From Alphaproteobacteria bacterium (lineage in GTDB: Bacteria; Pseudomonadota; Alphaproteobacteria; SHVP01): 64,000 bases of DNA. The notes below the pieces were generated by a model. That model was not told where the DNA came from. It saw only the letters and a program-made list of their open reading frames with translations, and did not search any database. Position 1 is the first letter of the stretch. Every line of letters starts with the position of its first letter. Positions 1 to 64,000 of this stretch are shown here, piece after piece. Where the stretch lies: NCBI GenBank assembly GCA_016869765.1, contig VGES01000015.1, positions 1-64,000 of the forward strand, read 5' to 3'. The position numbers and the translations under genes are program-made.

Positions 1-108
1 ACGACGCTCAGCAGATCGGTCACGGGACTCCCGGGCTGCTCGGTGGTTGCGGCTGTCGCGTTCATCAAGCCGGGCGTTTCTCGCCGCGGCCAGCAACGGG
101 AGGGACCC

Positions 109-864
109 ATGAAACGTCTCAGAGGAAAAGTCGCATTGGTGACCGGCGCCTCGGCCGGCATCGGCCGCGGCGTCGCCATCGCGTTCGCCCACGAGGGGGC
201 GGATGTCGCGATCAACTATCCGGACAAGAGCGAAGAAAAAAACATCAAGGCGGTCGCCGCCGAAATCCGCAAAGCCGGCGGCAAGGCGTTTCCGGTCATG
301 GCCGACGTCTCGGCCGACGCCCAGGTCAAGCGCATGGTGGCCAAGGTCATCAAGCAATTCGGCCGCATCGATATCCTCGTCAACAACGCCGGGATCGTTT
401 CAACGGCGCCCGTCGAAGCGATGTCGCCGGCCACGTGGCAGAAGATGATCGACATCAACCTGACCGGGGTGTTCCTCTGCACCCATTACGTGTTGCCACA
501 CATGTACAAGCGCAACTACGGCAAGATCATCAACAACGCCTCGCAGCTCGCCTATCTCGGCAACAACAACCTGTCGCACTACTGCGCCGCCAAGGCCGGC
601 GTCATCTCGTTCACCCGCTCGCTCGCGCGCGAGATCGGGCCGCGCAACGTCTCGGCCAACTGTGTGGCACCTGGCGCGACCGTGACGCGCATCCTCGACA
701 AGGTGCCGCAGGACCATATCGACCACATCAAGAAGACGATCCCCAAGGGTCGCCTTGGCCGGATCGATGACATGGTGCCGGCGTTCGTCTTCCTGGCAAG
801 CGAAGACTCGAAGTTCTTCGTTGGCCAGACGATCAGCCCCAACGGCGGCGATTACATGTTGTAA
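109..864 (+). CDS. SDR family oxidoreductase (FabG-like)
   Basis: NAD(P)-dependent short-chain dehydrogenase of about 251 residues, the classical SDR length; it should interconvert an alcohol and a ketone in the cytoplasm, substrate unknown. The Rossmann motif TGASAGIG lies near residue 14, NNAG near residue 90, and the catalytic Ser and YCAAK are in register (Ser 13 residues before Tyr). The C-terminus ends in a PNGGDYML variant of the usual G-G-D/Y tail. I chose the ATG at 109 because GGGAGGG precedes it at good spacing and the SDR fold begins at once; an upstream ATG at 43 would add 22 unrelated residues. It is followed by a strong hairpin and a convergent methyltransferase, so it is probably a single transcription unit. 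Confidence 0.9.
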   Translation: MKRLRGKVALVTGASAGIGRGVAIAFAHEGADVAINYPDKSEEKNIKAVAAEIRKAGGKAFPVMADVSADAQVKRMVAKVIKQFGRIDILVNNAGIVSTAPVEAMSPATWQKMIDINLTGVFLCTHYVLPHMYKRNYGKIINNASQLAYLGNNNLSHYCAAKAGVISFTRSLAREIGPRNVSANCVAPGATVTRILDKVPQDHIDHIKKTIPKGRLGRIDDMVPAFVFLASEDSKFFVGQTISPNGGDYML

Positions 865-876
865 GCGGGTCGCGTG

Positions 877-904
877 GAGGGCCGGCGCCTCGGCGCCGGC
901 CCTC
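877..904. terminator. Bidirectional hairpin terminator
   Basis: A perfect 12-bp stem (GAGGGCCGGCGC with its complement) closes a CTCG tetraloop between two convergent genes. There is no long T-run on either side, so termination efficiency is inferred from position and stem strength. Confidence 0.7.
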
Positions 905-913
905 GCCGCCCGA

Positions 914-2086
914 CTACTTGAAGGCGCAGAACAGGTAGTGGCGCCGCGCACCGCGGGGCGAGCCCATCACCTTGTCGGCGGCGACCGCCGCCGTGACCTG
1001 CGCGGCGACCGACGGCGCATAGCCGCGGTCTTCGAACACCTTGTCAGCGGAGAAACCGGCTTTGACCGCTTCCTCCGGCAGATTCATCGAGTGGATTCGC
1101 GTCCAAAAGGGTTCGTTGTTGTTGCGGCAATCCCAGTCCCGCACCCACTGCTGATAGACCTCGACCCCGCGATAGGGCGGCTGCTCGGAGTGGACCATCA
1201 GTCCACCCGGCCGCAGCAAACGTCGGCACTCGCCGATCAGGTTCAGCACAGCACTGTGCGCCATCTCGTGCAGAAGTGCCCCCGACACGATGAGGTCGAA
1301 GTGCCCATCGGGAAATTTCGTGTGTTCGGCGTTTTGTTGCGAGAAATGGATGGCCTTGCCCAGGCTCTCGGCGCGCGCGTGGCCATAACGCAAGCAGGCC
1401 GCCGAAACGTCGATTGCATGAATTTCGGCATCGGGATAGATGTCGGCCAGCGGCAGGGTACCGTTGCCCGCGGTGCAGCCCATGTCGAGGATGCGTTTGG
1501 GCTGGAAGTCGGGGAACTTGTGCTTGATGTAGAGCACGACGCCCCGACCGATGCCGTCCATCAGGGGCCCGAAGTTGCCGTCGACGTAGATATAGGCACC
1601 GCGGTCGTAGAGCGCACCCGCCGAGACGTCGTCCGGCGCGCGCTCTTCGGCATAACCGCCGGGCATGGCGTGGTGGTGGTTATCGCCGACGTAGGCCGGA
1701 ATCGGCAGCGCCGAGTCGAGAGTCAGCGAACCGCGCGTCTTGCCGCGGCGAACGTTCTTCGCGGTCGAAATCATCGTTGGCAACTGGCGCTCGATCGAGT
1801 CGAGCACGGAGTCCCAAAGCATCTCCTGGCTCGCACGCTGCAACTCGCTCGACATCTGAAAAAACGGGCGGTCGTCCATCGCGCGACGCACCTCGTGCAA
1901 CGAGGTCGGCGCACGTCCATTGGCCCGCTCGAACGCGGGCCGTACCTCGTGTTCATAGATGTCGCGATTGCCCGGAGATACGTCGCTCCGCACGTAGTGC
2001 GCCAAGCTGAACACGAAATGCTGGCGGGCAGCTTCGTCGTGCAACGGCGTGGGCAGGACGGCATGACGTGTCTGACGATCGGGCAT
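914..2086 (-). CDS. Class I SAM-dependent methyltransferase
   Basis: A 390-residue protein. The C-terminal half is a methyltransferase fold: motif I ILDMGCTAGNGT near residue 195, an acidic AIDVS at the end of strand 2, FDLIVSGALLHEM as motif IV, and LLRPGGLMV as the post-motif strand. The first 150 or so residues have no motif I recognise and may be a substrate or lid domain; they include a His-rich DNHHHAMPGGY stretch near residue 137. The substrate is unknown. It converges on the SDR to its left and diverges from the GST at 2185, sharing a 98-bp promoter region with it. Confidence 0.85.
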   Translation of the reverse strand: MPDRQTRHAVLPTPLHDEAARQHFVFSLAHYVRSDVSPGNRDIYEHEVRPAFERANGRAPTSLHEVRRAMDDRPFFQMSSELQRASQEMLWDSVLDSIERQLPTMISTAKNVRRGKTRGSLTLDSALPIPAYVGDNHHHAMPGGYAEERAPDDVSAGALYDRGAYIYVDGNFGPLMDGIGRGVVLYIKHKFPDFQPKRILDMGCTAGNGTLPLADIYPDAEIHAIDVSAACLRYGHARAESLGKAIHFSQQNAEHTKFPDGHFDLIVSGALLHEMAHSAVLNLIGECRRLLRPGGLMVHSEQPPYRGVEVYQQWVRDWDCRNNNEPFWTRIHSMNLPEEAVKAGFSADKVFEDRGYAPSVAAQVTAAVAADKVMGSPRGARRHYLFCAFK

Positions 2087-2184
2087 CGCGAACTCCGTAA
2101 TGGAACGTTGCCGGATTATAGGGCTGACCCGTCGCGATGCCTGCTATCATCGTCACGACTTCGCCCTAGCGATTCTTTAAGCCT

Positions 2185-2835
2185 ATGAAGCTCCGCTTCA
2201 CACCGAATCCCAACTACATCCATAAGGTTTTGGTTGTCGCCTACGAGGCGGGCGTGGCGGACCGATTGACGTATGTCCGGACAAGCCCCTTCGACGACGC
2301 CGTCGACCTTGGACGCGACAATCCGCTGTCAAAGGTTCCGACCCTGGTGCTCGACGACGGCGAGGCGATTTATGGCGGCCTGGTGATTTGTGAATATCTG
2401 GACTGGCTTGGCGGGAGTCGCCTGTTTCCACCGCCGAGCCCGGTCCGGTTCACCGTCATGACCCGCATGGTGTTGGGGGACGGCCTGTTCGACACGATGG
2501 TGCTGCTCGACCTCGAAAGTTGGCGGCCGAAGGCCGAGCATCGCGTGGACTACGCCCAGCGTCAGTGGGACAAGGTCGTGCGCGGGCTCGATCGTCTCGA
2601 GCGCGATGCCCCGGGCTTCGCGGCGGCGCTCGATATCGGACAGATTTGCGTCGCCGGGGCACTCTCGCGTCTCGACTATCGCGTCAAGCCGATCGGCGAA
2701 CTCCTGAGTCCGATCGACCCCACCTACGAGTGGCGTCGCGGCCGACCCACCCTCGCGCGCTGGTACGACGCGATCAAGCAACGTCCGGCGATGCGTTTCA
2801 CCGTCGACAAGACCGGCACCACCATTCACCCCTGA
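2185..2835 (+). CDS. Glutathione S-transferase family protein
   Basis: A 216-residue cytosolic GST-like protein: N-terminal thioredoxin fold with NPLSKVPTL, which holds the cis-proline that contacts glutathione, then a helical C-terminal domain. The usual E-S glutathione-binding pair before the EYLD helix reads Gly-Gly (AIYGGLVICEYLD), and the same change occurs in the paralogue at 54180, so both belong to a divergent subfamily. The start of the fold (MKLRFTPNPNY) supports the ATG at 2185. It is followed 16 bp later by a hydrolase-fold gene, probably in one operon. The substrate is unknown. Confidence 0.85.
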   Translation: MKLRFTPNPNYIHKVLVVAYEAGVADRLTYVRTSPFDDAVDLGRDNPLSKVPTLVLDDGEAIYGGLVICEYLDWLGGSRLFPPPSPVRFTVMTRMVLGDGLFDTMVLLDLESWRPKAEHRVDYAQRQWDKVVRGLDRLERDAPGFAAALDIGQICVAGALSRLDYRVKPIGELLSPIDPTYEWRRGRPTLARWYDAIKQRPAMRFTVDKTGTTIHP

Positions 2836-2851
2836 TCCGAGGAGAAGCGTC

Positions 2852-3637
2852 ATGCCCCGCGTGAAGGTCGACAAGGCCGAGATCTATTACGAGATGCACG
2901 GCGAGGGCCCGACGGTGGCGATGGCCCACGGCGGCAGCGGCAACACGCTCGCGTGGTTCCAGCAGCTCCCGGCGTTCACCAAGCGCTACCGCGTCCTCCT
3001 TTTCGATCAACGCGGCTGGCATCGCTCGCCCTGCGCGCCCGACGACGTCCATCCGAAGTACTTCGCCGACGACCTCCTGGCCGTGCTCGATCGGGAGAAG
3101 ATCCCCAAGGTGGCGATCTGCGGTCATCAGGTCGGCGGCTGGACCGCGCTGGCGACCGCCATGCAGGCGCCCGATCGGGTCCACGCCATCGCGATGTCGG
3201 CGAGCGCCGGCGGCGTCGTGCCCACGGGCATCATGAACGCCTTCGCCCGTGGCCCCGGCAAGACCGTTGGGACGCCGGCCATTCGTCCATCGAGCGTGGC
3301 ACCGGCGTTCGGCAAGCACCATCCGGAGCGCATGGTGCTGTTCGATCAGCTGGCACGCCTCAATCAGGACCTGTTCAAGCCGATGCAGCTCCTGTTGCAC
3401 CCGGACGTGATCGTCAAAACCGAGCGCCTCAAGGGGTATCGAACGCCGACGCTCGTACTCGCCGGACAAGAGTCTCAGATCATTCCGCCGGCCGCCCTTC
3501 AGGAAGCAACCGCCATGATCCCGGGCGCGGAGTTCAAGGTCATGCCCGGCGTCGGCCATTCACCACCGTGGGAGGCACCCGAGGCCTACAGCCGGCACGT
3601 ACTCGAGTTCTTCGCCCGGCACGTTCCCGCCAACTGA
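2852..3637 (+). CDS. Alpha/beta-hydrolase-fold protein with Gln at the nucleophile position
   Basis: A 261-residue alpha/beta-hydrolase-fold protein, normal family length. The oxyanion region (MAHGGSGN), the DQRGWHRS turn and the late His (GVGHSPPW) are present. The nucleophile elbow reads G-H-Q-V-G, so the catalytic Ser is Gln, and the acid loop reads AGQESQIIPP, without the usual Asp. By family knowledge it should not be an ordinary serine esterase; a binding, lyase or non-hydrolytic role is possible. A GGAG ribosome site precedes the ATG. It sits just after the GST and is likely co-transcribed with it. Confidence 0.85.
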   Translation: MPRVKVDKAEIYYEMHGEGPTVAMAHGGSGNTLAWFQQLPAFTKRYRVLLFDQRGWHRSPCAPDDVHPKYFADDLLAVLDREKIPKVAICGHQVGGWTALATAMQAPDRVHAIAMSASAGGVVPTGIMNAFARGPGKTVGTPAIRPSSVAPAFGKHHPERMVLFDQLARLNQDLFKPMQLLLHPDVIVKTERLKGYRTPTLVLAGQESQIIPPAALQEATAMIPGAEFKVMPGVGHSPPWEAPEAYSRHVLEFFARHVPAN

Positions 3638-3650
3638 CGCGCCCCGTCGA

Positions 3651-4310
3651 TCAGTCCTCCAGGGCGTTAACCACGGCGAACGAGCGAAGTTCTTCGGGTG
3701 TCAACCAGTGCATGGCGTCGTGATCGACCTCCACGTGGAGCGCCATCAAGCGGACTGAGATCCCCATGTCGTTCAAGTGCTGCATCTGTGCCGTCGCAGC
3801 GGCCGTACTCGCCTGCTCGAATCGGCCGATGGCTCGGACGACCGCGCCATGATCGCCACTTCGCGCTGCGGCGACGACAGCCGCAATCCGCTCCTCGTTC
3901 CCTGTAAGCGTGGCGCGATGGACGCCGACCCGCCCGCCACGCTCGACCTGACGATGCCGGCCGCCGGCAAACGCAAACAGGCAGGCACTGGAACACGTCC
4001 GTCCGGACTCGATCCTGGTCGCCAAGCCCTCGCGCCGCAGGAGTTCGCCAACCTCGATCGCGCCCAGAACGCTGCCCCCGGTCGAGTCGAACGTCACCAC
4101 GTCGAACGGCCCGACGGCGCGTAGCACGGCGGCGACGCGCTCCGCTTCGTTTTGGAGAAATCGCCCGGAAAGCGCCAGAACCCGTTCACCGGCATTCCGT
4201 GGCGTATCGATGTCGAGCGCATACGCCTGGACGCCCGTCAGGGACAGCCCGGCCGCTAAGAGGAGCGTCACCATCATCCCTATCGCCAATCGACGCCCGT
4301 TCCGCCGCAT
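3651..4310 (-). CDS. Exported ClpP/crotonase-fold protein (COG3904-like)
   Basis: A 219-residue protein with an N-terminal signal peptide (basic MRRNGRR, hydrophobic core, end near VQAYA). The mature part has the ClpP-type pattern: FDSTGGSVLGAI near residue 80 and TCSSACLFAFAGG near residue 105, where the Ser in S-A-C is the likely active residue, followed by a His in GVHRA. This matches the periplasmic ClpP-like proteins of Proteobacteria, whose biochemical role is poorly known. The last 60 residues are less conserved. It converges on the hydrolase gene with only 13 bp between stops. Confidence 0.7.
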   Translation of the reverse strand: MRRNGRRLAIGMMVTLLLAAGLSLTGVQAYALDIDTPRNAGERVLALSGRFLQNEAERVAAVLRAVGPFDVVTFDSTGGSVLGAIEVGELLRREGLATRIESGRTCSSACLFAFAGGRHRQVERGGRVGVHRATLTGNEERIAAVVAAARSGDHGAVVRAIGRFEQASTAAATAQMQHLNDMGISVRLMALHVEVDHDAMHWLTPEELRSFAVVNALED

Positions 4311-4370
4311 GGGCCGCCTCCGCGAGAAGCCTCACGGGGCCTATGCATGGTTCAGGACGATTTTCTCGGG

Positions 4371-5393
4371 TCAGGCCTGGACGAAGGCCCAAGCGTAGCC
4401 GTCCGGCGACGTGCAGCCGAAGGCAGGTGCGCCGAACTCGTCTTCGAGCACCTGCCCCGTCCAAGGCACGCCGGCGCCGGCCACCTTCGAACGAAGGCGG
4501 GCAAGGTCCATCGAGCGATAGGTATAGAGCGAATACCCGAAATTCCCGGGCGCCGACGCACGATACCAGCGATCGTCCTTGGCCGACTCTGGGAGGCGAA
4601 ACACCCGCAGCTTGCCCGACAATTGCCGGTCGGGTTCCGGACCCGAACGCACGTCGTCGAAATCGGTTTCGAACAGCAACTCGCCATCTCGCATCGGCAT
4701 CATGAGAGCTGGCAATGTGCCTCCCTCTACTACGATCCGCCGCTCCGAGATGCGCTTGAGGCCGAGAACCTGATCGTAGAAGCCGAGCAACCCCTGATCG
4801 TCGGGACCGATGCATATACCGGCCTGCGTGAACTGGCTGGCGCGCAGCAGGCAGTGCTCGTTGTAACGCCCGAAGTTGGGCAGCTCGTGGGCGTAGCGTT
4901 GCACCAGCACCTGCCGCCCTTCGCGCCAGAACATCGGCAGCTCACGTTTGTGCGGGAAATCGTCTCGGAACGGTTGCGTCTGGTCGAGGGTCACGCCGAC
5001 GGGGTGAAACACGGGTTCCAGGTACCAGAGGTCCATGCCCTGCGCTTTCCAAGCGCGTGCGTGATCGGCAAACAACTGGACGTCTCGCGTCTTCGCGACG
5101 GTCCAGCGGTTGCCGGGCGTGCGCAACGGTATCTGTCCAAGCCCTTCGCCCGTGGGCTTGTCCCACGTCATCAGGCGGACGAGACCGTGATCGGCGTCCT
5201 GGTGCAGGAGCCTCACCGATCGCACCGCCGAGGCGACGCCATAGAGGCGTTCGGCCGCCGCCGCTCCAAGACGACCCGTCGTACCGACGCGGTACCCGAA
5301 GGCCTGCCAATGGCCGATCGCCGCTGCCAGATCGGCAACACCGACGCCCACCTCGTACATGCCGCCCAAGACGGCCGGTTCGTTCTTCGTCAT
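4371..5393 (-). CDS. Two-domain VOC (glyoxalase-like) protein
   Basis: A 340-residue protein with two vicinal-oxygen-chelate-like halves. The first begins GGMYEVGVGVADLAAAIGHW, the second FTQAGICIGPDDQGLLGFY, and each has the beta-alpha-beta pattern of glyoxalase and extradiol-dioxygenase superfamily members. I cannot place a full set of metal ligands with confidence, so the reaction (isomerase, dioxygenase or binding) is open. It is divergent from the M19-like gene at 5437 with only 43 bp between the starts, so the two may be co-regulated. Confidence 0.75.
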   Translation of the reverse strand: MTKNEPAVLGGMYEVGVGVADLAAAIGHWQAFGYRVGTTGRLGAAAAERLYGVASAVRSVRLLHQDADHGLVRLMTWDKPTGEGLGQIPLRTPGNRWTVAKTRDVQLFADHARAWKAQGMDLWYLEPVFHPVGVTLDQTQPFRDDFPHKRELPMFWREGRQVLVQRYAHELPNFGRYNEHCLLRASQFTQAGICIGPDDQGLLGFYDQVLGLKRISERRIVVEGGTLPALMMPMRDGELLFETDFDDVRSGPEPDRQLSGKLRVFRLPESAKDDRWYRASAPGNFGYSLYTYRSMDLARLRSKVAGAGVPWTGQVLEDEFGAPAFGCTSPDGYAWAFVQA

Positions 5394-5436
5394 CTCCTCA
5401 GTTTACGGCGTGGGCGCGAATGAACGAAGATGGCGT

Positions 5437-6417
5437 ATGACCGCCGCACAACTTCATCGCGACTTGACCGTGTTCGATGGGCTCATCCTGTCGGCGCCGA
5501 CGCGCGCCGTGTTCGAGGACATTCACCGCGGTGGTATTACCGCCGCCAATTTCACCTGCTCGATCTGGGAAGACTTCCGCGGCACCATGCAGAACGTTGC
5601 CAAGTGGAAGAACTGGATCACCGAACACCATGACATCCTGCGGCCGGTGCACTCGGTGGCCGACATCCGCCGCGCCAAGGCCGAGAACAAGGTCGGGGTA
5701 TCGCTCGGCTGGCAGAACTGTACCGGCATCGACGATCAACTCGGCTTCCTCCAGATCTACAAGGCGTTGGGCGTCGGCTTCATCCAACTCACGTACAACA
5801 CCCAGAACCTGATCGGGACGGGTTGCTACGAGAGCCGCGACTCGGGCCTTTCGGATTTCGGCCGCGAGGCCGTCCACGAGATGAACCGCGTCGGTATCGC
5901 CGTCGATCTCTCCCACGTCGGCTCCAGGACGTGCGCAGAGACGATCCGGCACTCGAAGAAGCCGGTGTGCTACACGCACACCTGCCCTCGCGCGCTGCGT
6001 GATCACCCGCGGAACAAGAGCGACGAAGAACTCCGGCTGATCGCTGATCATGGCGGCTTCATCGGCGTCACCCGCTTCACCGTGCTGCTACGCCGCGGTC
6101 AGAACTCCGACCTCGAGGACTATCTCGATGCCATCGAACACACGATCGACGTGGCGGGAGAACAGAACGTGGGAATCGGCACCGACATGGTGCAGGACCA
6201 ACCCGACGCGCTCACCGAGTACTGCATCCGCGACAAAGGATACGCCCGTCAGCTCACCGACTTCGGTACGGTGAAAGAACTCAAGGGACTGGAGCGCCAC
6301 CACGAGATGCCGAACGTGACCGCGGCCATGCTCGCCCGCGGCTGGTCCGAGACTCGCGTTCGCGCGGTCATGGGCGAAAACTGGCTTCGTTACTTGACCG
6401 AAGTGTGGGGCGAATGA
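5437..6417 (+). CDS. Peptidase M19 (renal dipeptidase-like) family protein
   Basis: A 326-residue TIM-barrel protein of the membrane-dipeptidase family. Matches include GFLQIYKALGVGFIQLTYN, VDLSHVG (metal His), VCYTHTCPRALRDH (second metal His) and GIGTDMVQDQ near the end. The N-terminal D-G-H-x-D motif that supplies two ligands of the first zinc in canonical M19 enzymes reads VFDGLILSAP, so it is not a textbook dipeptidase. I chose the ATG at 5437; an upstream start at 5359 would read back through the divergent gene's start. Its stop overlaps the next start as ATGA, and it leads an operon with three SDRs, suggesting release of a substrate that they then oxidise or reduce. Confidence 0.8.
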   Translation: MTAAQLHRDLTVFDGLILSAPTRAVFEDIHRGGITAANFTCSIWEDFRGTMQNVAKWKNWITEHHDILRPVHSVADIRRAKAENKVGVSLGWQNCTGIDDQLGFLQIYKALGVGFIQLTYNTQNLIGTGCYESRDSGLSDFGREAVHEMNRVGIAVDLSHVGSRTCAETIRHSKKPVCYTHTCPRALRDHPRNKSDEELRLIADHGGFIGVTRFTVLLRRGQNSDLEDYLDAIEHTIDVAGEQNVGIGTDMVQDQPDALTEYCIRDKGYARQLTDFGTVKELKGLERHHEMPNVTAAMLARGWSETRVRAVMGENWLRYLTEVWGE

Positions 6418-7154
6418 CCGATCTCAAGGGAAAACTCGCGCTTGTGACCGCCGCGGGTTCGCCGATCGGAGCCGCCTGTGCCGCCCGGTTGGCCGATGCC
6501 GGTCATCACGTTATCGCGGCCGACACGGACGGAACCGCGGCCGCGGCCGTGGTCGCACTCATTCGCCAACACAACGGTTCGGCCGAGTTCGCACCGCTCG
6601 ATGCGAGTGATGAGCGCAACTGGCGCGCCATGGCCGGGCACATCCGCACCAAATACAAGCGCCTCGACGTCCTGGTGCAAGCGGCAATGACCCTGCTGGT
6701 CAAACCCTTCACGGAGACCACGCTCGCGGACCTCCGCTCGCTCGCCCGCGACAACATCGTGGCGCCGTGGCTGGGCTTGCGACACTGCGCGCCCCTGCTG
6801 CGCGAAGCGGGGAACGCCTGCGTCGTCAACCTGACGTCGACCGTCGGACGGACCGCCCATGGCGGGGCCGCAGCACTCTCGGCCACCGCCGCCGGCGTGC
6901 GCATGATGACGAAGTCGGCCGCCCTCGAATGGGGCCCGCAGGGTTACGGCGTCACCGTCAACACGGTGAACGTCGGCAGCGTGCCCTGGCGGCCGCACGC
7001 GGAAACCACGCAGGACGATCTCGACCTCGGCCCCGCAATCGCACCCTCCGAGGTCGCCGAGGCCGTGCTCTACCTGTGTTCGCCGGCGGCCAAATACATC
7101 ACCGGGATGGAGATCACGTTGGACGGCGGCCGCAGCATCGGCTTCCCAGGATGA
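6414..7154 (+). CDS. Degenerate SDR-fold protein lacking catalytic Tyr and Lys
   Basis: A 246-residue SDR-fold protein. The N-terminal Rossmann segment is recognisable (LALVTAAGSPIG) and the tail is normal (ITGMEITLDGGRS). The NNAG motif reads VQAAM, and YxxxK reads LSATA, so both proton-transfer residues are gone. It cannot work as a normal SDR. It is translationally coupled on both sides through ATGA overlaps, and the next gene encodes an SDR that keeps YxxxK. A known precedent is BbsC of BbsCD, an inactive SDR subunit paired with an active one; a non-catalytic subunit role here is inferred. A relative with the same losses lies at 55596. Confidence 0.85.
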   Translation: MTDLKGKLALVTAAGSPIGAACAARLADAGHHVIAADTDGTAAAAVVALIRQHNGSAEFAPLDASDERNWRAMAGHIRTKYKRLDVLVQAAMTLLVKPFTETTLADLRSLARDNIVAPWLGLRHCAPLLREAGNACVVNLTSTVGRTAHGGAAALSATAAGVRMMTKSAALEWGPQGYGVTVNTVNVGSVPWRPHAETTQDDLDLGPAIAPSEVAEAVLYLCSPAAKYITGMEITLDGGRSIGFPG

Positions 7155-7933
7155 CGGCGCTCGCCGGCCAAGTCGCGATCGTCACCGGCGCCACCGGCGG
7201 CCTCGGTCGACCGATCGCGGTTGCCTTGGCGGCGGCCGGGGCCAAGGTCGTCGCGACCGGGCGCAATGTCGAGCGAGGCGAGGCAACCGTTGCGGCCATC
7301 ACCGTTTCGGGGGGCGAAGCCACGTTCCTTGCCCAGGACGTGACTCGCGACGAGGACTGGCAAACGGTGATCGCGCAAACGATCGCCGCCTTTGGGCGCC
7401 TCGATGCCGTGATCAACAACGCGGGCGATGCGCGCCTCGCCCCAATCGAGGAACTCACGCTCCAGGACCTCGAGTATCTGCTCGATCTCAATCTCCACGG
7501 TTCATTCCTCGGCCTCAAGCATGCGTTCGCCCACATGGGCACCGACGGCGGCGCCGTCATCAACCTGACCGCGTTGCCCGCCTATGGCGGCGCGGTGCGC
7601 CAAACGGCCTATTCTGCAGCCAAGGGGGCGCTCGCCCATTTGACCAAGGCCGCGGCGATTGCCGGCCGCGCGCGCGGCATTCGTGTGAACAATATCGTTC
7701 CGGCCGTGTTGTTCGCCGGCGGCGAGGTTTCCCCCGGCGCCGTGCGGGTTCAGGGTGATCCCGCCGCCGCCGAGCTGTTCAAAGCCCGCGCCATCGCGCA
7801 AAGCCCCCTCAAGAAGCTCGGCGAGCCCGACGACGCGGCCCGGGCCGCGGTGTTCCTATGCTCGCGGGCCGGCCGCCACATCTCCGGCATCGATGTCTTC
7901 ATCGACGGCGGCCGGCAGGCCGGCGGCAACTGA
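7151..7933 (+). CDS. SDR family oxidoreductase (tandem copy 1)
   Basis: A 260-residue classical SDR: VTGATGGLG, INNAGDARLAPIEEL and YSAAK are present. The position 13 residues before the Tyr is Ala (INLTALPAYGG) with a Thr one residue earlier, so the usual catalytic Ser is absent or replaced. It starts inside the stop of the degenerate SDR (ATGA) and ends one base into the next start (TGATG), so translation is coupled along the operon. It is clearly a paralogue of the next gene over its full length, with shared blocks such as GRARGIRVNNIVP and a GGN C-terminus. Confidence 0.9.
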   Translation: MTALAGQVAIVTGATGGLGRPIAVALAAAGAKVVATGRNVERGEATVAAITVSGGEATFLAQDVTRDEDWQTVIAQTIAAFGRLDAVINNAGDARLAPIEELTLQDLEYLLDLNLHGSFLGLKHAFAHMGTDGGAVINLTALPAYGGAVRQTAYSAAKGALAHLTKAAAIAGRARGIRVNNIVPAVLFAGGEVSPGAVRVQGDPAAAELFKARAIAQSPLKKLGEPDDAARAAVFLCSRAGRHISGIDVFIDGGRQAGGN

Positions 7934-8715
7934 TGGGCGTGTTGGACGAAAAAGTCATCGTCGTGACCGGAGCGAGCGGCTCGCTCGGTCGTGCGATGAC
8001 TGTGGCCCTCGTCGAAGCCGGCGCCACCGTGATCGGCACCGGTCGAAACCTCAAGCTGGGCGAAGAGACCGTCGCCCTTGCGACCCGTCACGGCGGCAAG
8101 GCGGTCTTTCTCGCCCACGACGTGACCGAAGACGGTGATTGGTCGCGCGTCATGCAAGAGGTCATGAGCCGATACGGTTGTCTCGATGCCGTCGTCAACA
8201 ATGCGGGTGATGCTCGCCTCGCACCAATCGAAGAACTGGCGCTCGCCGATCTCGAGTACGTCCTGCGCCTCAACCTCGAGGGCTCGTTCCTCGGCCTCCA
8301 GCACGCGTTTCGCCACTTCGGTCCTGAGGGCGGAGCCGTCGTCAACGTAACGGTCCTCACGGCCTACGGCGGCAATGCGGGTTCCACCGCGTACGGCGCG
8401 GCCAAGGGGGCGCTCGCCCAACTCACCAAGGCGGCCGCTCTGGCGGGACGCGCGCGCGGCATCCGCGTCAACAACATCGTGCCGGGAGTCCTGTTCGCCG
8501 GCGGCGAACTGTCTGCAGGGGCGATCCGCGTCCACGGCGGCCCCGAAGGTGCCCAGCGCTTCAAGGAGCGCATCATCGCCAAGACTCCGCTGCGCCGGCT
8601 GGGCGAACCCGAAGACGCCGCGCAGGCCGCCGTCTACCTATGCTCCGATGCCGCACGGCACGTGAGCGGCATCGACCTCGTTGTCGACGGCGGCCGCCTT
8701 GTCGGTGGCAATTAG
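7933..8715 (+). CDS. SDR family oxidoreductase (tandem copy 2)
   Basis: A 260-residue classical SDR, adjacent paralogue of the 7151 gene. It has VTGASGSLG, VNNAGDARLAPIEEL and YGAAK; the expected catalytic Ser position is Val (VNVTVLTAYGG), as in its neighbour, so the pair shares this departure. The start overlaps the previous stop by one base. It is the last intact gene of the M19-SDR operon. Its last 24 codons are echoed by a remnant at 9828, evidence that a further copy once existed. Confidence 0.9.
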   Translation: MGVLDEKVIVVTGASGSLGRAMTVALVEAGATVIGTGRNLKLGEETVALATRHGGKAVFLAHDVTEDGDWSRVMQEVMSRYGCLDAVVNNAGDARLAPIEELALADLEYVLRLNLEGSFLGLQHAFRHFGPEGGAVVNVTVLTAYGGNAGSTAYGAAKGALAQLTKAAALAGRARGIRVNNIVPGVLFAGGELSAGAIRVHGGPEGAQRFKERIIAKTPLRRLGEPEDAAQAAVYLCSDAARHVSGIDLVVDGGRLVGGN

Positions 8716-8923
8716 CGATCGACTGTGCGAGCGGTGGGATCGTGCTTCGTCGATCACGTCCGGGTGTTTTCTCACTGTTTGAAGTAGAGTTTTTCCTCAG
8801 CATCAGATTTTCAGAAGAAGGAGCGGCACTATTCATCGAACCGAAAACGAGATTCGTCATGGGGAGTGGATTGCGACCCATGATCCTGAGGGCATTTGGG
8901 GATGGGGAACTCCAGCCGGCCAA

Positions 8924-9580
8924 GTGCGAGCATTGCGTCGGGCCGCGATGATCCGCGAGGGCGCCGCCCTCGCCCAAGGAAAGAAGGTGCTCGAAGTTGG
9001 TTGCGGAACAGGCCTTTTCACAGAGGCCCTCGCCAAGTCAAACGCCGAAATCATCGCCGTCGACCTGTCACCAGTTCTGGTCGAAAGAGCTCGCGAGCGA
9101 TGCGCCGGCCTGTCGAACGTCCAGTTTTTGGTGACGGACTTCGAGAGCGCGGCAGTCAGCGGCGGTTTTGATGCAGTGGTCGGTTCTTCGATTTTGCAAC
9201 ATCTTGAACTGCCGCGGGCGATCGAGAAGATGTTCCTACTTTTGCGCCCTGGGGGATACCTCAGCTTCGCCGAACCAAACCTCTTGAATCCTCAAGTATA
9301 TGCAGAGCGACGCTTCCGTCGTTTCTTTCCTTCGGTTTCACCGGATGAAACCGCCTTTCTGAGGTGGTCAATTCGCAACGTGCTCCTTCGAGCGGGTTTC
9401 GAAGACGTGCGTATTGCATGTTTCGATTGGCTGCACCCGGCGACACCCAAGCCACTCATCCCCCTGATATCGGCGTTGGGGTCACTTGCCGAAGTCATTC
9501 CCGGGGTCCGAGAGTTTTCGGGCTCGCTAGCCATAAGCGCGAAACGGCCCATTGAGGATGCAACTGGCCAACCAGACTGA
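8924..9580 (+). CDS. SAM-dependent methyltransferase, 5' end without a normal start codon
   Basis: At least 218 residues of a class I methyltransferase: motif I VLEVGCGTGLFTE, acidic AVDLS, DAVVGSSILQHL and LLRPGGYLSFAEP. The first usable start is the GTG at 8924, but the same frame stays open back to 8783 and reads recognisable family sequence just upstream (HDPEGIWGWGTPAGQVRA at about 8879-8932). No ATG, GTG or TTG lies in that extension, only ATT codons (8831, 8852, 8870). Either a rare ATT start is used or the start has been lost. Upstream and downstream flanks look lower in GC than the neighbouring SDRs, suggesting an insertion. Confidence 0.75.
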   Translation: MRALRRAAMIREGAALAQGKKVLEVGCGTGLFTEALAKSNAEIIAVDLSPVLVERARERCAGLSNVQFLVTDFESAAVSGGFDAVVGSSILQHLELPRAIEKMFLLLRPGGYLSFAEPNLLNPQVYAERRFRRFFPSVSPDETAFLRWSIRNVLLRAGFEDVRIACFDWLHPATPKPLIPLISALGSLAEVIPGVREFSGSLAISAKRPIEDATGQPD

Positions 9581-10119
9581 AACGGCGAGCCTGCCCTGAG
9601 CAGCTAATCAGATCGACCCGGCACCTCAACGTCAAAAGGTATGATTCGCGCTCCCCTAGTAGCGGCCACGACTAAGAAACTGAGCGGTAAATCCGGCAGC
9701 GAGTCCAAACCAGGTCGCTACGATGCACCCTATTCCAGGTCGCGACCAATTGCCTCGCTCTGCGCGATTGTCTCGTGAGCCGACCATCGGCAGCCAAGGC
9801 CGAAACCGTCTCGGCGTTAGGGCCCCGTCCGATGCCGCACGGCACGTGAGCGGCATCGACCTCGCCGTCGATGGCGGCCATCTCGCCGGCGGCAATTAGC
9901 GCACCCGTCATGGCCAGGCTTGCCCGGCGTCTCAGCGCCGGCGGCTAGATCGCCACCACGTTTTTGATCCCGCGCAAGAACGCGAACGCGGCGGCGATGG
10001 CCGAGCGCATCGCCACCTGGCTGATCGCGGCCGGGCTTTCGGTCGTCAGCCGCCAAACTCTCGACCTGTCGCCGGAACCGCCAGCGGTGTGCGTGGTCGG
10101 CGCGCGACCCGCCTGAACC
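9581..10119. other. Intergenic stretch around the SDR remnant
   Basis: Apart from the SDR remnant I see no gene. The minus-strand frame ending at 9945 reads RSAIAAAFAFLRGIKNVV in its last codons and could be a decayed C-terminus, but it has no identifiable start or homology. Confidence 0.4.
9828..9899 (+). pseudogene. Remnant of a third SDR copy (C-terminal 23 residues and stop)
   Basis: These bases repeat the end of the SDR at 7933 (8644-8715) with about eight mismatches in 73 positions, most of them third-codon changes. They still encode SDAARHVSGIDL through GGN and a stop. Nothing upstream of 9828 resembles the rest of an SDR. This is the tail of a diverged paralogue whose body was deleted or replaced when the methyltransferase segment arrived. 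Confidence 0.8.
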
Positions 10120-11655
10120 TCAACGCGCCAACTCGATCTCGTGATAGTTGGGCGCGCGGTTGGCCATCTTGTAGTTGCGTACGTTGCGCGCCAAGCCGGT
10201 GACCTGGATCGCCTCGTAGAGATACAGGGACAACGCGTTGTCGTGATAGTACTGCATGATCTGGGTGACAAGCGCCGTGCGCTTGGCCGGATCGGTCTCG
10301 ACGTTCGCCGCCTCGATCGTCGGCTGAATCGTCCGATCGCAGATGAAGTTGCCCCGGCCACTGCACGACTGCGTAACCAGAGCGCGCATGACATCGGCCG
10401 TCGGGAACGGCTCGTAGATGGTCGAGATGCCGATACCATCCCACGCTTTCTGACCGACAAAGCGCTGGATGAAATCAGGAATGGTCAGGTTGATGAGTTC
10501 CAATTCGACGCCCACCCTCGCCAGGTCGGAGGCCATATTCTGCATCGCCACACCGAAATCGCCGAAGGTGACGATCTCGATCTTGGCCTTGAGGCCGTTC
10601 AGGAACCCAGCCTCGGCCAGCAGCGCCTTGGACCGAACGGGATCGTACGCATAGGGCCGGATCGCCGGTACGTGGCCGGCGATGTTGCTGGCCGCCGGCT
10701 GGCCGGCGGACTTGGTCAAGCCGCCGAGCACGTTCTTGACGAAGCTCTCGCGATCGACGCCGTGGCTCAAGGCCCGGCGCACGCGAACGTCCTTGAACGG
10801 ACTGTCTTTGATCAGGTTGAAGCCCATCGAAACGACGTCGCCCACCGGCGTCACCGACACCGAGCCGCCCGCCGCAGCGATGCGCGGCCCGTCGTCCGGC
10901 GTCAGCGACCAGGCGATGTCGATCTGACCCGAGGTCAACGCCTGCAATCGTGCCGCGTTCTCCGGCAGCTCGTTGATCACCAAACGCTCGACCTTGGGCT
11001 TGCGCCATGCCTCGGGGAAGGCTTCGGCACGGATGCCTTCCGGAGTCCACGACACAACGCGGAACGAACCGGTGCCGATCGGCTTCACGCCAAATCCCTC
11101 CGGTCCCATTTCCCTGTAGGCGCCCACCTCCATCGGACGGAACAACGCGAACCAACGATCCATGATCGGTTGCGGCACCTTGGTCTTGATCTCGACCGTG
11201 GTCGCATCGATCGCCCGGCCGGTGATGACGAAGTCGTTCAGCATGCGCCCGCCAGAGGTCGTCTTGCCCTCGTCGGTGAGGATGTATTCGACGTTCGCCA
11301 CCACCGCGGCGGCATCCATCGGTTTGCCGTTATGGAACCTCACGCCCGGGCGCAGCTTGAAGATCCAGGTGTCGTTGCCCTGTGCCTGCCAGGACGTTGC
11401 CAACCCCGGTTGCAGCTTGGCCTCGGCATCGACGTAGGTGAGCGAGTCGAAGAACGCCATCAGCGGCATGACGTCGGCCGCGGCAAACGCCCAGTGGACT
11501 TGCCCCTTACGTGGCCCGAACGCGGTGTTTCCAACCCGTAGCGTCTGTTGCGCGCGCGCTTCCGACGACAGAACGATGCTATCGACCGCTGTTATCGTCG
11601 TCGTGGCGATCAACGCGGCGACGACACTCCCGATACTCCTTCGTGCTGTGGCCAT
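10120..11655 (-). CDS. ABC transporter substrate-binding protein, family 5 (peptide/nickel type)
   Basis: A 511-residue periplasmic solute-binding protein. It has a signal peptide (MATARRS, hydrophobic core, end near SEARA-QQ) and the family 5 blocks LRPGVRFHNGKPMDAAAVV and RRALSHGVDRESFVKNVLGG. These proteins feed peptides, opines or related solutes to an inner-membrane ABC transporter. No permease or ATPase gene lies near, so its partner is elsewhere. The ATG at 11655 follows a GGGAGGG site; upstream ATGs would add a non-signal extension. It is the best guide for repairing the nonsense-mutated paralogue at 57255. Confidence 0.92.
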   Translation of the reverse strand: MATARRSIGSVVAALIATTTITAVDSIVLSSEARAQQTLRVGNTAFGPRKGQVHWAFAAADVMPLMAFFDSLTYVDAEAKLQPGLATSWQAQGNDTWIFKLRPGVRFHNGKPMDAAAVVANVEYILTDEGKTTSGGRMLNDFVITGRAIDATTVEIKTKVPQPIMDRWFALFRPMEVGAYREMGPEGFGVKPIGTGSFRVVSWTPEGIRAEAFPEAWRKPKVERLVINELPENAARLQALTSGQIDIAWSLTPDDGPRIAAAGGSVSVTPVGDVVSMGFNLIKDSPFKDVRVRRALSHGVDRESFVKNVLGGLTKSAGQPAASNIAGHVPAIRPYAYDPVRSKALLAEAGFLNGLKAKIEIVTFGDFGVAMQNMASDLARVGVELELINLTIPDFIQRFVGQKAWDGIGISTIYEPFPTADVMRALVTQSCSGRGNFICDRTIQPTIEAANVETDPAKRTALVTQIMQYYHDNALSLYLYEAIQVTGLARNVRNYKMANRAPNYHEIELAR

Positions 11656-11927
11656 GGCCCCCTCCCTGGTGGTGGTCGTCCCTATCCTAGTCTGACCGCG
11701 GATTGACAGCCCTGTTTTTCCGTGTCGGTGCCCACGCAGCGGCCGCAAGATTTGGGCGACCGCGCATCCACGGATACAAAGCACTACGAAGAGGTGGATG
11801 CTGGCGGTCGTGCTGATCGGCATCCCGCTCGCGGTCGGGCTCGGGGTCTGGGTTCAATCTGATCAACCTCGCCGCCGGCCTATCGACCATGTCCTGGCGT
11901 CGCCGCCAAGCGCCTCGCGCGCTGAAG

Positions 11928-13499
11928 CTACTTGGCGAACCAGCCCTCGGCTTCCAACTTGGCCCAGACCTTTTCGACGGCCGCACCACCGCGCGCGATG
12001 ACCGCCGCTTCGTCCTCGGCGGTGAGATGGCCGTCGAACACCACGAACGACCCATCGATGACGACGTGGCGCACCGAACGCCCGCTGGCATACAGCAGAT
12101 TGTGCAGCGGCTCCGGAGGACGTGTGCCGCCGCCGACATGGAACCCGCTGACATCGACCGCGATCAGATCCGCCTTGGCTCCCGGCACGATCTTGCCGAG
12201 ATCATCCCGCCGCAGACCGCGGGCCGCCAAAATCGTCGCCCCTTCGACCGCATGCTGCACCTCGGGCCATTCGAGCGGCACCGGGCTCGTGTGACCGATC
12301 AGGTCGTGCCGCACACGGCCGTAGAGCACGGCGAGTTTCAGGTTCTCGAGATAGTCGTTCGAGTGCGTGTCGATGCCGATGTTGACGTTCCATCCGGCGG
12401 CCAACGCCTCGGGGTAGGGCTGCGTGTGGCCGCCCCCGCCGGCGCCGCCGCCCGAAGGACAGTGACTGTAGACGGCGCCGCCGCGGCGAAACGGCTCGCG
12501 ATCGCTTGGCCAGACGGTCCCTGACATGTGGGCGCCAAAGACGATCCCGCGGTAGAACCCGAGCTGCTCCAGCCATTGCACAGGGGTCACGCCCCACAGG
12601 CGCCGCACCGTGTCGGTCTCCTGCATCGACTGCGCCAGATGAATATGGAGCCCCGTGCCGAGGTCGCGGGTGGCCGCAAGTGCGGCCTGCATCGTTTCGG
12701 GCGTATGGGTGTCCGTCGCATGGAGCGCGATCATCGGCACGATGCGCCCGTCGCCCGCATTCATCCGGCGCTTGGCGAAAGCGCGCGCTTCGGCGAGTTC
12801 CTCAAGGGTCCCCGGCACCGAATCGCGCAGCACCTGATCGTTGCGCCGGAACCAGATGCCGTAGAGCCGACGGGCGCCCGGCACCATCGCCCCGGGAAAC
12901 CCGCGGACGCCCCAACGCTCGGCCACGCGCACGTAGGCCTCGGCCTGGCGGACCGATCGGCTCATCTCGACCTGCGTCGTGCAGCCGCCCCGCACGATCT
13001 CCGCCAGATTGTATGCCGTGAGGTCCTCGATCTCCTCGTCCGACAGGATGTCGTCGACGACTTCGAGGGGACGCCCGAAAAACCGCCCGCTCTCGATCAG
13101 GCCGCGCGTGGGCGAGCCCGAGCACACGTGCGTGTGCCCCGAGATGAATCCCGGCATCACCAGATCGTTGGGAACCCGCACCCGCGGGAAATCTCCGCGA
13201 ATCGGTTGATCGCTCACCTCGACGATCCGGGAATCGCGAACCAGCACGTTGCCGTCGCGCAGAAGAAACGGCCGGTCGTCGCGCCGGGTCAGCACCCAAC
13301 CCGCCTCGATCACGAACGCCGCGCCCCGCGGCACCGAGACCTTGTCCTGCCGCACGGAACGCGCGCCTAAGGGCCGGGCCGCTGCCTGGGCGGCGCGCCG
13401 CGCGGCGGTCCAATGCTCGCGCGTCGCCGCCAAGCGTACGGCGGTTGGAGCCGCGCCGCACAGCGGACAGGATCCGGCGTAGGGGGAAGCCTCGATCAT
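11928..13499 (-). CDS. Amidohydrolase family protein (TRZ/ATZ, cytosine deaminase-like)
   Basis: A 523-residue metal-dependent hydrolase. Metal-site motifs appear in order: GFISGHTHV (HxH) near residue 120, HIHLAQS, FGAHMSG and NIGIDTHSND (the late Asp). This subclass deaminates or dechlorinates N-heterocycles or opens related rings; the substrate is not readable here. An N-terminal extension of about 50 residues carries CPLCG and precedes the usual beta-sandwich start (AFVIEAGWVLT). A GAGGTGA site before the ATG at 13499 supports translation of the extension. Its neighbour is an exported deaminase on the same strand. Confidence 0.88.
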   Translation of the reverse strand: MIEASPYAGSCPLCGAAPTAVRLAATREHWTAARRAAQAAARPLGARSVRQDKVSVPRGAAFVIEAGWVLTRRDDRPFLLRDGNVLVRDSRIVEVSDQPIRGDFPRVRVPNDLVMPGFISGHTHVCSGSPTRGLIESGRFFGRPLEVVDDILSDEEIEDLTAYNLAEIVRGGCTTQVEMSRSVRQAEAYVRVAERWGVRGFPGAMVPGARRLYGIWFRRNDQVLRDSVPGTLEELAEARAFAKRRMNAGDGRIVPMIALHATDTHTPETMQAALAATRDLGTGLHIHLAQSMQETDTVRRLWGVTPVQWLEQLGFYRGIVFGAHMSGTVWPSDREPFRRGGAVYSHCPSGGGAGGGGHTQPYPEALAAGWNVNIGIDTHSNDYLENLKLAVLYGRVRHDLIGHTSPVPLEWPEVQHAVEGATILAARGLRRDDLGKIVPGAKADLIAVDVSGFHVGGGTRPPEPLHNLLYASGRSVRHVVIDGSFVVFDGHLTAEDEAAVIARGGAAVEKVWAKLEAEGWFAK

Positions 13500-13556
13500 C
13501 GCGTCACCTCGTGAGGACCATTGTGCGCAGCCGTCCTCGCATCGTCGAGCCGGCGA

Positions 13557-14009
13557 TCAACATCGCGACAGGCGCGGGGCGCCGTGGTCGGTGCCCTCCG
13601 CCCCCGAATACAGACGGGCGATGCGGGCCCACGAGGCGGCCGCTTCGCACATCGCACAGGGTCGGAAACTCGAATAAAGTTCGCAACCGCTGAGATCGCC
13701 GGTGCCCAAGCGACGGGCGGCGTCGCGAATCGCCTCGATCTCGCCGTGCGCCGTCGGATCACGATTGGTCACGACGCGGCTCGGCGCTTCGCCCACGATC
13801 ACACCCGCGCGGACCACGATCGCGCCGAACGCCTGGTCGCCCTCGCGGACGGCGCGATCGCGCATGGCGTGGGCGCGCGCGATGAACGCGTCCCGACCCG
13901 GGCGTTCGGGCTGGACGATCGGCGGCTGCGTCGGCTGAGATGCGCCAGGCCCAGCGACTCCCGCCAGTAGGGGTAGCGCGACCAGCGCCTCGCGTCGTCG
14001 AATTTTCAT
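13557..14009 (-). CDS. Exported cytidine/deoxycytidylate-type deaminase
   Basis: A 150-residue zinc deaminase of the nucleoside/guanine deaminase group. The zinc motif appears as AHGEIEA (usually HAE) and PCAMCEAA. The N-terminus (MKIRRREALVALPLLAG) has paired arginines and a hydrophobic stretch, consistent with a Tat or Sec signal, which is unusual for this normally cytosolic family. The C-terminal tail after LYSGAEGTDHGAP lacks the usual acidic end, so it may be slightly truncated. Start chosen for the GGAGGAG site before 14009. Confidence 0.78.
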   Translation of the reverse strand: MKIRRREALVALPLLAGVAGPGASQPTQPPIVQPERPGRDAFIARAHAMRDRAVREGDQAFGAIVVRAGVIVGEAPSRVVTNRDPTAHGEIEAIRDAARRLGTGDLSGCELYSSFRPCAMCEAAASWARIARLYSGAEGTDHGAPRLSRC

Positions 14010-14091
14010 GGCTCCTCCGTTCCGTACCCACGAACGGCCCAGCTTAGGGGAGCCAGCAATCAAGTCATCGAAAGAATGAAGATCACGCCGA

Positions 14092-16289
14092 TCAGGCATC
14101 AGGCGCGGAGGAGCGGACTCGTCGGTCGCCGTTGCCCGCCACCGAAGAACTGCCGGTCTTGAAATAGCCGACGCGCGACATCAGGCTGCTCGCCCCGTCC
14201 GATAGCGACTTCGCTGCGGCGGTGGTTGCCTCGACGACCGACTTGTTCTGCCGAGTCATTTCATCCAGTTGCTGAACCGCGCCACCCACGTCGCGGATCT
14301 CGTTCGCTTGTTCACTCGACGCGTTGGCGACCCGGCTCATGACCGTCGAGATGCGCTCGATCGAACCGAGAATGGCAGCTAGCGTCGTATCGGTTTCGTT
14401 GACCAGTCGCACGCCGTCGCTCACTTGGGCGCTCGACTTGGCGATCAAGTCCCGGATCTGCTTGGCCGCTTCGGCCGAACGCTGCGCCAGGGCGCGAACC
14501 TCGGTGGCGACGACCGCGAAGCCCTTGCCGGCGTCCCCAGCTCGAGCCGCCTCGACCGCGGCGTTGAGGGCCAGCAAATTGGTCTGAAACGCCAAATCGT
14601 CGATCACCGAGACGATCTCCGTAATGCCCCGAGACGAACGATCGATCTGCTGCATGGCGGCGACGGCGTTGGCGACAACCGTTCGACTGGCCTCGGCGTG
14701 CCCTCGGACCTGATCCACGGACTTATCTGCCTCCGCCGCGCCTGCAGCGGTCTCGTTGACGGTGGCCGTCATCTGCTGCATCGACGTCGCCGTCTGATCG
14801 ACGTTCGCAGCTTGGTGCTCCGTTCGCGTCGAAAGCTCCTCGGCCGAGGCCGACAATTGTTCGGCAGTCGTTCCGAGTGCTTCAGCGGCCACCGCGATCT
14901 CGCCCACCGTTTCGGACAAAGTCTTGGTGGCAACGTTGAAGTCGTGCTTGAGCTTCTCGAATTCCGCCGGAAACGATGCGGTGACGCGGTGGGTTAGGTT
15001 GCCGTCCACCAACGCCCGCAGCCCTGATCCGACGGCTTCGACCACGGCGCGCAGTTCGTTCGCGCGACGCTCGCGTTCACGCTCTTCGGCGCGGCGATTC
15101 TCCTCGAGGTCCGCCTGCAACTTCTCTTTGCCGATTGCGGCGTCTCGGAATACGCCGACGGTCGCCGCCCTCGCGCCGATTTCATCACGGCGATCGGTAC
15201 CCGCGACCCTTTCCGCGACCTCGCCCCGTGAGAGCGCCTCCATCGATCGACGGAGCGCAAATAGAGGTCTCGTCACGCTGCGCGACGCCATCCAGGAGGC
15301 AACGGCGCTGACGATCAGAGCGAACACGCCTAGCGCCACGACCAGCCAAAGGGTGGTGTTCGCTCGGACGCGGATGCGGCCAGCGAGAGCCGCGAGGTCT
15401 TGGGCAATCTGGTCTTCGACCTGTTTCATCAGGTTGATGCGTCGGGTCGTTTGGTCGAACCAGTGTGGCCCCGAGACGCCCGGCATCGCGCCCTGAAGCC
15501 CACCGACATAGGCGATACCCCGAAGGCGTGTTACTTCCTCGACCGCGGGTCCACGTACGGTCTCGCGGAAGGCTGCGATCATCGGCGGAGAAGCGTAGGC
15601 CTCGAAGGCCCGAAAATAGGCCTCCTGGAGCGCGAACAGACCGACGAAACGTTGGTAATTGGCGGGGTCGAATCGGCCGGCGGAGATGCTGGCGGCGCCG
15701 GTCGCCCGTTCCTGTCCGGCGCGCTCTTTGCCGAGCATGAAATTGAGATAACCGTTGACGGCATTCGCTACCTCAGGGTGGCGGGCCGCCTTCACGGTTT
15801 CGCCGGCCACATCGAGAAGAGCAGCAATCGTGCTCGTGAAATAGGCGTTCGATTCGGGGGCCGGTATTTCGAGCGCTGTAACTGCCGCCGCTTGCCATCG
15901 AGTTCCCCCACCGCCTTCAGGGCATTCGCCAAGCGCCCCGAAAAGCTGACCGGCAAGCTCATGCCGTCGATCGCGGCGGCCGCCCGCAGCACACGGGCAC
16001 GTCTTTCGTCGGTCAGGGCGCGCTGTTCGATCAGTTCCTGGCGCAGTTGCTGACCACGGCTGCCGACAAACGTCGCCGATGCCCCTCGCTCTTTTTGCAT
16101 CTCGTGGACCAGGCCGCTCAAATCGGCGACGAAACCCGCCAAATCCTGGAGCACCGCCATTTCGGCTGCCGTTTGGAACCGCTCATGGACGACAAACGCC
16201 CCGGCGGCGACGAACGCGACCATGGGAAAAATGATCGCCAGCCAAATTCTCGCGGCGATGCTGCTCAGAAAAGTCTGTTTCCTGGCCAC
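14092..16289 (-). pseudogene. NIT-domain methyl-accepting chemotaxis protein, single frameshift
   Basis: A membrane chemoreceptor split by one frameshift. The first frame (16289 to about 15875) gives TM1 (IWLAIIFPMVAFVAAGAFVV) and the start of a nitrate/nitrite-sensing NIT domain ([16 protein letters not shown]). The NIT domain resumes in another frame ([20 protein letters not shown]), then come TM2 (about 15345-15280), a HAMP region and a full signalling domain with the conserved hairpin [23 protein letters not shown]. Restoring one base near 15876 joins the two frames into one 2.2-kb gene. No NWETF-type tail is seen. It may be a true pseudogene or a sequencing error. Confidence 0.88.
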
Positions 16290-16436
16290 CCTGGCCTCCC
16301 GTGAGCCGCTGATATCATCATTTTGGGGGAGGGGGCTGTCCCATGGCTATACGGGGAAACACGCAATCCTCGCGATTGACCACCCCTGTTGCACGTCAGA
16401 CCCAGGCACGAGAGCATGACGACCCTGGGGGAACCT

Positions 16437-17051
16437 ATGAACCTCGAACTATTCGACGAACTGAGGCGGATTTCGACGGCGACGATCTTCGAGGCTTACC
16501 CTGGCCTTCCGGTGATGGCGCCGGCGATCAAACAGATGGTCGCGGGCACGAGCTTCGCCGGTCCGGCACTCACCGCCAAATGCCTGCCGGGCGACAACAC
16601 CGCCGTCACGCGCGCGGTCGATCGCGCACAACGTGGCGAGGTAATCGTGATCGATGCCGACAACGCCGGGTTGGTCGCCGTGTGGGGCGAGAACGCGACC
16701 TATTTCTGTCAGCTCAAAGGCGTGGCCGGCTGCGTCACGAACGGCGCAGTTCGCGACATCGACTACATCCGGGAGCAAAATTTCCCGATCTTCGCCACCG
16801 GCGTCAGCGTGCGTGGCTCGATCAAACACCGTTCGGGCTGGCTCGACGTGCCGATCGCGATCGGGGAGGCCGTGGTGCATCCCGGCGACGTCGTCGTGGG
16901 CGATGGCGACGGCGTGATCGTCATCCCCAAGAACGCGCTCGATCAGGTGATCGTTGCGGCGCGCCGGCGCCGCGCCGACGAGGACAGCCGCAACGCCCGC
17001 CTGCGGGCCGGTGCCTCGATGGCCGAGATCATGGGCGCGCCGAAGGGGTGA
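16437..17051 (+). CDS. RraA-like protein / 4-hydroxy-4-methyl-2-oxoglutarate aldolase family
   Basis: A 204-residue protein of the RraA/HMG-aldolase fold. Typical pieces are ALTAKCLPGDN, then GVAGCVTNGAVRD (the G-x-R-D region that binds divalent metal and keto acid) and HPGDVVVGDGDGVIVIP. Some members cleave oxo-acids to pyruvate, while E. coli RraA inhibits RNase E; the catabolic setting favours an aldolase or decarboxylase role. I chose the ATG at 16437 (preceded by GGGGAA); ATG 16416 is possible. It heads an operon with DUF1330, an aminotransferase and a hydrolase-fold protein. Confidence 0.85.
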   Translation: MNLELFDELRRISTATIFEAYPGLPVMAPAIKQMVAGTSFAGPALTAKCLPGDNTAVTRAVDRAQRGEVIVIDADNAGLVAVWGENATYFCQLKGVAGCVTNGAVRDIDYIREQNFPIFATGVSVRGSIKHRSGWLDVPIAIGEAVVHPGDVVVGDGDGVIVIPKNALDQVIVAARRRRADEDSRNARLRAGASMAEIMGAPKG

Positions 17052-17123
17052 AAAGGCCATTCCGGTCGTTCCCTTGGCCCCGGTCGCAATGCTAGGACTG
17101 CGCCGTCCGTTCAGGGGAGGGTT

Positions 17124-17408
17124 ATGCCGGTCTACATCATTTCGTTGTCGAGTCCGACCAAGGGCACGGCGTGGCGCGAGGAGTATTACCGCCTCGTGAC
17201 GCCGCTGCTCGCCAAACATCGGGGCACGATCGTGCGCACGGGATCGGTCGTCAATCTCGAGCGCGGCACAGATTGGCAGCGTGGCGCGGTCATCGAATTC
17301 CCACAGCGCGCCGATGCCCTCGGCTTCTACAGTGATCCCGCCTATCGGCCCGCCAAAGATCTGCGCCTCGCCCACACCGACGGTGAAGCGTATCTGATCG
17401 GCGACTAG
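17124..17408 (+). CDS. DUF1330-like small protein
   Basis: A 94-residue dimeric alpha-beta-barrel type protein resembling DUF1330, with an RGAVIEFPQRADALGFYSDP segment typical of that family. Biochemical function is unknown; these proteins often accompany catabolic genes. It has an AGGGAGG site before the ATG and lies 19 bp before the aminotransferase. Confidence 0.75.
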   Translation: MPVYIISLSSPTKGTAWREEYYRLVTPLLAKHRGTIVRTGSVVNLERGTDWQRGAVIEFPQRADALGFYSDPAYRPAKDLRLAHTDGEAYLIGD

Positions 17409-17427
17409 TTCTTTTCCGAGGTCACGC

Positions 17428-18576
17428 ATGTCCGAACCACGTCGCAACGCCGGCCCAGCCGTTTCGTTCCAACCCCCGGACCGCATCCTGATGGGGCCCG
17501 GGCCTTCGCAGGTGCATGCTCGCGTCTTGGCGGCGACGGCGCGCCCGACCGTGGGGCATCTCGATCCGGCGTTCGTCGGCATGATGGAGGACCTGAAGGT
17601 GCTGCTGCGGCGCGCCTTCCGCACCGAGAACGACGTGACGTTCCCGGTCTCGGGCCCTGGCTCGCTGGGCATGGAGGCCTGCTTCGTCAATCTGGTCGAG
17701 CCTGGCGATACGGTCGTCGTCTGCCGCAATGGCGCGTTCGGCGGCCGCATGAAGGAAAATGCCGAGCGCTGCGGTGCCAAGGTGATCCTGGTCGACGACG
17801 CCTGGGGCGACCCGGTCGATCCGGCCAAGGTCGAGAAGGCGTTGAAGTCCGCCCCCAAGATCAAGGTCCTCGCGTTCGTCCACGCCGAAACCTCGACCGG
17901 GGCCCTGGCCGATGCCGCAACGTTGTGCCGCCTGGCGCGCGAGCATGGCGCTCTGTCGATCGTCGATGCCGTGACCTCGCTTGGCGGTGTGCCGGTCGAG
18001 GTCGACACCTGGGGCGCCGACGCCGTCTACTCGGGCTCGCAGAAGTGCCTGTCGTGCCAGCCCGGCCTGTCACCCGTCACGTTCAGCGCCCGCGCCGTCG
18101 AGGCCGTCAAGAAACGCAAAACGCCGGTGCGGAGCTGGTTGCTCGACCTCAACCTGGTGCTCGCCTACTGGTCGCCCACGGGCGGCGCGCGGACCTATCA
18201 TCACACGGCGCCGGTCAACGCCCTCTATGGCCTTCATGAAGCGCTCGTGATGCTGATGGAAGAAGGGCTCGAAGCGTCCTGGGCGCGTCACCGGTTGCAT
18301 CACGAAAAGCTCGTGGCGGGTCTCGGCCGCCTCGGGTTGTCGATGCAGGTTGCGGCCCCATACCGCCTGCCGCAGTTGAACGCGGTGCGTGTCCCCGAGG
18401 GCGTCGACGAGGCGGCGGTGCGACGCCGCCTGCTCGAACGCTACGGAATCGAGATCGGCGCCGGGCTCGGCGCGCTCGCCGGCAAGATCTGGCGCATCGG
18501 CCTGATGGGCCAGAGCTGCACGGCGCGCCACGTCCTGCTGTGCGTCGATGCGCTGGCCGACACCATGCGCGGCTAG
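17428..18576 (+). CDS. Class V aminotransferase (alanine/serine-glyoxylate type)
   Basis: A 382-residue PLP enzyme. The start LMGPGPSQVHARVL, the FVHAETSTGAL segment, IVDAVTSLGG (Asp holding the PLP nitrogen) and YSGSQKCLSCQPG (Lys forming the Schiff base) are all in order. The closest known groups are alanine-glyoxylate and serine-glyoxylate aminotransferases and ureidoglycine-glyoxylate aminotransferase (PucG). With an RraA-type aldolase upstream, the likely theme is transamination of a glyoxylate- or pyruvate-linked intermediate. Length is normal and no catalytic residue is missing. Confidence 0.9.
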   Translation: MSEPRRNAGPAVSFQPPDRILMGPGPSQVHARVLAATARPTVGHLDPAFVGMMEDLKVLLRRAFRTENDVTFPVSGPGSLGMEACFVNLVEPGDTVVVCRNGAFGGRMKENAERCGAKVILVDDAWGDPVDPAKVEKALKSAPKIKVLAFVHAETSTGALADAATLCRLAREHGALSIVDAVTSLGGVPVEVDTWGADAVYSGSQKCLSCQPGLSPVTFSARAVEAVKKRKTPVRSWLLDLNLVLAYWSPTGGARTYHHTAPVNALYGLHEALVMLMEEGLEASWARHRLHHEKLVAGLGRLGLSMQVAAPYRLPQLNAVRVPEGVDEAAVRRRLLERYGIEIGAGLGALAGKIWRIGLMGQSCTARHVLLCVDALADTMRG

Positions 18577-18584
18577 GCCACGAC

Positions 18585-20186
18585 GTGCGACCGGAGTCCT
18601 TTCTGGTCGACGTCGGCGGCGGTGTCGTCTGCTGTCGCATCACGGGGAACGGACCGCCGGCTCTGGCCATTCCCGCGGGCAACGGTCCGCAACCGATCCT
18701 GCCCCTGTTGAATCGCCTGAGCGAGCGCTTCACGGTGGTGCTGGTCGATATCCCGGGCTACCTGCGGTCCGACCCGCTCCCGATGCCCGAGCCTTCGATC
18801 GCCGACTATGCCGATGCGATGGCGTGCCTGATGGAGCGGCTCGGGCAACCACGCTATCTCGTATTCGGCTCACACACCGGCGCCTCGATCGCGGGCGAAC
18901 TCGCGCTCCGTCACCCGTCGCGCTGCGCCCGCGTCGTGCTGCACGAAGGCACGTTCCTCCCGGAGGCGGCGCGGCCGGCCATGATCGCCAACTACATGCC
19001 CGCCTATGAACCGGTGTGGCACGGCGCGCACCAGGTCGGCCTGTGGCAGCGCTTCCGCGAGCAGGAGCTGTTCCGCCCCTGGCTCAACAAGGGCAACCGC
19101 ATCGCCGGCGCCGGCGATGACTCGACCAAGATCGATGAAATGTTCATCGTCCAGGCGGCCGCCGGTCCCACGTACGGCGATTGTTATGTCGCGGTGTTCC
19201 GCCACGACCTGAGTCCGACCGTGCGCGCGCTTTCCGTTCCCTTCCGCATCACCGCCACCAACGAGCCGTGGCTGGCCGGGCCGCGGGCGGCGGGGTTCAA
19301 CGCCGAACACGTGTCCAACGACGAAGGCCCGGCGCTCTATGGCGATTGGTTCGCGGCCGCAGCACTGCCGGCAATGGTGGGCCGCCCGGCGGCATCGGCG
19401 ACCGCCACCAAGCGCCTGGTCGTGGCCAACGGCCACCACTTGATGGTGCGCCGTCAGGGGAGTGGCGAGCCGAGCCTCGTGATCCCGCAGCTCCCGGGCC
19501 CGGCGGTGACGGCCCAGCCCATCCTCGATGGTCTCGGCGATAGCGTCGTGCCGGAGTTGTCGGGCAACGGCGATAGCTTCGGACCGCCGTCACAGCCCAG
19601 CGTCTCCCGCTGGGCTGACGATGCCGCGGCGGTGATGGCGGCTACAGCGATGGCGAATGCTTCGGTGGTCGGCATCGGCACCGGCGCCATCGTCGCTACG
19701 GAGCTCGCGCGTCGCGGACTGGTGGACAACCTCGTGCTCGTCAATCCGCCGCTTGCCGCTCCGGCGTTGCGCGAGGAACTGCGCCGCCGCTACGCCGCCG
19801 ACATCGCGCCGCACTGGGACGGGACGCATCTGGTTCGCCTATGGCAGGCGCTTCGCAACGAGGCCCTGTTCTGGCCCTGGTACGACCAACGCCCAGAGGC
19901 GACGCGACGTATCGTACCCGACCTCGATGTCGCGACGCTGGAGGCGCGCAGTGTCGGGATCCTCAAACATGCCGCGAGTTATGCCGCGGCGTGTGAGGCG
20001 CTGTTCGGTTACGACCTCGTGGCGAACATCGTCGGTTTCCGGCGGCCGACGCGCATCGTCACGATCCGGCGCGACCTGTTCGCCGAGCTTTCCGCCGACG
20101 CCGCCAGCCTCTTCGGGGGTGCGCCACACGTGCGCATCGATCCGCCGGTCGAGGATGCCTCTCAGGTGTTCAAGAAAGTCCTGTGA
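18585..20186 (+). CDS. Tandem alpha/beta-hydrolase-fold protein lacking both nucleophiles
   Basis: About 533 residues made of two hydrolase-like halves joined near residue 270. Half 1 has the DIPGYLRSDP turn and elbow G-S-H-T-G; half 2 has elbow G-I-G-T-G. Neither has a Ser, Asp or Cys nucleophile. Both halves share a cap-like segment (LWQRFREQELFRPW and LWQALRNEALFWPW), proving internal duplication. The GTG at 18585 lies 8 bp after the aminotransferase stop; an ATG at 18540 would overlap that gene. The role is unknown; a binding or non-hydrolytic enzyme is more likely than an esterase. Confidence 0.85.
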   Translation: MRPESFLVDVGGGVVCCRITGNGPPALAIPAGNGPQPILPLLNRLSERFTVVLVDIPGYLRSDPLPMPEPSIADYADAMACLMERLGQPRYLVFGSHTGASIAGELALRHPSRCARVVLHEGTFLPEAARPAMIANYMPAYEPVWHGAHQVGLWQRFREQELFRPWLNKGNRIAGAGDDSTKIDEMFIVQAAAGPTYGDCYVAVFRHDLSPTVRALSVPFRITATNEPWLAGPRAAGFNAEHVSNDEGPALYGDWFAAAALPAMVGRPAASATATKRLVVANGHHLMVRRQGSGEPSLVIPQLPGPAVTAQPILDGLGDSVVPELSGNGDSFGPPSQPSVSRWADDAAAVMAATAMANASVVGIGTGAIVATELARRGLVDNLVLVNPPLAAPALREELRRRYAADIAPHWDGTHLVRLWQALRNEALFWPWYDQRPEATRRIVPDLDVATLEARSVGILKHAASYAAACEALFGYDLVANIVGFRRPTRIVTIRRDLFAELSADAASLFGGAPHVRIDPPVEDASQVFKKVL

Positions 20187-20844
20187 CCGGAACGGCGGCG
20201 CCATGGACGGCGCGCGCCCGACCCGAGGCCAGGAAGAGAATCACGTCCGCCAGGTCGCCTGGAGCCACCCACCGCGACGGGTCGGCCTTGGGCATATCCT
20301 TGCGATTGGCCGGCGTGTCGATGATCGAGGGCAACACGCAGTTGACGTTGACCCCCTGCTCGCGCAACTCGGCCGACAGGGTTTCGGTCAGGCGGATGAC
20401 GGCGCTTTTCGCGGCGACGTAAGCACCCATTTGGGCCTTGCCCGACAGGGCCGAGGCCGCGCCGATGTTGACCATGGCGCCGCGCGTGCGCTTGAGGTGC
20501 GGCACCGTGGCCGCCGCAATGTGGAGGAGTGTCGTGACATTCATGTCGAACATCGCCGACCACTCCCGTCCGCTGGAGAGCGACTCGGCCGTCTCCCCCA
20601 TCGTAAAGCCACCTGCGATGTTGCAAACGACGTGAATGCCCCCGTGTTGCTCGGCTGCGGCGTCCACCGCACGTCTGGTCGCCGCGGCATCGAGCAGATC
20701 GACGACCGTGGCGCCATCGGCCGCGACCCGGTCGAAGCCCACGACCAAAGCGCCGGCGGCGCGAAACCGCGCCGCCACCGCGCGGCCCAGCGCGCCCGCC
20801 GATCCGGTGACCACCACGACTTGGCCCTTGAACTCCTGCTCCAT
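20170..20844 (-). CDS. SDR family oxidoreductase
   Basis: A 224-residue classical SDR: VTGSAGALGRAVAARF, CNIAGG in place of NNAG, and AYVAAKSAV with Tyr and Lys. The conserved Ser position reads Ala in MVNIGAASALSG, as in some known NIGA-type SDRs. The cofactor loop has an acidic Asp after strand 2 (VVGFDRV), consistent with NAD preference. It converges on the tandem hydrolase-fold gene with a 17-bp overlap of the 3' ends. Confidence 0.85.
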   Translation of the reverse strand: MEQEFKGQVVVVTGSAGALGRAVAARFRAAGALVVGFDRVAADGATVVDLLDAAATRRAVDAAAEQHGGIHVVCNIAGGFTMGETAESLSSGREWSAMFDMNVTTLLHIAAATVPHLKRTRGAMVNIGAASALSGKAQMGAYVAAKSAVIRLTETLSAELREQGVNVNCVLPSIIDTPANRKDMPKADPSRWVAPGDLADVILFLASGRARAVHGAAVPVTGLS

Positions 20845-20916
20845 CGCCTCACCTCAAACTCGAACGAAGCCTACCACGGCGCCGCCCAGCCGATTTTGCG
20901 CTAGTCTCGAACCCGC

Positions 20917-21084
20917 ATGATCGACGATCGCTGGGGCAAACGCGGATTTCGCTTGGGCCTGCTCGCCGGCGTCGTCGTGCTGGTACTCGTCGGCTACTAC
21001 TTCTACTTGCCCGAAATCGAGGACCTGGTCGAAGGCCTGCTGTACCTAGTCGGGCTCGACCGCGGCGGCCCGACCTCCTACTAA
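20917..21084 (+). CDS. Small single-span membrane protein (55 aa)
   Basis: A 55-codon ORF: basic N-terminus (MIDDRWGKRGFR), a transmembrane helix at residues 13-30 (LGLLAGVVVLVLVGYYFY), then an acidic tail. The predicted topology is Nin-Cout. It lies between the SDR and leuD and its stop overlaps the leuD stop by 3 bp. I recognise no family. The clean hydrophobic segment and fitting position support it, but a ribosome site is weak. Confidence 0.55.
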   Translation: MIDDRWGKRGFRLGLLAGVVVLVLVGYYFYLPEIEDLVEGLLYLVGLDRGGPTSY

Positions 21085-21692
21085 CGTGCGACCCAGGGAC
21101 GGCGGCCCTTGTAGGTTTGCTCGAAGGCGGCGATTTGTTTTTCGTATTCGAGCGTGATGCCGATGTCGTCGAGCGCCAGCATCAGGCAGCGTTTGCGGAA
21201 CGGTTCGATCTCGAAGGGATATCGGTCGCCCTTGGGGCCGATCACCACCTGCTCCTCCAGATCGATCGTCATCTGGCTGCCCGGAGTGGCGTGCAACTGG
21301 GCGCGCAACCCGCGGACGATGTCGTCGGCCAGCCTGACCGGCAACAGGCCGTTCTTGAACGAGTTGTTGTAGAAGATGTCGCCGAAGCTCGACGCGACGA
21401 CGCTACGAATCCCATAGTCGACCAGCGACCAGGCGGCCTGCTCACGGGAGGAGCCCGAGCCGAAGGTATTGTCAGCCACAAGGATGCCGGCCTTGCGATA
21501 GGCCGGCTTGTTCAGAATGAAGTCGGGGTTTTCTCGCCCCTGTTCGTCCTGTCGCAGATCGTGGAACAGGAACGAGGCGAAACCGCTGGATCGTTTGCGG
21601 CGCAGGAACCGCGCCGGGATGATCTGGTCGGTATCGACGTTCGGCTGATCGTAAGGGACCGCAATGGCGGTGTGACGGCGGAACGGTTCCAT
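21081..21692 (-). CDS. leuD: 3-isopropylmalate dehydratase small subunit
   Basis: The 203-residue small subunit of isopropylmalate isomerase, which with LeuC converts 2-isopropylmalate to 3-isopropylmalate in leucine biosynthesis. Conserved features are the start FRRHTAIAVPYDQPNVDTDQ, NTFGSGSSREQAAW (substrate-binding loop) and the YNNSFKNGLLP segment. Length is normal. It lies only 2 bp after leuC on the same strand, so the subunits are made from one message. The start at 21692 follows directly from the position of the conserved N-terminus. Confidence 0.95.
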   Translation of the reverse strand: MEPFRRHTAIAVPYDQPNVDTDQIIPARFLRRKRSSGFASFLFHDLRQDEQGRENPDFILNKPAYRKAGILVADNTFGSGSSREQAAWSLVDYGIRSVVASSFGDIFYNNSFKNGLLPVRLADDIVRGLRAQLHATPGSQMTIDLEEQVVIGPKGDRYPFEIEPFRKRCLMLALDDIGITLEYEKQIAAFEQTYKGRRPWVAR

Positions 21693-21694
21693 GG

Positions 21695-23101
21695 TTACAC
21701 CCGCTTCAAGTAGTCGCGCACATCGGCGATGCGGCCGGCGAGTGCGCTGGCCGCGGCCATCTCGGGGCTCATCAGGTGGGTCCGACTGCCCCGACCCTGG
21801 CGACCGCGGAAGTTGCGGTTCGAGGTCGAGGCGCAACGTTGCCCCGGCGCGACGACATCGCCGTTCATGCCGACGCACATCGAGCAACCCGATTCGCGCC
21901 ACTCGAACCCCGCCTTCCTGAAGACCTGATCGAGGCCCTCCTGCTCCGCCTGCTTCTTGACGAGGCTCGACCCCGGCACGACCCAAGACGGCACCTTGAC
22001 CTTGCCCAACTTGGCGATCTTCGCGGCAGCGCGCAGGTCTTCGATGCGGGCGTTGGTGCACGACCCGATGAACACGCGATCGATCGGCACCTGGGATAGC
22101 GGCGTCCCGGGCTTCAGGCCCATGTATTCGAGATTGGACTGCATCGCCGCCCGACGGTCGGCGTCCGTCTCCCGAGCCGGGTCGGGGACGACATCGGTGA
22201 CCGCAGCCACATCCTCCGGACTCGTGCCCCACGTCACCATCGGGGCGAGCGCCGCGGCATCGAGCGCGACCTCGCGGGCAAACGTCGCCCCCGAATCGCT
22301 CGGTAGCGTCTTCCAGTAATCGACCGAGCGTTTCCAGTCCGCCCCCTTCGGTGCAAACGGGCGGCCCTCGATGTAGGCGAACGTCGTGTCGTCGGGGGCG
22401 ATCATTCCGGCGCGGGCGCCCGCTTCGATCGACATGTTGCACACCGTGAGCCGCTCCTCGATCGAGAGGCTACGGATAGTCGAGCCTGCATATTCGATGA
22501 CGTGGCCGTTGCCGCCATTGGTGCCGATCTTGCCGATGATCGCGAGGATGATGTCCTTGGCGGTGACACCAGCCGGACGCTTGCCCTCGACGGTGATGCG
22601 CATGGCCTTGGGCTTCTTCTGCCACGTCGTCTGCGTCGCGAGCACATGATAGACGTCCGACGCCCCGACCCCGAACGCGAGCGCGCCCAAGGCGCCGTGC
22701 GTCGAGGTGTGCGAGTCGCCGCACGTCATGACGAGCCCGGGGAGCGTAATGCCCTGCTCGGGTCCCACGACATGCACGATGCCCTGTCGGTCGTCATCGA
22801 GATCGAACAGCATGACCCCGTGCTCGGCCGAGTTGGCCGTGAGCGCCCGGACCACCTCGAGCTGCTCGGGATCGGTGATGCTGGCAAGGTCGTGGGTTGC
22901 GGTCGACACGCCGTGGTCGGGGGTCGCGTAGGTGAGGTCGGGCCGGCGCACCTTCATCTTGCGCGCCTTCAGGAAATCGAAGGCGTGGTAGGAGCCGTCG
23001 TGCGCGAGATGCCGACCGACGTAGAGCAGGGTCTGGCCATCGTCGCGAACGAGCACGGTGTGGTCGTCCCAGACTTTTTCGAAAAGCGTGCGTGGCGCCA
23101 T
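21695..23101 (-). CDS. leuC: 3-isopropylmalate dehydratase large subunit
   Basis: The 468-residue large subunit of isopropylmalate isomerase, an aconitase-family enzyme with a 4Fe-4S cluster. The cluster cysteines are visible in GSCTNARIEDLR and in SGCSMCVGMN; TCGDSHTSTHGALG and the N-terminal LFEKVWDDH are also typical. Length is normal. It is followed by leuD, but leuA and leuB are not in this window. It is divergent from the EamA gene, with 146 bp between the starts. Confidence 0.96.
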   Translation of the reverse strand: MAPRTLFEKVWDDHTVLVRDDGQTLLYVGRHLAHDGSYHAFDFLKARKMKVRRPDLTYATPDHGVSTATHDLASITDPEQLEVVRALTANSAEHGVMLFDLDDDRQGIVHVVGPEQGITLPGLVMTCGDSHTSTHGALGALAFGVGASDVYHVLATQTTWQKKPKAMRITVEGKRPAGVTAKDIILAIIGKIGTNGGNGHVIEYAGSTIRSLSIEERLTVCNMSIEAGARAGMIAPDDTTFAYIEGRPFAPKGADWKRSVDYWKTLPSDSGATFAREVALDAAALAPMVTWGTSPEDVAAVTDVVPDPARETDADRRAAMQSNLEYMGLKPGTPLSQVPIDRVFIGSCTNARIEDLRAAAKIAKLGKVKVPSWVVPGSSLVKKQAEQEGLDQVFRKAGFEWRESGCSMCVGMNGDVVAPGQRCASTSNRNFRGRQGRGSRTHLMSPEMAAASALAGRIADVRDYLKRV

Positions 23102-23247
23102 CGCAGAGCCTCAGAATCGATTGGGCAAAAGGGCGCTGATTGTGGGCCAGCCTCCGATACGCTTCAAGAGATGCTTCGCCTGCGTCACAGGTGTGCTTGA
23201 CGCGACACGCGCGCTCTCGCACGGTGCGCGCCAGCGGGGACCTTTTC

Positions 23248-24153
23248 GTGACGGCATCGACGGCGAGCCAACCGAGTCGACCGGGCGTGGCGGCCTATAC
23301 CACGCTCGGCCTCCTCAGCCTGACCTGGGGATGTTCGTTTCCGTTCATCTCGATCAGCGTCGAAACCATCCCGCCGCTGTTCGGCTCGGCGGTGCGCTCG
23401 ACCTTGGCCGCGGCCATCTTGATTGCGCTGTCCCTCGCCATGGGACTCAAGTTCCCGCGTTTCGGGCGCGGCCTGCGGCCGTTCCTCGCGCTGGGGTTTT
23501 TTTCTTGCTCGATCCCGTTCTTCCTCTTGAGCTACGCGCAACAGCACATCGATAGCGGCCTCGCGGCGATCCTGGTAGCGACGACACCGCTGTTCACGAC
23601 CATTTTCAGGGCCATCCGCCTGCGGCGCCGGCCGGCGGCGAGCGAAATCACTGGCATCCTGATCGGCCTGATCGGCGTCGTGGTGCTCATGGGCCCGGAT
23701 GCCCTGGCCGGTCTCGGCCAAGACATCGTCGCCCAGGCGGCCGCGCTCGCAACTGCCGCAGCCTACGCGCTCGGAATCGTCATCGCCTCGGCCATGCCAC
23801 GCTACCCGCCGTCGGTCATGGCGTCGTGCACGCTCTCCTCGGCAACGATCATGCTGTGGCCGGTTGCCCTGATCGTCGACTCGCCCTCCCAGATCGAGCC
23901 CGCACTCGACGGCATCCTCGCCCTGGCGGGCCTCATCATCATCGGCTCGGTGGTGGCCTCGATCCTCTATTACCGCGTCATCGAGATGGCGGGCGCGACC
24001 TTCGCGTCCTTCAGCACTTACCTGAACCCGCTGGTCGCCGTCGTGCTCGGCGCGCTGATCCTTAGCGAGGCGATCACGCTCGCGATGCTGGCCGCGGTGG
24101 CGCTCATCCTCGGCGGGGTCGCGATCGCCGGCCGGGTCTGGCGCCGGGCTTAG
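23248..24153 (+). CDS. EamA/DMT-family transporter
   Basis: A 301-residue inner-membrane protein with about ten hydrophobic helices in two EamA repeats (first starting LLSLTWGCSFPFI, second around AAAYALGIVIASAMP). Family members export amino acids, metabolites or drugs, so this may move an overflow metabolite. I chose GTG 23248 because GGGGA lies before it; upstream starts would add an Arg-rich non-membrane leader. It is divergent from leuC, which fits but does not prove a link to amino-acid export. Confidence 0.85.
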   Translation: MTASTASQPSRPGVAAYTTLGLLSLTWGCSFPFISISVETIPPLFGSAVRSTLAAAILIALSLAMGLKFPRFGRGLRPFLALGFFSCSIPFFLLSYAQQHIDSGLAAILVATTPLFTTIFRAIRLRRRPAASEITGILIGLIGVVVLMGPDALAGLGQDIVAQAAALATAAAYALGIVIASAMPRYPPSVMASCTLSSATIMLWPVALIVDSPSQIEPALDGILALAGLIIIGSVVASILYYRVIEMAGATFASFSTYLNPLVAVVLGALILSEAITLAMLAAVALILGGVAIAGRVWRRA

Positions 24154-24155
24154 AT

Positions 24156-24173
24156 CACGGCGCCGGCGCCGTG
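24156..24173. repeat. Perfect 18-bp palindrome
   Basis: CACGGCGCCGGCGCCGTG is a perfect palindrome just after the EamA stop. It could form a hairpin or bind a dimeric regulator. No T-run follows, so a terminator role is uncertain. Confidence 0.5.
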
Positions 24174-24227
24174 TAGACTCCGCCTGGGCCGCGTCCGCGG
24201 TCCGCCGCCCTTATCACGGAGATCGCC

Positions 24228-25022
24228 ATGCGCCGCGCCCTCGTCATCGTGCCGTTCCCCCTCGACGCCCAAGGCGTCGCCAACCGACGCTTGCAGCTGA
24301 AGTCCGTCAAGCTCGGCCCCGACATCGCCTTCGACTTCCGGCCGGTGAAGGCGAGTTGCACGAGCTTCATGAGCGACCATGACTGGATCTTCATGGACGC
24401 CGGGTGCTTCGAGGCCGGGGTCACCGCCCAGGAAGAAGGTTACGACGCCGTGGTGATCGACAGCATGAGCGACTCGGGCGCGGCCGCGCTGCGTTCGGTG
24501 CTCGACATCCCGGTCATCGCGCCGGGGCGCAGCTCACTCTTGTTCGCGATGATGCTCGGCACGAAATTCGGCATCCTGGCAATGACCGAGGTCGGCGCGT
24601 TTTCGCACCACAAGTGGGTGGCCGAACGCCAATTGACCCCGTTCCTCGCCGCGGTTGAGCCGATCGGCGCCGAGACCGATGTCGCCAAGCTGATGACCGG
24701 CAAGGAAGACCGCGTGTTCCCGCTGATGAAGGCGGCGGCTGAACGGGCGATCAAGAAGGGGGCCGAGGTCATTGTACTGGGCTCGACCACCATGCATCAG
24801 GCCGGTACTTGGCTGAACAAGAACGTGTCGGTCCCGGTCGTCAACCCGGGGCCACTCACCTACAAGCTGGTCGAAACGGCGCTCGCCCTCGACCTCACCC
24901 ACAGCCGCAAGGCGTTCCCACGGCCGACAGCACCCAAACTCGGCATGCTGCATGCCATGCTGGATGCGGCCAAGGCGTATGAACGCAAGGGTGGGGCCAA
25001 GAAAGCCAAGACGCGGCGCTGA
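24228..25022 (+). CDS. Asp/Glu/hydantoin racemase-fold protein without the catalytic Cys pair
   Basis: A 264-residue protein of the aspartate/glutamate/hydantoin racemase superfamily, with the two-lobe pattern (YDAVVIDSMSDSGAAALR and AEVIVLGSTTMHQAG). In true racemases and in maleate isomerase each lobe gives one catalytic Cys; here both sites are Ser (DSMSD and LGSTT). Racemisation by the two-base thiol mechanism is therefore not expected. It may be a binding protein, a lyase or a Ser-based enzyme. A GGAG site precedes the ATG. It ends directly against a convergent hydrolase with no gap. Confidence 0.8.
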   Translation: MRRALVIVPFPLDAQGVANRRLQLKSVKLGPDIAFDFRPVKASCTSFMSDHDWIFMDAGCFEAGVTAQEEGYDAVVIDSMSDSGAAALRSVLDIPVIAPGRSSLLFAMMLGTKFGILAMTEVGAFSHHKWVAERQLTPFLAAVEPIGAETDVAKLMTGKEDRVFPLMKAAAERAIKKGAEVIVLGSTTMHQAGTWLNKNVSVPVVNPGPLTYKLVETALALDLTHSRKAFPRPTAPKLGMLHAMLDAAKAYERKGGAKKAKTRR

Positions 25023-25907
25023 TCAACGCGGCGGCAGACCGTTGAAGAAGCCGACGACCGCGTCGGCCAACGCGCCTTCGACGCCCACATACCAGTGGTC
25101 GCCGCCCTCGACGACGACGTGGCGGAAATGCGGATGACGTTGTTCGAGGGTCCGGAGATAGTCGCGCGCGCCATAGAGTGACATGCGCGAGGACCCCGGC
25201 TTGTTCGTCAACCCTTCTTTCCCGCCCAACGTCAGCAGGACGGGCACCGCGATATCGGGAATCATCGTCGCGTAGTCGTGGCCTTCGGGCGGGCCGTACT
25301 TCTCGACGTAGTTGCGCGCCGTGATGACGATCGAGGCGGGCCGCGAGACCTGTAGCAGCGTGTCGCCCTTGCCCGCCGCGACCAACGCGCGCGCCTCGGC
25401 CAGGTGCTGTTCGAAGATCGGCCACTCCTCGGAGTCGGTGCGGTACTGGGCATGGGAAAACCGCGGGGGCGAGGTCGCGACGACCGCGGCCACCCGCGGG
25501 TCTTTCTCTTTGCTGGCGTAGTAGAGCGACTTCATCGCGCCCAAACTGTGACCCCAGACTGCGAGGCGCTGCACGCCGCGGCTGGCCAGCACGTCGTTCC
25601 ACGCCCGCCAGTCGCGCCGGCAATCATCGATCTGTTCGAAGGCCGCTCCGAGATAGTAGAAGCGACCGTCAGCCCGCGTCTTGCGATTGACCATGTCGTG
25701 GCCTCGGTTGTTGACACGAACAACCACAATGCCGAGCGCTGTCAGACGTGACACCGCCATCTCGTAGAAATCGGGGGCGTAGAAATTCCCGCCGACGTGA
25801 TGGTGCATGATCACGGCATCGAGCGCCGGGTGGCGCGGGCCCGTGGCGGGATACCACAGGCCGTCCAGGCGCACGTGGTCGTTGGTCAGGCAGCGGATCA
25901 GGTCCAT
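25023..25907 (-). CDS. Alpha/beta hydrolase with intact serine nucleophile
   Basis: A 294-residue alpha/beta hydrolase. The oxyanion region is MHHHVGGNFY, the nucleophile elbow is WGHSLGAM (Ser), and a late GGDHWYVG supplies the catalytic His, so the machinery looks complete. It resembles serine aminopeptidase or esterase-like proteins of catabolic clusters. Its intact Ser contrasts with the Ser-less relatives in this window. It converges on the racemase-fold gene and is divergent from the binding protein at 26029. Confidence 0.85.
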   Translation of the reverse strand: MDLIRCLTNDHVRLDGLWYPATGPRHPALDAVIMHHHVGGNFYAPDFYEMAVSRLTALGIVVVRVNNRGHDMVNRKTRADGRFYYLGAAFEQIDDCRRDWRAWNDVLASRGVQRLAVWGHSLGAMKSLYYASKEKDPRVAAVVATSPPRFSHAQYRTDSEEWPIFEQHLAEARALVAAGKGDTLLQVSRPASIVITARNYVEKYGPPEGHDYATMIPDIAVPVLLTLGGKEGLTNKPGSSRMSLYGARDYLRTLEQRHPHFRHVVVEGGDHWYVGVEGALADAVVGFFNGLPPR

Positions 25908-26028
25908 AGGCCGAGTTTACGGGCGGACACGGCCTTTTCCACCGGAACGGGCGTCTCGTTGACGCTGGCGGCCTCGCCACCCAGGGTCCATCATCCGGGA
26001 CCGAAGAATACTCAGAGGGGGGACTTCC

Positions 26029-27543
26029 ATGGTATCGCCGTTGATGCGCGCACTGCTCGCCGCGACCGCCGGTTGCTTCATCGCCGGCGTCGCGCTGGCT
26101 CAGCCCGCCGACACCATCCGTGTCGGCCACTGGGATTTTCCGGCTGGTCGCGGAAACCCGCACTCGGGCGTCCCCGGCGTCCCGCAGATCTACATTTGGT
26201 CGACGATCTTCGACACGCTCACCTACGTGAACGAGAAGGGCAGTCCGACCGCAGGGCTCGCGACTGCTTGGCAGAACGTCAACCCGACAACGTGGCGTTT
26301 CACGATGCGGGCCGACGCCAAGTTCGCCAACAATGAACCCATCGACGCGAACGCGGTCGTTGCGGTGTTCGATTTCTACAAGACCGAGCGCGGCAAGACG
26401 CTGACCGGCGCCCAGACGTTCAACTACGTGACCCAGGCCCGCGCGGTCGACGCCAAAACCGTCGAACTCGTCACCGCGGCGCCACGCCCGATCTTCCCCA
26501 ACCAGGTGGCCGCGCTCTACGTGACGCCACCCAAAGCCTTTGCCGACATGGGGATCGAGCAGTTCAGTGCCAAACCGGTAGGCTCCGGGCCCTACCAGCC
26601 GCTCGACTGGACGGGGGATCGCATTCGCCTCGAATCCAACAGCAACTCCTGGCGCGTGGCCAAGACGCCGAAACTCGAGTTTACCCGGGTGCCCGAGGCG
26701 GTCGCCCGGCGCCAGGCGCTCATCTCGAACCAGATCGACATCATGATTCAATCGACCGTCGACGACATGGCTCCGGTCAAGGCCGCCGGTGGTACGGTCG
26801 ACGTCGTGCCCTCGCCACTCCTCTTGCAATTGGGCCTGGTGCTGGAGAACGCCAAGGAAGGCGTCGACATCACGCCGCTCAAGGACGTGCGCGTGCGTCG
26901 CGCCCTCAACCTCGCCGTCGACAAGGAGTCGATCAACAAGAACCTGCTCGGCGGCATCATGGGCATCAACAGCCAGTTCTCGGTGCCGATCGCTTTCGGC
27001 TACAACCGCGACCTGAAGCCGTTCCCCTACGATCTGGATCAGGCGAAGAAGCTGATGGCCGAAGCTGGCTACGCGCGCGGCTTCAAGATCTCGGCGGCGA
27101 TCCGCGAATCGAACGACGTGTTCCAGCAGGTAGCTCAAGACTTGAGCAAGATCGGCGTCACCATGGAAATGACCCCGATCGTACAGGCTGACTGGATCAG
27201 CAAGTTCCTGAACGTGAAATGGGACGGCAACGCGTTTTCGCTGACGCTCGGCGTCGCGCCCGAGATCGACACCATCCGAATGATGCTGTTCCAATCCTGC
27301 CGCAAGAACCCGGCGTACTACTGCAACCGCGACCTCATGCCGTTGGTCGAAGCGGCGGACTCCGAGTTCGATCCGGCCAAGCGTGAGAAGATCCTGCACG
27401 AGCTGATGGCCAAGATGCAGGCGGACGCGCCGGCGATCTTCCTGTTCGAGCAGCAGGACCTGAACGCCTACGGCAAGCGCATTCGCGGCTTCAAGAACGT
27501 CAACCGCGTGTTCAACTACCACGAGATGACGCTGGTCAACTGA
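26029..27543 (+). CDS. ABC transporter substrate-binding protein, family 5
   Basis: A 504-residue periplasmic binding protein with signal peptide (MRALLAATAGCFIAGVALA cut before QPAD) and family 5 blocks (AKFANNEPIDANAVVAVF, RRALNLAVDKESINKNLLGG, PYDLDQAKKLMAEAGY). It should deliver a peptide-like solute to an ABC importer, but no permease or ATPase gene is nearby. GAGGGGGGA precedes the ATG at 26029; ATG 26044 is an alternative. It is followed 16 bp on by a methyltransferase gene and probably shares its transcript. Intact, unlike the paralogue at 57255. Confidence 0.92.
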   Translation: MVSPLMRALLAATAGCFIAGVALAQPADTIRVGHWDFPAGRGNPHSGVPGVPQIYIWSTIFDTLTYVNEKGSPTAGLATAWQNVNPTTWRFTMRADAKFANNEPIDANAVVAVFDFYKTERGKTLTGAQTFNYVTQARAVDAKTVELVTAAPRPIFPNQVAALYVTPPKAFADMGIEQFSAKPVGSGPYQPLDWTGDRIRLESNSNSWRVAKTPKLEFTRVPEAVARRQALISNQIDIMIQSTVDDMAPVKAAGGTVDVVPSPLLLQLGLVLENAKEGVDITPLKDVRVRRALNLAVDKESINKNLLGGIMGINSQFSVPIAFGYNRDLKPFPYDLDQAKKLMAEAGYARGFKISAAIRESNDVFQQVAQDLSKIGVTMEMTPIVQADWISKFLNVKWDGNAFSLTLGVAPEIDTIRMMLFQSCRKNPAYYCNRDLMPLVEAADSEFDPAKREKILHELMAKMQADAPAIFLFEQQDLNAYGKRIRGFKNVNRVFNYHEMTLVN

Positions 27544-27559
27544 GCCGCGACGACCATAT

Positions 27560-28321
27560 ATGCCGTTCTACGGCATCGAGGGGTCCGACGACATACAGCG
27601 GGTGATCACCCGGCTTCAGGAACTGCAGAATCTGTTCCAGAAGCACGGACGCCGCGTCTACATGGCCGACAACATGATGGTCAGCGGGCGCCGCACGTCC
27701 TTTATCGAGGACGAAGCATTCATGGCGGCGTTTTTCGCGCTCGATCCGGACGTCGACGACAAGCAGAAGTTGTGGCGAATTCACACCTACGTCTGGGCCG
27801 CCAAATCGGCCCTGAGCGTCACCGGCGATTTCGTCGAGTGCGGCGTGTTCAAAGGCCTGTATTCGGCCGTGATGGCCGACTACCTGACGTTCGGACGCCA
27901 GGCAAAGCGTCTCGTCCTTTACGACACCTTCGAGGGTCTTCCCGAAAAATACGCCTCGGTTGCCGAGCGCGACATCCTCAACCCCGATTTCGCGTTGCCC
28001 GGCCTCCGCGAACGGGTGGCGCAGCTGTTTGCGCCGTTCCGCAACGTCGAGGTCGTCCAGGGTATCGTGCCCGACGTGTTCCCCAAGGGGTTGCCGGAAA
28101 AAATCGCGTTCCTCCACCTCGATCTCAACTCGGGTCCCGCGGAGGTCGCCGTGCTCGATCAGATATTCGACAGAGTCACGCCGGGCGGCCTGATCCTGCT
28201 CGACGACTATGGGCGCCAGGAGCACACGGCGCTGCACACCGCCCACGCCCATTGGTTCGGACAGCGCGGCTACATGCCCCTCGAACTCCCGACCGGCCAA
28301 GGGTTGGTCGTCAGGCGGTAG
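27560..28321 (+). CDS. TylF/MycF-type class I methyltransferase
   Basis: A 253-residue protein resembling the macrocin O-methyltransferase family. Motif I is FVECGVFKGLYSAVMADY near residue 93, then LYDTFEGLPEKY, LHLDLNSGP and a metal-site candidate GGLILLDDYG. TylF-like enzymes methylate sugar or small-molecule hydroxyls using Mg2+. Here no sugar-biosynthesis genes are near, so the acceptor is unknown. It lies between a binding protein and a secreted hydrolase, separated by 16 and 2 bp. Confidence 0.82.
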   Translation: MPFYGIEGSDDIQRVITRLQELQNLFQKHGRRVYMADNMMVSGRRTSFIEDEAFMAAFFALDPDVDDKQKLWRIHTYVWAAKSALSVTGDFVECGVFKGLYSAVMADYLTFGRQAKRLVLYDTFEGLPEKYASVAERDILNPDFALPGLRERVAQLFAPFRNVEVVQGIVPDVFPKGLPEKIAFLHLDLNSGPAEVAVLDQIFDRVTPGGLILLDDYGRQEHTALHTAHAHWFGQRGYMPLELPTGQGLVVRR

Positions 28322-28323
28322 TC

Positions 28324-29256
28324 ATGCGAGCCGCTTTTCTCTGGCTGGCCATCACGGCGATCCTGTACGCCGGGTCACCGACGTGGGCGGCCGAGGTTCG
28401 CGCGATGACCATGACCTCGCTCGCCGCCGGTGTCGAATTGCCCGCGACGCTCTTTGTGCCCGAGGGCGCCGGGCCGTTTCCCGCGGTCGTTGTCGCCCGC
28501 GACTGCAGTGGTCTCGGGCCGCGATCGAGTGGCGCCCCGCGGCGCTGGGCCGAGGAGTTGGTCGCCCAGGGTTACGTCGTCCTGATCGCCGACAGTTTCT
28601 CGCCGCGCGGCCTTCCCAACGGAGTCTGCACTGCTCCGAACAACGAAGGGTCCCGCGCCAACGGCTTTGTCCGTGCCCAGGACTCCTATGGCGCGTTTGC
28701 CGCGCTGCGCGGACTCCCATTCGTCGACGCCGGGCGTGTGGGACTGATGGGAGGCTCCCACGGCGGTTGGACGACCCTGGCGAGCCTGGCGGAATTCCAG
28801 ACTGCGGATATCGCGCTGGCGCAAGCCAAGCGCCGCGGTTTTCGTGCCGCCATTGCCCTCTACCCGAATTGTTCGAGCCGATTCGGCTCGTGGATCGTGA
28901 CGCGCGAGCACGGGGCGTGGGGCGCCATCACCGGCTATTCCGGTACGTACCGTGCCCTAGCACCCCTTCTGATCCTGATCGGCGAAATCGACGACTGGAC
29001 GCCGGCCGAACCATGCCGCCGCCTTGCCGAAACGTCGCGAGCGGCCGGTTACGATGTCGCAATCGTCGTCTATCCCGACGCTCACCATTCCTTCGACAAC
29101 ACGGCGCCGAAGCGTTATGCCGCCGAGCGCAACAACGCCAACGCGCCAAACGGCAAGGGGGCGACGACCGGCGGCAATGCCGCGGCCTGGGCCGATGCCA
29201 AAGCCCAGGTGGCGACATTCTTCGGCAAACACCTCAAAGCGCCCAGGGAGAACTGA
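28324..29256 (+). CDS. Exported dienelactone-hydrolase-like protein
   Basis: A 310-residue alpha/beta hydrolase with a signal peptide (MRAAFLWLAITAILYAGSPTWAA). The triad is intact: GGSHGGW (Ser), EIDDWTP (Asp) and YPDAHHSFDN (His), in the order seen in dienelactone hydrolases. It should act in the periplasm on an ester or lactone. The unspaced start 2 bp after the methyltransferase stop implies an operon with the binding protein and methyltransferase. Several Cys (DCSG, GVCTAPN, YPNCSS) may form disulfides after export. Confidence 0.85.
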   Translation: MRAAFLWLAITAILYAGSPTWAAEVRAMTMTSLAAGVELPATLFVPEGAGPFPAVVVARDCSGLGPRSSGAPRRWAEELVAQGYVVLIADSFSPRGLPNGVCTAPNNEGSRANGFVRAQDSYGAFAALRGLPFVDAGRVGLMGGSHGGWTTLASLAEFQTADIALAQAKRRGFRAAIALYPNCSSRFGSWIVTREHGAWGAITGYSGTYRALAPLLILIGEIDDWTPAEPCRRLAETSRAAGYDVAIVVYPDAHHSFDNTAPKRYAAERNNANAPNGKGATTGGNAAAWADAKAQVATFFGKHLKAPREN

Positions 29257-29257
29257 C

Positions 29258-29657
29258 ATGGCAAAGATGCAGTGGAAGAAATCCAGTCCGGCGTTGATCG
29301 CGCGTTTCGCCGCGGCCCTGCCCGACGATCCCAAGATCCAGCGCCGATCGATGTTCGGCTACCCGTGCAGTTTCGTGAACGGCAACTTCTTCACGGGTCT
29401 GCACCAGGAGAACGTCGTCGTCCGGCTGCCAGGTGATGCTCGCGGACCAGGTGTCAGCCCTCGCCAAAGCCGCGACCTTCGACCCGATGGGCACGGGCAA
29501 AGGGATGAAGGACTGGTGGATGGTGCCGGCTGGCATCACGAAAAGTGACACCAAGCTGAAGGCGCTCTTTGCCGCGAGCTTCGCGATTGTCGCCGCCCTC
29601 CCGCCAAAGGCGAAAAAATCGGCCAAGAAGGCGCGACCAACCAAGCCCAAACGGTGA
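29258..29657 (+). pseudogene. TfoX N-terminal-domain protein, frameshifted
   Basis: A short TfoX-like protein in two frames. The first frame gives SMFGYPCSFVNGNFFTGL and VVVRLPGD; the family pattern then continues in another frame from about 29433 as TFDPMGTGKGMKDWWMVP, ending in a Lys-rich tail (PKKAKKSAKKARPTKPKR type). A one-base gain or two-base loss near 29430 explains the break. Members of this group are about 120 residues, matching the joined length. It starts 2 bp after the dienelactone-hydrolase stop. It may be inactive or a sequence error. Confidence 0.8.
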
Positions 29658-29673
29658 CCCCTGCCCCCTGGCG

Positions 29674-29692
29674 GCATCCTGTGCCAGGATGC
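29674..29692 (+). repeat. Perfect 8-bp inverted repeat
   Basis: GCATCCTG and CAGGATGC flank a TGC loop between the TfoX-like gene and the DUF1993 gene. It could be a weak hairpin terminator or an operator half-site pair. No T-run follows. Confidence 0.4.
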
Positions 29693-29729
29693 GTGACCCA
29701 CAAGAATCCACCACGGAGGAAAACCCACG

Positions 29730-30245
29730 ATGGCTATTTCCATGTACAAGGCATCCGCGCCGATCTTTTTGCAGTTCCTGACGGCGCTGTCGGCCAACCT
29801 CGACAAGGCAAAGGCCTACGCCGATGCACGCAAGATCGACGATGCGACGATGCTCAACCTGCGCATTTTCCCCGACATGTTCCCGCTCGTGCGCCAGGTT
29901 CGTTCGGCCTGTGACTATGCTGGAGGGAGCTGCGCGCGCCTGGCCGGATTGGAGCCACTGTCCTTCGCCAACGACGAAGCGACCATCGCCGATCTCAAGG
30001 CACGCTGCACCAAGGTGATCGACTTCATCAAAGGGCTGAAGCCGGCGCAGATCGACGGCAGTGACGATCGCGAGATCGTGCTCAAGTCCCCCACCCGCGA
30101 AATGCGATTCACCGGCCTCAACTACCTGCTCAATTTCGCGATGCCCAACTTCTATTTCCACAACACCACGGCCTACGACATCCTGCGCAGTGTCGGCGTC
30201 GACGTCGGCAAGATGGACTTCATGGGCAAGCCCGTCCAATCGTAG
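29730..30245 (+). CDS. DUF1993 family protein
   Basis: A 171-residue protein matching DUF1993: it opens MAISMYKASAPIFLQFLTAL and has the helical-bundle pattern of DinB/YfiT-like proteins, with LRIFPDMFPLVRQV and a C-terminal FYFHNTTAYDILR. Function is unknown; the fold suggests a metal or thiol cofactor role. A GGAGGAAAA site precedes the ATG. It is followed by a clear intrinsic terminator, so it closes a unit. Confidence 0.85.
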   Translation: MAISMYKASAPIFLQFLTALSANLDKAKAYADARKIDDATMLNLRIFPDMFPLVRQVRSACDYAGGSCARLAGLEPLSFANDEATIADLKARCTKVIDFIKGLKPAQIDGSDDREIVLKSPTREMRFTGLNYLLNFAMPNFYFHNTTAYDILRSVGVDVGKMDFMGKPVQS

Positions 30246-30259
30246 GATCCGTGTTCCCG

Positions 30260-30290
30260 ACGCCGGGGTGACCCATCGCCCCGGCGTTTT
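30260..30290 (+). terminator. Rho-independent terminator
   Basis: A 9-bp stem (ACGCCGGGG with CCCCGGCGT) closes a 10-base loop and runs into TTTT, 15 bp after the DUF1993 stop. This is the clearest intrinsic terminator in the window. Confidence 0.85.
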
Positions 30291-30314
30291 CCTTTCGCTT
30301 ACGGAGTAAGAGCC

Positions 30315-31178
30315 ATGGCACGCCCCTATCTGCACCATCCGTCGTTGCGCGATCGTGTCGTTCTCATCACCGGGGGCGGCCGTGGCTTCGGCTGGCACAT
30401 CGCCGAGGAGTTGCTGCGGGCCGGGGCCAAGGTGATGCTCACGGCCAGTCGAAAACCGGAGGAACTGACCGCCGTCAAGAAACAGGCCGAGGCGATCGCC
30501 GGGCCGGGCCGTTGCGCCACGGTACGCGCCGACGTGGCCAAGTGGGAGGATTGCCAGGCGACGATCGAGGCCACGCTCAAGGCGTTCGGTCGCATCGACG
30601 TGCTTGTCAACAACGCCGGCCGCGGCTCCAACGAATATCGTATGTCGCTCGCGCCGGGTGGCACCAAGTTCTACGAGGTCGCAGCCGAGGCGTTTCGCAC
30701 GATCATCGAGACCAATTCCATCGGCCCGTTCTACATGACCAAGGCGGCGGTGCCGCACATGCTGAAACAGAAGTTCGGCAAGGTGTTCTCGATCTCGACC
30801 AGCCTCGACACCATGTGCCGGCCGGGGATCTCGCCTTACGGCGCCTCGAAGGCGGCCCTCGAACTCACCCACCGGGTGTGGGCGCAGGAACTCAAAGGCA
30901 CCGGCGTCGACGTCAACATTCTGCTGCCCGGAGGGGCGTCTGACACGGCGTTCATCACGGCGGCCATGCGTCCGGGGGCGGTCGGAACGCGCGCCGGCCA
31001 GGACGGCATGCTGCCGGGAGACGTGATCGTGCCGCCCGCCGTTTGGCTGTGCAGCGACGCGACCAACGGCATGACCGGGGAACGAATCATCGCCAAGTTC
31101 TGGGACGAGAAATTGCCGCCCGATCAAGCGATGAAGAAGTGCCTGCAGCCGCACAACCAGCTGCCGGGCATCATGTAG
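30315..31178 (+). CDS. SDR family oxidoreductase
   Basis: A 287-residue SDR, slightly long for the family. It has ITGGGRGFGWHIAEEL, NNAGRGSNEYR, a Ser-Thr-Ser before YGASKAAL, and a PGG segment after strand 6. A 10-15 residue insert follows NNAG (SLAPGGTKFYEV), and the C-terminus is extended (KCLQPHNQLPGIM), which may shape a larger substrate pocket. It begins 25 bp after a strong terminator, so it has its own promoter. The substrate is unknown. Confidence 0.88.
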   Translation: MARPYLHHPSLRDRVVLITGGGRGFGWHIAEELLRAGAKVMLTASRKPEELTAVKKQAEAIAGPGRCATVRADVAKWEDCQATIEATLKAFGRIDVLVNNAGRGSNEYRMSLAPGGTKFYEVAAEAFRTIIETNSIGPFYMTKAAVPHMLKQKFGKVFSISTSLDTMCRPGISPYGASKAALELTHRVWAQELKGTGVDVNILLPGGASDTAFITAAMRPGAVGTRAGQDGMLPGDVIVPPAVWLCSDATNGMTGERIIAKFWDEKLPPDQAMKKCLQPHNQLPGIM

Positions 31179-31201
31179 CAACGGCGCGTCGCGGCCGGTC
31201 G

Positions 31202-32056
31202 CTAAACGTCGTCGAACTGGCGCATGATCGTCGATCGCTTCATGTGCCGGCGATATTTTTGGTCGAAGGGCAGCGCCCGGTGCATGGTGCTGCGATTGTC
31301 CCACAGCACCAAGTCGTGCACCTGCCAGACGTGGCGGTAGAGGAACTCGGGACGGGTCGAAAACGCGAACAACTCTTGAATCAGGGCGTCGCTCTCCGCT
31401 GGCGACAGGCCGGCAATCCGTGCGGTCATCCCTTCGCTCACGTATAGGGCCTTGCGACCCGATACGGGGTGGCTGAGCACGATCGGATGTTCGACATCGG
31501 GGACTTGGCGCTTTTGCTCCTCCGTCATCTTGCGAGCGTTGTTGCCATAACGCTCGTTGTAGATGACGTAGCTGTTTACGCCTTTGAGCCCGGCGAGACG
31601 CTGCTTCAAGGGGGCCGGCATAGCGTCGTAGACCGCCGCCATTCCAGAGAATTCCGTATCGCCGGCTTCACACTCGACGCAGTAAAGCGCCGAGGCAATC
31701 GACGGTTCGGCCTTGAACTGCAGGTCCGAGTGCCACTGGCGACCCGACTCGGGCAAGCCGATGAGTCGGCCGTTCTCGTCGCGGATATTGGCGATGTTGA
31801 CCAACTCCGGGCAGTCCTCGACGCGGATCTCGGGTCTCAGCGCGTAGATTTCGGGATGCCCGATGTAGGCGCTAAACCGTACGACATCGCGATCCGAGAG
31901 CTTCTGACCGCGAAACAACAGCATGCCGTAACGGTGGAGGCCGCCGATGATTTGGCGGCGATGCCCTTCGGACAACGGTTTGGTCAGGTCCGCGCCCGAC
32001 ACGCGGGCTCCGACGGCAGCCGACACTGGCTCGAAGACGAGATCAGCGCCGCTCAT
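31202..32056 (-). CDS. TauD/TfdA-family Fe(II)/2-oxoglutarate dioxygenase
   Basis: A 284-residue dioxygenase of the taurine/2,4-D type. The iron motif HxD is in RQWHSDLQF near residue 111, the distal His and 2-oxoglutarate-binding Arg are in NRSTMHRALPFDQ and RRHMKRSTI near the C-terminus. It should oxidise a sulfonate, carboxylate or similar substrate with O2. Its ATG overlaps the stop of the amidohydrolase upstream as ATGA, so they are co-translated, which fits hydrolysis followed by oxidation of the product. Confidence 0.9.
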   Translation of the reverse strand: MSGADLVFEPVSAAVGARVSGADLTKPLSEGHRRQIIGGLHRYGMLLFRGQKLSDRDVVRFSAYIGHPEIYALRPEIRVEDCPELVNIANIRDENGRLIGLPESGRQWHSDLQFKAEPSIASALYCVECEAGDTEFSGMAAVYDAMPAPLKQRLAGLKGVNSYVIYNERYGNNARKMTEEQKRQVPDVEHPIVLSHPVSGRKALYVSEGMTARIAGLSPAESDALIQELFAFSTRPEFLYRHVWQVHDLVLWDNRSTMHRALPFDQKYRRHMKRSTIMRQFDDV

Positions 32057-33768
32057 GTCGCCCGGCCATGGCGCAACAGGCGGCCGGGCCCCTCGATCGT
32101 TTCTTCACCCGGAGCCGGGAGCGGCCGACCATTGACGATGACCGCACCGATCCCGTGGGGACGCGAAACCAAGCGGTCGGCGCCACCGGGCAGATCGTAG
32201 ACACGCTCCAGAGGTCCCGCCCCGACCGTTTTCGGGTCGAAGACGACGATGTCGGCGGCACGGCCGCAGGCGAGCAGTCCGCGATCGACGATGCCGTAGA
32301 CTTGGGCAGTCTGGTAGGCGAGCCTATGGATGGCCTGTTCGAGCGTGAGGACTCCCTTGCCGCGAACCCAGTGGCCAAGCACATGCGTGGAGTAGCACGC
32401 ATCGCACAGTTGGCTCAGATGCGCGCCGCCGTCGCCGAGGCCGATGACGACGGCTGGATCGGCCATGATCTCGGCCACTTCCGCCTCGTTGAAGTTGACC
32501 CGGGGCATGCGGAAGCGCGCAACGAGACTCGATTCGAGCGCGAGGTCGAGGATGAGGTCGGCTTCATGCACGCGCCGCTCCTTGGCGATCGCGCTCAATC
32601 GCCGTTCGTTCAGCCGCGAGTCGGGCGGGAACCACGAGACGACCAACTCCCGCCAGCTCGCGAGATTGCCGATCCATTCGCCGCGCTGGCCCGGGAAGTG
32701 CTTCCAGTTCTGGCCGCGGTCGTCGATCTCGTCGCGGAAGCGTTGGCGAAACGATGGGTCACGGTAGATCGCCTTGAGCGCCTCGTCGCCCTTGGCCGCA
32801 CGAACGGGCGCGAAGTTCTCCCAGGTGTCGAAAGCCGACGGCAGACGAAAGGTTATTTCGAGCGTAATCGGCCGCGCGGCGCCCTGTGGATGAATGTCGA
32901 GCCCCTTGGCTTGCTGCGCATGTGCCTGGGCCAAATGGTCGCGATGGGCCCCTGGCCCAAGCCCACCCGACAGCAGCGACGTCCAACACAGCGGCCGGCC
33001 GGTGGCCCTTACCAACGCTTCGTACTCGTCGAAGCGCGGCTGGCGGCCGACGTTGTAGTGGATGAGGCCCCGCCCCGCATCGGTCATCGCCTGACACAAC
33101 GTTACGATCTCATCGAAGGACGCCAGCCGCGAGGGCACGGGTCGCCCGGAGAACCCGAAGTGGACGTTGCTCACCGACGTGGCGAATCCGATGGCGCCAG
33201 CGTCGATCGCCTCACGGACCAGCGCCTTCATCGCCGCCACCTCGTCGGGCCGAGCAGTGCGCTCGACCGCCTCGGCGCCCATGACGTTGAGCCGAATGGG
33301 CGTATGACCAGCGAGAACGGCCACGTTGACGGCTGGTCGCCGGCGTTCGATGGCCGTCAGGTATTCGGCGAACGTGACAAAAGGCCAGTCTCGCCCGAGC
33401 CCGGCCCAAAGCGAATCGAGGCTCATGGTTTCGACTCGGGCGAGCGTTTCGAGGATCAGACCCCGGTGATCCGGGCGCGTCGGCGCGATTCCAAAACCGC
33501 AATTGCCGATGACGACGGTGGTGACACCGTGCCAAGGCGAGACCGACAGCGTCGAATCCCAGAACACCTGGGCGTCGTAGTGGGTGTGAACGTCGACGAA
33601 CCCGGGCGAGACAACCTGCCCCTCTGCCTCGATCACCTCGCGGGCCTGGCCCGGTGCTTCGCCGAGCGCGACGACGCGGCCATCCTTGACCGCGACGTCG
33701 CCACGCACCCGTTCGCGGCCCGATCCATCGATAATCGTGCCACCGACGATCTTTAGATCGTAGTCCAT
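32053..33768 (-). CDS. N-acyl-D-amino-acid deacylase-type amidohydrolase (copy 1)
   Basis: A 571-residue metal-dependent amidohydrolase of the COG3653 D-aminoacylase group. It has the beta-sandwich start (LKIVGGTIIDGSGRER), the metal motif PGFVDVHTHYDAQ, AGHTPIR and a late GDGGAHLSQLCD with the catalytic Asp. Start 33768 is set by the homologous start of copy 2. The frame stays open far upstream but reads through the TctC gene antiphase. It is coupled to the TauD-type gene and lies 11 bp after tctC, giving a transport-deacylation-oxidation operon. A close paralogue of identical length lies at 36883. Confidence 0.92.
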   Translation of the reverse strand: MDYDLKIVGGTIIDGSGRERVRGDVAVKDGRVVALGEAPGQAREVIEAEGQVVSPGFVDVHTHYDAQVFWDSTLSVSPWHGVTTVVIGNCGFGIAPTRPDHRGLILETLARVETMSLDSLWAGLGRDWPFVTFAEYLTAIERRRPAVNVAVLAGHTPIRLNVMGAEAVERTARPDEVAAMKALVREAIDAGAIGFATSVSNVHFGFSGRPVPSRLASFDEIVTLCQAMTDAGRGLIHYNVGRQPRFDEYEALVRATGRPLCWTSLLSGGLGPGAHRDHLAQAHAQQAKGLDIHPQGAARPITLEITFRLPSAFDTWENFAPVRAAKGDEALKAIYRDPSFRQRFRDEIDDRGQNWKHFPGQRGEWIGNLASWRELVVSWFPPDSRLNERRLSAIAKERRVHEADLILDLALESSLVARFRMPRVNFNEAEVAEIMADPAVVIGLGDGGAHLSQLCDACYSTHVLGHWVRGKGVLTLEQAIHRLAYQTAQVYGIVDRGLLACGRAADIVVFDPKTVGAGPLERVYDLPGGADRLVSRPHGIGAVIVNGRPLPAPGEETIEGPGRLLRHGRAT

Positions 33769-33779
33769 CGTCCGGTCGC

Positions 33780-34760
33780 TCAGTCGGGTTTCGCGCCCGT
33801 GGCCTTCACCATGCGATCCCAAAGGGCGACATCGGTCGCCTGTTTCTTTCCGAACGCATCGAGTTTGATGTCGGAGAGATCGAGGCCGAGCTCCCGGAGT
33901 TTGGCTTGGACATCCGGCTGCTTGAGGATCTTGTCGAGCTCGTCGCTGAGCTTCTGGGTGATGGCAGGTGAAGTGCCGGCCGCCATGAATACGCCCAGCC
34001 AAGCCTCGACAACGTAGTCCTTCCAGCCCAACTCGACGAACGTCGGGGCATCGGGCAGCACCGGGTGCCGCGTCTCGCCGGCCTGTGCCAGCACCCGCAT
34101 TTTTCCTTCGCGAACCGATGGCATCGCGTTCGGCAGATTGACCAAGCCCACCTGTACTTCGCCGGACAAGAGGGCGGTTACAGCCGCTGCCGCGCCGCGG
34201 TAGGGCGCGTGCACGATATCGACCCCGGCCAACTGCTTGAGCCACTCCATCGCGATATGCGGCGAGGTCCCGTTGGCGGGCGAGCTGTAGGACAACTTGC
34301 CTGGGTTTGCCTTCGCATAGGCGATCAATTCGGGAAGCGTCTTGGCCGGAAGCGAAGGATGAACCGCGAGAAGGACGGTATTGGTCGCGACCAGCCGAAT
34401 CGGAGCGAAATCCTTCACGACGTTCGTCTTGACGTTCGGGAAGATCGCCGGGTTGATCGCATGAGTGCTGTTGGTGCCGAGGATGATCGTGTAGCCGTCC
34501 GCCGGCGCTTTCGCGACCTGCTCGGTTGCCACGGTTCCAGAGGCCGCACCATTGTTCTCCACAACGACGGTCTTGCCCCACGCCTCGCCCAACTTCGCCG
34601 CCAAGAGGCGTGCCAGGATGTCCGAGGCACCGGCTGGCGGGAATGGTACCACCCACTTCAGATCTTTCGCCGGATAGCCGGCGGCCCCTTGGGCCAGCGC
34701 TTGTCCGGCAGGGAGGGCCGTAACCAGCAAGAGACAAAATGCGACCAAAAGGCGCTTCAT
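33780..34760 (-). CDS. Tripartite tricarboxylate transporter substrate-binding protein (Bug/TctC)
   Basis: A 326-residue periplasmic Bug-family receptor with signal peptide MKRLLVAFCLLLVTALPAGQ ending before QGAAG. Conserved pieces are WVVPFPPAGASDILAR, VVENNGAASGTVATE and YSSPANGTSPHIAMEWL. It binds carboxylates or amides for the TctAB channel. It is divergent from tctBA, with 136 bp between the starts that hold the promoters of both sides. It leads the minus-strand operon with the amidohydrolase and dioxygenase. Confidence 0.92.
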   Translation of the reverse strand: MKRLLVAFCLLLVTALPAGQALAQGAAGYPAKDLKWVVPFPPAGASDILARLLAAKLGEAWGKTVVVENNGAASGTVATEQVAKAPADGYTIILGTNSTHAINPAIFPNVKTNVVKDFAPIRLVATNTVLLAVHPSLPAKTLPELIAYAKANPGKLSYSSPANGTSPHIAMEWLKQLAGVDIVHAPYRGAAAAVTALLSGEVQVGLVNLPNAMPSVREGKMRVLAQAGETRHPVLPDAPTFVELGWKDYVVEAWLGVFMAAGTSPAITQKLSDELDKILKQPDVQAKLRELGLDLSDIKLDAFGKKQATDVALWDRMVKATGAKPD

Positions 34761-34896
34761 GGGTGCCTCGATGTGCTGGTGAGAAATAAGAGCTCGCGTC
34801 ACGGAAATACTGCGGACAGCCGCCCCACTTGTCAACCGTAAGGGGCAGCGAGCAACCTTGATTACGCGATGGAGCAACCTAGGATCGGCGGCCCGC

Positions 34897-35358
34897 ATGC
34901 CCTCGTTCATTCACAAGCCTCGGGATTTCCTGGCCGGACTGTTGTTCCTCGTGGTCGGCGTGGGCGCATTCGTCGTCGCTCAGGACTACAGTTTCGGGAC
35001 GGCCCGCCGAATGGGCTCGGGGTATTTCCCGACCGTGCTCGCCGGAATCCTCGCGGCGCTTGGCGCGATCCTGATCCTGCTATCGTTGTTCGGCCGGCGG
35101 GACGCGGCTGAGGCCTTGGCGCTGCGACCCGTGTTGGTGGTGATCAGCGGCAGCTTGGCGTTCGCCTTTCTGTTGCGCCCGGCGGGCCTGGTGATCGCCA
35201 TGATCACCATGGTCCTGATTGCCGCAATCGGCAGTCGAACAGCCAAGCTGTTGCCGTCGTTGTTGCTCGCCGGTGGGCTCGCCGCAGGATCCGTCGTGGT
35301 ATTCGTGTGGGCGCTTGGCCAGCCTCTACCCGTGTGGGGCTCGTGGTTCGGGTCGTGA
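34897..35358 (+). CDS. Tripartite tricarboxylate transporter small membrane subunit (TctB)
   Basis: A 153-residue four-helix membrane protein of the TctB family, with FLAGLLFLVVGVGAFVVAQD and the conserved GTARRMGSGYFP. It forms the small subunit of the TctAB channel. ATG 34897 is chosen because the family begins near the following PRDFLAG; a TTG at 34858 is possible but adds an unneeded leader. Its stop is 7 bp before tctA. Confidence 0.85.
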   Translation: MPSFIHKPRDFLAGLLFLVVGVGAFVVAQDYSFGTARRMGSGYFPTVLAGILAALGAILILLSLFGRRDAAEALALRPVLVVISGSLAFAFLLRPAGLVIAMITMVLIAAIGSRTAKLLPSLLLAGGLAAGSVVVFVWALGQPLPVWGSWFGS

Positions 35359-35365
35359 GGCCGTC

Positions 35366-36865
35366 TTGGACATCCTGAGTTCGCTCGCGCTCGGCTTCGC
35401 GACCGCGTTCACGCTTCAGAACCTGCTCTATTGCTTTCTCGGCTGTCTACTCGGCACGCTGGTGGGCGTTCTGCCCGGGATCGGCCCGGCTGCCACCATT
35501 GCGATGCTGTTGCCGGCGACGTTCACGCTGCCCGCGGCGCCAGCCCTGATCATGATGGCGGGGATCTACTACGGGGCGCAGTACGGAGGTTCGACGACGG
35601 CCATTCTCGTCAATCTTCCTGGCGAAGCGTCATCCGTCGTGACGACGATCGACGGCTATCAGATGTCCCAGCAGGGGCGTGCCGGAGTCGCCCTCGCGAC
35701 GGCCGCGATCGGGTCCTTCGTGGCGGGCAGCGTCGCGACCTTGGTTCTCGCGTTGTTCGCTCCGCCGCTGGCCGAGATGTCGCTCGAATTCCGGGCGCCG
35801 GACTACTTTTCCCTCATGGTGCTCGGATTGATCGGCTCGGTCATTCTGGCGCGCGGCTCGTTCATCAAGGCCCTGGCGATGATAGTGTTCGGCCTGTTGG
35901 TCGGCCTCGTCGGTACCGACGTCAACGCCCCGGTGAGGCGCTTCACGTTCGAGATCCCCGAACTGTTCGACGGCATCGGCATCGTTCCGGTCGCCATGGG
36001 AATCTTCGGTTTGGGCGAGATCATCCTCAACCTGCAACACCAGGAAAGCCGCGCCAAAGTCATCGGCACCATCACCAAGCTGATGCCGTCGCGCGAGGAC
36101 CTCGGGCGCATGGCCGCGCCGATCCTCCGCGGCTCGGCCCTCGGGAGCTTTCTCGGCATCCTGCCTGGCGGCGGCGCATTGTTGGCCTCGTTCGCGGCCT
36201 ACGCCCTCGAAAAGAAAGTGGCGCGGGACCCGAGCCGTTTCGGCCGAGGTGCGATCGAGGGGGTCGCCGCCCCCGAGGCCGCCAACAACGCCGGAGCACA
36301 AACTTCGTTCATCCCGCTGCTGACGCTCGGCCTGCCGTCGAACGCCATCATGGCCCTGATGGCGGGGGCCATGATGATCCAAGGGGTTCAGCCCGGACCG
36401 GGCGTCATGAAATCCCAGCCGGCGCTGTTCTGGGGGCTGATCGCCTCGATGTGGATCGGCAACCTGATGCTGTTGATCCTGAACCTGCCGCTGGTCGGAC
36501 TGTGGGCACGATTGGTCCGCGTGCCCTACGACGTGCTCTACCCCGCGATCATGGTGTTTTGCGCGATCGGGGTCTATTCGCTGTCTGGCTCCTTGGTCGA
36601 CCTCTATCTGATGATCGGCTTCGGCGCCCTCGGTTACTTGTTCGCGAAGCTCGGCTGCGATCCCGCGCCGTTCTTGCTCGGCATGATCCTGGGGCCGTTC
36701 ATGGAAGAGTACCTTCGTCGCGCGATGCTGCTATCCCGCGGCGACCCGATGGTATTCGTCGAGCGACCGATCAGCGCGACGCTTCTCGGGCTAACGGCCG
36801 TTGCCGTACTCTTCATCCTGAGCCCGACGTTCCGGGCGCGCCGCGATCAGGCCCTCAAGGAGTAA
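35366..36865 (+). CDS. Tripartite tricarboxylate transporter large membrane subunit (TctA)
   Basis: A 499-residue inner-membrane protein with many helices, normal for TctA. It has both internal repeats of the family signature: LVGVLPGIGPAATIAMLLP near residue 28 and LGILPGGGALLASFAAYALE near residue 258. It is the permease for the carboxylate captured by the TctC next door. TTG 35366 is chosen for a GTGAGG site and the start of the first helix; an ATG at 35219 would run through tctB out of frame. The gene ends 17 bp before the stop of the convergent amidohydrolase. Confidence 0.9.
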   Translation: MDILSSLALGFATAFTLQNLLYCFLGCLLGTLVGVLPGIGPAATIAMLLPATFTLPAAPALIMMAGIYYGAQYGGSTTAILVNLPGEASSVVTTIDGYQMSQQGRAGVALATAAIGSFVAGSVATLVLALFAPPLAEMSLEFRAPDYFSLMVLGLIGSVILARGSFIKALAMIVFGLLVGLVGTDVNAPVRRFTFEIPELFDGIGIVPVAMGIFGLGEIILNLQHQESRAKVIGTITKLMPSREDLGRMAAPILRGSALGSFLGILPGGGALLASFAAYALEKKVARDPSRFGRGAIEGVAAPEAANNAGAQTSFIPLLTLGLPSNAIMALMAGAMMIQGVQPGPGVMKSQPALFWGLIASMWIGNLMLLILNLPLVGLWARLVRVPYDVLYPAIMVFCAIGVYSLSGSLVDLYLMIGFGALGYLFAKLGCDPAPFLLGMILGPFMEEYLRRAMLLSRGDPMVFVERPISATLLGLTAVAVLFILSPTFRARRDQALKE

Positions 36866-36882
36866 AGCGGCCTACGCGGCGG

Positions 36883-38598
36883 TCACGCGGCCCGACCGTT
36901 GCGCAGCAGTCGACCGCTGCCAGGCCCTGTGTCGGCCCCCGGCGCCGGCAGTCGCCGGCCGTTGACGACGACGGCGGCGACACCCTTGGGCCGCGATACC
37001 AGACGATCCGCGCCGCCGGGCAGATCGTAGATTCGTTCGAGCGGACCCGCGCCGACCGTCGCCGGATCGAAGACGACGGCATCGGCCGGTCGGTCGACGG
37101 CGAGCAGACCGCGATCGGTGATGCCATAGACCTGGGCCGTGTGCTGCGTCAGTCGGTGGACCGCCTGTTCGAGCGTCAAGACTCCCTTGTCGCGCACCCA
37201 ATGGCCCAACAGATAGGTCGCGTAGCAGGCATCGCACAACTGGCTCAGGTGCGCGCCACCGTCCCCCAACCCGACGACCACCGAGGAATCGCCGAGGATT
37301 TCGGCGACCTCGGCCTCATCGAAGTTGGCGCGTGGCATGCTGAAACGAACCTCGAGCTTGGATCGCAACACGAGATCGAGCATCAGGTCGACGGCATGCA
37401 TGCGGCGTTCAGCCGCGACCGCGTGTAACGACCGACCGTTCAGCGCCGGCTCCGGCGGATACCACGAGATCGTCGTCAGTTTCCAACTCGCGAGGTTGCT
37501 CGCCTCTTCGCCGCGACCACCCAAGAAGAACTCATGGTTGCGCCCGCGCCCCTCGACCTCGTCCTTGAACGCCTGGCGGAACGCCGCATCGGCATAGAGG
37601 CGGCGGAAGTCGGCGTCGTTCTTGGCCTCGCGTACGGCAGCAAAGTTCTGCCACGTGTCGAAGGCGGCTGGCTCGCGAAAATTGAACTCGAGCGAAATCG
37701 GACGCGCCGCACCCTGGGGATGAATGTCGAGGCCCTTCACGCGTTGCGCGTGCGACGCCGCAAGATGGTCGCGATGGGCGCCCGGCCCAAGACCACCCGA
37801 TAGGAGCGATGTCCAACACAACGGGCGGCCCGAGGCCTTGACCAGCGCCTCGTATTCACCGAACCGTGGTTGGCGTCCGACGTTGTAATGGATGAGCCCC
37901 TGATCGACCTCGCCCATCGCTTGGCAAAGGGCGACGATTTCGTCGAACGCCGCCAGCCGTGACGGCACCGGAAATCCACTGAAGCCGTAGTGGACGTTGC
38001 TGACCGAGGTGGCAAAACCGATCGCGCCCGCCGTGATCGCCTCGCGGACAAGCGCGCGCATCGTCGCAACCTCGGCGGGGCGCGCCGCCCGTTCCACGGC
38101 CTCGCGTCCCATCACGTGCAGTCGAATGGGTGTGTGTCCCGCGAGCACGGCGACGTTGATCGTCGGGCGCCGCCGTTCGATCGCCGCGAGGTATTCGGGA
38201 AACGTCACGAACGGCCACTCGCGACCCAAGCCCGCCCACAGCGAGTCGAGGCTCATGGATTCGACGCGGGCCAGGGTCTCGAGAATGAGACCGCGGTGCT
38301 CGGGGTGCGTCGGCGCGATGCCGAAACCGCAGTTGCCGATGACGACCGTCGTGACCCCGTGCCAGGGCGAGACGGAAAGCGTCGAGTCCCAGAAGACTTG
38401 CGCGTCGTAGTGCGTATGCACGTCGACGAAACCGGGAGCGACCATGAGCCCGCCGGCATCGATCGTATCCGCGGCGGTGCCCGCGGCTTTGCCCAGGGCG
38501 ACGATCCGGCCGCCCTTGATCGCCACGTCGCCGCGGTATCGCTCCCGTCCGGAGCCGTCGAGAATCGTGCCGCCCACGATCTTCAGATCGAAATCCAT
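36883..38598 (-). CDS. N-acyl-D-amino-acid deacylase-type amidohydrolase (copy 2)
   Basis: A 571-residue paralogue of the 32053 gene, same length and strand, with the same motifs (PGFVDVHTHYDAQVFWDS, AGHTPIRLHVMG, GDGGAHLSQLCDACY). By eye about four in five residues agree. The ATG at 38598 has a GGAGG site at proper spacing; an in-frame ATG two codons earlier sits too close to it. The copies flank the tct genes as direct repeats of about 1.7 kb. Differences cluster in surface-like regions (for example GQNWKHFPGQRGEW against GRNHEFFLGGRGEE), so they may act on different acyl-amino acids. Confidence 0.92.
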   Translation of the reverse strand: MDFDLKIVGGTILDGSGRERYRGDVAIKGGRIVALGKAAGTAADTIDAGGLMVAPGFVDVHTHYDAQVFWDSTLSVSPWHGVTTVVIGNCGFGIAPTHPEHRGLILETLARVESMSLDSLWAGLGREWPFVTFPEYLAAIERRRPTINVAVLAGHTPIRLHVMGREAVERAARPAEVATMRALVREAITAGAIGFATSVSNVHYGFSGFPVPSRLAAFDEIVALCQAMGEVDQGLIHYNVGRQPRFGEYEALVKASGRPLCWTSLLSGGLGPGAHRDHLAASHAQRVKGLDIHPQGAARPISLEFNFREPAAFDTWQNFAAVREAKNDADFRRLYADAAFRQAFKDEVEGRGRNHEFFLGGRGEEASNLASWKLTTISWYPPEPALNGRSLHAVAAERRMHAVDLMLDLVLRSKLEVRFSMPRANFDEAEVAEILGDSSVVVGLGDGGAHLSQLCDACYATYLLGHWVRDKGVLTLEQAVHRLTQHTAQVYGITDRGLLAVDRPADAVVFDPATVGAGPLERIYDLPGGADRLVSRPKGVAAVVVNGRRLPAPGADTGPGSGRLLRNGRAA

Positions 38599-39072
38599 CG
38601 CCATCCTCCGCTCCCGCGCGTGGGCTCGAACCTTGCCACCCCACACCCCGGCGGCAAAGATCGGACTAGGGAAATTCTCCAAGAAATAGCTGACGATTAG
38701 AAGCTGCTTCCAGAATCAGGCGGGTTTCTAGGCTGACGGGGAAAAAGTTTTCAGCCGCACCTTGGGTGATGGTTGGGCCCTCCCTAGGTTCGATGTTAAC
38801 GACGGCAATCCGTTGGAACTCGCAGCCAAGGACAACGGCCCATGCGCCATACCCCGACCGATGATCCGATGAGCGCCCGACCGATCTCGGCTGTCGCCTC
38901 TGGCAAGAAAGCGCGCCCACCGAGCGTCGAAGCTGCCACGATGTCCGTGGGCGTAGCGCCTGTCGGTCCGACATGCCGAAACGTGACCGACCACGGCTAC
39001 CGCCCGGAGCCCTGGCCACCCGAGGGGTAGGCCCGGGGTCACGCTTCGCGCTTGGCCACGCCCCGCGTCGGC
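38599..39072. other. Intergenic stretch, possibly a decayed gene
   Basis: No gene can be supported. On the minus strand two frames carry protein-like sequence (for example RIAVVNIEPREGPTITQG and then NFFPVSLETRLILEAAS ending at 38666), offset from a more upstream frame reading PTDIVAASTLGGRAFLPEAT. This looks like a frameshifted remnant, but I cannot name the family. Confidence 0.35.
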
Positions 39073-39861
39073 TCAGCGCCCGCCGATGAAGGCGAGAATC
39101 TGGTCGGCGAACACCTTGGGTTCGGCATAGGGCAGCGAAGGTCCATTGCGACTGGGCACGACCGAGAGGCGTGCCCCGGGGATGAGCGGTGCCGCCCGGC
39201 GATCGTTCTCGAGCAACGGATCGCCTTCGCCATTGAGTAGCAGGGTCGGACAATCGATCCGGGCGAGCGCCCCCGCCATATCGTATTCGGTGCAGGCGAA
39301 GATCGGGCTGCGCGCCGCGTCGGTCGCCCACAGGCCGCAGGCGATCCCCCAATTGAGCGTCGCCATGCCGGTATCCTCGCCCCAGCGCTCGACCTGACGC
39401 TCCCAGGCGTGCGCCAGGTGGCTGCCGTCGCGCGCCGCCTCGGGGCGTACGGTGCGCGAGCGGAAATACGTGCGCTCCTCCGGCGTGAACAGCGGCGTGC
39501 CCGACAACACGAGATGACTCACGCGCCCACGCAGCGCCCCCGTCGTTGTCTCGACCGCGATGCCGGCCCCGGTGTGGGTGCCGACCAGCACGATGCGGTC
39601 CCGGGTGAGCGAATCGATCGCGGCGACAATCGGGCGCGCATAGTCCGCGAGCGTCGGCGGTTGTGGCGGCGGATCGCTGTGGCCATAGCCCGGGTTGTCG
39701 AAGGCAACCACGCGGTGGCGCTCGGCCAGGATCGGAACGACGCCGGTGTATTCGGCATGGGTGAGCGGACTGGTGTGCAGCAGGAACACGTACGAGCCAC
39801 GCGTTCCGGCGGCGCCATAGTGCATTTGCCCGTGGGGCGTATCGATGTAGCCGCGTTTCAT
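39073..39861 (-). CDS. Alpha/beta-hydrolase-fold protein with G-T-H-T-G elbow
   Basis: A 262-residue hydrolase-fold protein. N-terminal family marks are RGYIDTPHGQMHYGAAG and the turn VVAFDNPGYGHSDPP. The nucleophile elbow reads VGTHTGAG, with His where Ser should be. The acid position keeps Asp (GEGDPLLEN), but the late His region reads SRNGPSLPY without His. It belongs to the same subgroup as the genes at 48199, 49218 and 58973. Whether the elbow His is catalytic is unknown. A gap of 395 bp lies upstream of its start. Confidence 0.85.
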   Translation of the reverse strand: MKRGYIDTPHGQMHYGAAGTRGSYVFLLHTSPLTHAEYTGVVPILAERHRVVAFDNPGYGHSDPPPQPPTLADYARPIVAAIDSLTRDRIVLVGTHTGAGIAVETTTGALRGRVSHLVLSGTPLFTPEERTYFRSRTVRPEAARDGSHLAHAWERQVERWGEDTGMATLNWGIACGLWATDAARSPIFACTEYDMAGALARIDCPTLLLNGEGDPLLENDRRAAPLIPGARLSVVPSRNGPSLPYAEPKVFADQILAFIGGR

Positions 39862-40256
39862 GGGCCGAGCTTAGCTCGGGCTGGACGGGACATACGAGGA
39901 CGCCTAGTGGTTCATCAAGTAGAAAGCTGGCGCGGTGCTTACTGGGCGTCATCACGCCACCGTTCTCGTTCAGCCTCAAGAGCTACACTTCAACCCACTG
40001 CGCCGTCATACTGATCCCGAGGTTCGTCGACGCCGGCACCGCAATCAGTCCCATCCCTTGACCGATAACAATCGGTCGGTAAGCCAAATCAGGGAGCGTT
40101 CGTTTGTTCACGAAGTACAGCAACCCTGGATGCAAAGGCCCGGGAGGCCATGGCTGCTCTAAGCACGACGCACCAGAGACCATCGGAATGGTTGGTCGCC
40201 GCAACGGCACCGGGCCTCGTCGCCGCGGAAGGCTTTTTGTTTCTAACGAGTGAATC
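39862..40256. other. Intergenic stretch without a supported gene
   Basis: Only a minus-strand frame ending at 39983 is open (91 codons), and its last part (GQGMGLIAVPASTNLGISMT) looks protein-like but has no family or ribosome site I can support. It may be a gene tail that lost its body. Confidence 0.35.
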
Positions 40257-41465
40257 ATGCGTGTGAGATCGCGGCGCTTTGGCGTGGTCCTTGTCCTCGT
40301 GGGACTATTCCTCGCCCTGCTGGCAGCCGAAGGCCTGGCCTATCTCGCCCTTCTGCTGCGACCAACGGGCAATCCGCTCGCGTACGCGACGCGTGAGGCC
40401 GATCTCAACTTCTATCTGGCGAGCGACGGCTGGAACTTCTACGCGATCAAACCGAACCACCGTCAACGATTCCGCCGCGACGAATTCTCGACCACCGTTC
40501 GTCTGAACAATCTCGGCTTTCGCGAGGATGAAGATTACCGAGGGCAGCCGATCGATGTCGGCTTCGTCGGTGATTCGTTTACTTTCGGCCACGGTGTCGA
40601 CGCCGGCGAGCGTTACTCGGACCTGGTCCGCCGATCGCTGGGCAACAAAAACGTCTCTGCCTTTGCCTATGCAAACGGCCATGCGCCGCCGCAATACTAC
40701 CTGTTCCTCAAGGCCAATCCGCATCTGGTGCCGCGACGGCTGATCATCGGCCTATTCCCGTGGAACGATCTTGCCGGGGATATCGCCGATTTCGATCTCA
40801 TCACCGATCCAACGGGTGCGCTCGCGCAGATCCGCTCGAAAGGTATTCGAGTACGGGAGGATGGCTTCCTGACCTCGGCCGGTTCGGACCTCAGGCCTGA
40901 ACCTTGGTGGCGTCGTGCGCTCCGGGATTTCCACGTCGGCCGCGTGTTGTTGCTCGCTCATTACCGCCTGACAACACCCGATTGGCGGCCGTTAGAGCGA
41001 TCGAGCGCAACCCCCGCGGCGGCTGCCACCAAGGAGCCGGACGCCGTCGATCGCGGGACGTTGGACGAACACGCGAGGATCGCCCTGGAATACACGGAGC
41101 GACTCGTTGACCTCGTTCGGGCGGCCCACGGAGAGGTAATCGTGTTCTATATCCCGGTATCGTACGTTGTTGGCGACTATCCCTATTTCTGCCAAACGAT
41201 TTCGGGTTACGACGCGGCGACGTGCATCGCCTTACAACGACAAAACGTGCTCGGCGAAGAATTGGCCAGGTGGGCGGCGAACCGCTGTCTAACCCTCGTC
41301 GATCCGGTGGCCCCGTTCCGCGAGATCGAACGAGGGGGCCGGCAGCTCTATTTCGCCAAGGATGGCCATTGGACCAGGCGAGGGCACCGAGCCGCCGCCG
41401 ACCTCGTGTTGACGGCGCTGGCGAAGCCTGTCTCCGCCGAATGTGCGCCCCCGGTTAACCGCTGA
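40257..41465 (+). CDS. Membrane-anchored SGNH-hydrolase-like protein
   Basis: A 402-residue protein with one N-terminal membrane helix (GVVLVLVGLFLALLAAEGLA). The soluble part has SGNH-type marks: GFVGDSFTFGHGV near residue 107 (Ser block), a Gly/Asn region AYANGHAPPQYY, LFPWND and a C-terminal AKDGHWTRRGH with the D-x-x-H-type pair. Such proteins are often acyltransferases or esterases acting on sugars or lipids at the membrane surface. There is no linked polysaccharide operon, so the target is unknown. Length is longer than minimal SGNH hydrolases. Confidence 0.8.
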   Translation: MRVRSRRFGVVLVLVGLFLALLAAEGLAYLALLLRPTGNPLAYATREADLNFYLASDGWNFYAIKPNHRQRFRRDEFSTTVRLNNLGFREDEDYRGQPIDVGFVGDSFTFGHGVDAGERYSDLVRRSLGNKNVSAFAYANGHAPPQYYLFLKANPHLVPRRLIIGLFPWNDLAGDIADFDLITDPTGALAQIRSKGIRVREDGFLTSAGSDLRPEPWWRRALRDFHVGRVLLLAHYRLTTPDWRPLERSSATPAAAATKEPDAVDRGTLDEHARIALEYTERLVDLVRAAHGEVIVFYIPVSYVVGDYPYFCQTISGYDAATCIALQRQNVLGEELARWAANRCLTLVDPVAPFREIERGGRQLYFAKDGHWTRRGHRAAADLVLTALAKPVSAECAPPVNR

Positions 41466-41526
41466 TCCCAAACACATCGCCATGGCGTCGCGCTGGACCT
41501 AGGATGACGCGCCGCATGGAGCACCC

Positions 41527-43491
41527 TTGACCCTCGGCCGCACCCGCTTTCCCCGCCTGTTCTCGCCCATCGATTTGGGGCCGTGCCGGCTGGCGCATCG
41601 CGTCGTCATCCCGGGCCACTCGATGGCCCTGTCGCACTTCGAGCCAGGCGTCTCCGATCGCTACCGCGCCTACTTGGTGGCCCGCGCCAGCGGCGGGGCG
41701 GCGTTGGTCGGGATCGAGTCGGCCCCGGTGCATGAAACGAGTCAGAGCTTCAGCGCCGCGAACGTCTTCGATGATGCGGCCGTACCGTCGCTCCGCCGCG
41801 CGGCCGACGAGATTCACCGAGCCGGAAGCAAGGTCTCGATCATCCTCTGGCATGGCGGCCACAACGTGCCGCACCGTGGCCCTGCCGGTTACGCGCTCGC
41901 GCCCTCGCCGATCCCGGGCTTCCGCATGCGCGAAACGCCGCGCGTCATGACGCGCGCCGACATCGCCGAGATCGTCGAGGCCTACGGCGCCGCCGCGCGG
42001 CGGTGTCGCGCGGCCGGGATCGATGTCCTCGAGGTGCAAACAGCGACCGACTACCTGCTCGGACACTTCTTGTCGCATCGCATCAATTGGCGTGAGGACG
42101 ACTACGGCGGCAGCCTGGAGAATCGCGCCCGGATCGTCCGCGAGGTGTTGACCGCTGTCCGCGCTGAAGCTGGCCCCGGGATCGCGGTCGGCGTACGCAC
42201 CTCGATCGCGCACCTCATTCCGCGCGACCCCGACGATTACGGTCACCAAGATTCGCTGGCGGCGATGCAGCACCTCGAAGCCCATCATTTGATCGACTAC
42301 GTGAGTCTGATCACCGGGTCCGCCTGGGCGAGCGGCCAAGGGATCCCGCCGCTCGGCCGGCCTCGCGCCCTACTGGCCGAACAGGCCAAACGCTTCAAAT
42401 CCAGCCTCACTGTTCCCGTGACACTCGCCGGACGCATTCGGACTCCGGCCGAAGCAGAAGCAGTGCTGGCCGCGGGCCAGGCCGACATCGTCGCCATGGC
42501 CCGCCCGTGGATCGCCGAGCCCGAGTGGATGAACAAAGTGGCCGAAGGCCGCGAAGACGAGATTCGTCCGTGCGTGAGCTGCAACCAGGGCTGTCTCGGT
42601 TTCGTGTCACGCGGGCTGCCCGGCACGTGCGTCCTTCACCCGGGCGCCGGACGGGAAGTGTTCGAGCGCGCTGCACCACGACCGGCGTCGCGGCCCAAAC
42701 GCATCGCGGTGATCGGTGGCGGTCCGGCCGGACTCGAGTCCGCCCGACTCGCCGCGCTCGCCCATCACCAGGTGACGCTCTACGAGGCGAGTGACGCCCT
42801 CGGCGGGCAGTTGCGATTGGCCGCTGCCGCACCCCATCGGGGCGAAATGGCCCTGGCGATCGATTGGTGGCGTCGCGAACTCGAACGCCTGCAGGTGCGC
42901 GTCGTGCTCGGGCACCGGGTCACGCCTGCCGAACGATTGGCGGCCGATCGCGTCGTCTGGGCGATCGGCGGAGAAGTCGCGCAGACTCAAGTCTGGCGCA
43001 GCCGGCCGTACCTGCGCGCCGGCATCCCCGGCGCCGCACGGCTTCCTCATGGACGAGACGTCATGGGCGGGAACGCCCGGGTGCGCGGCCACGTCCTCGT
43101 TATCGATGAAGAGGGGGGCTGGCCCGCGATCTCGCTGATCGAGACGTTGCTGGCGCGGCCCGACGTGACCCACGTGACAGTGGCGACCGTCGAGGCGACC
43201 CTGGGCGGCCCCGAGATCGATTTCACGCAGGAGGGACCGTTGGTCCGCGGCAGGCTCAAGGACCCGCGCCTCACGCTGCTCTCCAGCACGCTGATCGCGG
43301 CAGTCGAAGGGGACCATGTGCGCGTCGAGGACGGCGGGCCACGTCTCGGCCCCTTCGAGGCGATCGTGCTAGCGACCGGCGTGGCCGCACGACCGATTCC
43401 CGACGGCGCGCTCGCTGTCGGCGATTGCTTCGCGCCGCGGACGATCTACGCCGCCGTCAACGACGCGGCCCGAATCGTGGCGAAGCTCTAG
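41527..43491 (+). CDS. OYE/2,4-dienoyl-CoA reductase-type NADH:flavin oxidoreductase, variant active site
   Basis: A 654-residue fusion: N-terminal FMN barrel, Fe-S motif CVSCNQGCLGF with a later Cys near residue 370, and C-terminal FAD/NAD domain (IAVIGGGPAGLESARLA). It resembles 2,4-dienoyl-CoA reductase and trimethylamine dehydrogenase types. In those the active-site segment holds a His pair (HGAHGYL or similar), but here it reads EVQTATDYLLGHF, so neither His is kept. The TTG at 41527 has a GGAG site 5 bases before it and starts the FSPIDLGP barrel. Substrate class is therefore uncertain. Its end overlaps the convergent NMT1-type gene by 4 bp. Confidence 0.88.
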   Translation: MTLGRTRFPRLFSPIDLGPCRLAHRVVIPGHSMALSHFEPGVSDRYRAYLVARASGGAALVGIESAPVHETSQSFSAANVFDDAAVPSLRRAADEIHRAGSKVSIILWHGGHNVPHRGPAGYALAPSPIPGFRMRETPRVMTRADIAEIVEAYGAAARRCRAAGIDVLEVQTATDYLLGHFLSHRINWREDDYGGSLENRARIVREVLTAVRAEAGPGIAVGVRTSIAHLIPRDPDDYGHQDSLAAMQHLEAHHLIDYVSLITGSAWASGQGIPPLGRPRALLAEQAKRFKSSLTVPVTLAGRIRTPAEAEAVLAAGQADIVAMARPWIAEPEWMNKVAEGREDEIRPCVSCNQGCLGFVSRGLPGTCVLHPGAGREVFERAAPRPASRPKRIAVIGGGPAGLESARLAALAHHQVTLYEASDALGGQLRLAAAAPHRGEMALAIDWWRRELERLQVRVVLGHRVTPAERLAADRVVWAIGGEVAQTQVWRSRPYLRAGIPGAARLPHGRDVMGGNARVRGHVLVIDEEGGWPAISLIETLLARPDVTHVTVATVEATLGGPEIDFTQEGPLVRGRLKDPRLTLLSSTLIAAVEGDHVRVEDGGPRLGPFEAIVLATGVAARPIPDGALAVGDCFAPRTIYAAVNDAARIVAKL

Positions 43492-44516
43492 GCCTTGAGC
43501 GCTTCGTCGATGAACCTGTTGGTGTAGAGCGTCGTCGGATCGACGGGCTTTTCCAGAAGTTTCGCTCCAAGCATCGCCTGGATCAGTTCGTTCCAGCGCG
43601 CGGGCGAATTGCGCAGCACGTTCTCCGGCCCCTCGCCCAACCAGAGCTTTTGCGCGTCGACCAGCGTCTTGGCCGCGGCCGCCGGCTTGTCACCGCCTTC
43701 GACCGAGAACTTGCCGTTGAGCCGCACGACGATCGCCTCGCGTTTGGCCTCGTTGTCGGCCGCCAACAACTCACGCGTCGAATCGCGCAGCCCGCGGAGG
43801 AACCGGATGACCGTGTCCGGTTCCTTCTCCAGCGTCGAGCGCAGGGTGATGTAGACCTCGCCCGGTTGGCGGAACTCCTGGTCGGTGTTCCAGGCGACGA
43901 ACTTCTCGCCCGCTTCGCGCAGCAGACTCACGGTGGGGGTCGAGACGATCATGGCATCGATCCGTCCGGCGCTGACCAACGCGTAGGCCGACGGTGCATT
44001 GCCGACGGCCTGGCGCTGCGTCTGCTCCGGTACGAGGCCGTTCTTGGCCAGCATCATGTCGAGGATGTGCTCCGTCGCGCCCTTGACCGAAACGACGCCG
44101 ATGGTCTTGCCCGAGATGTCCTTGACGCTGCGGATCGGTTTCGCTTCGGTGCTCACCACCCAGAAGTTCGAGCCCTGGACGATGGTGGCGATGCCGACGA
44201 CCGGCAGGCCCTTCTCGTTGGCCTGGGCGATGTCGATGCCGCCGGAGCGACCGAACAACGCGCGTTCGGCCAGCAGCTGTTGCAGGGCCATCGCCGTGCC
44301 GCGGCCCGGCAACATCTCGACATCGAGTCCGTGGCGCGTGTGATGGCCGCCCGCGACGGCGTTGAGTTCGGCCGCGAAACTCATCTGGTAGGCGAAGGGC
44401 GCGATGTAGCTGATCTTCTTGCCCTGCGCGGCCGCGCCCTTGATCAACCCCGGCGCACCCAGCAAGGCCGACGCCGCGAGCGACGATCCCAATAAACGAC
44501 GACGGCTCAACACCAT
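43488..44516 (-). CDS. NMT1/ThiY-type ABC substrate-binding protein with Tat signal
   Basis: A 342-residue periplasmic binding protein of the nitrate/sulfonate/taurine or pyrimidine-precursor group. It begins with a twin-arginine signal (SRRRLLGSSLAASALLG) ending near GAAAQGKK. Typical segments are HGLDVEMLPGRGTAMALQQL and GIATIVQGSNFWVVST. No transporter permease lies beside it. AGGGGAA precedes the ATG at 44516, chosen over an upstream start that would add a leader before the Tat motif. It converges with the OYE-type gene by 4 bp. Confidence 0.88.
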   Translation of the reverse strand: MVLSRRRLLGSSLAASALLGAPGLIKGAAAQGKKISYIAPFAYQMSFAAELNAVAGGHHTRHGLDVEMLPGRGTAMALQQLLAERALFGRSGGIDIAQANEKGLPVVGIATIVQGSNFWVVSTEAKPIRSVKDISGKTIGVVSVKGATEHILDMMLAKNGLVPEQTQRQAVGNAPSAYALVSAGRIDAMIVSTPTVSLLREAGEKFVAWNTDQEFRQPGEVYITLRSTLEKEPDTVIRFLRGLRDSTRELLAADNEAKREAIVVRLNGKFSVEGGDKPAAAAKTLVDAQKLWLGEGPENVLRNSPARWNELIQAMLGAKLLEKPVDPTTLYTNRFIDEALKA

Positions 44517-44796
44517 GACATTCCCCTGCGCTGATGCGTTCAACGGCGGCATCTTAAGTGGGCTCGCCGTCCGCGCCAAAGCCAACACGGACCCGAAAAC
44601 GTGGAACGATCTTTGCCGCGCGTGGAGAAGTGCCCGTCCGCTGGTGGAACGGTCCTTGCAGTGCCCTCCGACGATGCGTCAGCGCTTGCGAACTTGTTGC
44701 GCTGGAAATCGCTTCGACGCGTACCTATGATTCAAGTGACGCCTCGGTGCGTCGCTCAAAACAGGAGGGTGCGTAAACGGCATTGAATCCGCCGGA

Positions 44797-44904
44797 TCAC
44801 CAGACTGATCACTTGAGCCAACATAAGCCCGGTCTCTTGATCGGGTACGAGGATGACCCCTCGTTAGGAACCCCGCCCACGTCCTAGGTGTGAGCGGGGT
44901 TTCG
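44797..44904 (+). ncRNA. Candidate structured RNA: three consecutive hairpins
   Basis: Upstream of the 44940 gene lie three adjacent stems on the plus strand. Hairpin 1 (44828-44845) has 7 pairs CCCGGTC/GATCGGG around TCTT. Hairpin 2 (44847-44864) pairs ACGAGG with CCTCGT. Hairpin 3 (44868-44902) pairs AACCCCGC with GCGGGGTT plus an inner CAC/GTG and runs into TTT, like a terminator. It ends 36 bp before the ATG, so it may be a small RNA or a cis-acting attenuator. It fits no riboswitch class I know. No promoter is clear. Confidence 0.5.
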
Positions 44905-44939
44905 TCGTCCAGGGACCTCGGGCGGGCTAGAGTTGCGCC

Positions 44940-45755
44940 ATGATCACCGACCATCTCCGCCTGATCCGCACGCGGGCGATGCCGTGGGAGCCGCACATCA
45001 TGCATCGCGGGTCGCTGCGCAAGATCCTGCGCCACGACCCGGCGACCGGCGGCTACGTGCATCTCCGCTATTTTCCGCCCGGCGGGGTCGATCAGGCCGC
45101 GCGCGTGTTCCACCGCACAGTCCACGAGGGATTCTATTTCCTGTACGGCGACTATCCGTGCTGGGAGTTCCGTGGGCCATCGGATCGCACCGGCCGTGTC
45201 GAACATTTTTGTGCCGGCACGTTCATGGATCGCCCAGCCGGCAGCCTGCATGGCCGACCCCCTGGGCTCGCCTCCGCGACGGGGAGCGAGTTTCTGATGT
45301 GGAGTTCCCACGGCAACGACTTCGACGCCGACCCGCTCGAAACCATCGCCGTCGGGTTCGATTCCGATCCGGGACCGTCGAACACGACCTTTCGCGATCC
45401 GGTGATCGTCCACGCCGAGGATCTGCCCTGGGTCGATCATCCCACGCTCGCGGGCGCCCGCTTGCGACGCATGGCCGGGATCGATCGCGACAGCCCCGCC
45501 GGCCTTCGACCGGCGACGCTCCTATATTTGCCGCCGGGCTGGCAGGCCCCGCCCGCTCGCCACCACGACGCAACGACTCGACGCTGGCTGTTCGTTCAAG
45601 CGGGCGACGTGCGCATCGGTCTCGACGGAGCGACCCACACTTTGACCACCGGCGACTACCTCGATTGGCGCCTGCCGGCGCGTCTATCGCTCGGCGGCAC
45701 CGCCGCCACGGGCATCGGATGCCTCGTGTTTTGTGTCGGTCACGAATTAGCCTGA
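44940..45755 (+). CDS. Cupin-like protein, member 1 of an inverted paralogue pair
   Basis: A 271-residue cytoplasmic protein with two beta-barrel-like halves (first near HRTVHEGFYFLYGDYPCWEFRG in form, second near RWLFVQAGDVRIGLDGATHT), suggesting a bicupin. His and Glu residues of the first half (FHRTVHEGFYF) could bind a metal. The shared AMPWEPH start and TFMDRP, LHGR and EFLMWSSHG blocks mark it as a paralogue of the convergent gene at 45747. Function is unknown. It sits 36 bp after the candidate RNA. Confidence 0.7.
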   Translation: MITDHLRLIRTRAMPWEPHIMHRGSLRKILRHDPATGGYVHLRYFPPGGVDQAARVFHRTVHEGFYFLYGDYPCWEFRGPSDRTGRVEHFCAGTFMDRPAGSLHGRPPGLASATGSEFLMWSSHGNDFDADPLETIAVGFDSDPGPSNTTFRDPVIVHAEDLPWVDHPTLAGARLRRMAGIDRDSPAGLRPATLLYLPPGWQAPPARHHDATTRRWLFVQAGDVRIGLDGATHTLTTGDYLDWRLPARLSLGGTAATGIGCLVFCVGHELA

Positions 45756-46580
45756 CGCCACCGGCGACAGATCGTGGCCGACGCAGAGGAGGAGCGCACC
45801 TTCCTCGCCCACCGGTCGTTCGCCCACGGTGACCCGAGCCGAATCGCGCCACTCGGCGAAGCAACCAGAACGAACCTCCACCACGTTGCCGGCGAGGGAC
45901 AACGGCATTCGCCCGGCGAGCCCATAGCACCAGCGGCGCGCGTGATCGGACATCACGTCCGATGCAAAGCGCCAGCCCGGCGGCAGGTACACCAGGGTCA
46001 CCGGGTAGTGGCCCGGCGGGGTGCCCGCTTCGCCCCGGGAGACCTCTTTGCGTTTGGCGCCGGGCAACCGCGGATAGTCGCGCCAGGGCATCGCCTCGGT
46101 CATCACCACGTCGGGCGAGCGAAATAGGAGCCCCGGAGGCGGGGCCGCGTCGTTGGGCAAGGGGAAACTCTCGTTCTCGTCGAGATCGAAATCGCCGCCG
46201 TGCGAGGTCCACATCAGGAACTCACAGCCGGTCGCCGTCGGGGCCGGACGCCGGCCGTGCAGGCTCAGCGGTGGACGGTCCATGAACGTGCCGCGGGCGA
46301 ACCGCTCGATGCGCCCCTCGGTGTCGTCGGGCCCGCGAAACTCCCACCCGCGGTACTCGCCCCACAGAAACAAGAACGTCTCGCGGACGCTGCGGTGATA
46401 CCAGCGGAACGGAACCGGGTTGGAGCCCGACGGCGGGAAAAACGTGCGGACGACGACGCTCCGCGCCGTCTCATCGCGGCTCAGGATCTTGCGCACCGAG
46501 TCGCCGTTCGGTTCCCAGGGCATCGCGTCACTGTCGCAGAACCCGGATACGCCGGTTACCAGAACGAGATCGCCCGCCAT
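45747..46580 (-). CDS. Cupin-like protein, member 2 of an inverted paralogue pair
   Basis: A 277-residue protein homologous over its full length to the 44940 product (AMPWEPNGDSVRKIL, YHRSVRETFLFLWGEYRG, GTFMDRPPLSLHGR, EFLMWTSHGGDFD, TLVYLPPGW). The two genes run toward each other and their 3' ends overlap by 9 bp. It probably arose from an inverted duplication. No ligand can be named. It may form a heteromer with its paralogue. Confidence 0.7.
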   Translation of the reverse strand: MAGDLVLVTGVSGFCDSDAMPWEPNGDSVRKILSRDETARSVVVRTFFPPSGSNPVPFRWYHRSVRETFLFLWGEYRGWEFRGPDDTEGRIERFARGTFMDRPPLSLHGRRPAPTATGCEFLMWTSHGGDFDLDENESFPLPNDAAPPPGLLFRSPDVVMTEAMPWRDYPRLPGAKRKEVSRGEAGTPPGHYPVTLVYLPPGWRFASDVMSDHARRWCYGLAGRMPLSLAGNVVEVRSGCFAEWRDSARVTVGERPVGEEGALLLCVGHDLSPVASG

Positions 46581-46735
46581 CCGTCGTGATCCCTTCTTTG
46601 CCTGGGGCCCCGGACAGCTTAGGCGACCCGATGCGAGGCTTCGACTCTTCCCGGGCGGTTGGCTAGAGTCCGACCCGGACCCTGAGGGAGTGGTCGTATC
46701 GTCACGGCGCGCCGACGGGCTTTAGGGAGGAACAG

Positions 46736-48175
46736 ATGAACGAAGATTTCGACGTCATCGTCGTGGGCGCCGGCACCGCCGGGATCCCCACCGCGATTTT
46801 CGCCGGCCAGCGCGGCGCCCGCGTGCTGTTGATCGACGCCGACAACCGCATCGGCGGCACCATGCACTGGTCGTCGGGCCAGATGACCGCGGCCGGCACC
46901 AAGATGCAGAAGAAGCACGGCATCGTCGATCACCCCGATTGGCACTACGCCGACTGCGTGCGCATCTCCAAGGGCGAGGTGCACCCGGTGCTGGCGCGCA
47001 TCGCCATCGACAACGCCGCCGACAGTTTCGATTGGTTGACCGACAACGGCCTCGTGCCCGCCAAGGAAACGCCCGTCGCCGGCTGGGGCCACGAACCGCA
47101 TCGCACCCGGCGCTACGCCTGGGGCGAAAACGGCGGCGTCTCGGTGCTCGAGGTCATGCAGCCGCTTCTCGACAAGGAGATCGGCCGCGGCACCGTCACG
47201 TTGAGCCTCGAAACCAAGATGACGCGCCTCCTCACGGAGAAAGGCACCGTGGTCGGGATCGAGGTCGAGGCCCGCGACGGCACCAAGGCCGAAGTGCGCG
47301 GCCAGAACGTGGTGCTCGCCTCCGGTGGCTATGCGGCCAACGCCAAGCTCTGGGCCGAGATGTGCCCCAAGTATCCGCTGCGCTCCTACTGTAACCCCTA
47401 TTCGCGCGGGGAAGGCATCATGGCAGCGCGCGCGATCGGCGCCCGCGTCGATGGCGGCGACAAGTTCCTGTGCTCGTTCGCCGGCATCCTGCAGAACCCG
47501 AGCGATCCCCTGTCGGCGCGCGGCGGGTTCATCTTCAACCCGTACTTCCGACGCCCATGGGAGATCTTCGTCAACAAGGCGGGCAAGCGCTTCGTGCGCG
47601 AGGATCACCCGAGCGTCGATCACCGCGAACACGCGCTCCTCGAACAGGAGAACGTCGAGATGTTCGTGATCTTCGACGAGGGCATCCGGCAGAACTCGCC
47701 GCACTTCAACAGCGAGATCGCGCGCGAGCATGCGGCCAAGCTGTTCGGCACCCACCCGCAGTACTTCAAGGCCGACAGCCTTGCCGAATTGGCGGCCAAG
47801 TGCGGCATCAATGCCAAGAACCTCGAGGCGACCGTGCGCGACTACAACGCCGCCGTCGAAGCCGGCGTCGACAAGCAGTTCGGTCGCGAATCGCTGCCGC
47901 GCCCGATCGACACCGGGCCGTACCTCGCGATCCGCGCCGTGGGCTTCACGGTGCTGAGCCCGGGCGGGCTCGACATCGATGCCGACCTGCGCGTGCTCGA
48001 CAATAATCGGAAGCCGATCCCGAACCTCTACGCGGCAGGCGAAGTGCTGGGCAAGGCGCGCCTCTCGGGCAAGACCTACCTGAGCGGCATGTCGCTGTTG
48101 CCGGCGATCACGTTCGGCCGCCTGTTGGGCCAGCGCATGCTGAAGTGGCAGGGCGCGCGCCAAGCCGCGGAGTAA
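46736..48175 (+). CDS. FAD-dependent oxidoreductase (fumarate reductase flavoprotein family)
   Basis: A 479-residue flavoprotein of the FAD_binding_2 group. It has the dinucleotide motif VIVVGAGTAGIPTAIFAGQR, RVLLIDADNRIGGTM, ASGGYAANAKLW and a C-terminal FAD segment LYAAGEVLGKARLSGKTY. Relatives include fumarate reductases, 3-ketosteroid dehydrogenases and tricarballylate dehydrogenase, so it should reduce or desaturate an activated C-C bond. AGGGAGGA precedes the ATG. A hydrolase-fold gene follows 23 bp later and is likely co-transcribed. Confidence 0.9.
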   Translation: MNEDFDVIVVGAGTAGIPTAIFAGQRGARVLLIDADNRIGGTMHWSSGQMTAAGTKMQKKHGIVDHPDWHYADCVRISKGEVHPVLARIAIDNAADSFDWLTDNGLVPAKETPVAGWGHEPHRTRRYAWGENGGVSVLEVMQPLLDKEIGRGTVTLSLETKMTRLLTEKGTVVGIEVEARDGTKAEVRGQNVVLASGGYAANAKLWAEMCPKYPLRSYCNPYSRGEGIMAARAIGARVDGGDKFLCSFAGILQNPSDPLSARGGFIFNPYFRRPWEIFVNKAGKRFVREDHPSVDHREHALLEQENVEMFVIFDEGIRQNSPHFNSEIAREHAAKLFGTHPQYFKADSLAELAAKCGINAKNLEATVRDYNAAVEAGVDKQFGRESLPRPIDTGPYLAIRAVGFTVLSPGGLDIDADLRVLDNNRKPIPNLYAAGEVLGKARLSGKTYLSGMSLLPAITFGRLLGQRMLKWQGARQAAE

Positions 48176-48198
48176 GTCTCGGGCAAACCACGGACCCC

Positions 48199-49011
48199 GT
48201 GGTTCGCCTGCGCAAGCGTTACGTCGATGGCCGCTTCGGCCAGGTCCACCTCCGGGTGGCCGAGCCGGAGCGGCCGACTGCGCGTCCGATCGTCTGCCTC
48301 CACCAGAGTCCGCTGTCGAGCCGCACCTACGAGACGTTCATGCGCGAGATGGCGCAGGATCGCATCGTCGTCGCGATAGATACCCCGGGGTATGGCGAGT
48401 CCGACCCGCCGCCCAAGCCGGTCGCCACGATCGCCGAATATGCCGCCGGCCACGGGGAGGTGATCGATGCGCTCGGCTTCGGCGCGGTCGACATGGTCGG
48501 CACGCACACCGGCACCCGCATGGCGGTCGAGCTGGCGATCCAGCGACCGAAGCAGGTCCAGCACCTGGTGTTCGTCGGCTGCTCGGCCTACACGCCGGCG
48601 GAGCGCGAGAAGCAGCGCGCGTGGAACGAGGATTCGTTCAAGACGACCGAGAACTCCAAGGGCGAACACCTGCAGGTGACGTGGAACAACTGGGCGCAGT
48701 TCCGCTGGCCGGGCGTGACCGATGCGATGATCGATCGCTACATCTCGGATTGCCTGCGCGATCGGGCACGGGCGACCTGGGCGCTGGCCGCGGTGTTCGC
48801 CCACGACCTGATGCAGCGTTTGCCGCTGGTCGAGCAGCCGACGCTGGTGTTCAACGTCCAGGACGACATCTACGAAGCGACCAAACGCGCCGGCGCGCTG
48901 CTGAAGCGCGGCCGCATTGTCGACATGTCCCCCGCCGGCCTATGGCTTCTCGAAGTGAAGACCAGAGAGGTAGCCGCCATGGTACGGGAGTTCCTGGCCC
49001 AGCCGGCGTGA
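48199..49011 (+). CDS. Alpha/beta-hydrolase-fold protein with G-T-H-T-G elbow
   Basis: A 270-residue hydrolase-fold protein. The N-terminal block is RYVDGRFGQVHLRVA, then VVAIDTPGYGESDPP, then elbow MVGTHTGTRMAVELA with His for Ser. The late region (DMSPAGLWLLEVK) has no His where one is expected, and the acid site is NVQDDIYE. It is the nearest relative here of the 39073 gene. GTG 48199 is chosen (the block begins there); an ATG at 48145 overlaps the flavoprotein gene. The neighbouring flavoprotein suggests a shared pathway. Confidence 0.85.
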   Translation: MVRLRKRYVDGRFGQVHLRVAEPERPTARPIVCLHQSPLSSRTYETFMREMAQDRIVVAIDTPGYGESDPPPKPVATIAEYAAGHGEVIDALGFGAVDMVGTHTGTRMAVELAIQRPKQVQHLVFVGCSAYTPAEREKQRAWNEDSFKTTENSKGEHLQVTWNNWAQFRWPGVTDAMIDRYISDCLRDRARATWALAAVFAHDLMQRLPLVEQPTLVFNVQDDIYEATKRAGALLKRGRIVDMSPAGLWLLEVKTREVAAMVREFLAQPA

Positions 49012-49031
49012 GCGCCGCGTGGCGCTGACAT

Positions 49032-49190
49032 CGCTATTCCGTCTGGTTCGTGGCCGATGTCGATGCGACGGTCGCCTTCTACGAGAGGGCCTTCGGCTGC
49101 AAGCTGCGCTTTCGCCAACCGCAGGGGATGTTCGCCGAGATGGACACCCGCGCCACGCTCCTCAGTTTCGTGAACGAGCGCGTGGTGGCC
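49032..49190 (+). pseudogene. Truncated VOC/glyoxalase-domain remnant
   Basis: Reads SVWFVADVDATVAFYERAFG and LRFRQPQGMFAEMDTRATLL, the first half of a typical 120-residue glyoxalase-family domain, then ends where the minus-strand hydrolase gene begins. No start codon fits (stop at 49026) and the second half is missing. It is a remnant, not a functional gene. Confidence 0.7.
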
Positions 49191-49217
49191 GCAGGCGCGC
49201 GCGTCGTTGTCGCAGCG

Positions 49218-50093
49218 CTAATGGTGCGACGATCCCTCGAGCGGGCCCCGGAGAAACTCGATCATGATCGGCGCCAGCCGCTCGGCACCCTCCTCGACGA
49301 TCTCCTGCCCGGCGTTTTCGATCGTCACCAGGCGGCCGTGCTTGAGCATCTTGACCAACGCCGGCCCCTGGCGGCCGAAGTGTTCCTCCTCCGGCGTCGC
49401 CAGCTCGATCAACAGCGTCGGCCCGGTCAGGCGCCGCATCCCTTCCACCAAGTCGTAGGCGAAGTTGGCGCGCACCGATTCGAACATGCTGCCGCGCGCT
49501 TGGATCAGGTCCACCAGGCGCTGCTCGAGGATGCGGAAGCGCCCCATGCCAATCTGGCGTTGTCCGAGAACGAGATCGTTCCACCAGATCTTGGCGATCG
49601 AGACGAACGCGGACGACCACTCGCGCATCAGTTCGGGCTCGCCCAGCGAGGAGTCGAACTTGACGAAGTTGGCGACGAACGAATGGATCGCCGCGTTGCG
49701 CCTGGCCTGATCGACGATCAGGCTGTGCGGCATGCCGGACAGAATCAGCCGGTCGACCCGCTCGGGCCAATCGGCGCCCACGGCGGTGGCGATCTTGTTG
49801 CCGGTGTGCACGCCGAAAAAATGCGCCTTGGCGAGGCCGAGTGCGTCCATGGCGTGAACGACACTTTGCGCCAGTTGCTCGAACCTCACGCCCGGGGGCG
49901 CCGCATCGGAATTGCCGAAACCCAGGGTGTCGAGGGCGAAGCAACGAAAATGCGGCGCCAACAACGGCATGAGCCGCCAGTAGATTCGGGATGATCGCGG
50001 CCCGGGATGCAGCAGAATGAGCGGCGGACCGGCGCCGTCGACCGCGTAGTGGAGCTGGCCCTCGGGCGTGTTGGCATAACCGCGCTGGGTCAT
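49218..50093 (-). CDS. Alpha/beta-hydrolase-fold protein with G-V-H-T-G elbow
   Basis: A 291-residue hydrolase-fold protein. It opens RGYANTPEGQLHYAVDGAGP with the family HPGPRSSRIYW oxyanion region, then FALDTLGFGNSDAAPP and elbow FFGVHTGNKIATAV, with His instead of Ser. The acid position is TPEEEHFGR and the late His region reads IENAGQEIVEE, so the full triad is lost. It is followed downstream by a VOC remnant and preceded by a cupin gene 10 bp away on the same strand, probably one operon. Confidence 0.85.
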   Translation of the reverse strand: MTQRGYANTPEGQLHYAVDGAGPPLILLHPGPRSSRIYWRLMPLLAPHFRCFALDTLGFGNSDAAPPGVRFEQLAQSVVHAMDALGLAKAHFFGVHTGNKIATAVGADWPERVDRLILSGMPHSLIVDQARRNAAIHSFVANFVKFDSSLGEPELMREWSSAFVSIAKIWWNDLVLGQRQIGMGRFRILEQRLVDLIQARGSMFESVRANFAYDLVEGMRRLTGPTLLIELATPEEEHFGRQGPALVKMLKHGRLVTIENAGQEIVEEGAERLAPIMIEFLRGPLEGSSHH

Positions 50094-50103
50094 CGCCGGC
50101 CCG

Positions 50104-50646
50104 TCAACGCGCGTGGCCGCCCAGACTGAGCGGTTCGGCATCGACCATGATCATCACCCACTTCGCCGGTTTGCTGCCGCGGTTCTCCCACGAGTGGCTG
50201 GTGCCGCGCTGAACGACGACGTCGCCCGGGTGAAGCGTCACCTCGCCCTCATCGAGGATGAGCGTGACCTCGCCCTCCAGCAGCACCATGTAGTCGAGCG
50301 TCTTCGAGCGGTGCATGCCCGGGTGGTGATCGGACTCGACCAACGTGTGGGTGGCTTCCATCGCAGCAAACGCGTCGTGGATACGCTTGAGCCGCTCCGC
50401 CTCGGACAGCTTGGGCATCGCGGACAAGGGTGGCGACTCGACGATGCGGAACGTCGTCCCGCCGCGCGGCGGCTCGAGCTTCTTCGGATGCGAGGTGATC
50501 GGATCATTCCACTGATTGCGCGCCGGCCCGGGCCCGGTGAACCACACGCCAGCCCGGCTCGTTTCGGGCAACAGGCGATCTTCCTGGACGATCGACCGCC
50601 CGGCCGCGTCATGGCCGGTCACCACGCGCCGCAATCTGAAGGTCAT
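50104..50646 (-). CDS. Cupin domain protein
   Basis: A 180-residue protein with a C-terminal cupin barrel. The metal motif reads GMHRSKTLDYMVLLEGEVTL and the second cupin motif VVQRGTSHSWENRGSKPAKW, with His, His and Glu-like positions. The N-terminal part (VTGHDAAGRSIVQED) is a common leader in this subgroup. It may be an isomerase, dioxygenase or regulatory cupin. It lies 10 bp upstream of the hydrolase-fold gene in the direction of transcription. Confidence 0.82.
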   Translation of the reverse strand: MTFRLRRVVTGHDAAGRSIVQEDRLLPETSRAGVWFTGPGPARNQWNDPITSHPKKLEPPRGGTTFRIVESPPLSAMPKLSEAERLKRIHDAFAAMEATHTLVESDHHPGMHRSKTLDYMVLLEGEVTLILDEGEVTLHPGDVVVQRGTSHSWENRGSKPAKWVMIMVDAEPLSLGGHAR

Positions 50647-50750
50647 GGCCGCCTCCCCTGATCCGCTCAGTGTCCGAGCGGGCGGCCTCCCGAGTCAACG
50701 AGACACCCCGTTGACCTAGGGCCAGATCCGCGCAGCGAAGGTGGGTGGTG

Positions 50751-50945
50751 AGCGGCCGGAGACATGGGTGAACAGAACGTACCGGAGACTTGGGTAACAC
50801 TTTCCGCGGCTTTTCGGGGGGGGCGATACCTTTGGAAGCAGGCTTTGGCAGTGGACGAGAGCCGGCGGTTTGTCGCCCGTATCTTCGATGGGGGGGACGA
50901 TGGGCGATGTCTGCCGGGTTCGCGCCGTCCGATACCCAACTAGTC
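50751..50945 (+). mobile_element. Degraded 5' end of an IS481-like insertion sequence
   Basis: Two near-copies of CCGGAGACATGGGTGAACA (50756 and 50782) lie 26 bp apart, a pattern I know from the left ends of IS481-type elements. Just downstream, the frame at about 50833 reads WKQALAVDESRRFVARIFDG, matching the N-terminus of IS481 transposases (PWKxxxxDERxRFVA). The expected ATGCCTTGGAAG start appears as ATACCTTTGGAAG, so both start and frame are broken. The rest of the element is absent. Confidence 0.55.
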
Positions 50946-51860
50946 CGGGGTCATTTGAAGTCGACGGGACTCCCCGACCCCGTTCAATATCATCCGATGC
51001 ATCTCGACCATCACCGATCGCTCGACGCCGATGAAGCCGTGTTGCGAGAAGGCTTGGCACGGATCACCACGCGGCTCGGCAGACCCGGCGATGGCAATCA
51101 CCGGCACACCAGCCGTCTCACCGATCCGTTGCGCCCAGCGGAACGGTGTGACGCGGCATGAATCATCGACGTGATGGACGAACGCTTGCGGGATCCCGAG
51201 CCGGCGATAGTCGAATCCGACCATGACCTGAAGGCTCGGAAGAAAACGTTCGGGTTCCGTGATGGTGGCCGTGTGCAACGCCCCCGCGAACGAGCCGGTC
51301 GGCGCGCGCACGGGAAGGTACGCCGAGCTGACGGTTCCGAGACTGGTCCCAATCAACCAAACCTGCGTCAACGTTGGTACCTGGTTGCGCGCGAGCGCGA
51401 TCAACGGACGGACGTCCGCGTAGCGTTGCGCCGAAGCTTGATACTCTGCCGAGCACTCGGGGCCACGGTCGCTGCGACAGTCGACGATCAGCGTTGCAAC
51501 GCTATCGCTGACCAGATGGCGCCGCGCACGAATGAGGAAATTTCCGGTGAGCGACGATCGCACCATTGCGTCGCCCTCCACCACGGCCCGGACGATCGAC
51601 GGCGACCCAGGAAGCAGCAAAGCCAAATGGGTCGGTGTCGTAGCCCCCCGACGCATCGACAACACTCCCTGTTGCACTGCGCCGCCGGGCAAAGGGACAC
51701 TCAGGAGACGTTCGACCAACCCCTGCGCGTGGGCGGGAACGTTGTCGGCCGCCCGAGTGCCCCCGGCGGGCCAAGCAAAAAGAATGGCGCCGAGAAGCAG
51801 AGCGAGGTGTCGGCGGCCTCGGGGCCTCCGGGTCGCGCACAACCGACGCTGCTGTGTCAT
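50940..51860 (-). CDS. Exported alpha/beta-hydrolase-like protein
   Basis: A 306-residue protein with a basic N-terminus (RRPRGRRHLALLLGAILFAW) and signal-like core ending near GTRAA. The mature part has LALLLPGSP and the elbow LIGTSLGTVSSAYL with Ser, and a His in FVHHVDDSC or QHGFIG could finish a triad. Mature Cys residues (DCRSDRGPEC, DDSCRV, GDPCQAF) suggest disulfides after export. The stop lies inside the IS remnant, so the end may be modified. It is upstream of the tRNA-Glu on the same strand. Confidence 0.75.
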   Translation of the reverse strand: MTQQRRLCATRRPRGRRHLALLLGAILFAWPAGGTRAADNVPAHAQGLVERLLSVPLPGGAVQQGVLSMRRGATTPTHLALLLPGSPSIVRAVVEGDAMVRSSLTGNFLIRARRHLVSDSVATLIVDCRSDRGPECSAEYQASAQRYADVRPLIALARNQVPTLTQVWLIGTSLGTVSSAYLPVRAPTGSFAGALHTATITEPERFLPSLQVMVGFDYRRLGIPQAFVHHVDDSCRVTPFRWAQRIGETAGVPVIAIAGSAEPRGDPCQAFSQHGFIGVERSVMVEMHRMILNGVGESRRLQMTPD

Positions 51861-51869
51861 GGGAAAAGT

Positions 51870-51944
51870 TGGCGTCCCCTAGGGGACTCGAACCCCTGCT
51901 TTCGCCGTGAGAGGGCGACGTCCTGACCGCTAGACGAAGGGGAC
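51870..51944 (-). tRNA. tRNA-Glu (anticodon CTC)
   Basis: Read on the minus strand: acceptor GTCCCCT pairs with AGGGGAC, D-arm TCTAGCGGTCAGGA, anticodon loop CTCTCAC giving CTC (codon GAG), T-arm GGGGTTCGAGTCCCC, and an encoded CCA (51870-51872). The cloverleaf matches tRNA-Glu, length 75 with CCA. Confidence 0.95.
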
Positions 51945-51966
51945 GCAGTCTCGGGTGGACGGCGCA

Positions 51967-51995
51967 GACATAAGCGGACCCCGGGCACGAGTCAA
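51967..51995 (-). promoter_or_regulatory. Promoter of tRNA-Glu
   Basis: On the minus strand TTGACT (51990-51995) is 17 bp from TATGTC (51967-51972), about 22 bp before the tRNA 5' end. This is a good sigma-70-type promoter at the expected place. Confidence 0.75.
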
Positions 51996-52094
51996 GCAAA
52001 CCACCGCCCGCCGAAGGATTGCCGCGCATCGCTCGCACCGAGAACGTGAAGCCGCCGCTGGGCGGCCCCAGCCTCGCCCGCTAGAGTCGGGGTC

Positions 52095-54044
52095 ATGGCC
52101 CTCGACCACGTGCTGTCGCCGCTCACCATCAACGGCGTCGTCCTCAAGAACCGCGTCGTGCGCACGGCGCACGCCACCGGCTACTGCGCCTCGGGACCCG
52201 TCAACGACACGCTGATCGCCTATCACCTGGCGCGCGCCGAGGGCGGCGTCGGTCTCTCGATCCTGGAGACGGCGAGCGTACATCCGTCCGCCCGCGGCAC
52301 GATGGGCGTATTCGACGACGCTGCGATCCCGGCGTATCAGAAACTCATGGCGGCGATCCGGCCGCACGGCATGGCGGTGTTCCAGCAGCTCTGGCACGGC
52401 GGCGCGCACGCGCTCGGCATGGACGGCGGCGTGCCGTGGGCCCCCTCGCCGATCGCGAGCCCGACGATCGGCGTCGTGCCGCTCGCCATGACCGAGGCGC
52501 AGATCGCGACGCTCGTCACGGCCTTCGCCGCGGCCGCCCAGCGCTGCCAGGCGGGCGGCCTCGATGGCGTCGAACTGCACGGCGGGCACGGTTATCTGCT
52601 GCAGCAGTTCCTGTCGCCGCTCACCAACCGGCGCCACGATCGTTATGGCGGAACGTTGGAGAACCGCTTGCGCTTCGTGCGCGAGATCATCGCCGCGGCG
52701 CGCAGCGCCGTCGGCCGCGACTACCCGCTCGGCATCCGGCTGAGCGTGGAACCCAACCCCGGCGGTCTCGGCGCCGAGGCGCTGGCCGGGATCGTGCGTG
52801 CCCTCGATGGCGACGGGCAGTTGGACTTTTTCGATGTGTCGCTTGGCGGTGTGCTCACGTATCCCAAGATGATCGGCACCATGTACGAGGCGCCGGGCTA
52901 TGAACTCGCCGAGACCGCGCGCGTCACCGCCGCAACCCGGCGACCGACCATCGTCTCGGGCCGTATCCGAACGCTCGCCGAAGCCGATGCGATCATCGCC
53001 TCAGGGCGGGCGCAGCTCGTCGGCATGACGCGCGCCCACATCGCCGATCCCGCGATCGTCGCCAAGACCATGGCCGGCAGGCTCGCCGAGGTGCGCCCGT
53101 GCATCGCCTGCAACCAGGGGTGTTTGAACCGCTTGCGATCGCCCGAGCGTCGCCTTGGCTGCACCGTCAACCTCGCGGTCGGGCTCGAACGCGAACATGT
53201 CATCACGCCTGCGTCGGGCGCGAAGACCGTGCTCGTCGTCGGCGGCGGACCCGCCGGCCTCGAAGCGGCGCGCGTCGCCGCCCTCCGCGGCCACCGCGTC
53301 ACCCTGGTCGAAGCCGAACCCACGCTCGGCGGCACGCTGGCGCTGGCGGCGCGCGCGCCCAACCTCGGAATTGCCGCAGAATACTTGACCTGGCAAGAAC
53401 GCGAGGCGCACCGTCTCGGCGTCGTCATCGAGTTGGGCAAGCGCATCACCGCAAACGATGTCCGCGCCCGTCGCGCCGACGCGGTCATTCTTGCGACCGG
53501 GGCTACGCCGCGGCGGGACGGCCTCCAGGCTGGAAGCCCGGGTCTCGTCGTCGCCGGCATCGACGGCGACCAGGTGATCACCGTACACGACCTCTTGGCC
53601 ACGCCACCGCCCGTACCGCGTTCGGGCTTGGTGGTCGACGACGTCGGCGGGCGCGACGGCATCGCCGCCGCCGAATGGCTGATCGAACGCGGCGCGCGCG
53701 TCACGTACGTGACCTGGCACCCATCGCTCGCACCATCGTTGCAGCTCGCGAGCATCCCGGACGCCGCCCTCGAACGCCTGCGCCGCCACGATTTTCATCT
53801 CCACGTCCGCACCATCCTGCGCTCGGTGCAACCGGGCGAAGCCACCATCGAAGGTCTGGCCGGGGACGGGCGGCGGACGGTGCCGGCCGATCTCGTGGTG
53901 CTCGCCTGCCAGCCCGAGCCGGAGCGTGACCTCTACGCGGAACTTTCCGGCGCGAGCGGAGTTCATCTCATCGGCGATGCGCTCGCCCCACGGCAACTGC
54001 CAGCGGCCCTCGCGAGCGCCTTCGCGGTGGCCAAGGCGCTCTGA
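52095..54044 (+). CDS. OYE/2,4-dienoyl-CoA reductase-type NADH:flavin oxidoreductase
   Basis: A 649-residue relative of the 41527 protein. It has the FMN barrel, the active-site pair GVELHGGHGYLLQQFLSP, then TNRRHDRYGGTLENR, the Fe-S motif CIACNQGCLNR with a later Cys, and an FAD/NAD domain (VLVVGGGPAGLEAARVA). The active-site His pair is kept, so this should be a working enoate or dienoyl-type reductase. It is convergent in orientation with nothing close and is followed by a GST-like gene. A tRNA-Glu promoter lies upstream on the other strand. Confidence 0.9.
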   Translation: MALDHVLSPLTINGVVLKNRVVRTAHATGYCASGPVNDTLIAYHLARAEGGVGLSILETASVHPSARGTMGVFDDAAIPAYQKLMAAIRPHGMAVFQQLWHGGAHALGMDGGVPWAPSPIASPTIGVVPLAMTEAQIATLVTAFAAAAQRCQAGGLDGVELHGGHGYLLQQFLSPLTNRRHDRYGGTLENRLRFVREIIAAARSAVGRDYPLGIRLSVEPNPGGLGAEALAGIVRALDGDGQLDFFDVSLGGVLTYPKMIGTMYEAPGYELAETARVTAATRRPTIVSGRIRTLAEADAIIASGRAQLVGMTRAHIADPAIVAKTMAGRLAEVRPCIACNQGCLNRLRSPERRLGCTVNLAVGLEREHVITPASGAKTVLVVGGGPAGLEAARVAALRGHRVTLVEAEPTLGGTLALAARAPNLGIAAEYLTWQEREAHRLGVVIELGKRITANDVRARRADAVILATGATPRRDGLQAGSPGLVVAGIDGDQVITVHDLLATPPPVPRSGLVVDDVGGRDGIAAAEWLIERGARVTYVTWHPSLAPSLQLASIPDAALERLRRHDFHLHVRTILRSVQPGEATIEGLAGDGRRTVPADLVVLACQPEPERDLYAELSGASGVHLIGDALAPRQLPAALASAFAVAKAL

Positions 54045-54179
54045 ACCACTACCCGTGGTAGCCCGGGGTGGTGCCGAAACAAAGCCAATCTATTCTGAGA
54101 AATCAATCGCTTATGTGTTTGTGGCCTCGGGCCCGAGGGGATACACCTGCTCGGTCATCGGCTTATCCCGGAGTCCACG

Positions 54180-54779
54180 GTGAAGCTTTTCTTTACGCCG
54201 CTGCCCGGCTATTCGCAGCGTGTGGAAATCGTCGCGCGCGAGGCCGGCGTCTATGACCGGCTCGAGATCATTCCCACCAATCCCTTCGAGTCGCCCGAGG
54301 CGCTGGTCGCGGCCAACCCGCTGTCCAAGGTTCCAACCCTGGTCCGCGACGACGGCGTGCCGATGTTCGGGGGGCCGGTGATTTACGAGTACCTCGATTC
54401 GTTCAACCCAGGCCCGAAGCTCTTTCCCGCCGAGCCATCGGCCCGTTGGGAGGCCTTGCGCATCTTCGGCCTCGCGGAGGGAATGTTCGACGCGGCCGAT
54501 CTTCGCGTCGTCGAGCTGCGTCGACCCGAGGGGCAGAAGTCGCCCGACTGGATCGCACGCTACCAGCGAGCCGTGGACCGCAGCCTCGATCGCCTGAACG
54601 AAGAGGCGAAGAAATTTTCCCGCTTTCACATCGGGCATGTGTCGGTCGCCGGCGCCCTGATGTGGTTCGACTACCTGAAGGCGGCGGGTCGCGGCGAGCA
54701 GATCCCGTGGCGGCCGAATCGCCCGGTGCTCGCCGCCTGGTACGAACAAACGATCAAGCGGCCGTCGTTCCAGAAATGA
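54180..54779 (+). CDS. Glutathione S-transferase family protein
   Basis: A 199-residue GST-like protein and paralogue of the 2185 gene. It begins MKLFFTPLPGYSQRVEIVA, has NPLSKVPTLV with the cis-proline, and FGGPVIYEYLD where the usual E-S pair is Gly-Gly, as in its paralogue. GTG 54180 is the start of the fold. It is convergent with the SDR at 54823 with 43 bp between. The substrate is unknown. Confidence 0.82.
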   Translation: MKLFFTPLPGYSQRVEIVAREAGVYDRLEIIPTNPFESPEALVAANPLSKVPTLVRDDGVPMFGGPVIYEYLDSFNPGPKLFPAEPSARWEALRIFGLAEGMFDAADLRVVELRRPEGQKSPDWIARYQRAVDRSLDRLNEEAKKFSRFHIGHVSVAGALMWFDYLKAAGRGEQIPWRPNRPVLAAWYEQTIKRPSFQK

Positions 54780-54822
54780 ACTCCGGAAGCCCGCCGGCAA
54801 AGGCTGGTACGGGCCGCGTTCG

Positions 54823-55593
54823 TCAGGCGATGACGTAACCGCCGTCGATGATGAACTCGGCGCCGGTGACATGGCGCGACTCGTCCGAGGCGAGAAACAG
54901 CATGATCTGCACGATATCCGTCGGGTCACCGACGCGGTGCAGCGGGACCTTGGCCAGCATGCGTTCGCGGAATTTGGCCGCGCCGTCGGGTCCCAGTGAT
55001 TCGATCATGCCGGGCCCCCAGATGATCCCGGGGTGGACCGAATTGACCCGCACCTTGCTGGCCCGACCCTCGAGCGCCGCCACCTTCGTGATGCCGGTGA
55101 TGCCGCCCTTGCTCGCGCAATAGGAGGTCGTGCCGTTGGCGCTGCCCTTGAGGCCGGTCGCCGAGGACATGTTGATGACCGAACCGCCGCCCGACCGCTC
55201 GATCGCCGGCACGCCGTGCTTCAACCCGAGGAACACGCCCTCCAGGTTCGTCTGCATCTGGAAATAGAAGTGTTCGACCGTGAGCTGCTCGATCGGCTTC
55301 ATGATCGCCTCGCCCGCATTGTTGTAGAGCACATCGAGGCGGCCGTAACGTTCGACCACCGCGGCGATCACGCGCCTCCAGTCGTCCTCGTTGCGCACGT
55401 CCTGGGTGACGAAGGTGGCTTCGCCGCCCTGTTGCTCGATGGCGCTGACCGTGATTCCGCCGCCCTTGGTCTCGGCCGGGAGGCCGCCGACGACGACCTT
55501 GGCACCCTCGCGCGCGAAGGCAATCGCGGTCGCCCGCCCGATGCCGGACGTTGCGCCGGTGATCATCGCCACTTTTCCGTCGAGTCTGCCCAT
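54823..55593 (-). CDS. SDR family oxidoreductase (canonical partner)
   Basis: A 256-residue classical SDR: ITGATSGIGRATAIAF, NNAGEAIMKPIEQL, MSSATGLKGSANG and YCASKGG, so Ser, Tyr and Lys are present. The ATG at 55593 lies 2 bp after the stop of the degenerate SDR upstream; a GTG at 55599 would overlap that stop as GTGA. In either case the two are translationally coupled. It is the active member of the pair by motif and should act on an unknown alcohol. Confidence 0.9.
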   Translation of the reverse strand: MGRLDGKVAMITGATSGIGRATAIAFAREGAKVVVGGLPAETKGGGITVSAIEQQGGEATFVTQDVRNEDDWRRVIAAVVERYGRLDVLYNNAGEAIMKPIEQLTVEHFYFQMQTNLEGVFLGLKHGVPAIERSGGGSVINMSSATGLKGSANGTTSYCASKGGITGITKVAALEGRASKVRVNSVHPGIIWGPGMIESLGPDGAAKFRERMLAKVPLHRVGDPTDIVQIMLFLASDESRHVTGAEFIIDGGYVIA

Positions 55594-55595
55594 GG

Positions 55596-56273
55596 TCACG
55601 CCGCCACCGGGCTACCGTCGATCACGATCTCGGTGCCCGTCATGTAAGTGGATTCGTTCGAAACGAAATAGACGACCGCGCCCGGCACGCCTTCCACCGC
55701 CGGGGGATGGGTCGGGTCGATCAGGATCGAGTTGATCCGCGTGCCGTCCGCCTTGACGCCGCATTCGAGCGCGGCGGCCTGGGCCATCGGCTTGAGCGCG
55801 CCGGCGGCGGCCGAATTTGCCGCCGTATCGATCCTCGCGTTGCGCGCCAGGGTTGTCGAAATCAGGACCACCGCGCCGCCGTTGATCTTGCGCAGCTCCA
55901 TCATCGCGTACTTCATCCCGAGCCACGGGCCGAGGATGTGGGCATCCTCGAACGCCTTCCAGTCGGTGAGCGACCAATCGCGCAAGCGCCGCGACACCAA
56001 CGGCGGCGGCCCACTGACGAACGCATCGAAGCGCCCGAACGTTCCGATCGTCATTTCGATGGCGCGCTGCCAGTCGCTTTCCTTGGCGGGATCGACGGCC
56101 AACGGAAGCGCCGTTTTGGCGTCGAACGCCCCGGCCGCCCGCCCGGCACGCTCCTCGGCCGGATCGGCGAGGACCACCCGCGCTCCTTCTTTGATCAGGG
56201 CGCGAGCGCAGGCCTGGATCAGATCGCTCCCGGCCCCGGAGAGCAGCACGACCTTGCCTTGAACCCGATTCAT
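55596..56273 (-). CDS. Degenerate SDR-fold protein lacking catalytic Tyr and Lys
   Basis: A 225-residue SDR-fold protein. The glycine-rich loop is altered (LLSGAGSDLIQA in place of TGxxxGIG), NNAG reads VSGPPP, and YxxxK reads NSAAA. The tail (YMTGTEIVIDGS) still fits the fold. It is thus not a normal oxidoreductase. Similar losses occur in the 6414 product (both have a PWLG helix start and the LSATA or NSAAA replacement), and both are coupled to a normal SDR. A non-catalytic subunit role is inferred. Confidence 0.85.
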   Translation of the reverse strand: MNRVQGKVVLLSGAGSDLIQACARALIKEGARVVLADPAEERAGRAAGAFDAKTALPLAVDPAKESDWQRAIEMTIGTFGRFDAFVSGPPPLVSRRLRDWSLTDWKAFEDAHILGPWLGMKYAMMELRKINGGAVVLISTTLARNARIDTAANSAAAGALKPMAQAAALECGVKADGTRINSILIDPTHPPAVEGVPGAVVYFVSNESTYMTGTEIVIDGSPVAA

Positions 56274-56314
56274 GACACCCCCTTCGATGTGATCTCGCGC
56301 CAGCCTGCCGCGGC

Positions 56315-57166
56315 TTACGGCACCCTGGCCAGAAAGTCGTCGATGGCACGAAGCGCCTCCGGTTCATCGAGATGCGGGCAATGCCCGCGCCCGGGCACCT
56401 CGGCGACCTCCAGATCGGGCTTGCGCCGTTTCATCTCGGCCAACACGGTCCGATCGAGAATGTCGGAGACCGCACCCCGGATCGCCAGGGCCGGAATGGG
56501 CCGCATGGCATCCCACGCCGGCCACGGGTCGCCCGAGCCCTGCCGCTCGCGAAAGCCACGCCCATAGTCGGGGTCCATGTCGGGCACGACCTTGCCATCG
56601 GCACGGCGCCGAAAGGTTCGTCGCGTCCGCTCGAGCCATTCCTGGTCCGAGAGCGTGATGCCCGGGACCGCGCGCGCCTTGATCTCGCGGCTGGCGTCTT
56701 CGACCGAGTCGAACTCCATGGTGAGACCCATGAATTCCTGCACCCGCTTGCGCCCGGCCTCGCCCATGACCGGACCGGCATCGTTGATGATGGCACCGGT
56801 GATGACCTCGGGCCGGTGCGGCGCCAGTTGGATGGCAATGATGCCGCCGACCGACGTACCGATGATGACGACATTCGGGATTCGCTCGGTGGCCAGGAGT
56901 TCGAGGATGTCATCGCGGAGTTCAGGGAATGTGTAGTGCCGCCAGTCGGGGTCGTGGTCCGACCGCCCATGCCCCCGCCAGTCCATGCACAGCACGCGAC
57001 GCTGATTCACGAGATGATCGGCAAGTTCCTCGAACACCCGCGAGTTCTGGGTCGTCCCCGAGAGACAAAGGACCGTTGCCTTGTTCGAATGCGGGTTGGC
57101 GTAGTCACGATAGTAGAGGCTGAGCCCATCGCGCGTGCGGAAGCGTTTTTCGACGAACCCGGCCAT
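56315..57166 (-). CDS. Alpha/beta hydrolase with intact serine nucleophile
   Basis: A 283-residue hydrolase. It has CLSGTTQNSRVFEEL as the oxyanion region, MDWRGHGRSDHDPDW as turn, elbow IIGTSVGGIIAIQLA with Ser, AIRGAVSDIL near the acid, and GRGHCPHLDEP with the late His. All three parts of the triad can be placed. It is upstream of the SDR pair on the same strand. A family esterase or C-C hydrolase role fits, substrate unknown. Confidence 0.88.
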   Translation of the reverse strand: MAGFVEKRFRTRDGLSLYYRDYANPHSNKATVLCLSGTTQNSRVFEELADHLVNQRRVLCMDWRGHGRSDHDPDWRHYTFPELRDDILELLATERIPNVVIIGTSVGGIIAIQLAPHRPEVITGAIINDAGPVMGEAGRKRVQEFMGLTMEFDSVEDASREIKARAVPGITLSDQEWLERTRRTFRRRADGKVVPDMDPDYGRGFRERQGSGDPWPAWDAMRPIPALAIRGAVSDILDRTVLAEMKRRKPDLEVAEVPGRGHCPHLDEPEALRAIDDFLARVP

Positions 57167-57205
57167 CCTTCCCCCTAAGGTTCCATGCGTGGCTCTCGGT
57201 CAAGG

Positions 57206-57239
57206 AAAGAGCCGCAGAGCCTCCGCCCCGCGGCTCTTT
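57206..57239 (-). terminator. Hairpin terminator after the mutated binding-protein gene
   Basis: A perfect 10-bp stem (AAAGAGCCGC with GCGGCTCTTT) and 14-base loop follow the stop of the 57255 gene on the minus strand and end in CTCTTT. It separates that gene from the hydrolase at 56315. Confidence 0.75.
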
Positions 57240-57254
57240 CGGCGTCGGCCGACG

Positions 57255-58772
57255 CTAGCGTGTCAACTCGATATCGGCCCAGTTGATGCGCCAGTTTTCG
57301 TTTTTGTAGTTCTTGACCTTGCCCGACGTCGCATCGAGCGTGTGCTGGTCATACAAATACAGGACCGGCGCCTCGTCGTGGTAGATCTGAGCCAGTTGGC
57401 GCAGGTGGGCCGAGCGCTTCGCTGGATCGAACTCGCTGTTGGCCGCCTTGATGATGGGCTCGGCTGCCTGGATGCAGGTCCACTTCTGCTGCGCTTCGCA
57501 ATTGTAGTAAGCGTTGATGGGACGCATCATGTCCATCGAGGGACCCGAGCCGAAGTTGAAGATGTGCATCTGACCCTCGTAGGGTTTGACGCCGTTGAGG
57601 CGCGCCATCACGTCGGGGATGGTGATGATCTTCAGCTCCAGTCCGACGCCCACCTTCGACAAGTCCTGCGCCACTTTTTGCAGCACGTTGGCGAGATCGG
57701 CGTCGTTGTTGCTGACCTCGGACACGATCTTGAGGCCGTTCGGGTAACCCGCTTCGGTCAGCAGCCGCTTGGCCCGGTCCGGATCGTACGGATAGGCCTT
57801 GATGTCCGCCTGATAGCCGTTGGCCGACGTCGGCGCGGGCTGCCCGGAGGCGTTGGTCTAGCCGCCGAGCAAGGTCTGCGTGTAGGACTTGTCGCTCGCG
57901 TAGTTCAGGGCCTGGCGCACGCGCTTGTCCAGGGTGAAGCCACCCTTCGACTGGTTGAACACGAGGCCGAGCACCGAGGGCGTCGTCGCGGAGTTGATCG
58001 CGCCACCGGCGGCCTTGACCAGATTGACCACGTCGGCCGAGAGGTTGATCGAGATGTCGACGGCGTTCGACTGGAACGCCTGCACACGGGTCGGCGCCTC
58101 CGGCATGAAATACATGAGGAAGTTGCTGACCTTGGGTTGCCGCACACCGCCGTCGTAGCGCACCGCTTCGAACCTGGTCGCATCCGGGTACGACGTGACC
58201 CGGAACGGACCGGTGCCCGAGGGGCTGGCTCCGAACTTGTCGCGGCCCAGGTCAGACCAGACCTTCGGGTCGACGATGCGGAACGCCGATATCTCGTTGG
58301 GCAGGATCGGGGCCAGACGATCGGTTTTGATCAATACCGTGAGATCATCGACCTTGGTGGCTTCGACGACGTGGCGCACACTGCCGTACACCGATGCGCC
58401 GAACTTCTTCTGGTCGTCGGTCTGCAGGTTCTTGACCGCGAAAACGATCGCATCGGCGTTGAACGGCGTGCCGCCGTGGAATTTGATGTTCGCTCGCAAC
58501 TTGAACTCCCACGTGCTGGGGTCCTTGTTGCTCCACGACGAGGCCAGCCGGCTCTCGGGCTTGCCGTCACCGCCAACGGTCGTGAGTGCGTCGAAGATCG
58601 CTTCGTACACGTAGCCATGCTGATAGCCGATGCTCACCGTCGGATCGCCCTTGTTGGGCGGCTCCGCCAGATTCGCCACGCGCAGGGTCTGAGCCGATAC
58701 GCCGGAACCGATCGTCAGCCCGGCCACTAGTCCGGCCACGAGCGTGGTACGCCCCACCTTTTGCTGAACCAT
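57255..58772 (-). pseudogene. Family 5 ABC substrate-binding protein with one nonsense codon
   Basis: Reads as one frame of 505 codons except for TAG at 57858-57860 (codon 305). The first part has a signal peptide (VGRTTLVAGLVAGLTIGSGV) and WEFKLRANIKFHGGTPFNAD; the second has GYPNGLKIV and IYHDEAPVLYLYD. In the 10120 paralogue the same place reads GGLTKSAGQP, so a Leu TTG became TAG. No other damage is seen, so the change is recent, or an error, or read through by a suppressor. GGGAGGG precedes the ATG at 58772. Confidence 0.88.
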
Positions 58773-58972
58773 GGTCACCCTCCCATGGCCGGAGGCCCCG
58801 AGGCCCATGCCCCAGCGTCGCAACGGCCAGGGCACGACTCTAGACGCACCCGGAAGGAGGAGTCTCGGAAACCCGCCGCAACAGCGCGATCAAGAAAACT
58901 ATTGATCAGTGATTCTCGCTCGCCGAGTATCGGCGGAATTGCGCCTTCAAGAGAAACCTCGGCTCGCGGCGC

Positions 58973-59785
58973 TCAAACCGTGAGATGCCGCATGATTTCC
59001 TTGGCCGCCGCGTCGACATCCTCGGGCTTCGCGGTCGACGGGCCGACACAGTTGGCGCCCCGCACGGTGGTGTTGGGCAAGTATTTCTTGAACCACTCCG
59101 GTCCGAACACCGGCACCTGAACGCCGCGCAGCTTGTCGCCGGTCTCGTAATGGAGCGCGGCGTTGAGCGCGTGATGATACGTGCGGCAAGCCTTGAGGAG
59201 TTCGACCGTCTTTTCGTGGAGTTGATCCGCCGTCGGCAGGCCCGTGGTCCGGCGATGGGCGGCATCACGCTCGAACCACGGAAAGAACACGTGCTGATCG
59301 CGCGCCAGGTGCCACAGAAGATTGATCTGGCTGCCGATCTGATCGAGGGTGATCTTGGGCGCATGATGGTGCTGCAGCGCGTCGCGCGTCACCGGATCGT
59401 AGTCGTTGACCATTTCGATGTAGAGCCGTTTGACCCGGTCGGGGTAACGCAGCGACGTTTCGATCGAACAGTGGGCGCCGGTCATCGAGCCCCACAGGTC
59501 GAACTCCGTGATGCCCATCTTGTCGAGGAAGCGGATCACCGCTTCGGCGAAGTACCCCATGTCTGGGTTGTTTTCCGCCGGGCCATCCGAATCCCCCATG
59601 CCCATCAGGTCGGGAGCCACCATCCAGCGGTGAGCGGCCAGCCGCTCCATCAGCGGGACGATGGCGTGGGAGGAGGTCGGGCCGGGATGAAGCATCACGA
59701 GCGGACGCTTGGAATCCTTCTTCCCGGCGTGGCGATAGTGCACCTGCCCGTCGGCGATCTCGACGAACCCACGTTTCACGACCAT
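58973..59785 (-). CDS. Alpha/beta-hydrolase-fold protein with G-S-M-T-G elbow
   Basis: A 270-residue hydrolase-fold protein of the subgroup seen at 39073, 48199 and 49218: KRGFVEIADGQVHYRHAGKK, LHPGPTSSHAIVPLM and APDLMGMGDSDGP. The elbow reads LWGSMTGAHCSIE, with Met at the nucleophile position. The C-terminal half gives no late His. It ends a minus-strand run with the monooxygenase-GST fusion 11 bp upstream. It is probably a non-hydrolytic member. Confidence 0.83.
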   Translation of the reverse strand: MVVKRGFVEIADGQVHYRHAGKKDSKRPLVMLHPGPTSSHAIVPLMERLAAHRWMVAPDLMGMGDSDGPAENNPDMGYFAEAVIRFLDKMGITEFDLWGSMTGAHCSIETSLRYPDRVKRLYIEMVNDYDPVTRDALQHHHAPKITLDQIGSQINLLWHLARDQHVFFPWFERDAAHRRTTGLPTADQLHEKTVELLKACRTYHHALNAALHYETGDKLRGVQVPVFGPEWFKKYLPNTTVRGANCVGPSTAKPEDVDAAAKEIMRHLTV

Positions 59786-59796
59786 TGTCCCCTCCC

Positions 59797-60819
59797 CTAT
59801 TGCGCGGCTTGAGCCGCAGCGCGTTCCGCTTCTTTGGTCGGCCAGCCCACGCGCTGACGGAACCCGGCGTAACCCTCTTCCAGCTCGCCCTTGATGAACG
59901 CCGCGGTCGGGTCACGCTGAACGGTCGACCACCAGGCATTCAGCTTGGCGCGATCGCCGAGCGGACGCGAGACGCCGAAGAGCGGCAACACCTTCTGGAC
60001 GAGAAAAATCGCCGGTAGCAGGGCGCAGTCGGCAAGGGTCAGCTTCGCCGTCGCCGCATAGGGCCCCGATCCGAGGAAGTGCTCGAGGTAATCGAGGGCC
60101 TTGGCGACCTCCGGTTTCGCCTGCTCCGCCTTTTCCATTGGGTCGGCCTGCTTGTGAACCAACAGCTTGGCCGCCGGCGCCATCAAATAGAGATCGACGA
60201 GCCGCGAAATCAGCCGCACTTTCGCCGCCTCGGCGCCCGGCGCACCACGCATCGAGGGCGTGGGAAACTTGTCTTCGAGGTATTCGCAGATCACCTCCGA
60301 CTCGGGTAGCACGACATCGCCGTCGACCAGGGTCGGGATCTTTCCGATCGGATTGAGCGCGAGGTATTCCGGCGACTTGTAGCCTCCGCCGATGGCGGGC
60401 TGTCGCTCGACCGGCAGGTTCTTCGCCTTGACCTGCATCCAGCAGCGCGCGCCCCAGGGCGAGAGTTTGGACCCGTACAAAATCATCGAAGACAACTCCT
60501 TCCTGGACTCTTGGATTGGGGGAAATTGAACGACTCCGTGCTCGTTGTCGACCAGGCACGAGACGTCGAAATACCGGACGGTCGGCGGTGCGCCGTACTT
60601 CGCCGCCATGCGGCGCTGCCACGCCAAGTCGAAGTAGGCTTCTGCCGCGGCCCGCGTCTCCCACTCGTAGACACCGCCGCTGGTCGTCCCGGATACGAAG
60701 TACTTCCGCCGCAGGCCAGGAATGGCCTGGAACCGCGGCGCAACCCGTTCGAACAGCGCCAGCGCTTCGTCTGCGGAGCCGTATCCGGGGGCCGGAAACT
60801 CGACCAGGGCGAGGATCAT
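59797..60819 (-). CDS. In-frame fusion: YdhR/monooxygenase-like domain plus GST
   Basis: One 340-codon frame with two unrelated domains. Residues 1-105 resemble small alpha-beta-barrel monooxygenase-like proteins (ALFERVAPRFQAIPGLRRKYF, VYEWETRAAAEAYFD). Residues 112-340 are a full GST: MILYGSKLSPWGARC, NPIGKIPTLVDG, LPESEVICEYLED with the E-S pair kept. The ATG at 60486 for the GST part has its own AGGAAGGAG site 10-15 bases before it. So this was probably two genes, with the stop of the first lost. Both the fused and the GST-only products may be made. Confidence 0.85.
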   Translation of the reverse strand: MILALVEFPAPGYGSADEALALFERVAPRFQAIPGLRRKYFVSGTTSGGVYEWETRAAAEAYFDLAWQRRMAAKYGAPPTVRYFDVSCLVDNEHGVVQFPPIQESRKELSSMILYGSKLSPWGARCWMQVKAKNLPVERQPAIGGGYKSPEYLALNPIGKIPTLVDGDVVLPESEVICEYLEDKFPTPSMRGAPGAEAAKVRLISRLVDLYLMAPAAKLLVHKQADPMEKAEQAKPEVAKALDYLEHFLGSGPYAATAKLTLADCALLPAIFLVQKVLPLFGVSRPLGDRAKLNAWWSTVQRDPTAAFIKGELEEGYAGFRQRVGWPTKEAERAAAQAAQ

Positions 60820-60828
60820 GTCGAGAGC

Positions 60829-61005
60829 CTAGACCCGCCGAGACGACTCGATCAATCCGCCGTCCGGCCCGAAATAGGTTCGTGCATCGAGCGCGCCAAA
60901 CGGCGGAACCGACGCACGAGACGGACCACTCATCGGCGACCCGGCGAGCGTCTTGCTCTGCTCCTCGACGTATCCCAGGCCGGCATCGTCATGGCGCTCG
61001 GCCAA
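60829..61005 (-). CDS. Possible 58-residue small protein
   Basis: A minus-strand ORF from TTG 61005 to the stop at 60829, filling the gap between the threonine aldolase and the fusion gene. It reads GYVEEQSKTLAG, then RASVPPFGALDARTYFGPDG and a C-terminal LIESSRRV, which looks protein-like. It overlaps the aldolase end by 17 bp. No family or clear ribosome site is recognised. Confidence 0.35.
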   Translation of the reverse strand: MAERHDDAGLGYVEEQSKTLAGSPMSGPSRASVPPFGALDARTYFGPDGGLIESSRRV

Positions 61006-62047
61006 GAGCGCCCTTGCCGGCGTGGTGTCGGGCCCGGGCGATGAAGCGATCGACCTCGTCCGGGGTCGTGGCGAACGCCGTCACCAGGCGCACCACGCCG
61101 GCCCCCGGATCACCCCATGGGGCAAACACGGCTCCATCGGCGGCAAGCCCAGCGGCCACGGACGCCGGCAGCTTGGCAAACACGGCGTTCGCCTCGATCG
61201 GGCCCGAGAGGCTGATGCCCGGGATGCCTTCGAGTCCCTGGGCGAGCCGCCGGGCCATGGCGTTCGCGTGTGCGGCGTTGCGCCGCCAGAGATCGCCCTC
61301 GAGGTAGGCCAGCAACTGGCTCGAAATGAAGCGCATCTTGGAAAACAACTGGCCGGCGCGCTTGCGCAGGAACGGCAGGGTCTTCGCCAACGTCGGATCG
61401 AAGACGACGATGGCTTCGGCGGCGATTGCACCGTTCTTGGTGGCGCCGAAAGAAAGGATGTCGACGCCGGCACGCCAGGTGACGTCGGCGAGCGACGCCC
61501 CGAGTGCCACGACGGCGTTGGCCAAGCGCGCCCCGTCCATGTGCACCTTGAGGCCGTGCCGCCGGGCGATCCCTGCGAGTTCGGCAATCGCCGACAACGG
61601 ATAGACGGTGCCGGCCTCGGTCGTTTGACTGATCGAGAGCGCGGCCGGTTGGGCATTGTGCGCGCCGTGCGGAGTGGCGTTGGCAATGGCGTATTCCAGG
61701 GCCACGGCATCGATCCGGCCGTCGGGACCTGGGACGCCTACCAGTTTGGCGCCGCCCGTGAAAAACTCCGGCGCGTTGCATTCATCCGCGGCGACATGGG
61801 CCTCGGGGTGGCAGTAGATCGCGCCGTACACCGGGGCGACGACCGCCAAGGACAATGCGTTCGCAGCCGTGCCGGTCGCGACGGGAAAGACCTCGACGGA
61901 GCGCTCGAAGGCGGCCGAGAAACGCTCATTGAGGCGCCTGGAGAACTCGTCGGCGCCATAGGCGGCCGTCCGACCGAGGGCGGCCGCGGTGATTGCGGCC
62001 AGAATCTCCGGCGAGGCGCCAGCCGTATTGTCGCTGCGAAAATCCAC
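60989..62047 (-). CDS. Threonine aldolase family (beta-eliminating lyase) protein
   Basis: A 352-residue PLP enzyme of the low-specificity threonine aldolase group, which splits beta-hydroxy amino acids to glycine and an aldehyde. It has FRSDNTAGASPEI, VFPVATGTAANALSL, the DGARLANAVVALG segment (Asp at PLP nitrogen) and SFGATKNGAIAAEA (Lys). The canonical YGxD loop is present as YGADEF. GTG 62047 overlaps the preceding stop by one base (TAGTG), so it is coupled to the JAMM peptidase gene. Length is typical. Confidence 0.9.
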   Translation of the reverse strand: MDFRSDNTAGASPEILAAITAAALGRTAAYGADEFSRRLNERFSAAFERSVEVFPVATGTAANALSLAVVAPVYGAIYCHPEAHVAADECNAPEFFTGGAKLVGVPGPDGRIDAVALEYAIANATPHGAHNAQPAALSISQTTEAGTVYPLSAIAELAGIARRHGLKVHMDGARLANAVVALGASLADVTWRAGVDILSFGATKNGAIAAEAIVVFDPTLAKTLPFLRKRAGQLFSKMRFISSQLLAYLEGDLWRRNAAHANAMARRLAQGLEGIPGISLSGPIEANAVFAKLPASVAAGLAADGAVFAPWGDPGAGVVRLVTAFATTPDEVDRFIARARHHAGKGALGRAP

Positions 62048-62526
62048 TACGGTCCTCCATCGCCGACGCGTTCGACGTAGGGCTCCCAGTCGTCGGTTCT
62101 GAGCGCCACCGGGACGAAGCGCAAGCGGCCGTCGTTTTCGGCGAGCAGGTGGGCGCTGGTGAGGACCGCCTGGCGGTCACGCACCGCCGTGATTAACCAG
62201 GCGAGGTCGGGTTCCCAAGCCGCGGCGAGGTCCTGCGCGGAGGGTTGTGCTTTGCCGTTCGGGTGCGAATGGTAGAGCCCGACGACCCGCGTGCCGCTGC
62301 CGCGGAGTTCGCGCTGTAATCGCAGCCGCAGGGCCGGATCGACCTCGAAGCGGCGCTCGGGTTCTTGCGCCAGGTTCGGACTCGCTTGGACGTCGAGGAC
62401 GCGAACGGTGCGCCCCGTCGTCCCCGCCTCCTCGACGCCAACCAGCAGGCCGCAACTTTCGTTGGGAAACGACTGCTCGGCCTCGTCGACGATTCGCTTG
62501 AGCTGTGCGGTCGCGATGACGATCAT
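62047..62526 (-). CDS. JAMM/MPN+ metallopeptidase (M67 family)
   Basis: A 159-residue protein with a complete JAMM motif: Glu in NESCGLLVG near residue 24, then YHSHPNGKAQPSAQD (HxH, Ser and Asp). Bacterial members remove C-terminal tags from sulfur-carrier proteins or act as small isopeptidases or deconjugases. It starts 4 bp inside the stop of the small membrane gene (ATGA) and ends one base into the aldolase start. No ThiS-like partner gene is near. Confidence 0.88.
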   Translation of the reverse strand: MIVIATAQLKRIVDEAEQSFPNESCGLLVGVEEAGTTGRTVRVLDVQASPNLAQEPERRFEVDPALRLRLQRELRGSGTRVVGLYHSHPNGKAQPSAQDLAAAWEPDLAWLITAVRDRQAVLTSAHLLAENDGRLRFVPVALRTDDWEPYVERVGDGGP

Positions 62527-62798
62527 GGCGCACGGGGCAGATCGATCGTGCCGACCAAGCGGCCGGTCGCGGTATCGACGACGGTGAGTCGGGCGCCGTT
62601 GGGCGTTGCGCTCCGGAGCACGACACGATCGCCGCTGGCGCTCATCTCGAGCACGTCGGCCACGCCCGGGATGGTCGTCGTGTAGGTCTTGGCCCGTAAG
62701 GAGTCGGACATGCGGTTGACGATCGTGGTGGCGATGACCGAAAAACCGACGACGATCAGGACGCCCATGATGACGACCAGGGCCTTGAGCGCGCGCAT
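62523..62798 (-). CDS. Small single-span membrane protein (DUF6476-like)
   Basis: A 91-residue protein: one N-terminal helix (ALKALVVIMGVLIVVGFSVI) then a short soluble beta-rich domain. It resembles a small alphaproteobacterial membrane-protein family found near rluD, but the family name is tentative. It is divergent from rluD, with 17 bp between the starts, and overlaps the JAMM gene by 4 bp. The ATG at 62798 is the first before the helix. Confidence 0.65.
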   Translation of the reverse strand: MRALKALVVIMGVLIVVGFSVIATTIVNRMSDSLRAKTYTTTIPGVADVLEMSASGDRVVLRSATPNGARLTVVDTATGRLVGTIDLPRAP

Positions 62799-62815
62799 GG
62801 ATAGAATTGCCCCTG

Positions 62816-63793
62816 ATGGACCCTGACCGAGATAGTTCCCCACCGCGGGAGACGACCGTCGCGCCCGATCGCAGCGGATGGCGCCTCGACCGCGTGCTCG
62901 CCGAAGTGTTTGCCGATCTGTCCCGCAGCCGGATTCAGGCGTTGATCGCCGAGGGCCGGGTCACCGCCGACGGCGCGACGATAGGGGACGCCAACCACAG
63001 GGTCAAACCGGGTCAGCGTCTGGCGCTGCGGATTCCGCAGCCAGTGGCGGCATCACCCAAGGCGGACGCGATCCCGTTGAGCATCGTTTACGAAGACGAC
63101 GACATCGTGGTTCTCGACAAGCCAGCGGGGCTCGTCGTGCACCCCGCGCCCGGCAACCCCGATCGCACGCTCGTCAACGCGCTGATCCACCACTGTGGCG
63201 CCAGCCTGTCGGGAATCGGCGGCGTGCGCCGGCCTGGAATCGTCCATCGCATCGACAAGGATACGAGCGGACTCTTGGTGATCGCCAAGAACGATCGCGC
63301 GCATGCCGGCTTGGCCGAACAATTCGCGTCCCATCGCATCGAGCGGGCCTATTGGGCCATCGTCGCCGGGATCCCCGCGCCGGCCCGGGGTCGGATCACC
63401 GGGGCAATCGGACGCAACCCGCGAAATCGCAAGGCCATGGCCATCGTTCGCCCCGGTCGCGGCAAGGACGCCGTCAGCGAATACCGGGTGGTCCGGAGCC
63501 TCGGGGGCTTGGCAGCCCTGGTCGAATGCCGCCTCGAAACCGGGCGCACCCACCAAATCCGGGTCCACATGGCGAGCCTCGGGCACCCCGTGGTCGGCGA
63601 CCCGGTCTATGGCGGCCGACGACACCTTCGTCGCCTGCCGGAGGCAGCGCGGAAGGCCCTCGAGGGCCTTCCGGGGCAGGCCCTGCATGCCTATTTGCTC
63701 GGGTTCAACCACCCGGTTGGCGGCAAGCCGATGCGATTCGAGGCCGATATCCCTAGCAATATCAGTCGGTTAATAGAGGCCCTGGAGGCCTGA
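62816..63793 (+). CDS. rluD: 23S rRNA pseudouridine synthase (RluA/RluD family)
   Basis: A 325-residue synthase that makes pseudouridines in 23S rRNA helix 69. An N-terminal S4 domain (GWRLDRVLAEVFADLSRSRI) is followed by the catalytic block RRPGIVHRIDKDTSGLLVIA with the nucleophile Asp, then ETGRTHQIRVHM. Length and order are normal. The ATG at 62816 is preceded by an in-frame TTG at 62807. The placement just before rpoH is the usual alphaproteobacterial order. Confidence 0.93.
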   Translation: MDPDRDSSPPRETTVAPDRSGWRLDRVLAEVFADLSRSRIQALIAEGRVTADGATIGDANHRVKPGQRLALRIPQPVAASPKADAIPLSIVYEDDDIVVLDKPAGLVVHPAPGNPDRTLVNALIHHCGASLSGIGGVRRPGIVHRIDKDTSGLLVIAKNDRAHAGLAEQFASHRIERAYWAIVAGIPAPARGRITGAIGRNPRNRKAMAIVRPGRGKDAVSEYRVVRSLGGLAALVECRLETGRTHQIRVHMASLGHPVVGDPVYGGRRHLRRLPEAARKALEGLPGQALHAYLLGFNHPVGGKPMRFEADIPSNISRLIEALEA

Positions 63794-63824
63794 GGGATAA
63801 TCCGACTATTGCAGTCAGATATAC

Positions 63825-63853
63825 TTGACGTTAAGGGGCCACAATCTCCAAAT
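63825..63853 (+). promoter_or_regulatory. Possible rpoH promoter
   Basis: TTGACG (63825-63830) lies 17 bp before CCAAAT (63848-63853), between rluD and rpoH. The CTTGAC and CC-rich parts also resemble a heat-shock (sigma-32) promoter, which would make rpoH autoregulated. The -10 match is weak. Confidence 0.45.
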
Positions 63854-63869
63854 AGTCTCTCACTGGGTT

Positions 63870-63888
63870 GCAGGGTCTTCGGCCCTGC
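63870..63888 (+). promoter_or_regulatory. Hairpin in the rpoH 5' leader
   Basis: GCAGGG and CCCTGC pair around TCTTCGG, about 20 bp before the rpoH ATG. No T-run follows, so this is more likely a leader structure affecting translation (rpoH mRNA is often thermo-regulated) than a terminator. Function is inferred. Confidence 0.4.
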
Positions 63889-63908
63889 GCATTGGTTTGG
63901 GGCCTACC

Positions 63909-64000
63909 ATGGCATCACGGGCGTTGACGCTACCGGCGGTTTCCAGCGAAGGCAGCCTATCGAGCTACCTGCAGGCGATCCGTCGTTTTCCCATGCTGGA
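63909..64000 (+). CDS. rpoH: RNA polymerase sigma-32 factor (partial, N-terminus)
   Basis: Only the first 30 or so codons are in the window. They read MASRALTLPAVSSEGSLSSY followed by LQAIRRFPML, which matches the start of alphaproteobacterial heat-shock sigma factors (SxEGxLxxYLQxIRxFPML). The location just after rluD supports it. The protein directs RNA polymerase to heat-shock promoters. The 3' part lies outside the window. Confidence 0.85.
   Translation, partial: MASRALTLPAVSSEGSLSSYLQAIRRFPML

Follow-up and report, generated by a model that had tools for sequence, protein, structure and literature searches.

What does an SDR contribute once it has lost its catalytic motifs, when its gene stands directly in front of one for an SDR that still carries YxxxK? 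The question is raised by a gene in a 64,000-nucleotide stretch of an alphaproteobacterial contig (hereafter the window), the product of which, SDR A, has a degenerate active site and is encoded in overlap with a second SDR, SDR B. A sequence-only reading of this locus had proposed a hetero-oligomeric SDR in the manner of BbsCD. Here, we argue that the broken-looking SDR A is probably a structural subunit because the pair is always inherited together within one bacterial family.

Gene Arrangement and Motifs in the Window

The SDR genes are part of an apparent operon that begins with an M19 peptidase gene (Table 1). SDR A starts within the stop of the peptidase gene in an ATGA overlap (6414–6417), and a further ATGA connects A with B, an arrangement that may couple their translation. 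SDR B in turn meets a third SDR gene, SDR C, in a TGATG junction. The pair that had been read at 6414–7933 is real, and the array holds three SDRs instead of two.

In SDR A, V-NNAG is replaced by V-QAAM (QAAM codons 6678–6689) and YxxxK by LSATA, with L155 and A159 at the positions of Tyr and Lys (codons 6876–6878 and 6888–6890); these losses and the ATGA junction to the downstream SDR had been described before and are present as described. Moreover, the glycine motif reads TAAGSPIG in place of TGxxxGIG, and the substrate loop is short (23 aa vs. 41 in B). The catalytic Ser is still present in SDR A, as is the Asn that corresponds to N114. SDR B retains TGATGGLG, NNAG, N114, Y154, and K158 and has Ala141 for the catalytic Ser (codon 7571–7573). 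SDR C likewise retains NNAG, N114, Y154, and K158 together with the two outer glycines of the glycine motif, the middle one being Ser, and has Val141 at the catalytic Ser position (codon 8353–8355).

A second pair is encoded elsewhere in the window. Its A protein has SGPP for NNAG, NSAAA for YxxxK, and a loop of 7 aa, and its B protein, which comprises 258 aa from a GTG at 55599 or 256 aa from an ATG at 55593, possesses the complete N-S-Y-K tetrad.

Table 1. Features of the window and of the bbs reference locus L187.
Feature	Position	Strand	Basis or remark
Methyltransferase	914–2086	-	
340-aa protein, VOC-like by eye	4371–5393	-	divergent from the apparent M19-A-B-C operon
M19 peptidase (membrane-dipeptidase type)	5437–6417	+	Pfam PF01244, 276 bits
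SDR A, candidate dead subunit, 246 aa	6414–7154	+	adh_short_C2 profile (PF13561), 128 bits
ATGA stop/start overlap A-B	7151–7154	+	sequence
SDR B, partner, 260 aa	7151–7933	+	AF2 model, pLDDT 88
SDR C, tandem copy of B	7933–8715	+	65% identity to B
Peptide/nickel-type ABC binding protein	10120–11469		
Peptide/nickel-type ABC binding protein	26044–27543		
Second-pair partner SDR, B family	54823–55599	-	B-family profile, E = 3.5e-113
Second candidate dead SDR, A family, 225 aa	55596–56273	-	A-family profile, E = 1.9e-90
Alpha/beta hydrolase	56315–57166	-	
Peptide/nickel-type ABC binding protein	57255–58808		
BbsC	L187 14630–15379		best PDB match Thauera BbsC (7pcs)
BbsD	L187 15412–16158		best PDB match Thauera BbsD (7pcs)

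Distribution and Origin of the Pair

Thirteen A/B loci are found in six of ten genomes from the bacterial family, representing four of its six genera. Five of them belong to the window's own genome, two in the window and the others on contigs C16, C30, and C32. As the sequence-only reading had suggested, we examined whether the two genes are conserved as neighbours, and A lies directly upstream of B at all 13 loci in the six genomes, with a spacing of −4 to +12 nt at the 11 loci with intact A. A second B is present at two loci, at 6414 in the window and on C32. The adjacency is obligate also from the side of B: all 15 B-family genes of the ten family genomes (E-value 1e-104 or better) adjoin an A, and the profile then falls from 1e-104 to 1e-65, where ordinary SDRs begin. 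Neither a solitary A nor a solitary B occurs among these ten genomes. An A-B-B′ triplet of the window's genome (L022 5033–7305) has its own B duplication, and its A has Tyr and not Lys.

Among 385 sampled genomes of the class, matches to the A family are confined to this one bacterial family, and the next-best proteins (E-value 1e-72 or weaker) are ordinary. Of the next-best SDRs in other genomes, 46 were read, and 45 keep YxxxK, which shows that the loss of the motif in A is not due to chance. The plasmid records searched contain only ordinary SDRs (approximately 36% identity or less), and a search for related loci with the B alignment retrieved generic SDRs only.

In a tree with active SDRs, the A proteins form one clade and the B proteins another (support 100/99 in each case), and the distances within the two correlate (r = 0.70, Mantel p = 2e-4). 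The pair has a single origin as a unit within the bacterial family, and catalytic loss precedes its radiation. One clade of A and B together is not rejected (AU p = 0.40), and thus A may descend from an ancient tandem duplication of B. A placement of A beside the RADH branch is not rejected either (AU p = 0.22), and an origin from an RADH-type branch is equally allowed. The uniform gene order and correlated trees, together with purifying selection on A, bear out the view of a dead and a live SDR as a coupled pair.

Constraint on SDR A

By its Pfam profile and AF2 model, SDR A has the SDR Rossmann fold, and NNAG, YxxxK, and TGxxxGxG, which mark catalytic classical SDRs, are all missing. The AF2 model (pLDDT 87) resembles SDR structures with TM-scores of 0.81–0.88 (query-normalised) and lacks the FG helices, which are present in the model of B. 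Across the A family, NNAG and Lys are each found in none of 13 proteins and Tyr in one (G000e), so that the joint regain of Tyr and Lys, which would have spoken against a dead subunit, is not seen. The lid between β-6 and α-G measures 5–25 aa in A vs. 34–41 in B, and the substrate loop is incomplete in all 13 A proteins.

In classical SDRs, helices αE and αF form the Q-axis dimer face. Conservation in A is shifted toward these helices (0.46 vs. 0.30 elsewhere, a difference reached in 8 of 232 circular shifts), whereas in B they are conserved below average (0.42 vs. 0.49 elsewhere). The least conserved part of A is the lid region (0.07). The invariant columns of A are M1, L26, G30, W70, D106, W119, L120, R130, A170, E172, N183, and T230, half of which lie within αE/αF.

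These data bear on what else A might be. A ligand-sensing homodimer or another separate binding or regulatory protein, co-transcribed with B and forming no stable complex with it, would account for the SDR fold, the partial glycine motif, and the selection on A, and the conservation of αE/αF also fits an A homodimer. Furthermore, some ligand binding by A is conceivable from the Ser and Asn kept in several members and the Tyr of G000e. However, the fixed order and coupling at 13 of 13 loci and the correlated trees argue against separate proteins, as does the position of the conserved residues at the interface helices and not at the pocket, and we consider this alternative unlikely. SDR folds can use other residues, and the constraint on A would also be expected of a neofunctionalised enzyme with a different catalytic activity. 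Yet no new set of polar residues is found among the invariant columns, with their concentration in αE/αF, and the lid is cut down to 5–25 aa, which makes such an enzyme distinctly improbable.

A third alternative is that A is a decaying duplicate kept beside B by chance. A evolves approximately twice as fast as B, and in one genome (G008) each of two A genes contains one in-frame stop (L173 ~5364–6067 and L025 ~74–748) beside an intact B, one of the stops falling at the Trp of a conserved PWLG motif. The assembly of this genome is fragmented and 87% complete, and the stops may reflect consensus error or indicate that A is dispensable there; if real, they are the strongest objection to an essential role of A. 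Nevertheless, A is under purifying selection, with dN/dS of 0.19–0.24 vs. 0.09–0.13 for B (full-length orthologue pairs), and is intact at the other 11 loci in four genera. Together with a single origin in which catalytic loss came before the radiation, this leaves decay very improbable.

Partners Without the Catalytic Serine

Dihydropteridine and pteridine reductases are SDRs that lack the catalytic Ser and act on other substrate classes. SDR B and C combine N114, NNAG, and YxxxK with the absence of this Ser, and Val occupies its position in three orthologous B proteins (G003, G006, and G008). The five Ser-less B-type proteins share a lid that is 5–7 aa longer than in other B proteins, while Ser is kept in the other 10 B-family members, including the partner of the second pair in the window. 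Because the catalytic Ser in SDRs polarises the substrate carbonyl (PMC7540600), B and C can be termed active only presumptively. The description of the partner as an active SDR thus holds for YxxxK, which both B and C keep, and not for the Ser.

Judged by its residues, the sub-clade of the first pair has no subunit type with a complete Asn-Ser-Tyr-Lys tetrad: of Ser, Tyr, and Lys, A has Ser only and B and C have Tyr and Lys. It is possible, though on balance doubtful, that the proteins of this sub-clade form an obligate heteromer in which hydride transfer proceeds without the carbonyl-polarising Ser, perhaps onto a C=N or C=C substrate, and in which activity depends on the dead subunit.

Comparison With BbsCD and Other SDRs

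BbsCD is the one bacterial SDR with a built-in dead subunit known to us, and we take it to be a C2D2 heterotetramer. As reference we used BbsC and BbsD of Thauera (PDB 7pcs) together with a second bbs operon, which was located by means of the BssC_TutF family (PF08201). This profile has no match in 399 Polaromonas-order genomes. This second operon (L187) comprises bssA, bssC, an activase, a thiolase, BbsC, BbsD, two CoA-transferases, and an acyl-CoA dehydrogenase, as named from gene order and, for BbsC and BbsD, also from PDB matches. Its BbsC (G1000) keeps YSAAK and Ser, but NNAG has become NNTD and the glycine motif reads GACDDIG; hence, BbsC subunits vary in the extent to which catalytic residues have decayed. 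In contrast, no A combines Tyr with Lys.

According to the title of the BbsCD paper (doi 10.1111/febs.16216) as cited in PMC10818641, BbsCD is a heterotetramer with built-in pseudoenzyme subunits. Its dead SDR gene lies directly upstream of the live one, as in A/B, and, as in A, NNAG and the glycine motif are gone from BbsC, and so, in Thauera, are Tyr and Lys. However, BbsC and BbsD group with a FabG-type SDR (support 100/99), A and B are not FabG-like, and A differs in its shortened substrate lid, as does the first-pair partner of the window in lacking the catalytic Ser. The bbs operon context is absent as well: neighbours of bbs type (CoA-transferases, benzylsuccinyl-CoA dehydrogenase, thiolase) were not found around the pair, among the window ORFs at 1–16 kb. 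BbsC is among the PDB matches of A and absent from the best 60 matches of the A-family profile. Kinship of A with BbsC is rejected (AU p = 0.001), as is kinship of B with BbsD (AU p = 0.0004). Gene order, classes of loss, and the PDB match notwithstanding, a diverged BbsCD of the benzylsuccinate-pathway type is hardly credible given the FabG grouping, the AU tests, and the missing neighbours. The resemblance to BbsCD noted earlier therefore stands as a mechanistic analogy and falls as kinship: A/B is an independently evolved, family-restricted variant that is BbsCD-like in its working and not a member.

By profile and fold, the nearest solved structures are RADH for A and isopiperitenol DH and GDH for B (1zjy, 7djs, 4mow). 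NADP-dependent R-specific alcohol dehydrogenases and glucose-dehydrogenase-type SDRs are homo-oligomers in which all subunits are catalytic. A and B share the fold of these classical SDRs, and A has lost the catalytic residues. The human mitochondrial 3-ketoacyl-ACP reductase HSD17B8/CBR4, a heterotetramer as reported in PMC6168690 (its ref. 41), likewise has two different SDR subunits per tetramer, as A/B would have, but is eukaryotic and not operon-encoded. Searched largely in journals that need no subscription, the literature yielded no relevant further case of an SDR heteromer with a pseudoenzyme subunit.

Genomic Neighbourhood

Neighbours of the pairs in the window include alpha/beta hydrolases, a GST-like protein, a methyltransferase, and peptide-type ABC binding proteins, and MFS, FAD oxidoreductase, and enoyl-CoA hydratase genes are found near orthologous pairs. 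The neighbourhood looks catabolic, with conservation too low for naming a pathway. For the methyltransferase and the alpha/beta hydrolase listed in Table 1, homologues lie close to pairs in G002 (41%) and G006 (57%), and the two are possibly loose neighbours of the pairs. The 340-aa protein gave no match in a Pfam search; in G006, a 42% homologue (L027 12707–13714) is found approximately 5 kb away from the orthologous pair. By eye, two D-aminoacylase/amidohydrolase-like genes lie at approximately 32–39 kb, and with these and the ABC binding proteins the 64 kb read as a dense catabolic island.

A Putative Hetero-Oligomeric SDR

We consider it likely that A and B together form an SDR that is obligately hetero-oligomeric, with A2B2 as the most probable composition, A being a pseudoenzyme scaffold or allosteric subunit and B the catalytic one. 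The Rossmann core and the αE/αF helices are retained in A, but NNAG, which cradles the cofactor, is gone along with Tyr and Lys and the greater part of the lid over the substrate; this pattern points to a scaffold or allosteric role. In such a complex, A would fold, pair with B through αE/αF, and stabilise or shape it, and may order the site of B. B, or C, would bind NAD(P) and transfer hydride using Tyr and Lys; TGR after β-2 in B suggests NADP as the cofactor. At the A-B-C array of the window, a single A may serve both B and C or be competed for by them. The pair arose once and was then copied and diversified as a unit.

In annotation, genes of the A type will pass for ordinary SDR oxidoreductases despite the missing residues. 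The A/B loci differ in whether the partner has the full tetrad or lacks Ser, in whether they are pairs or A-B-B′ triplets, and in the length of the lid (5 to 25 aa), and they provide a natural series in which the contribution of a dead subunit can be studied. As a second independent origin, documented at 13 loci, they indicate that pseudoenzyme subunits are a repeatable evolutionary route for SDRs.
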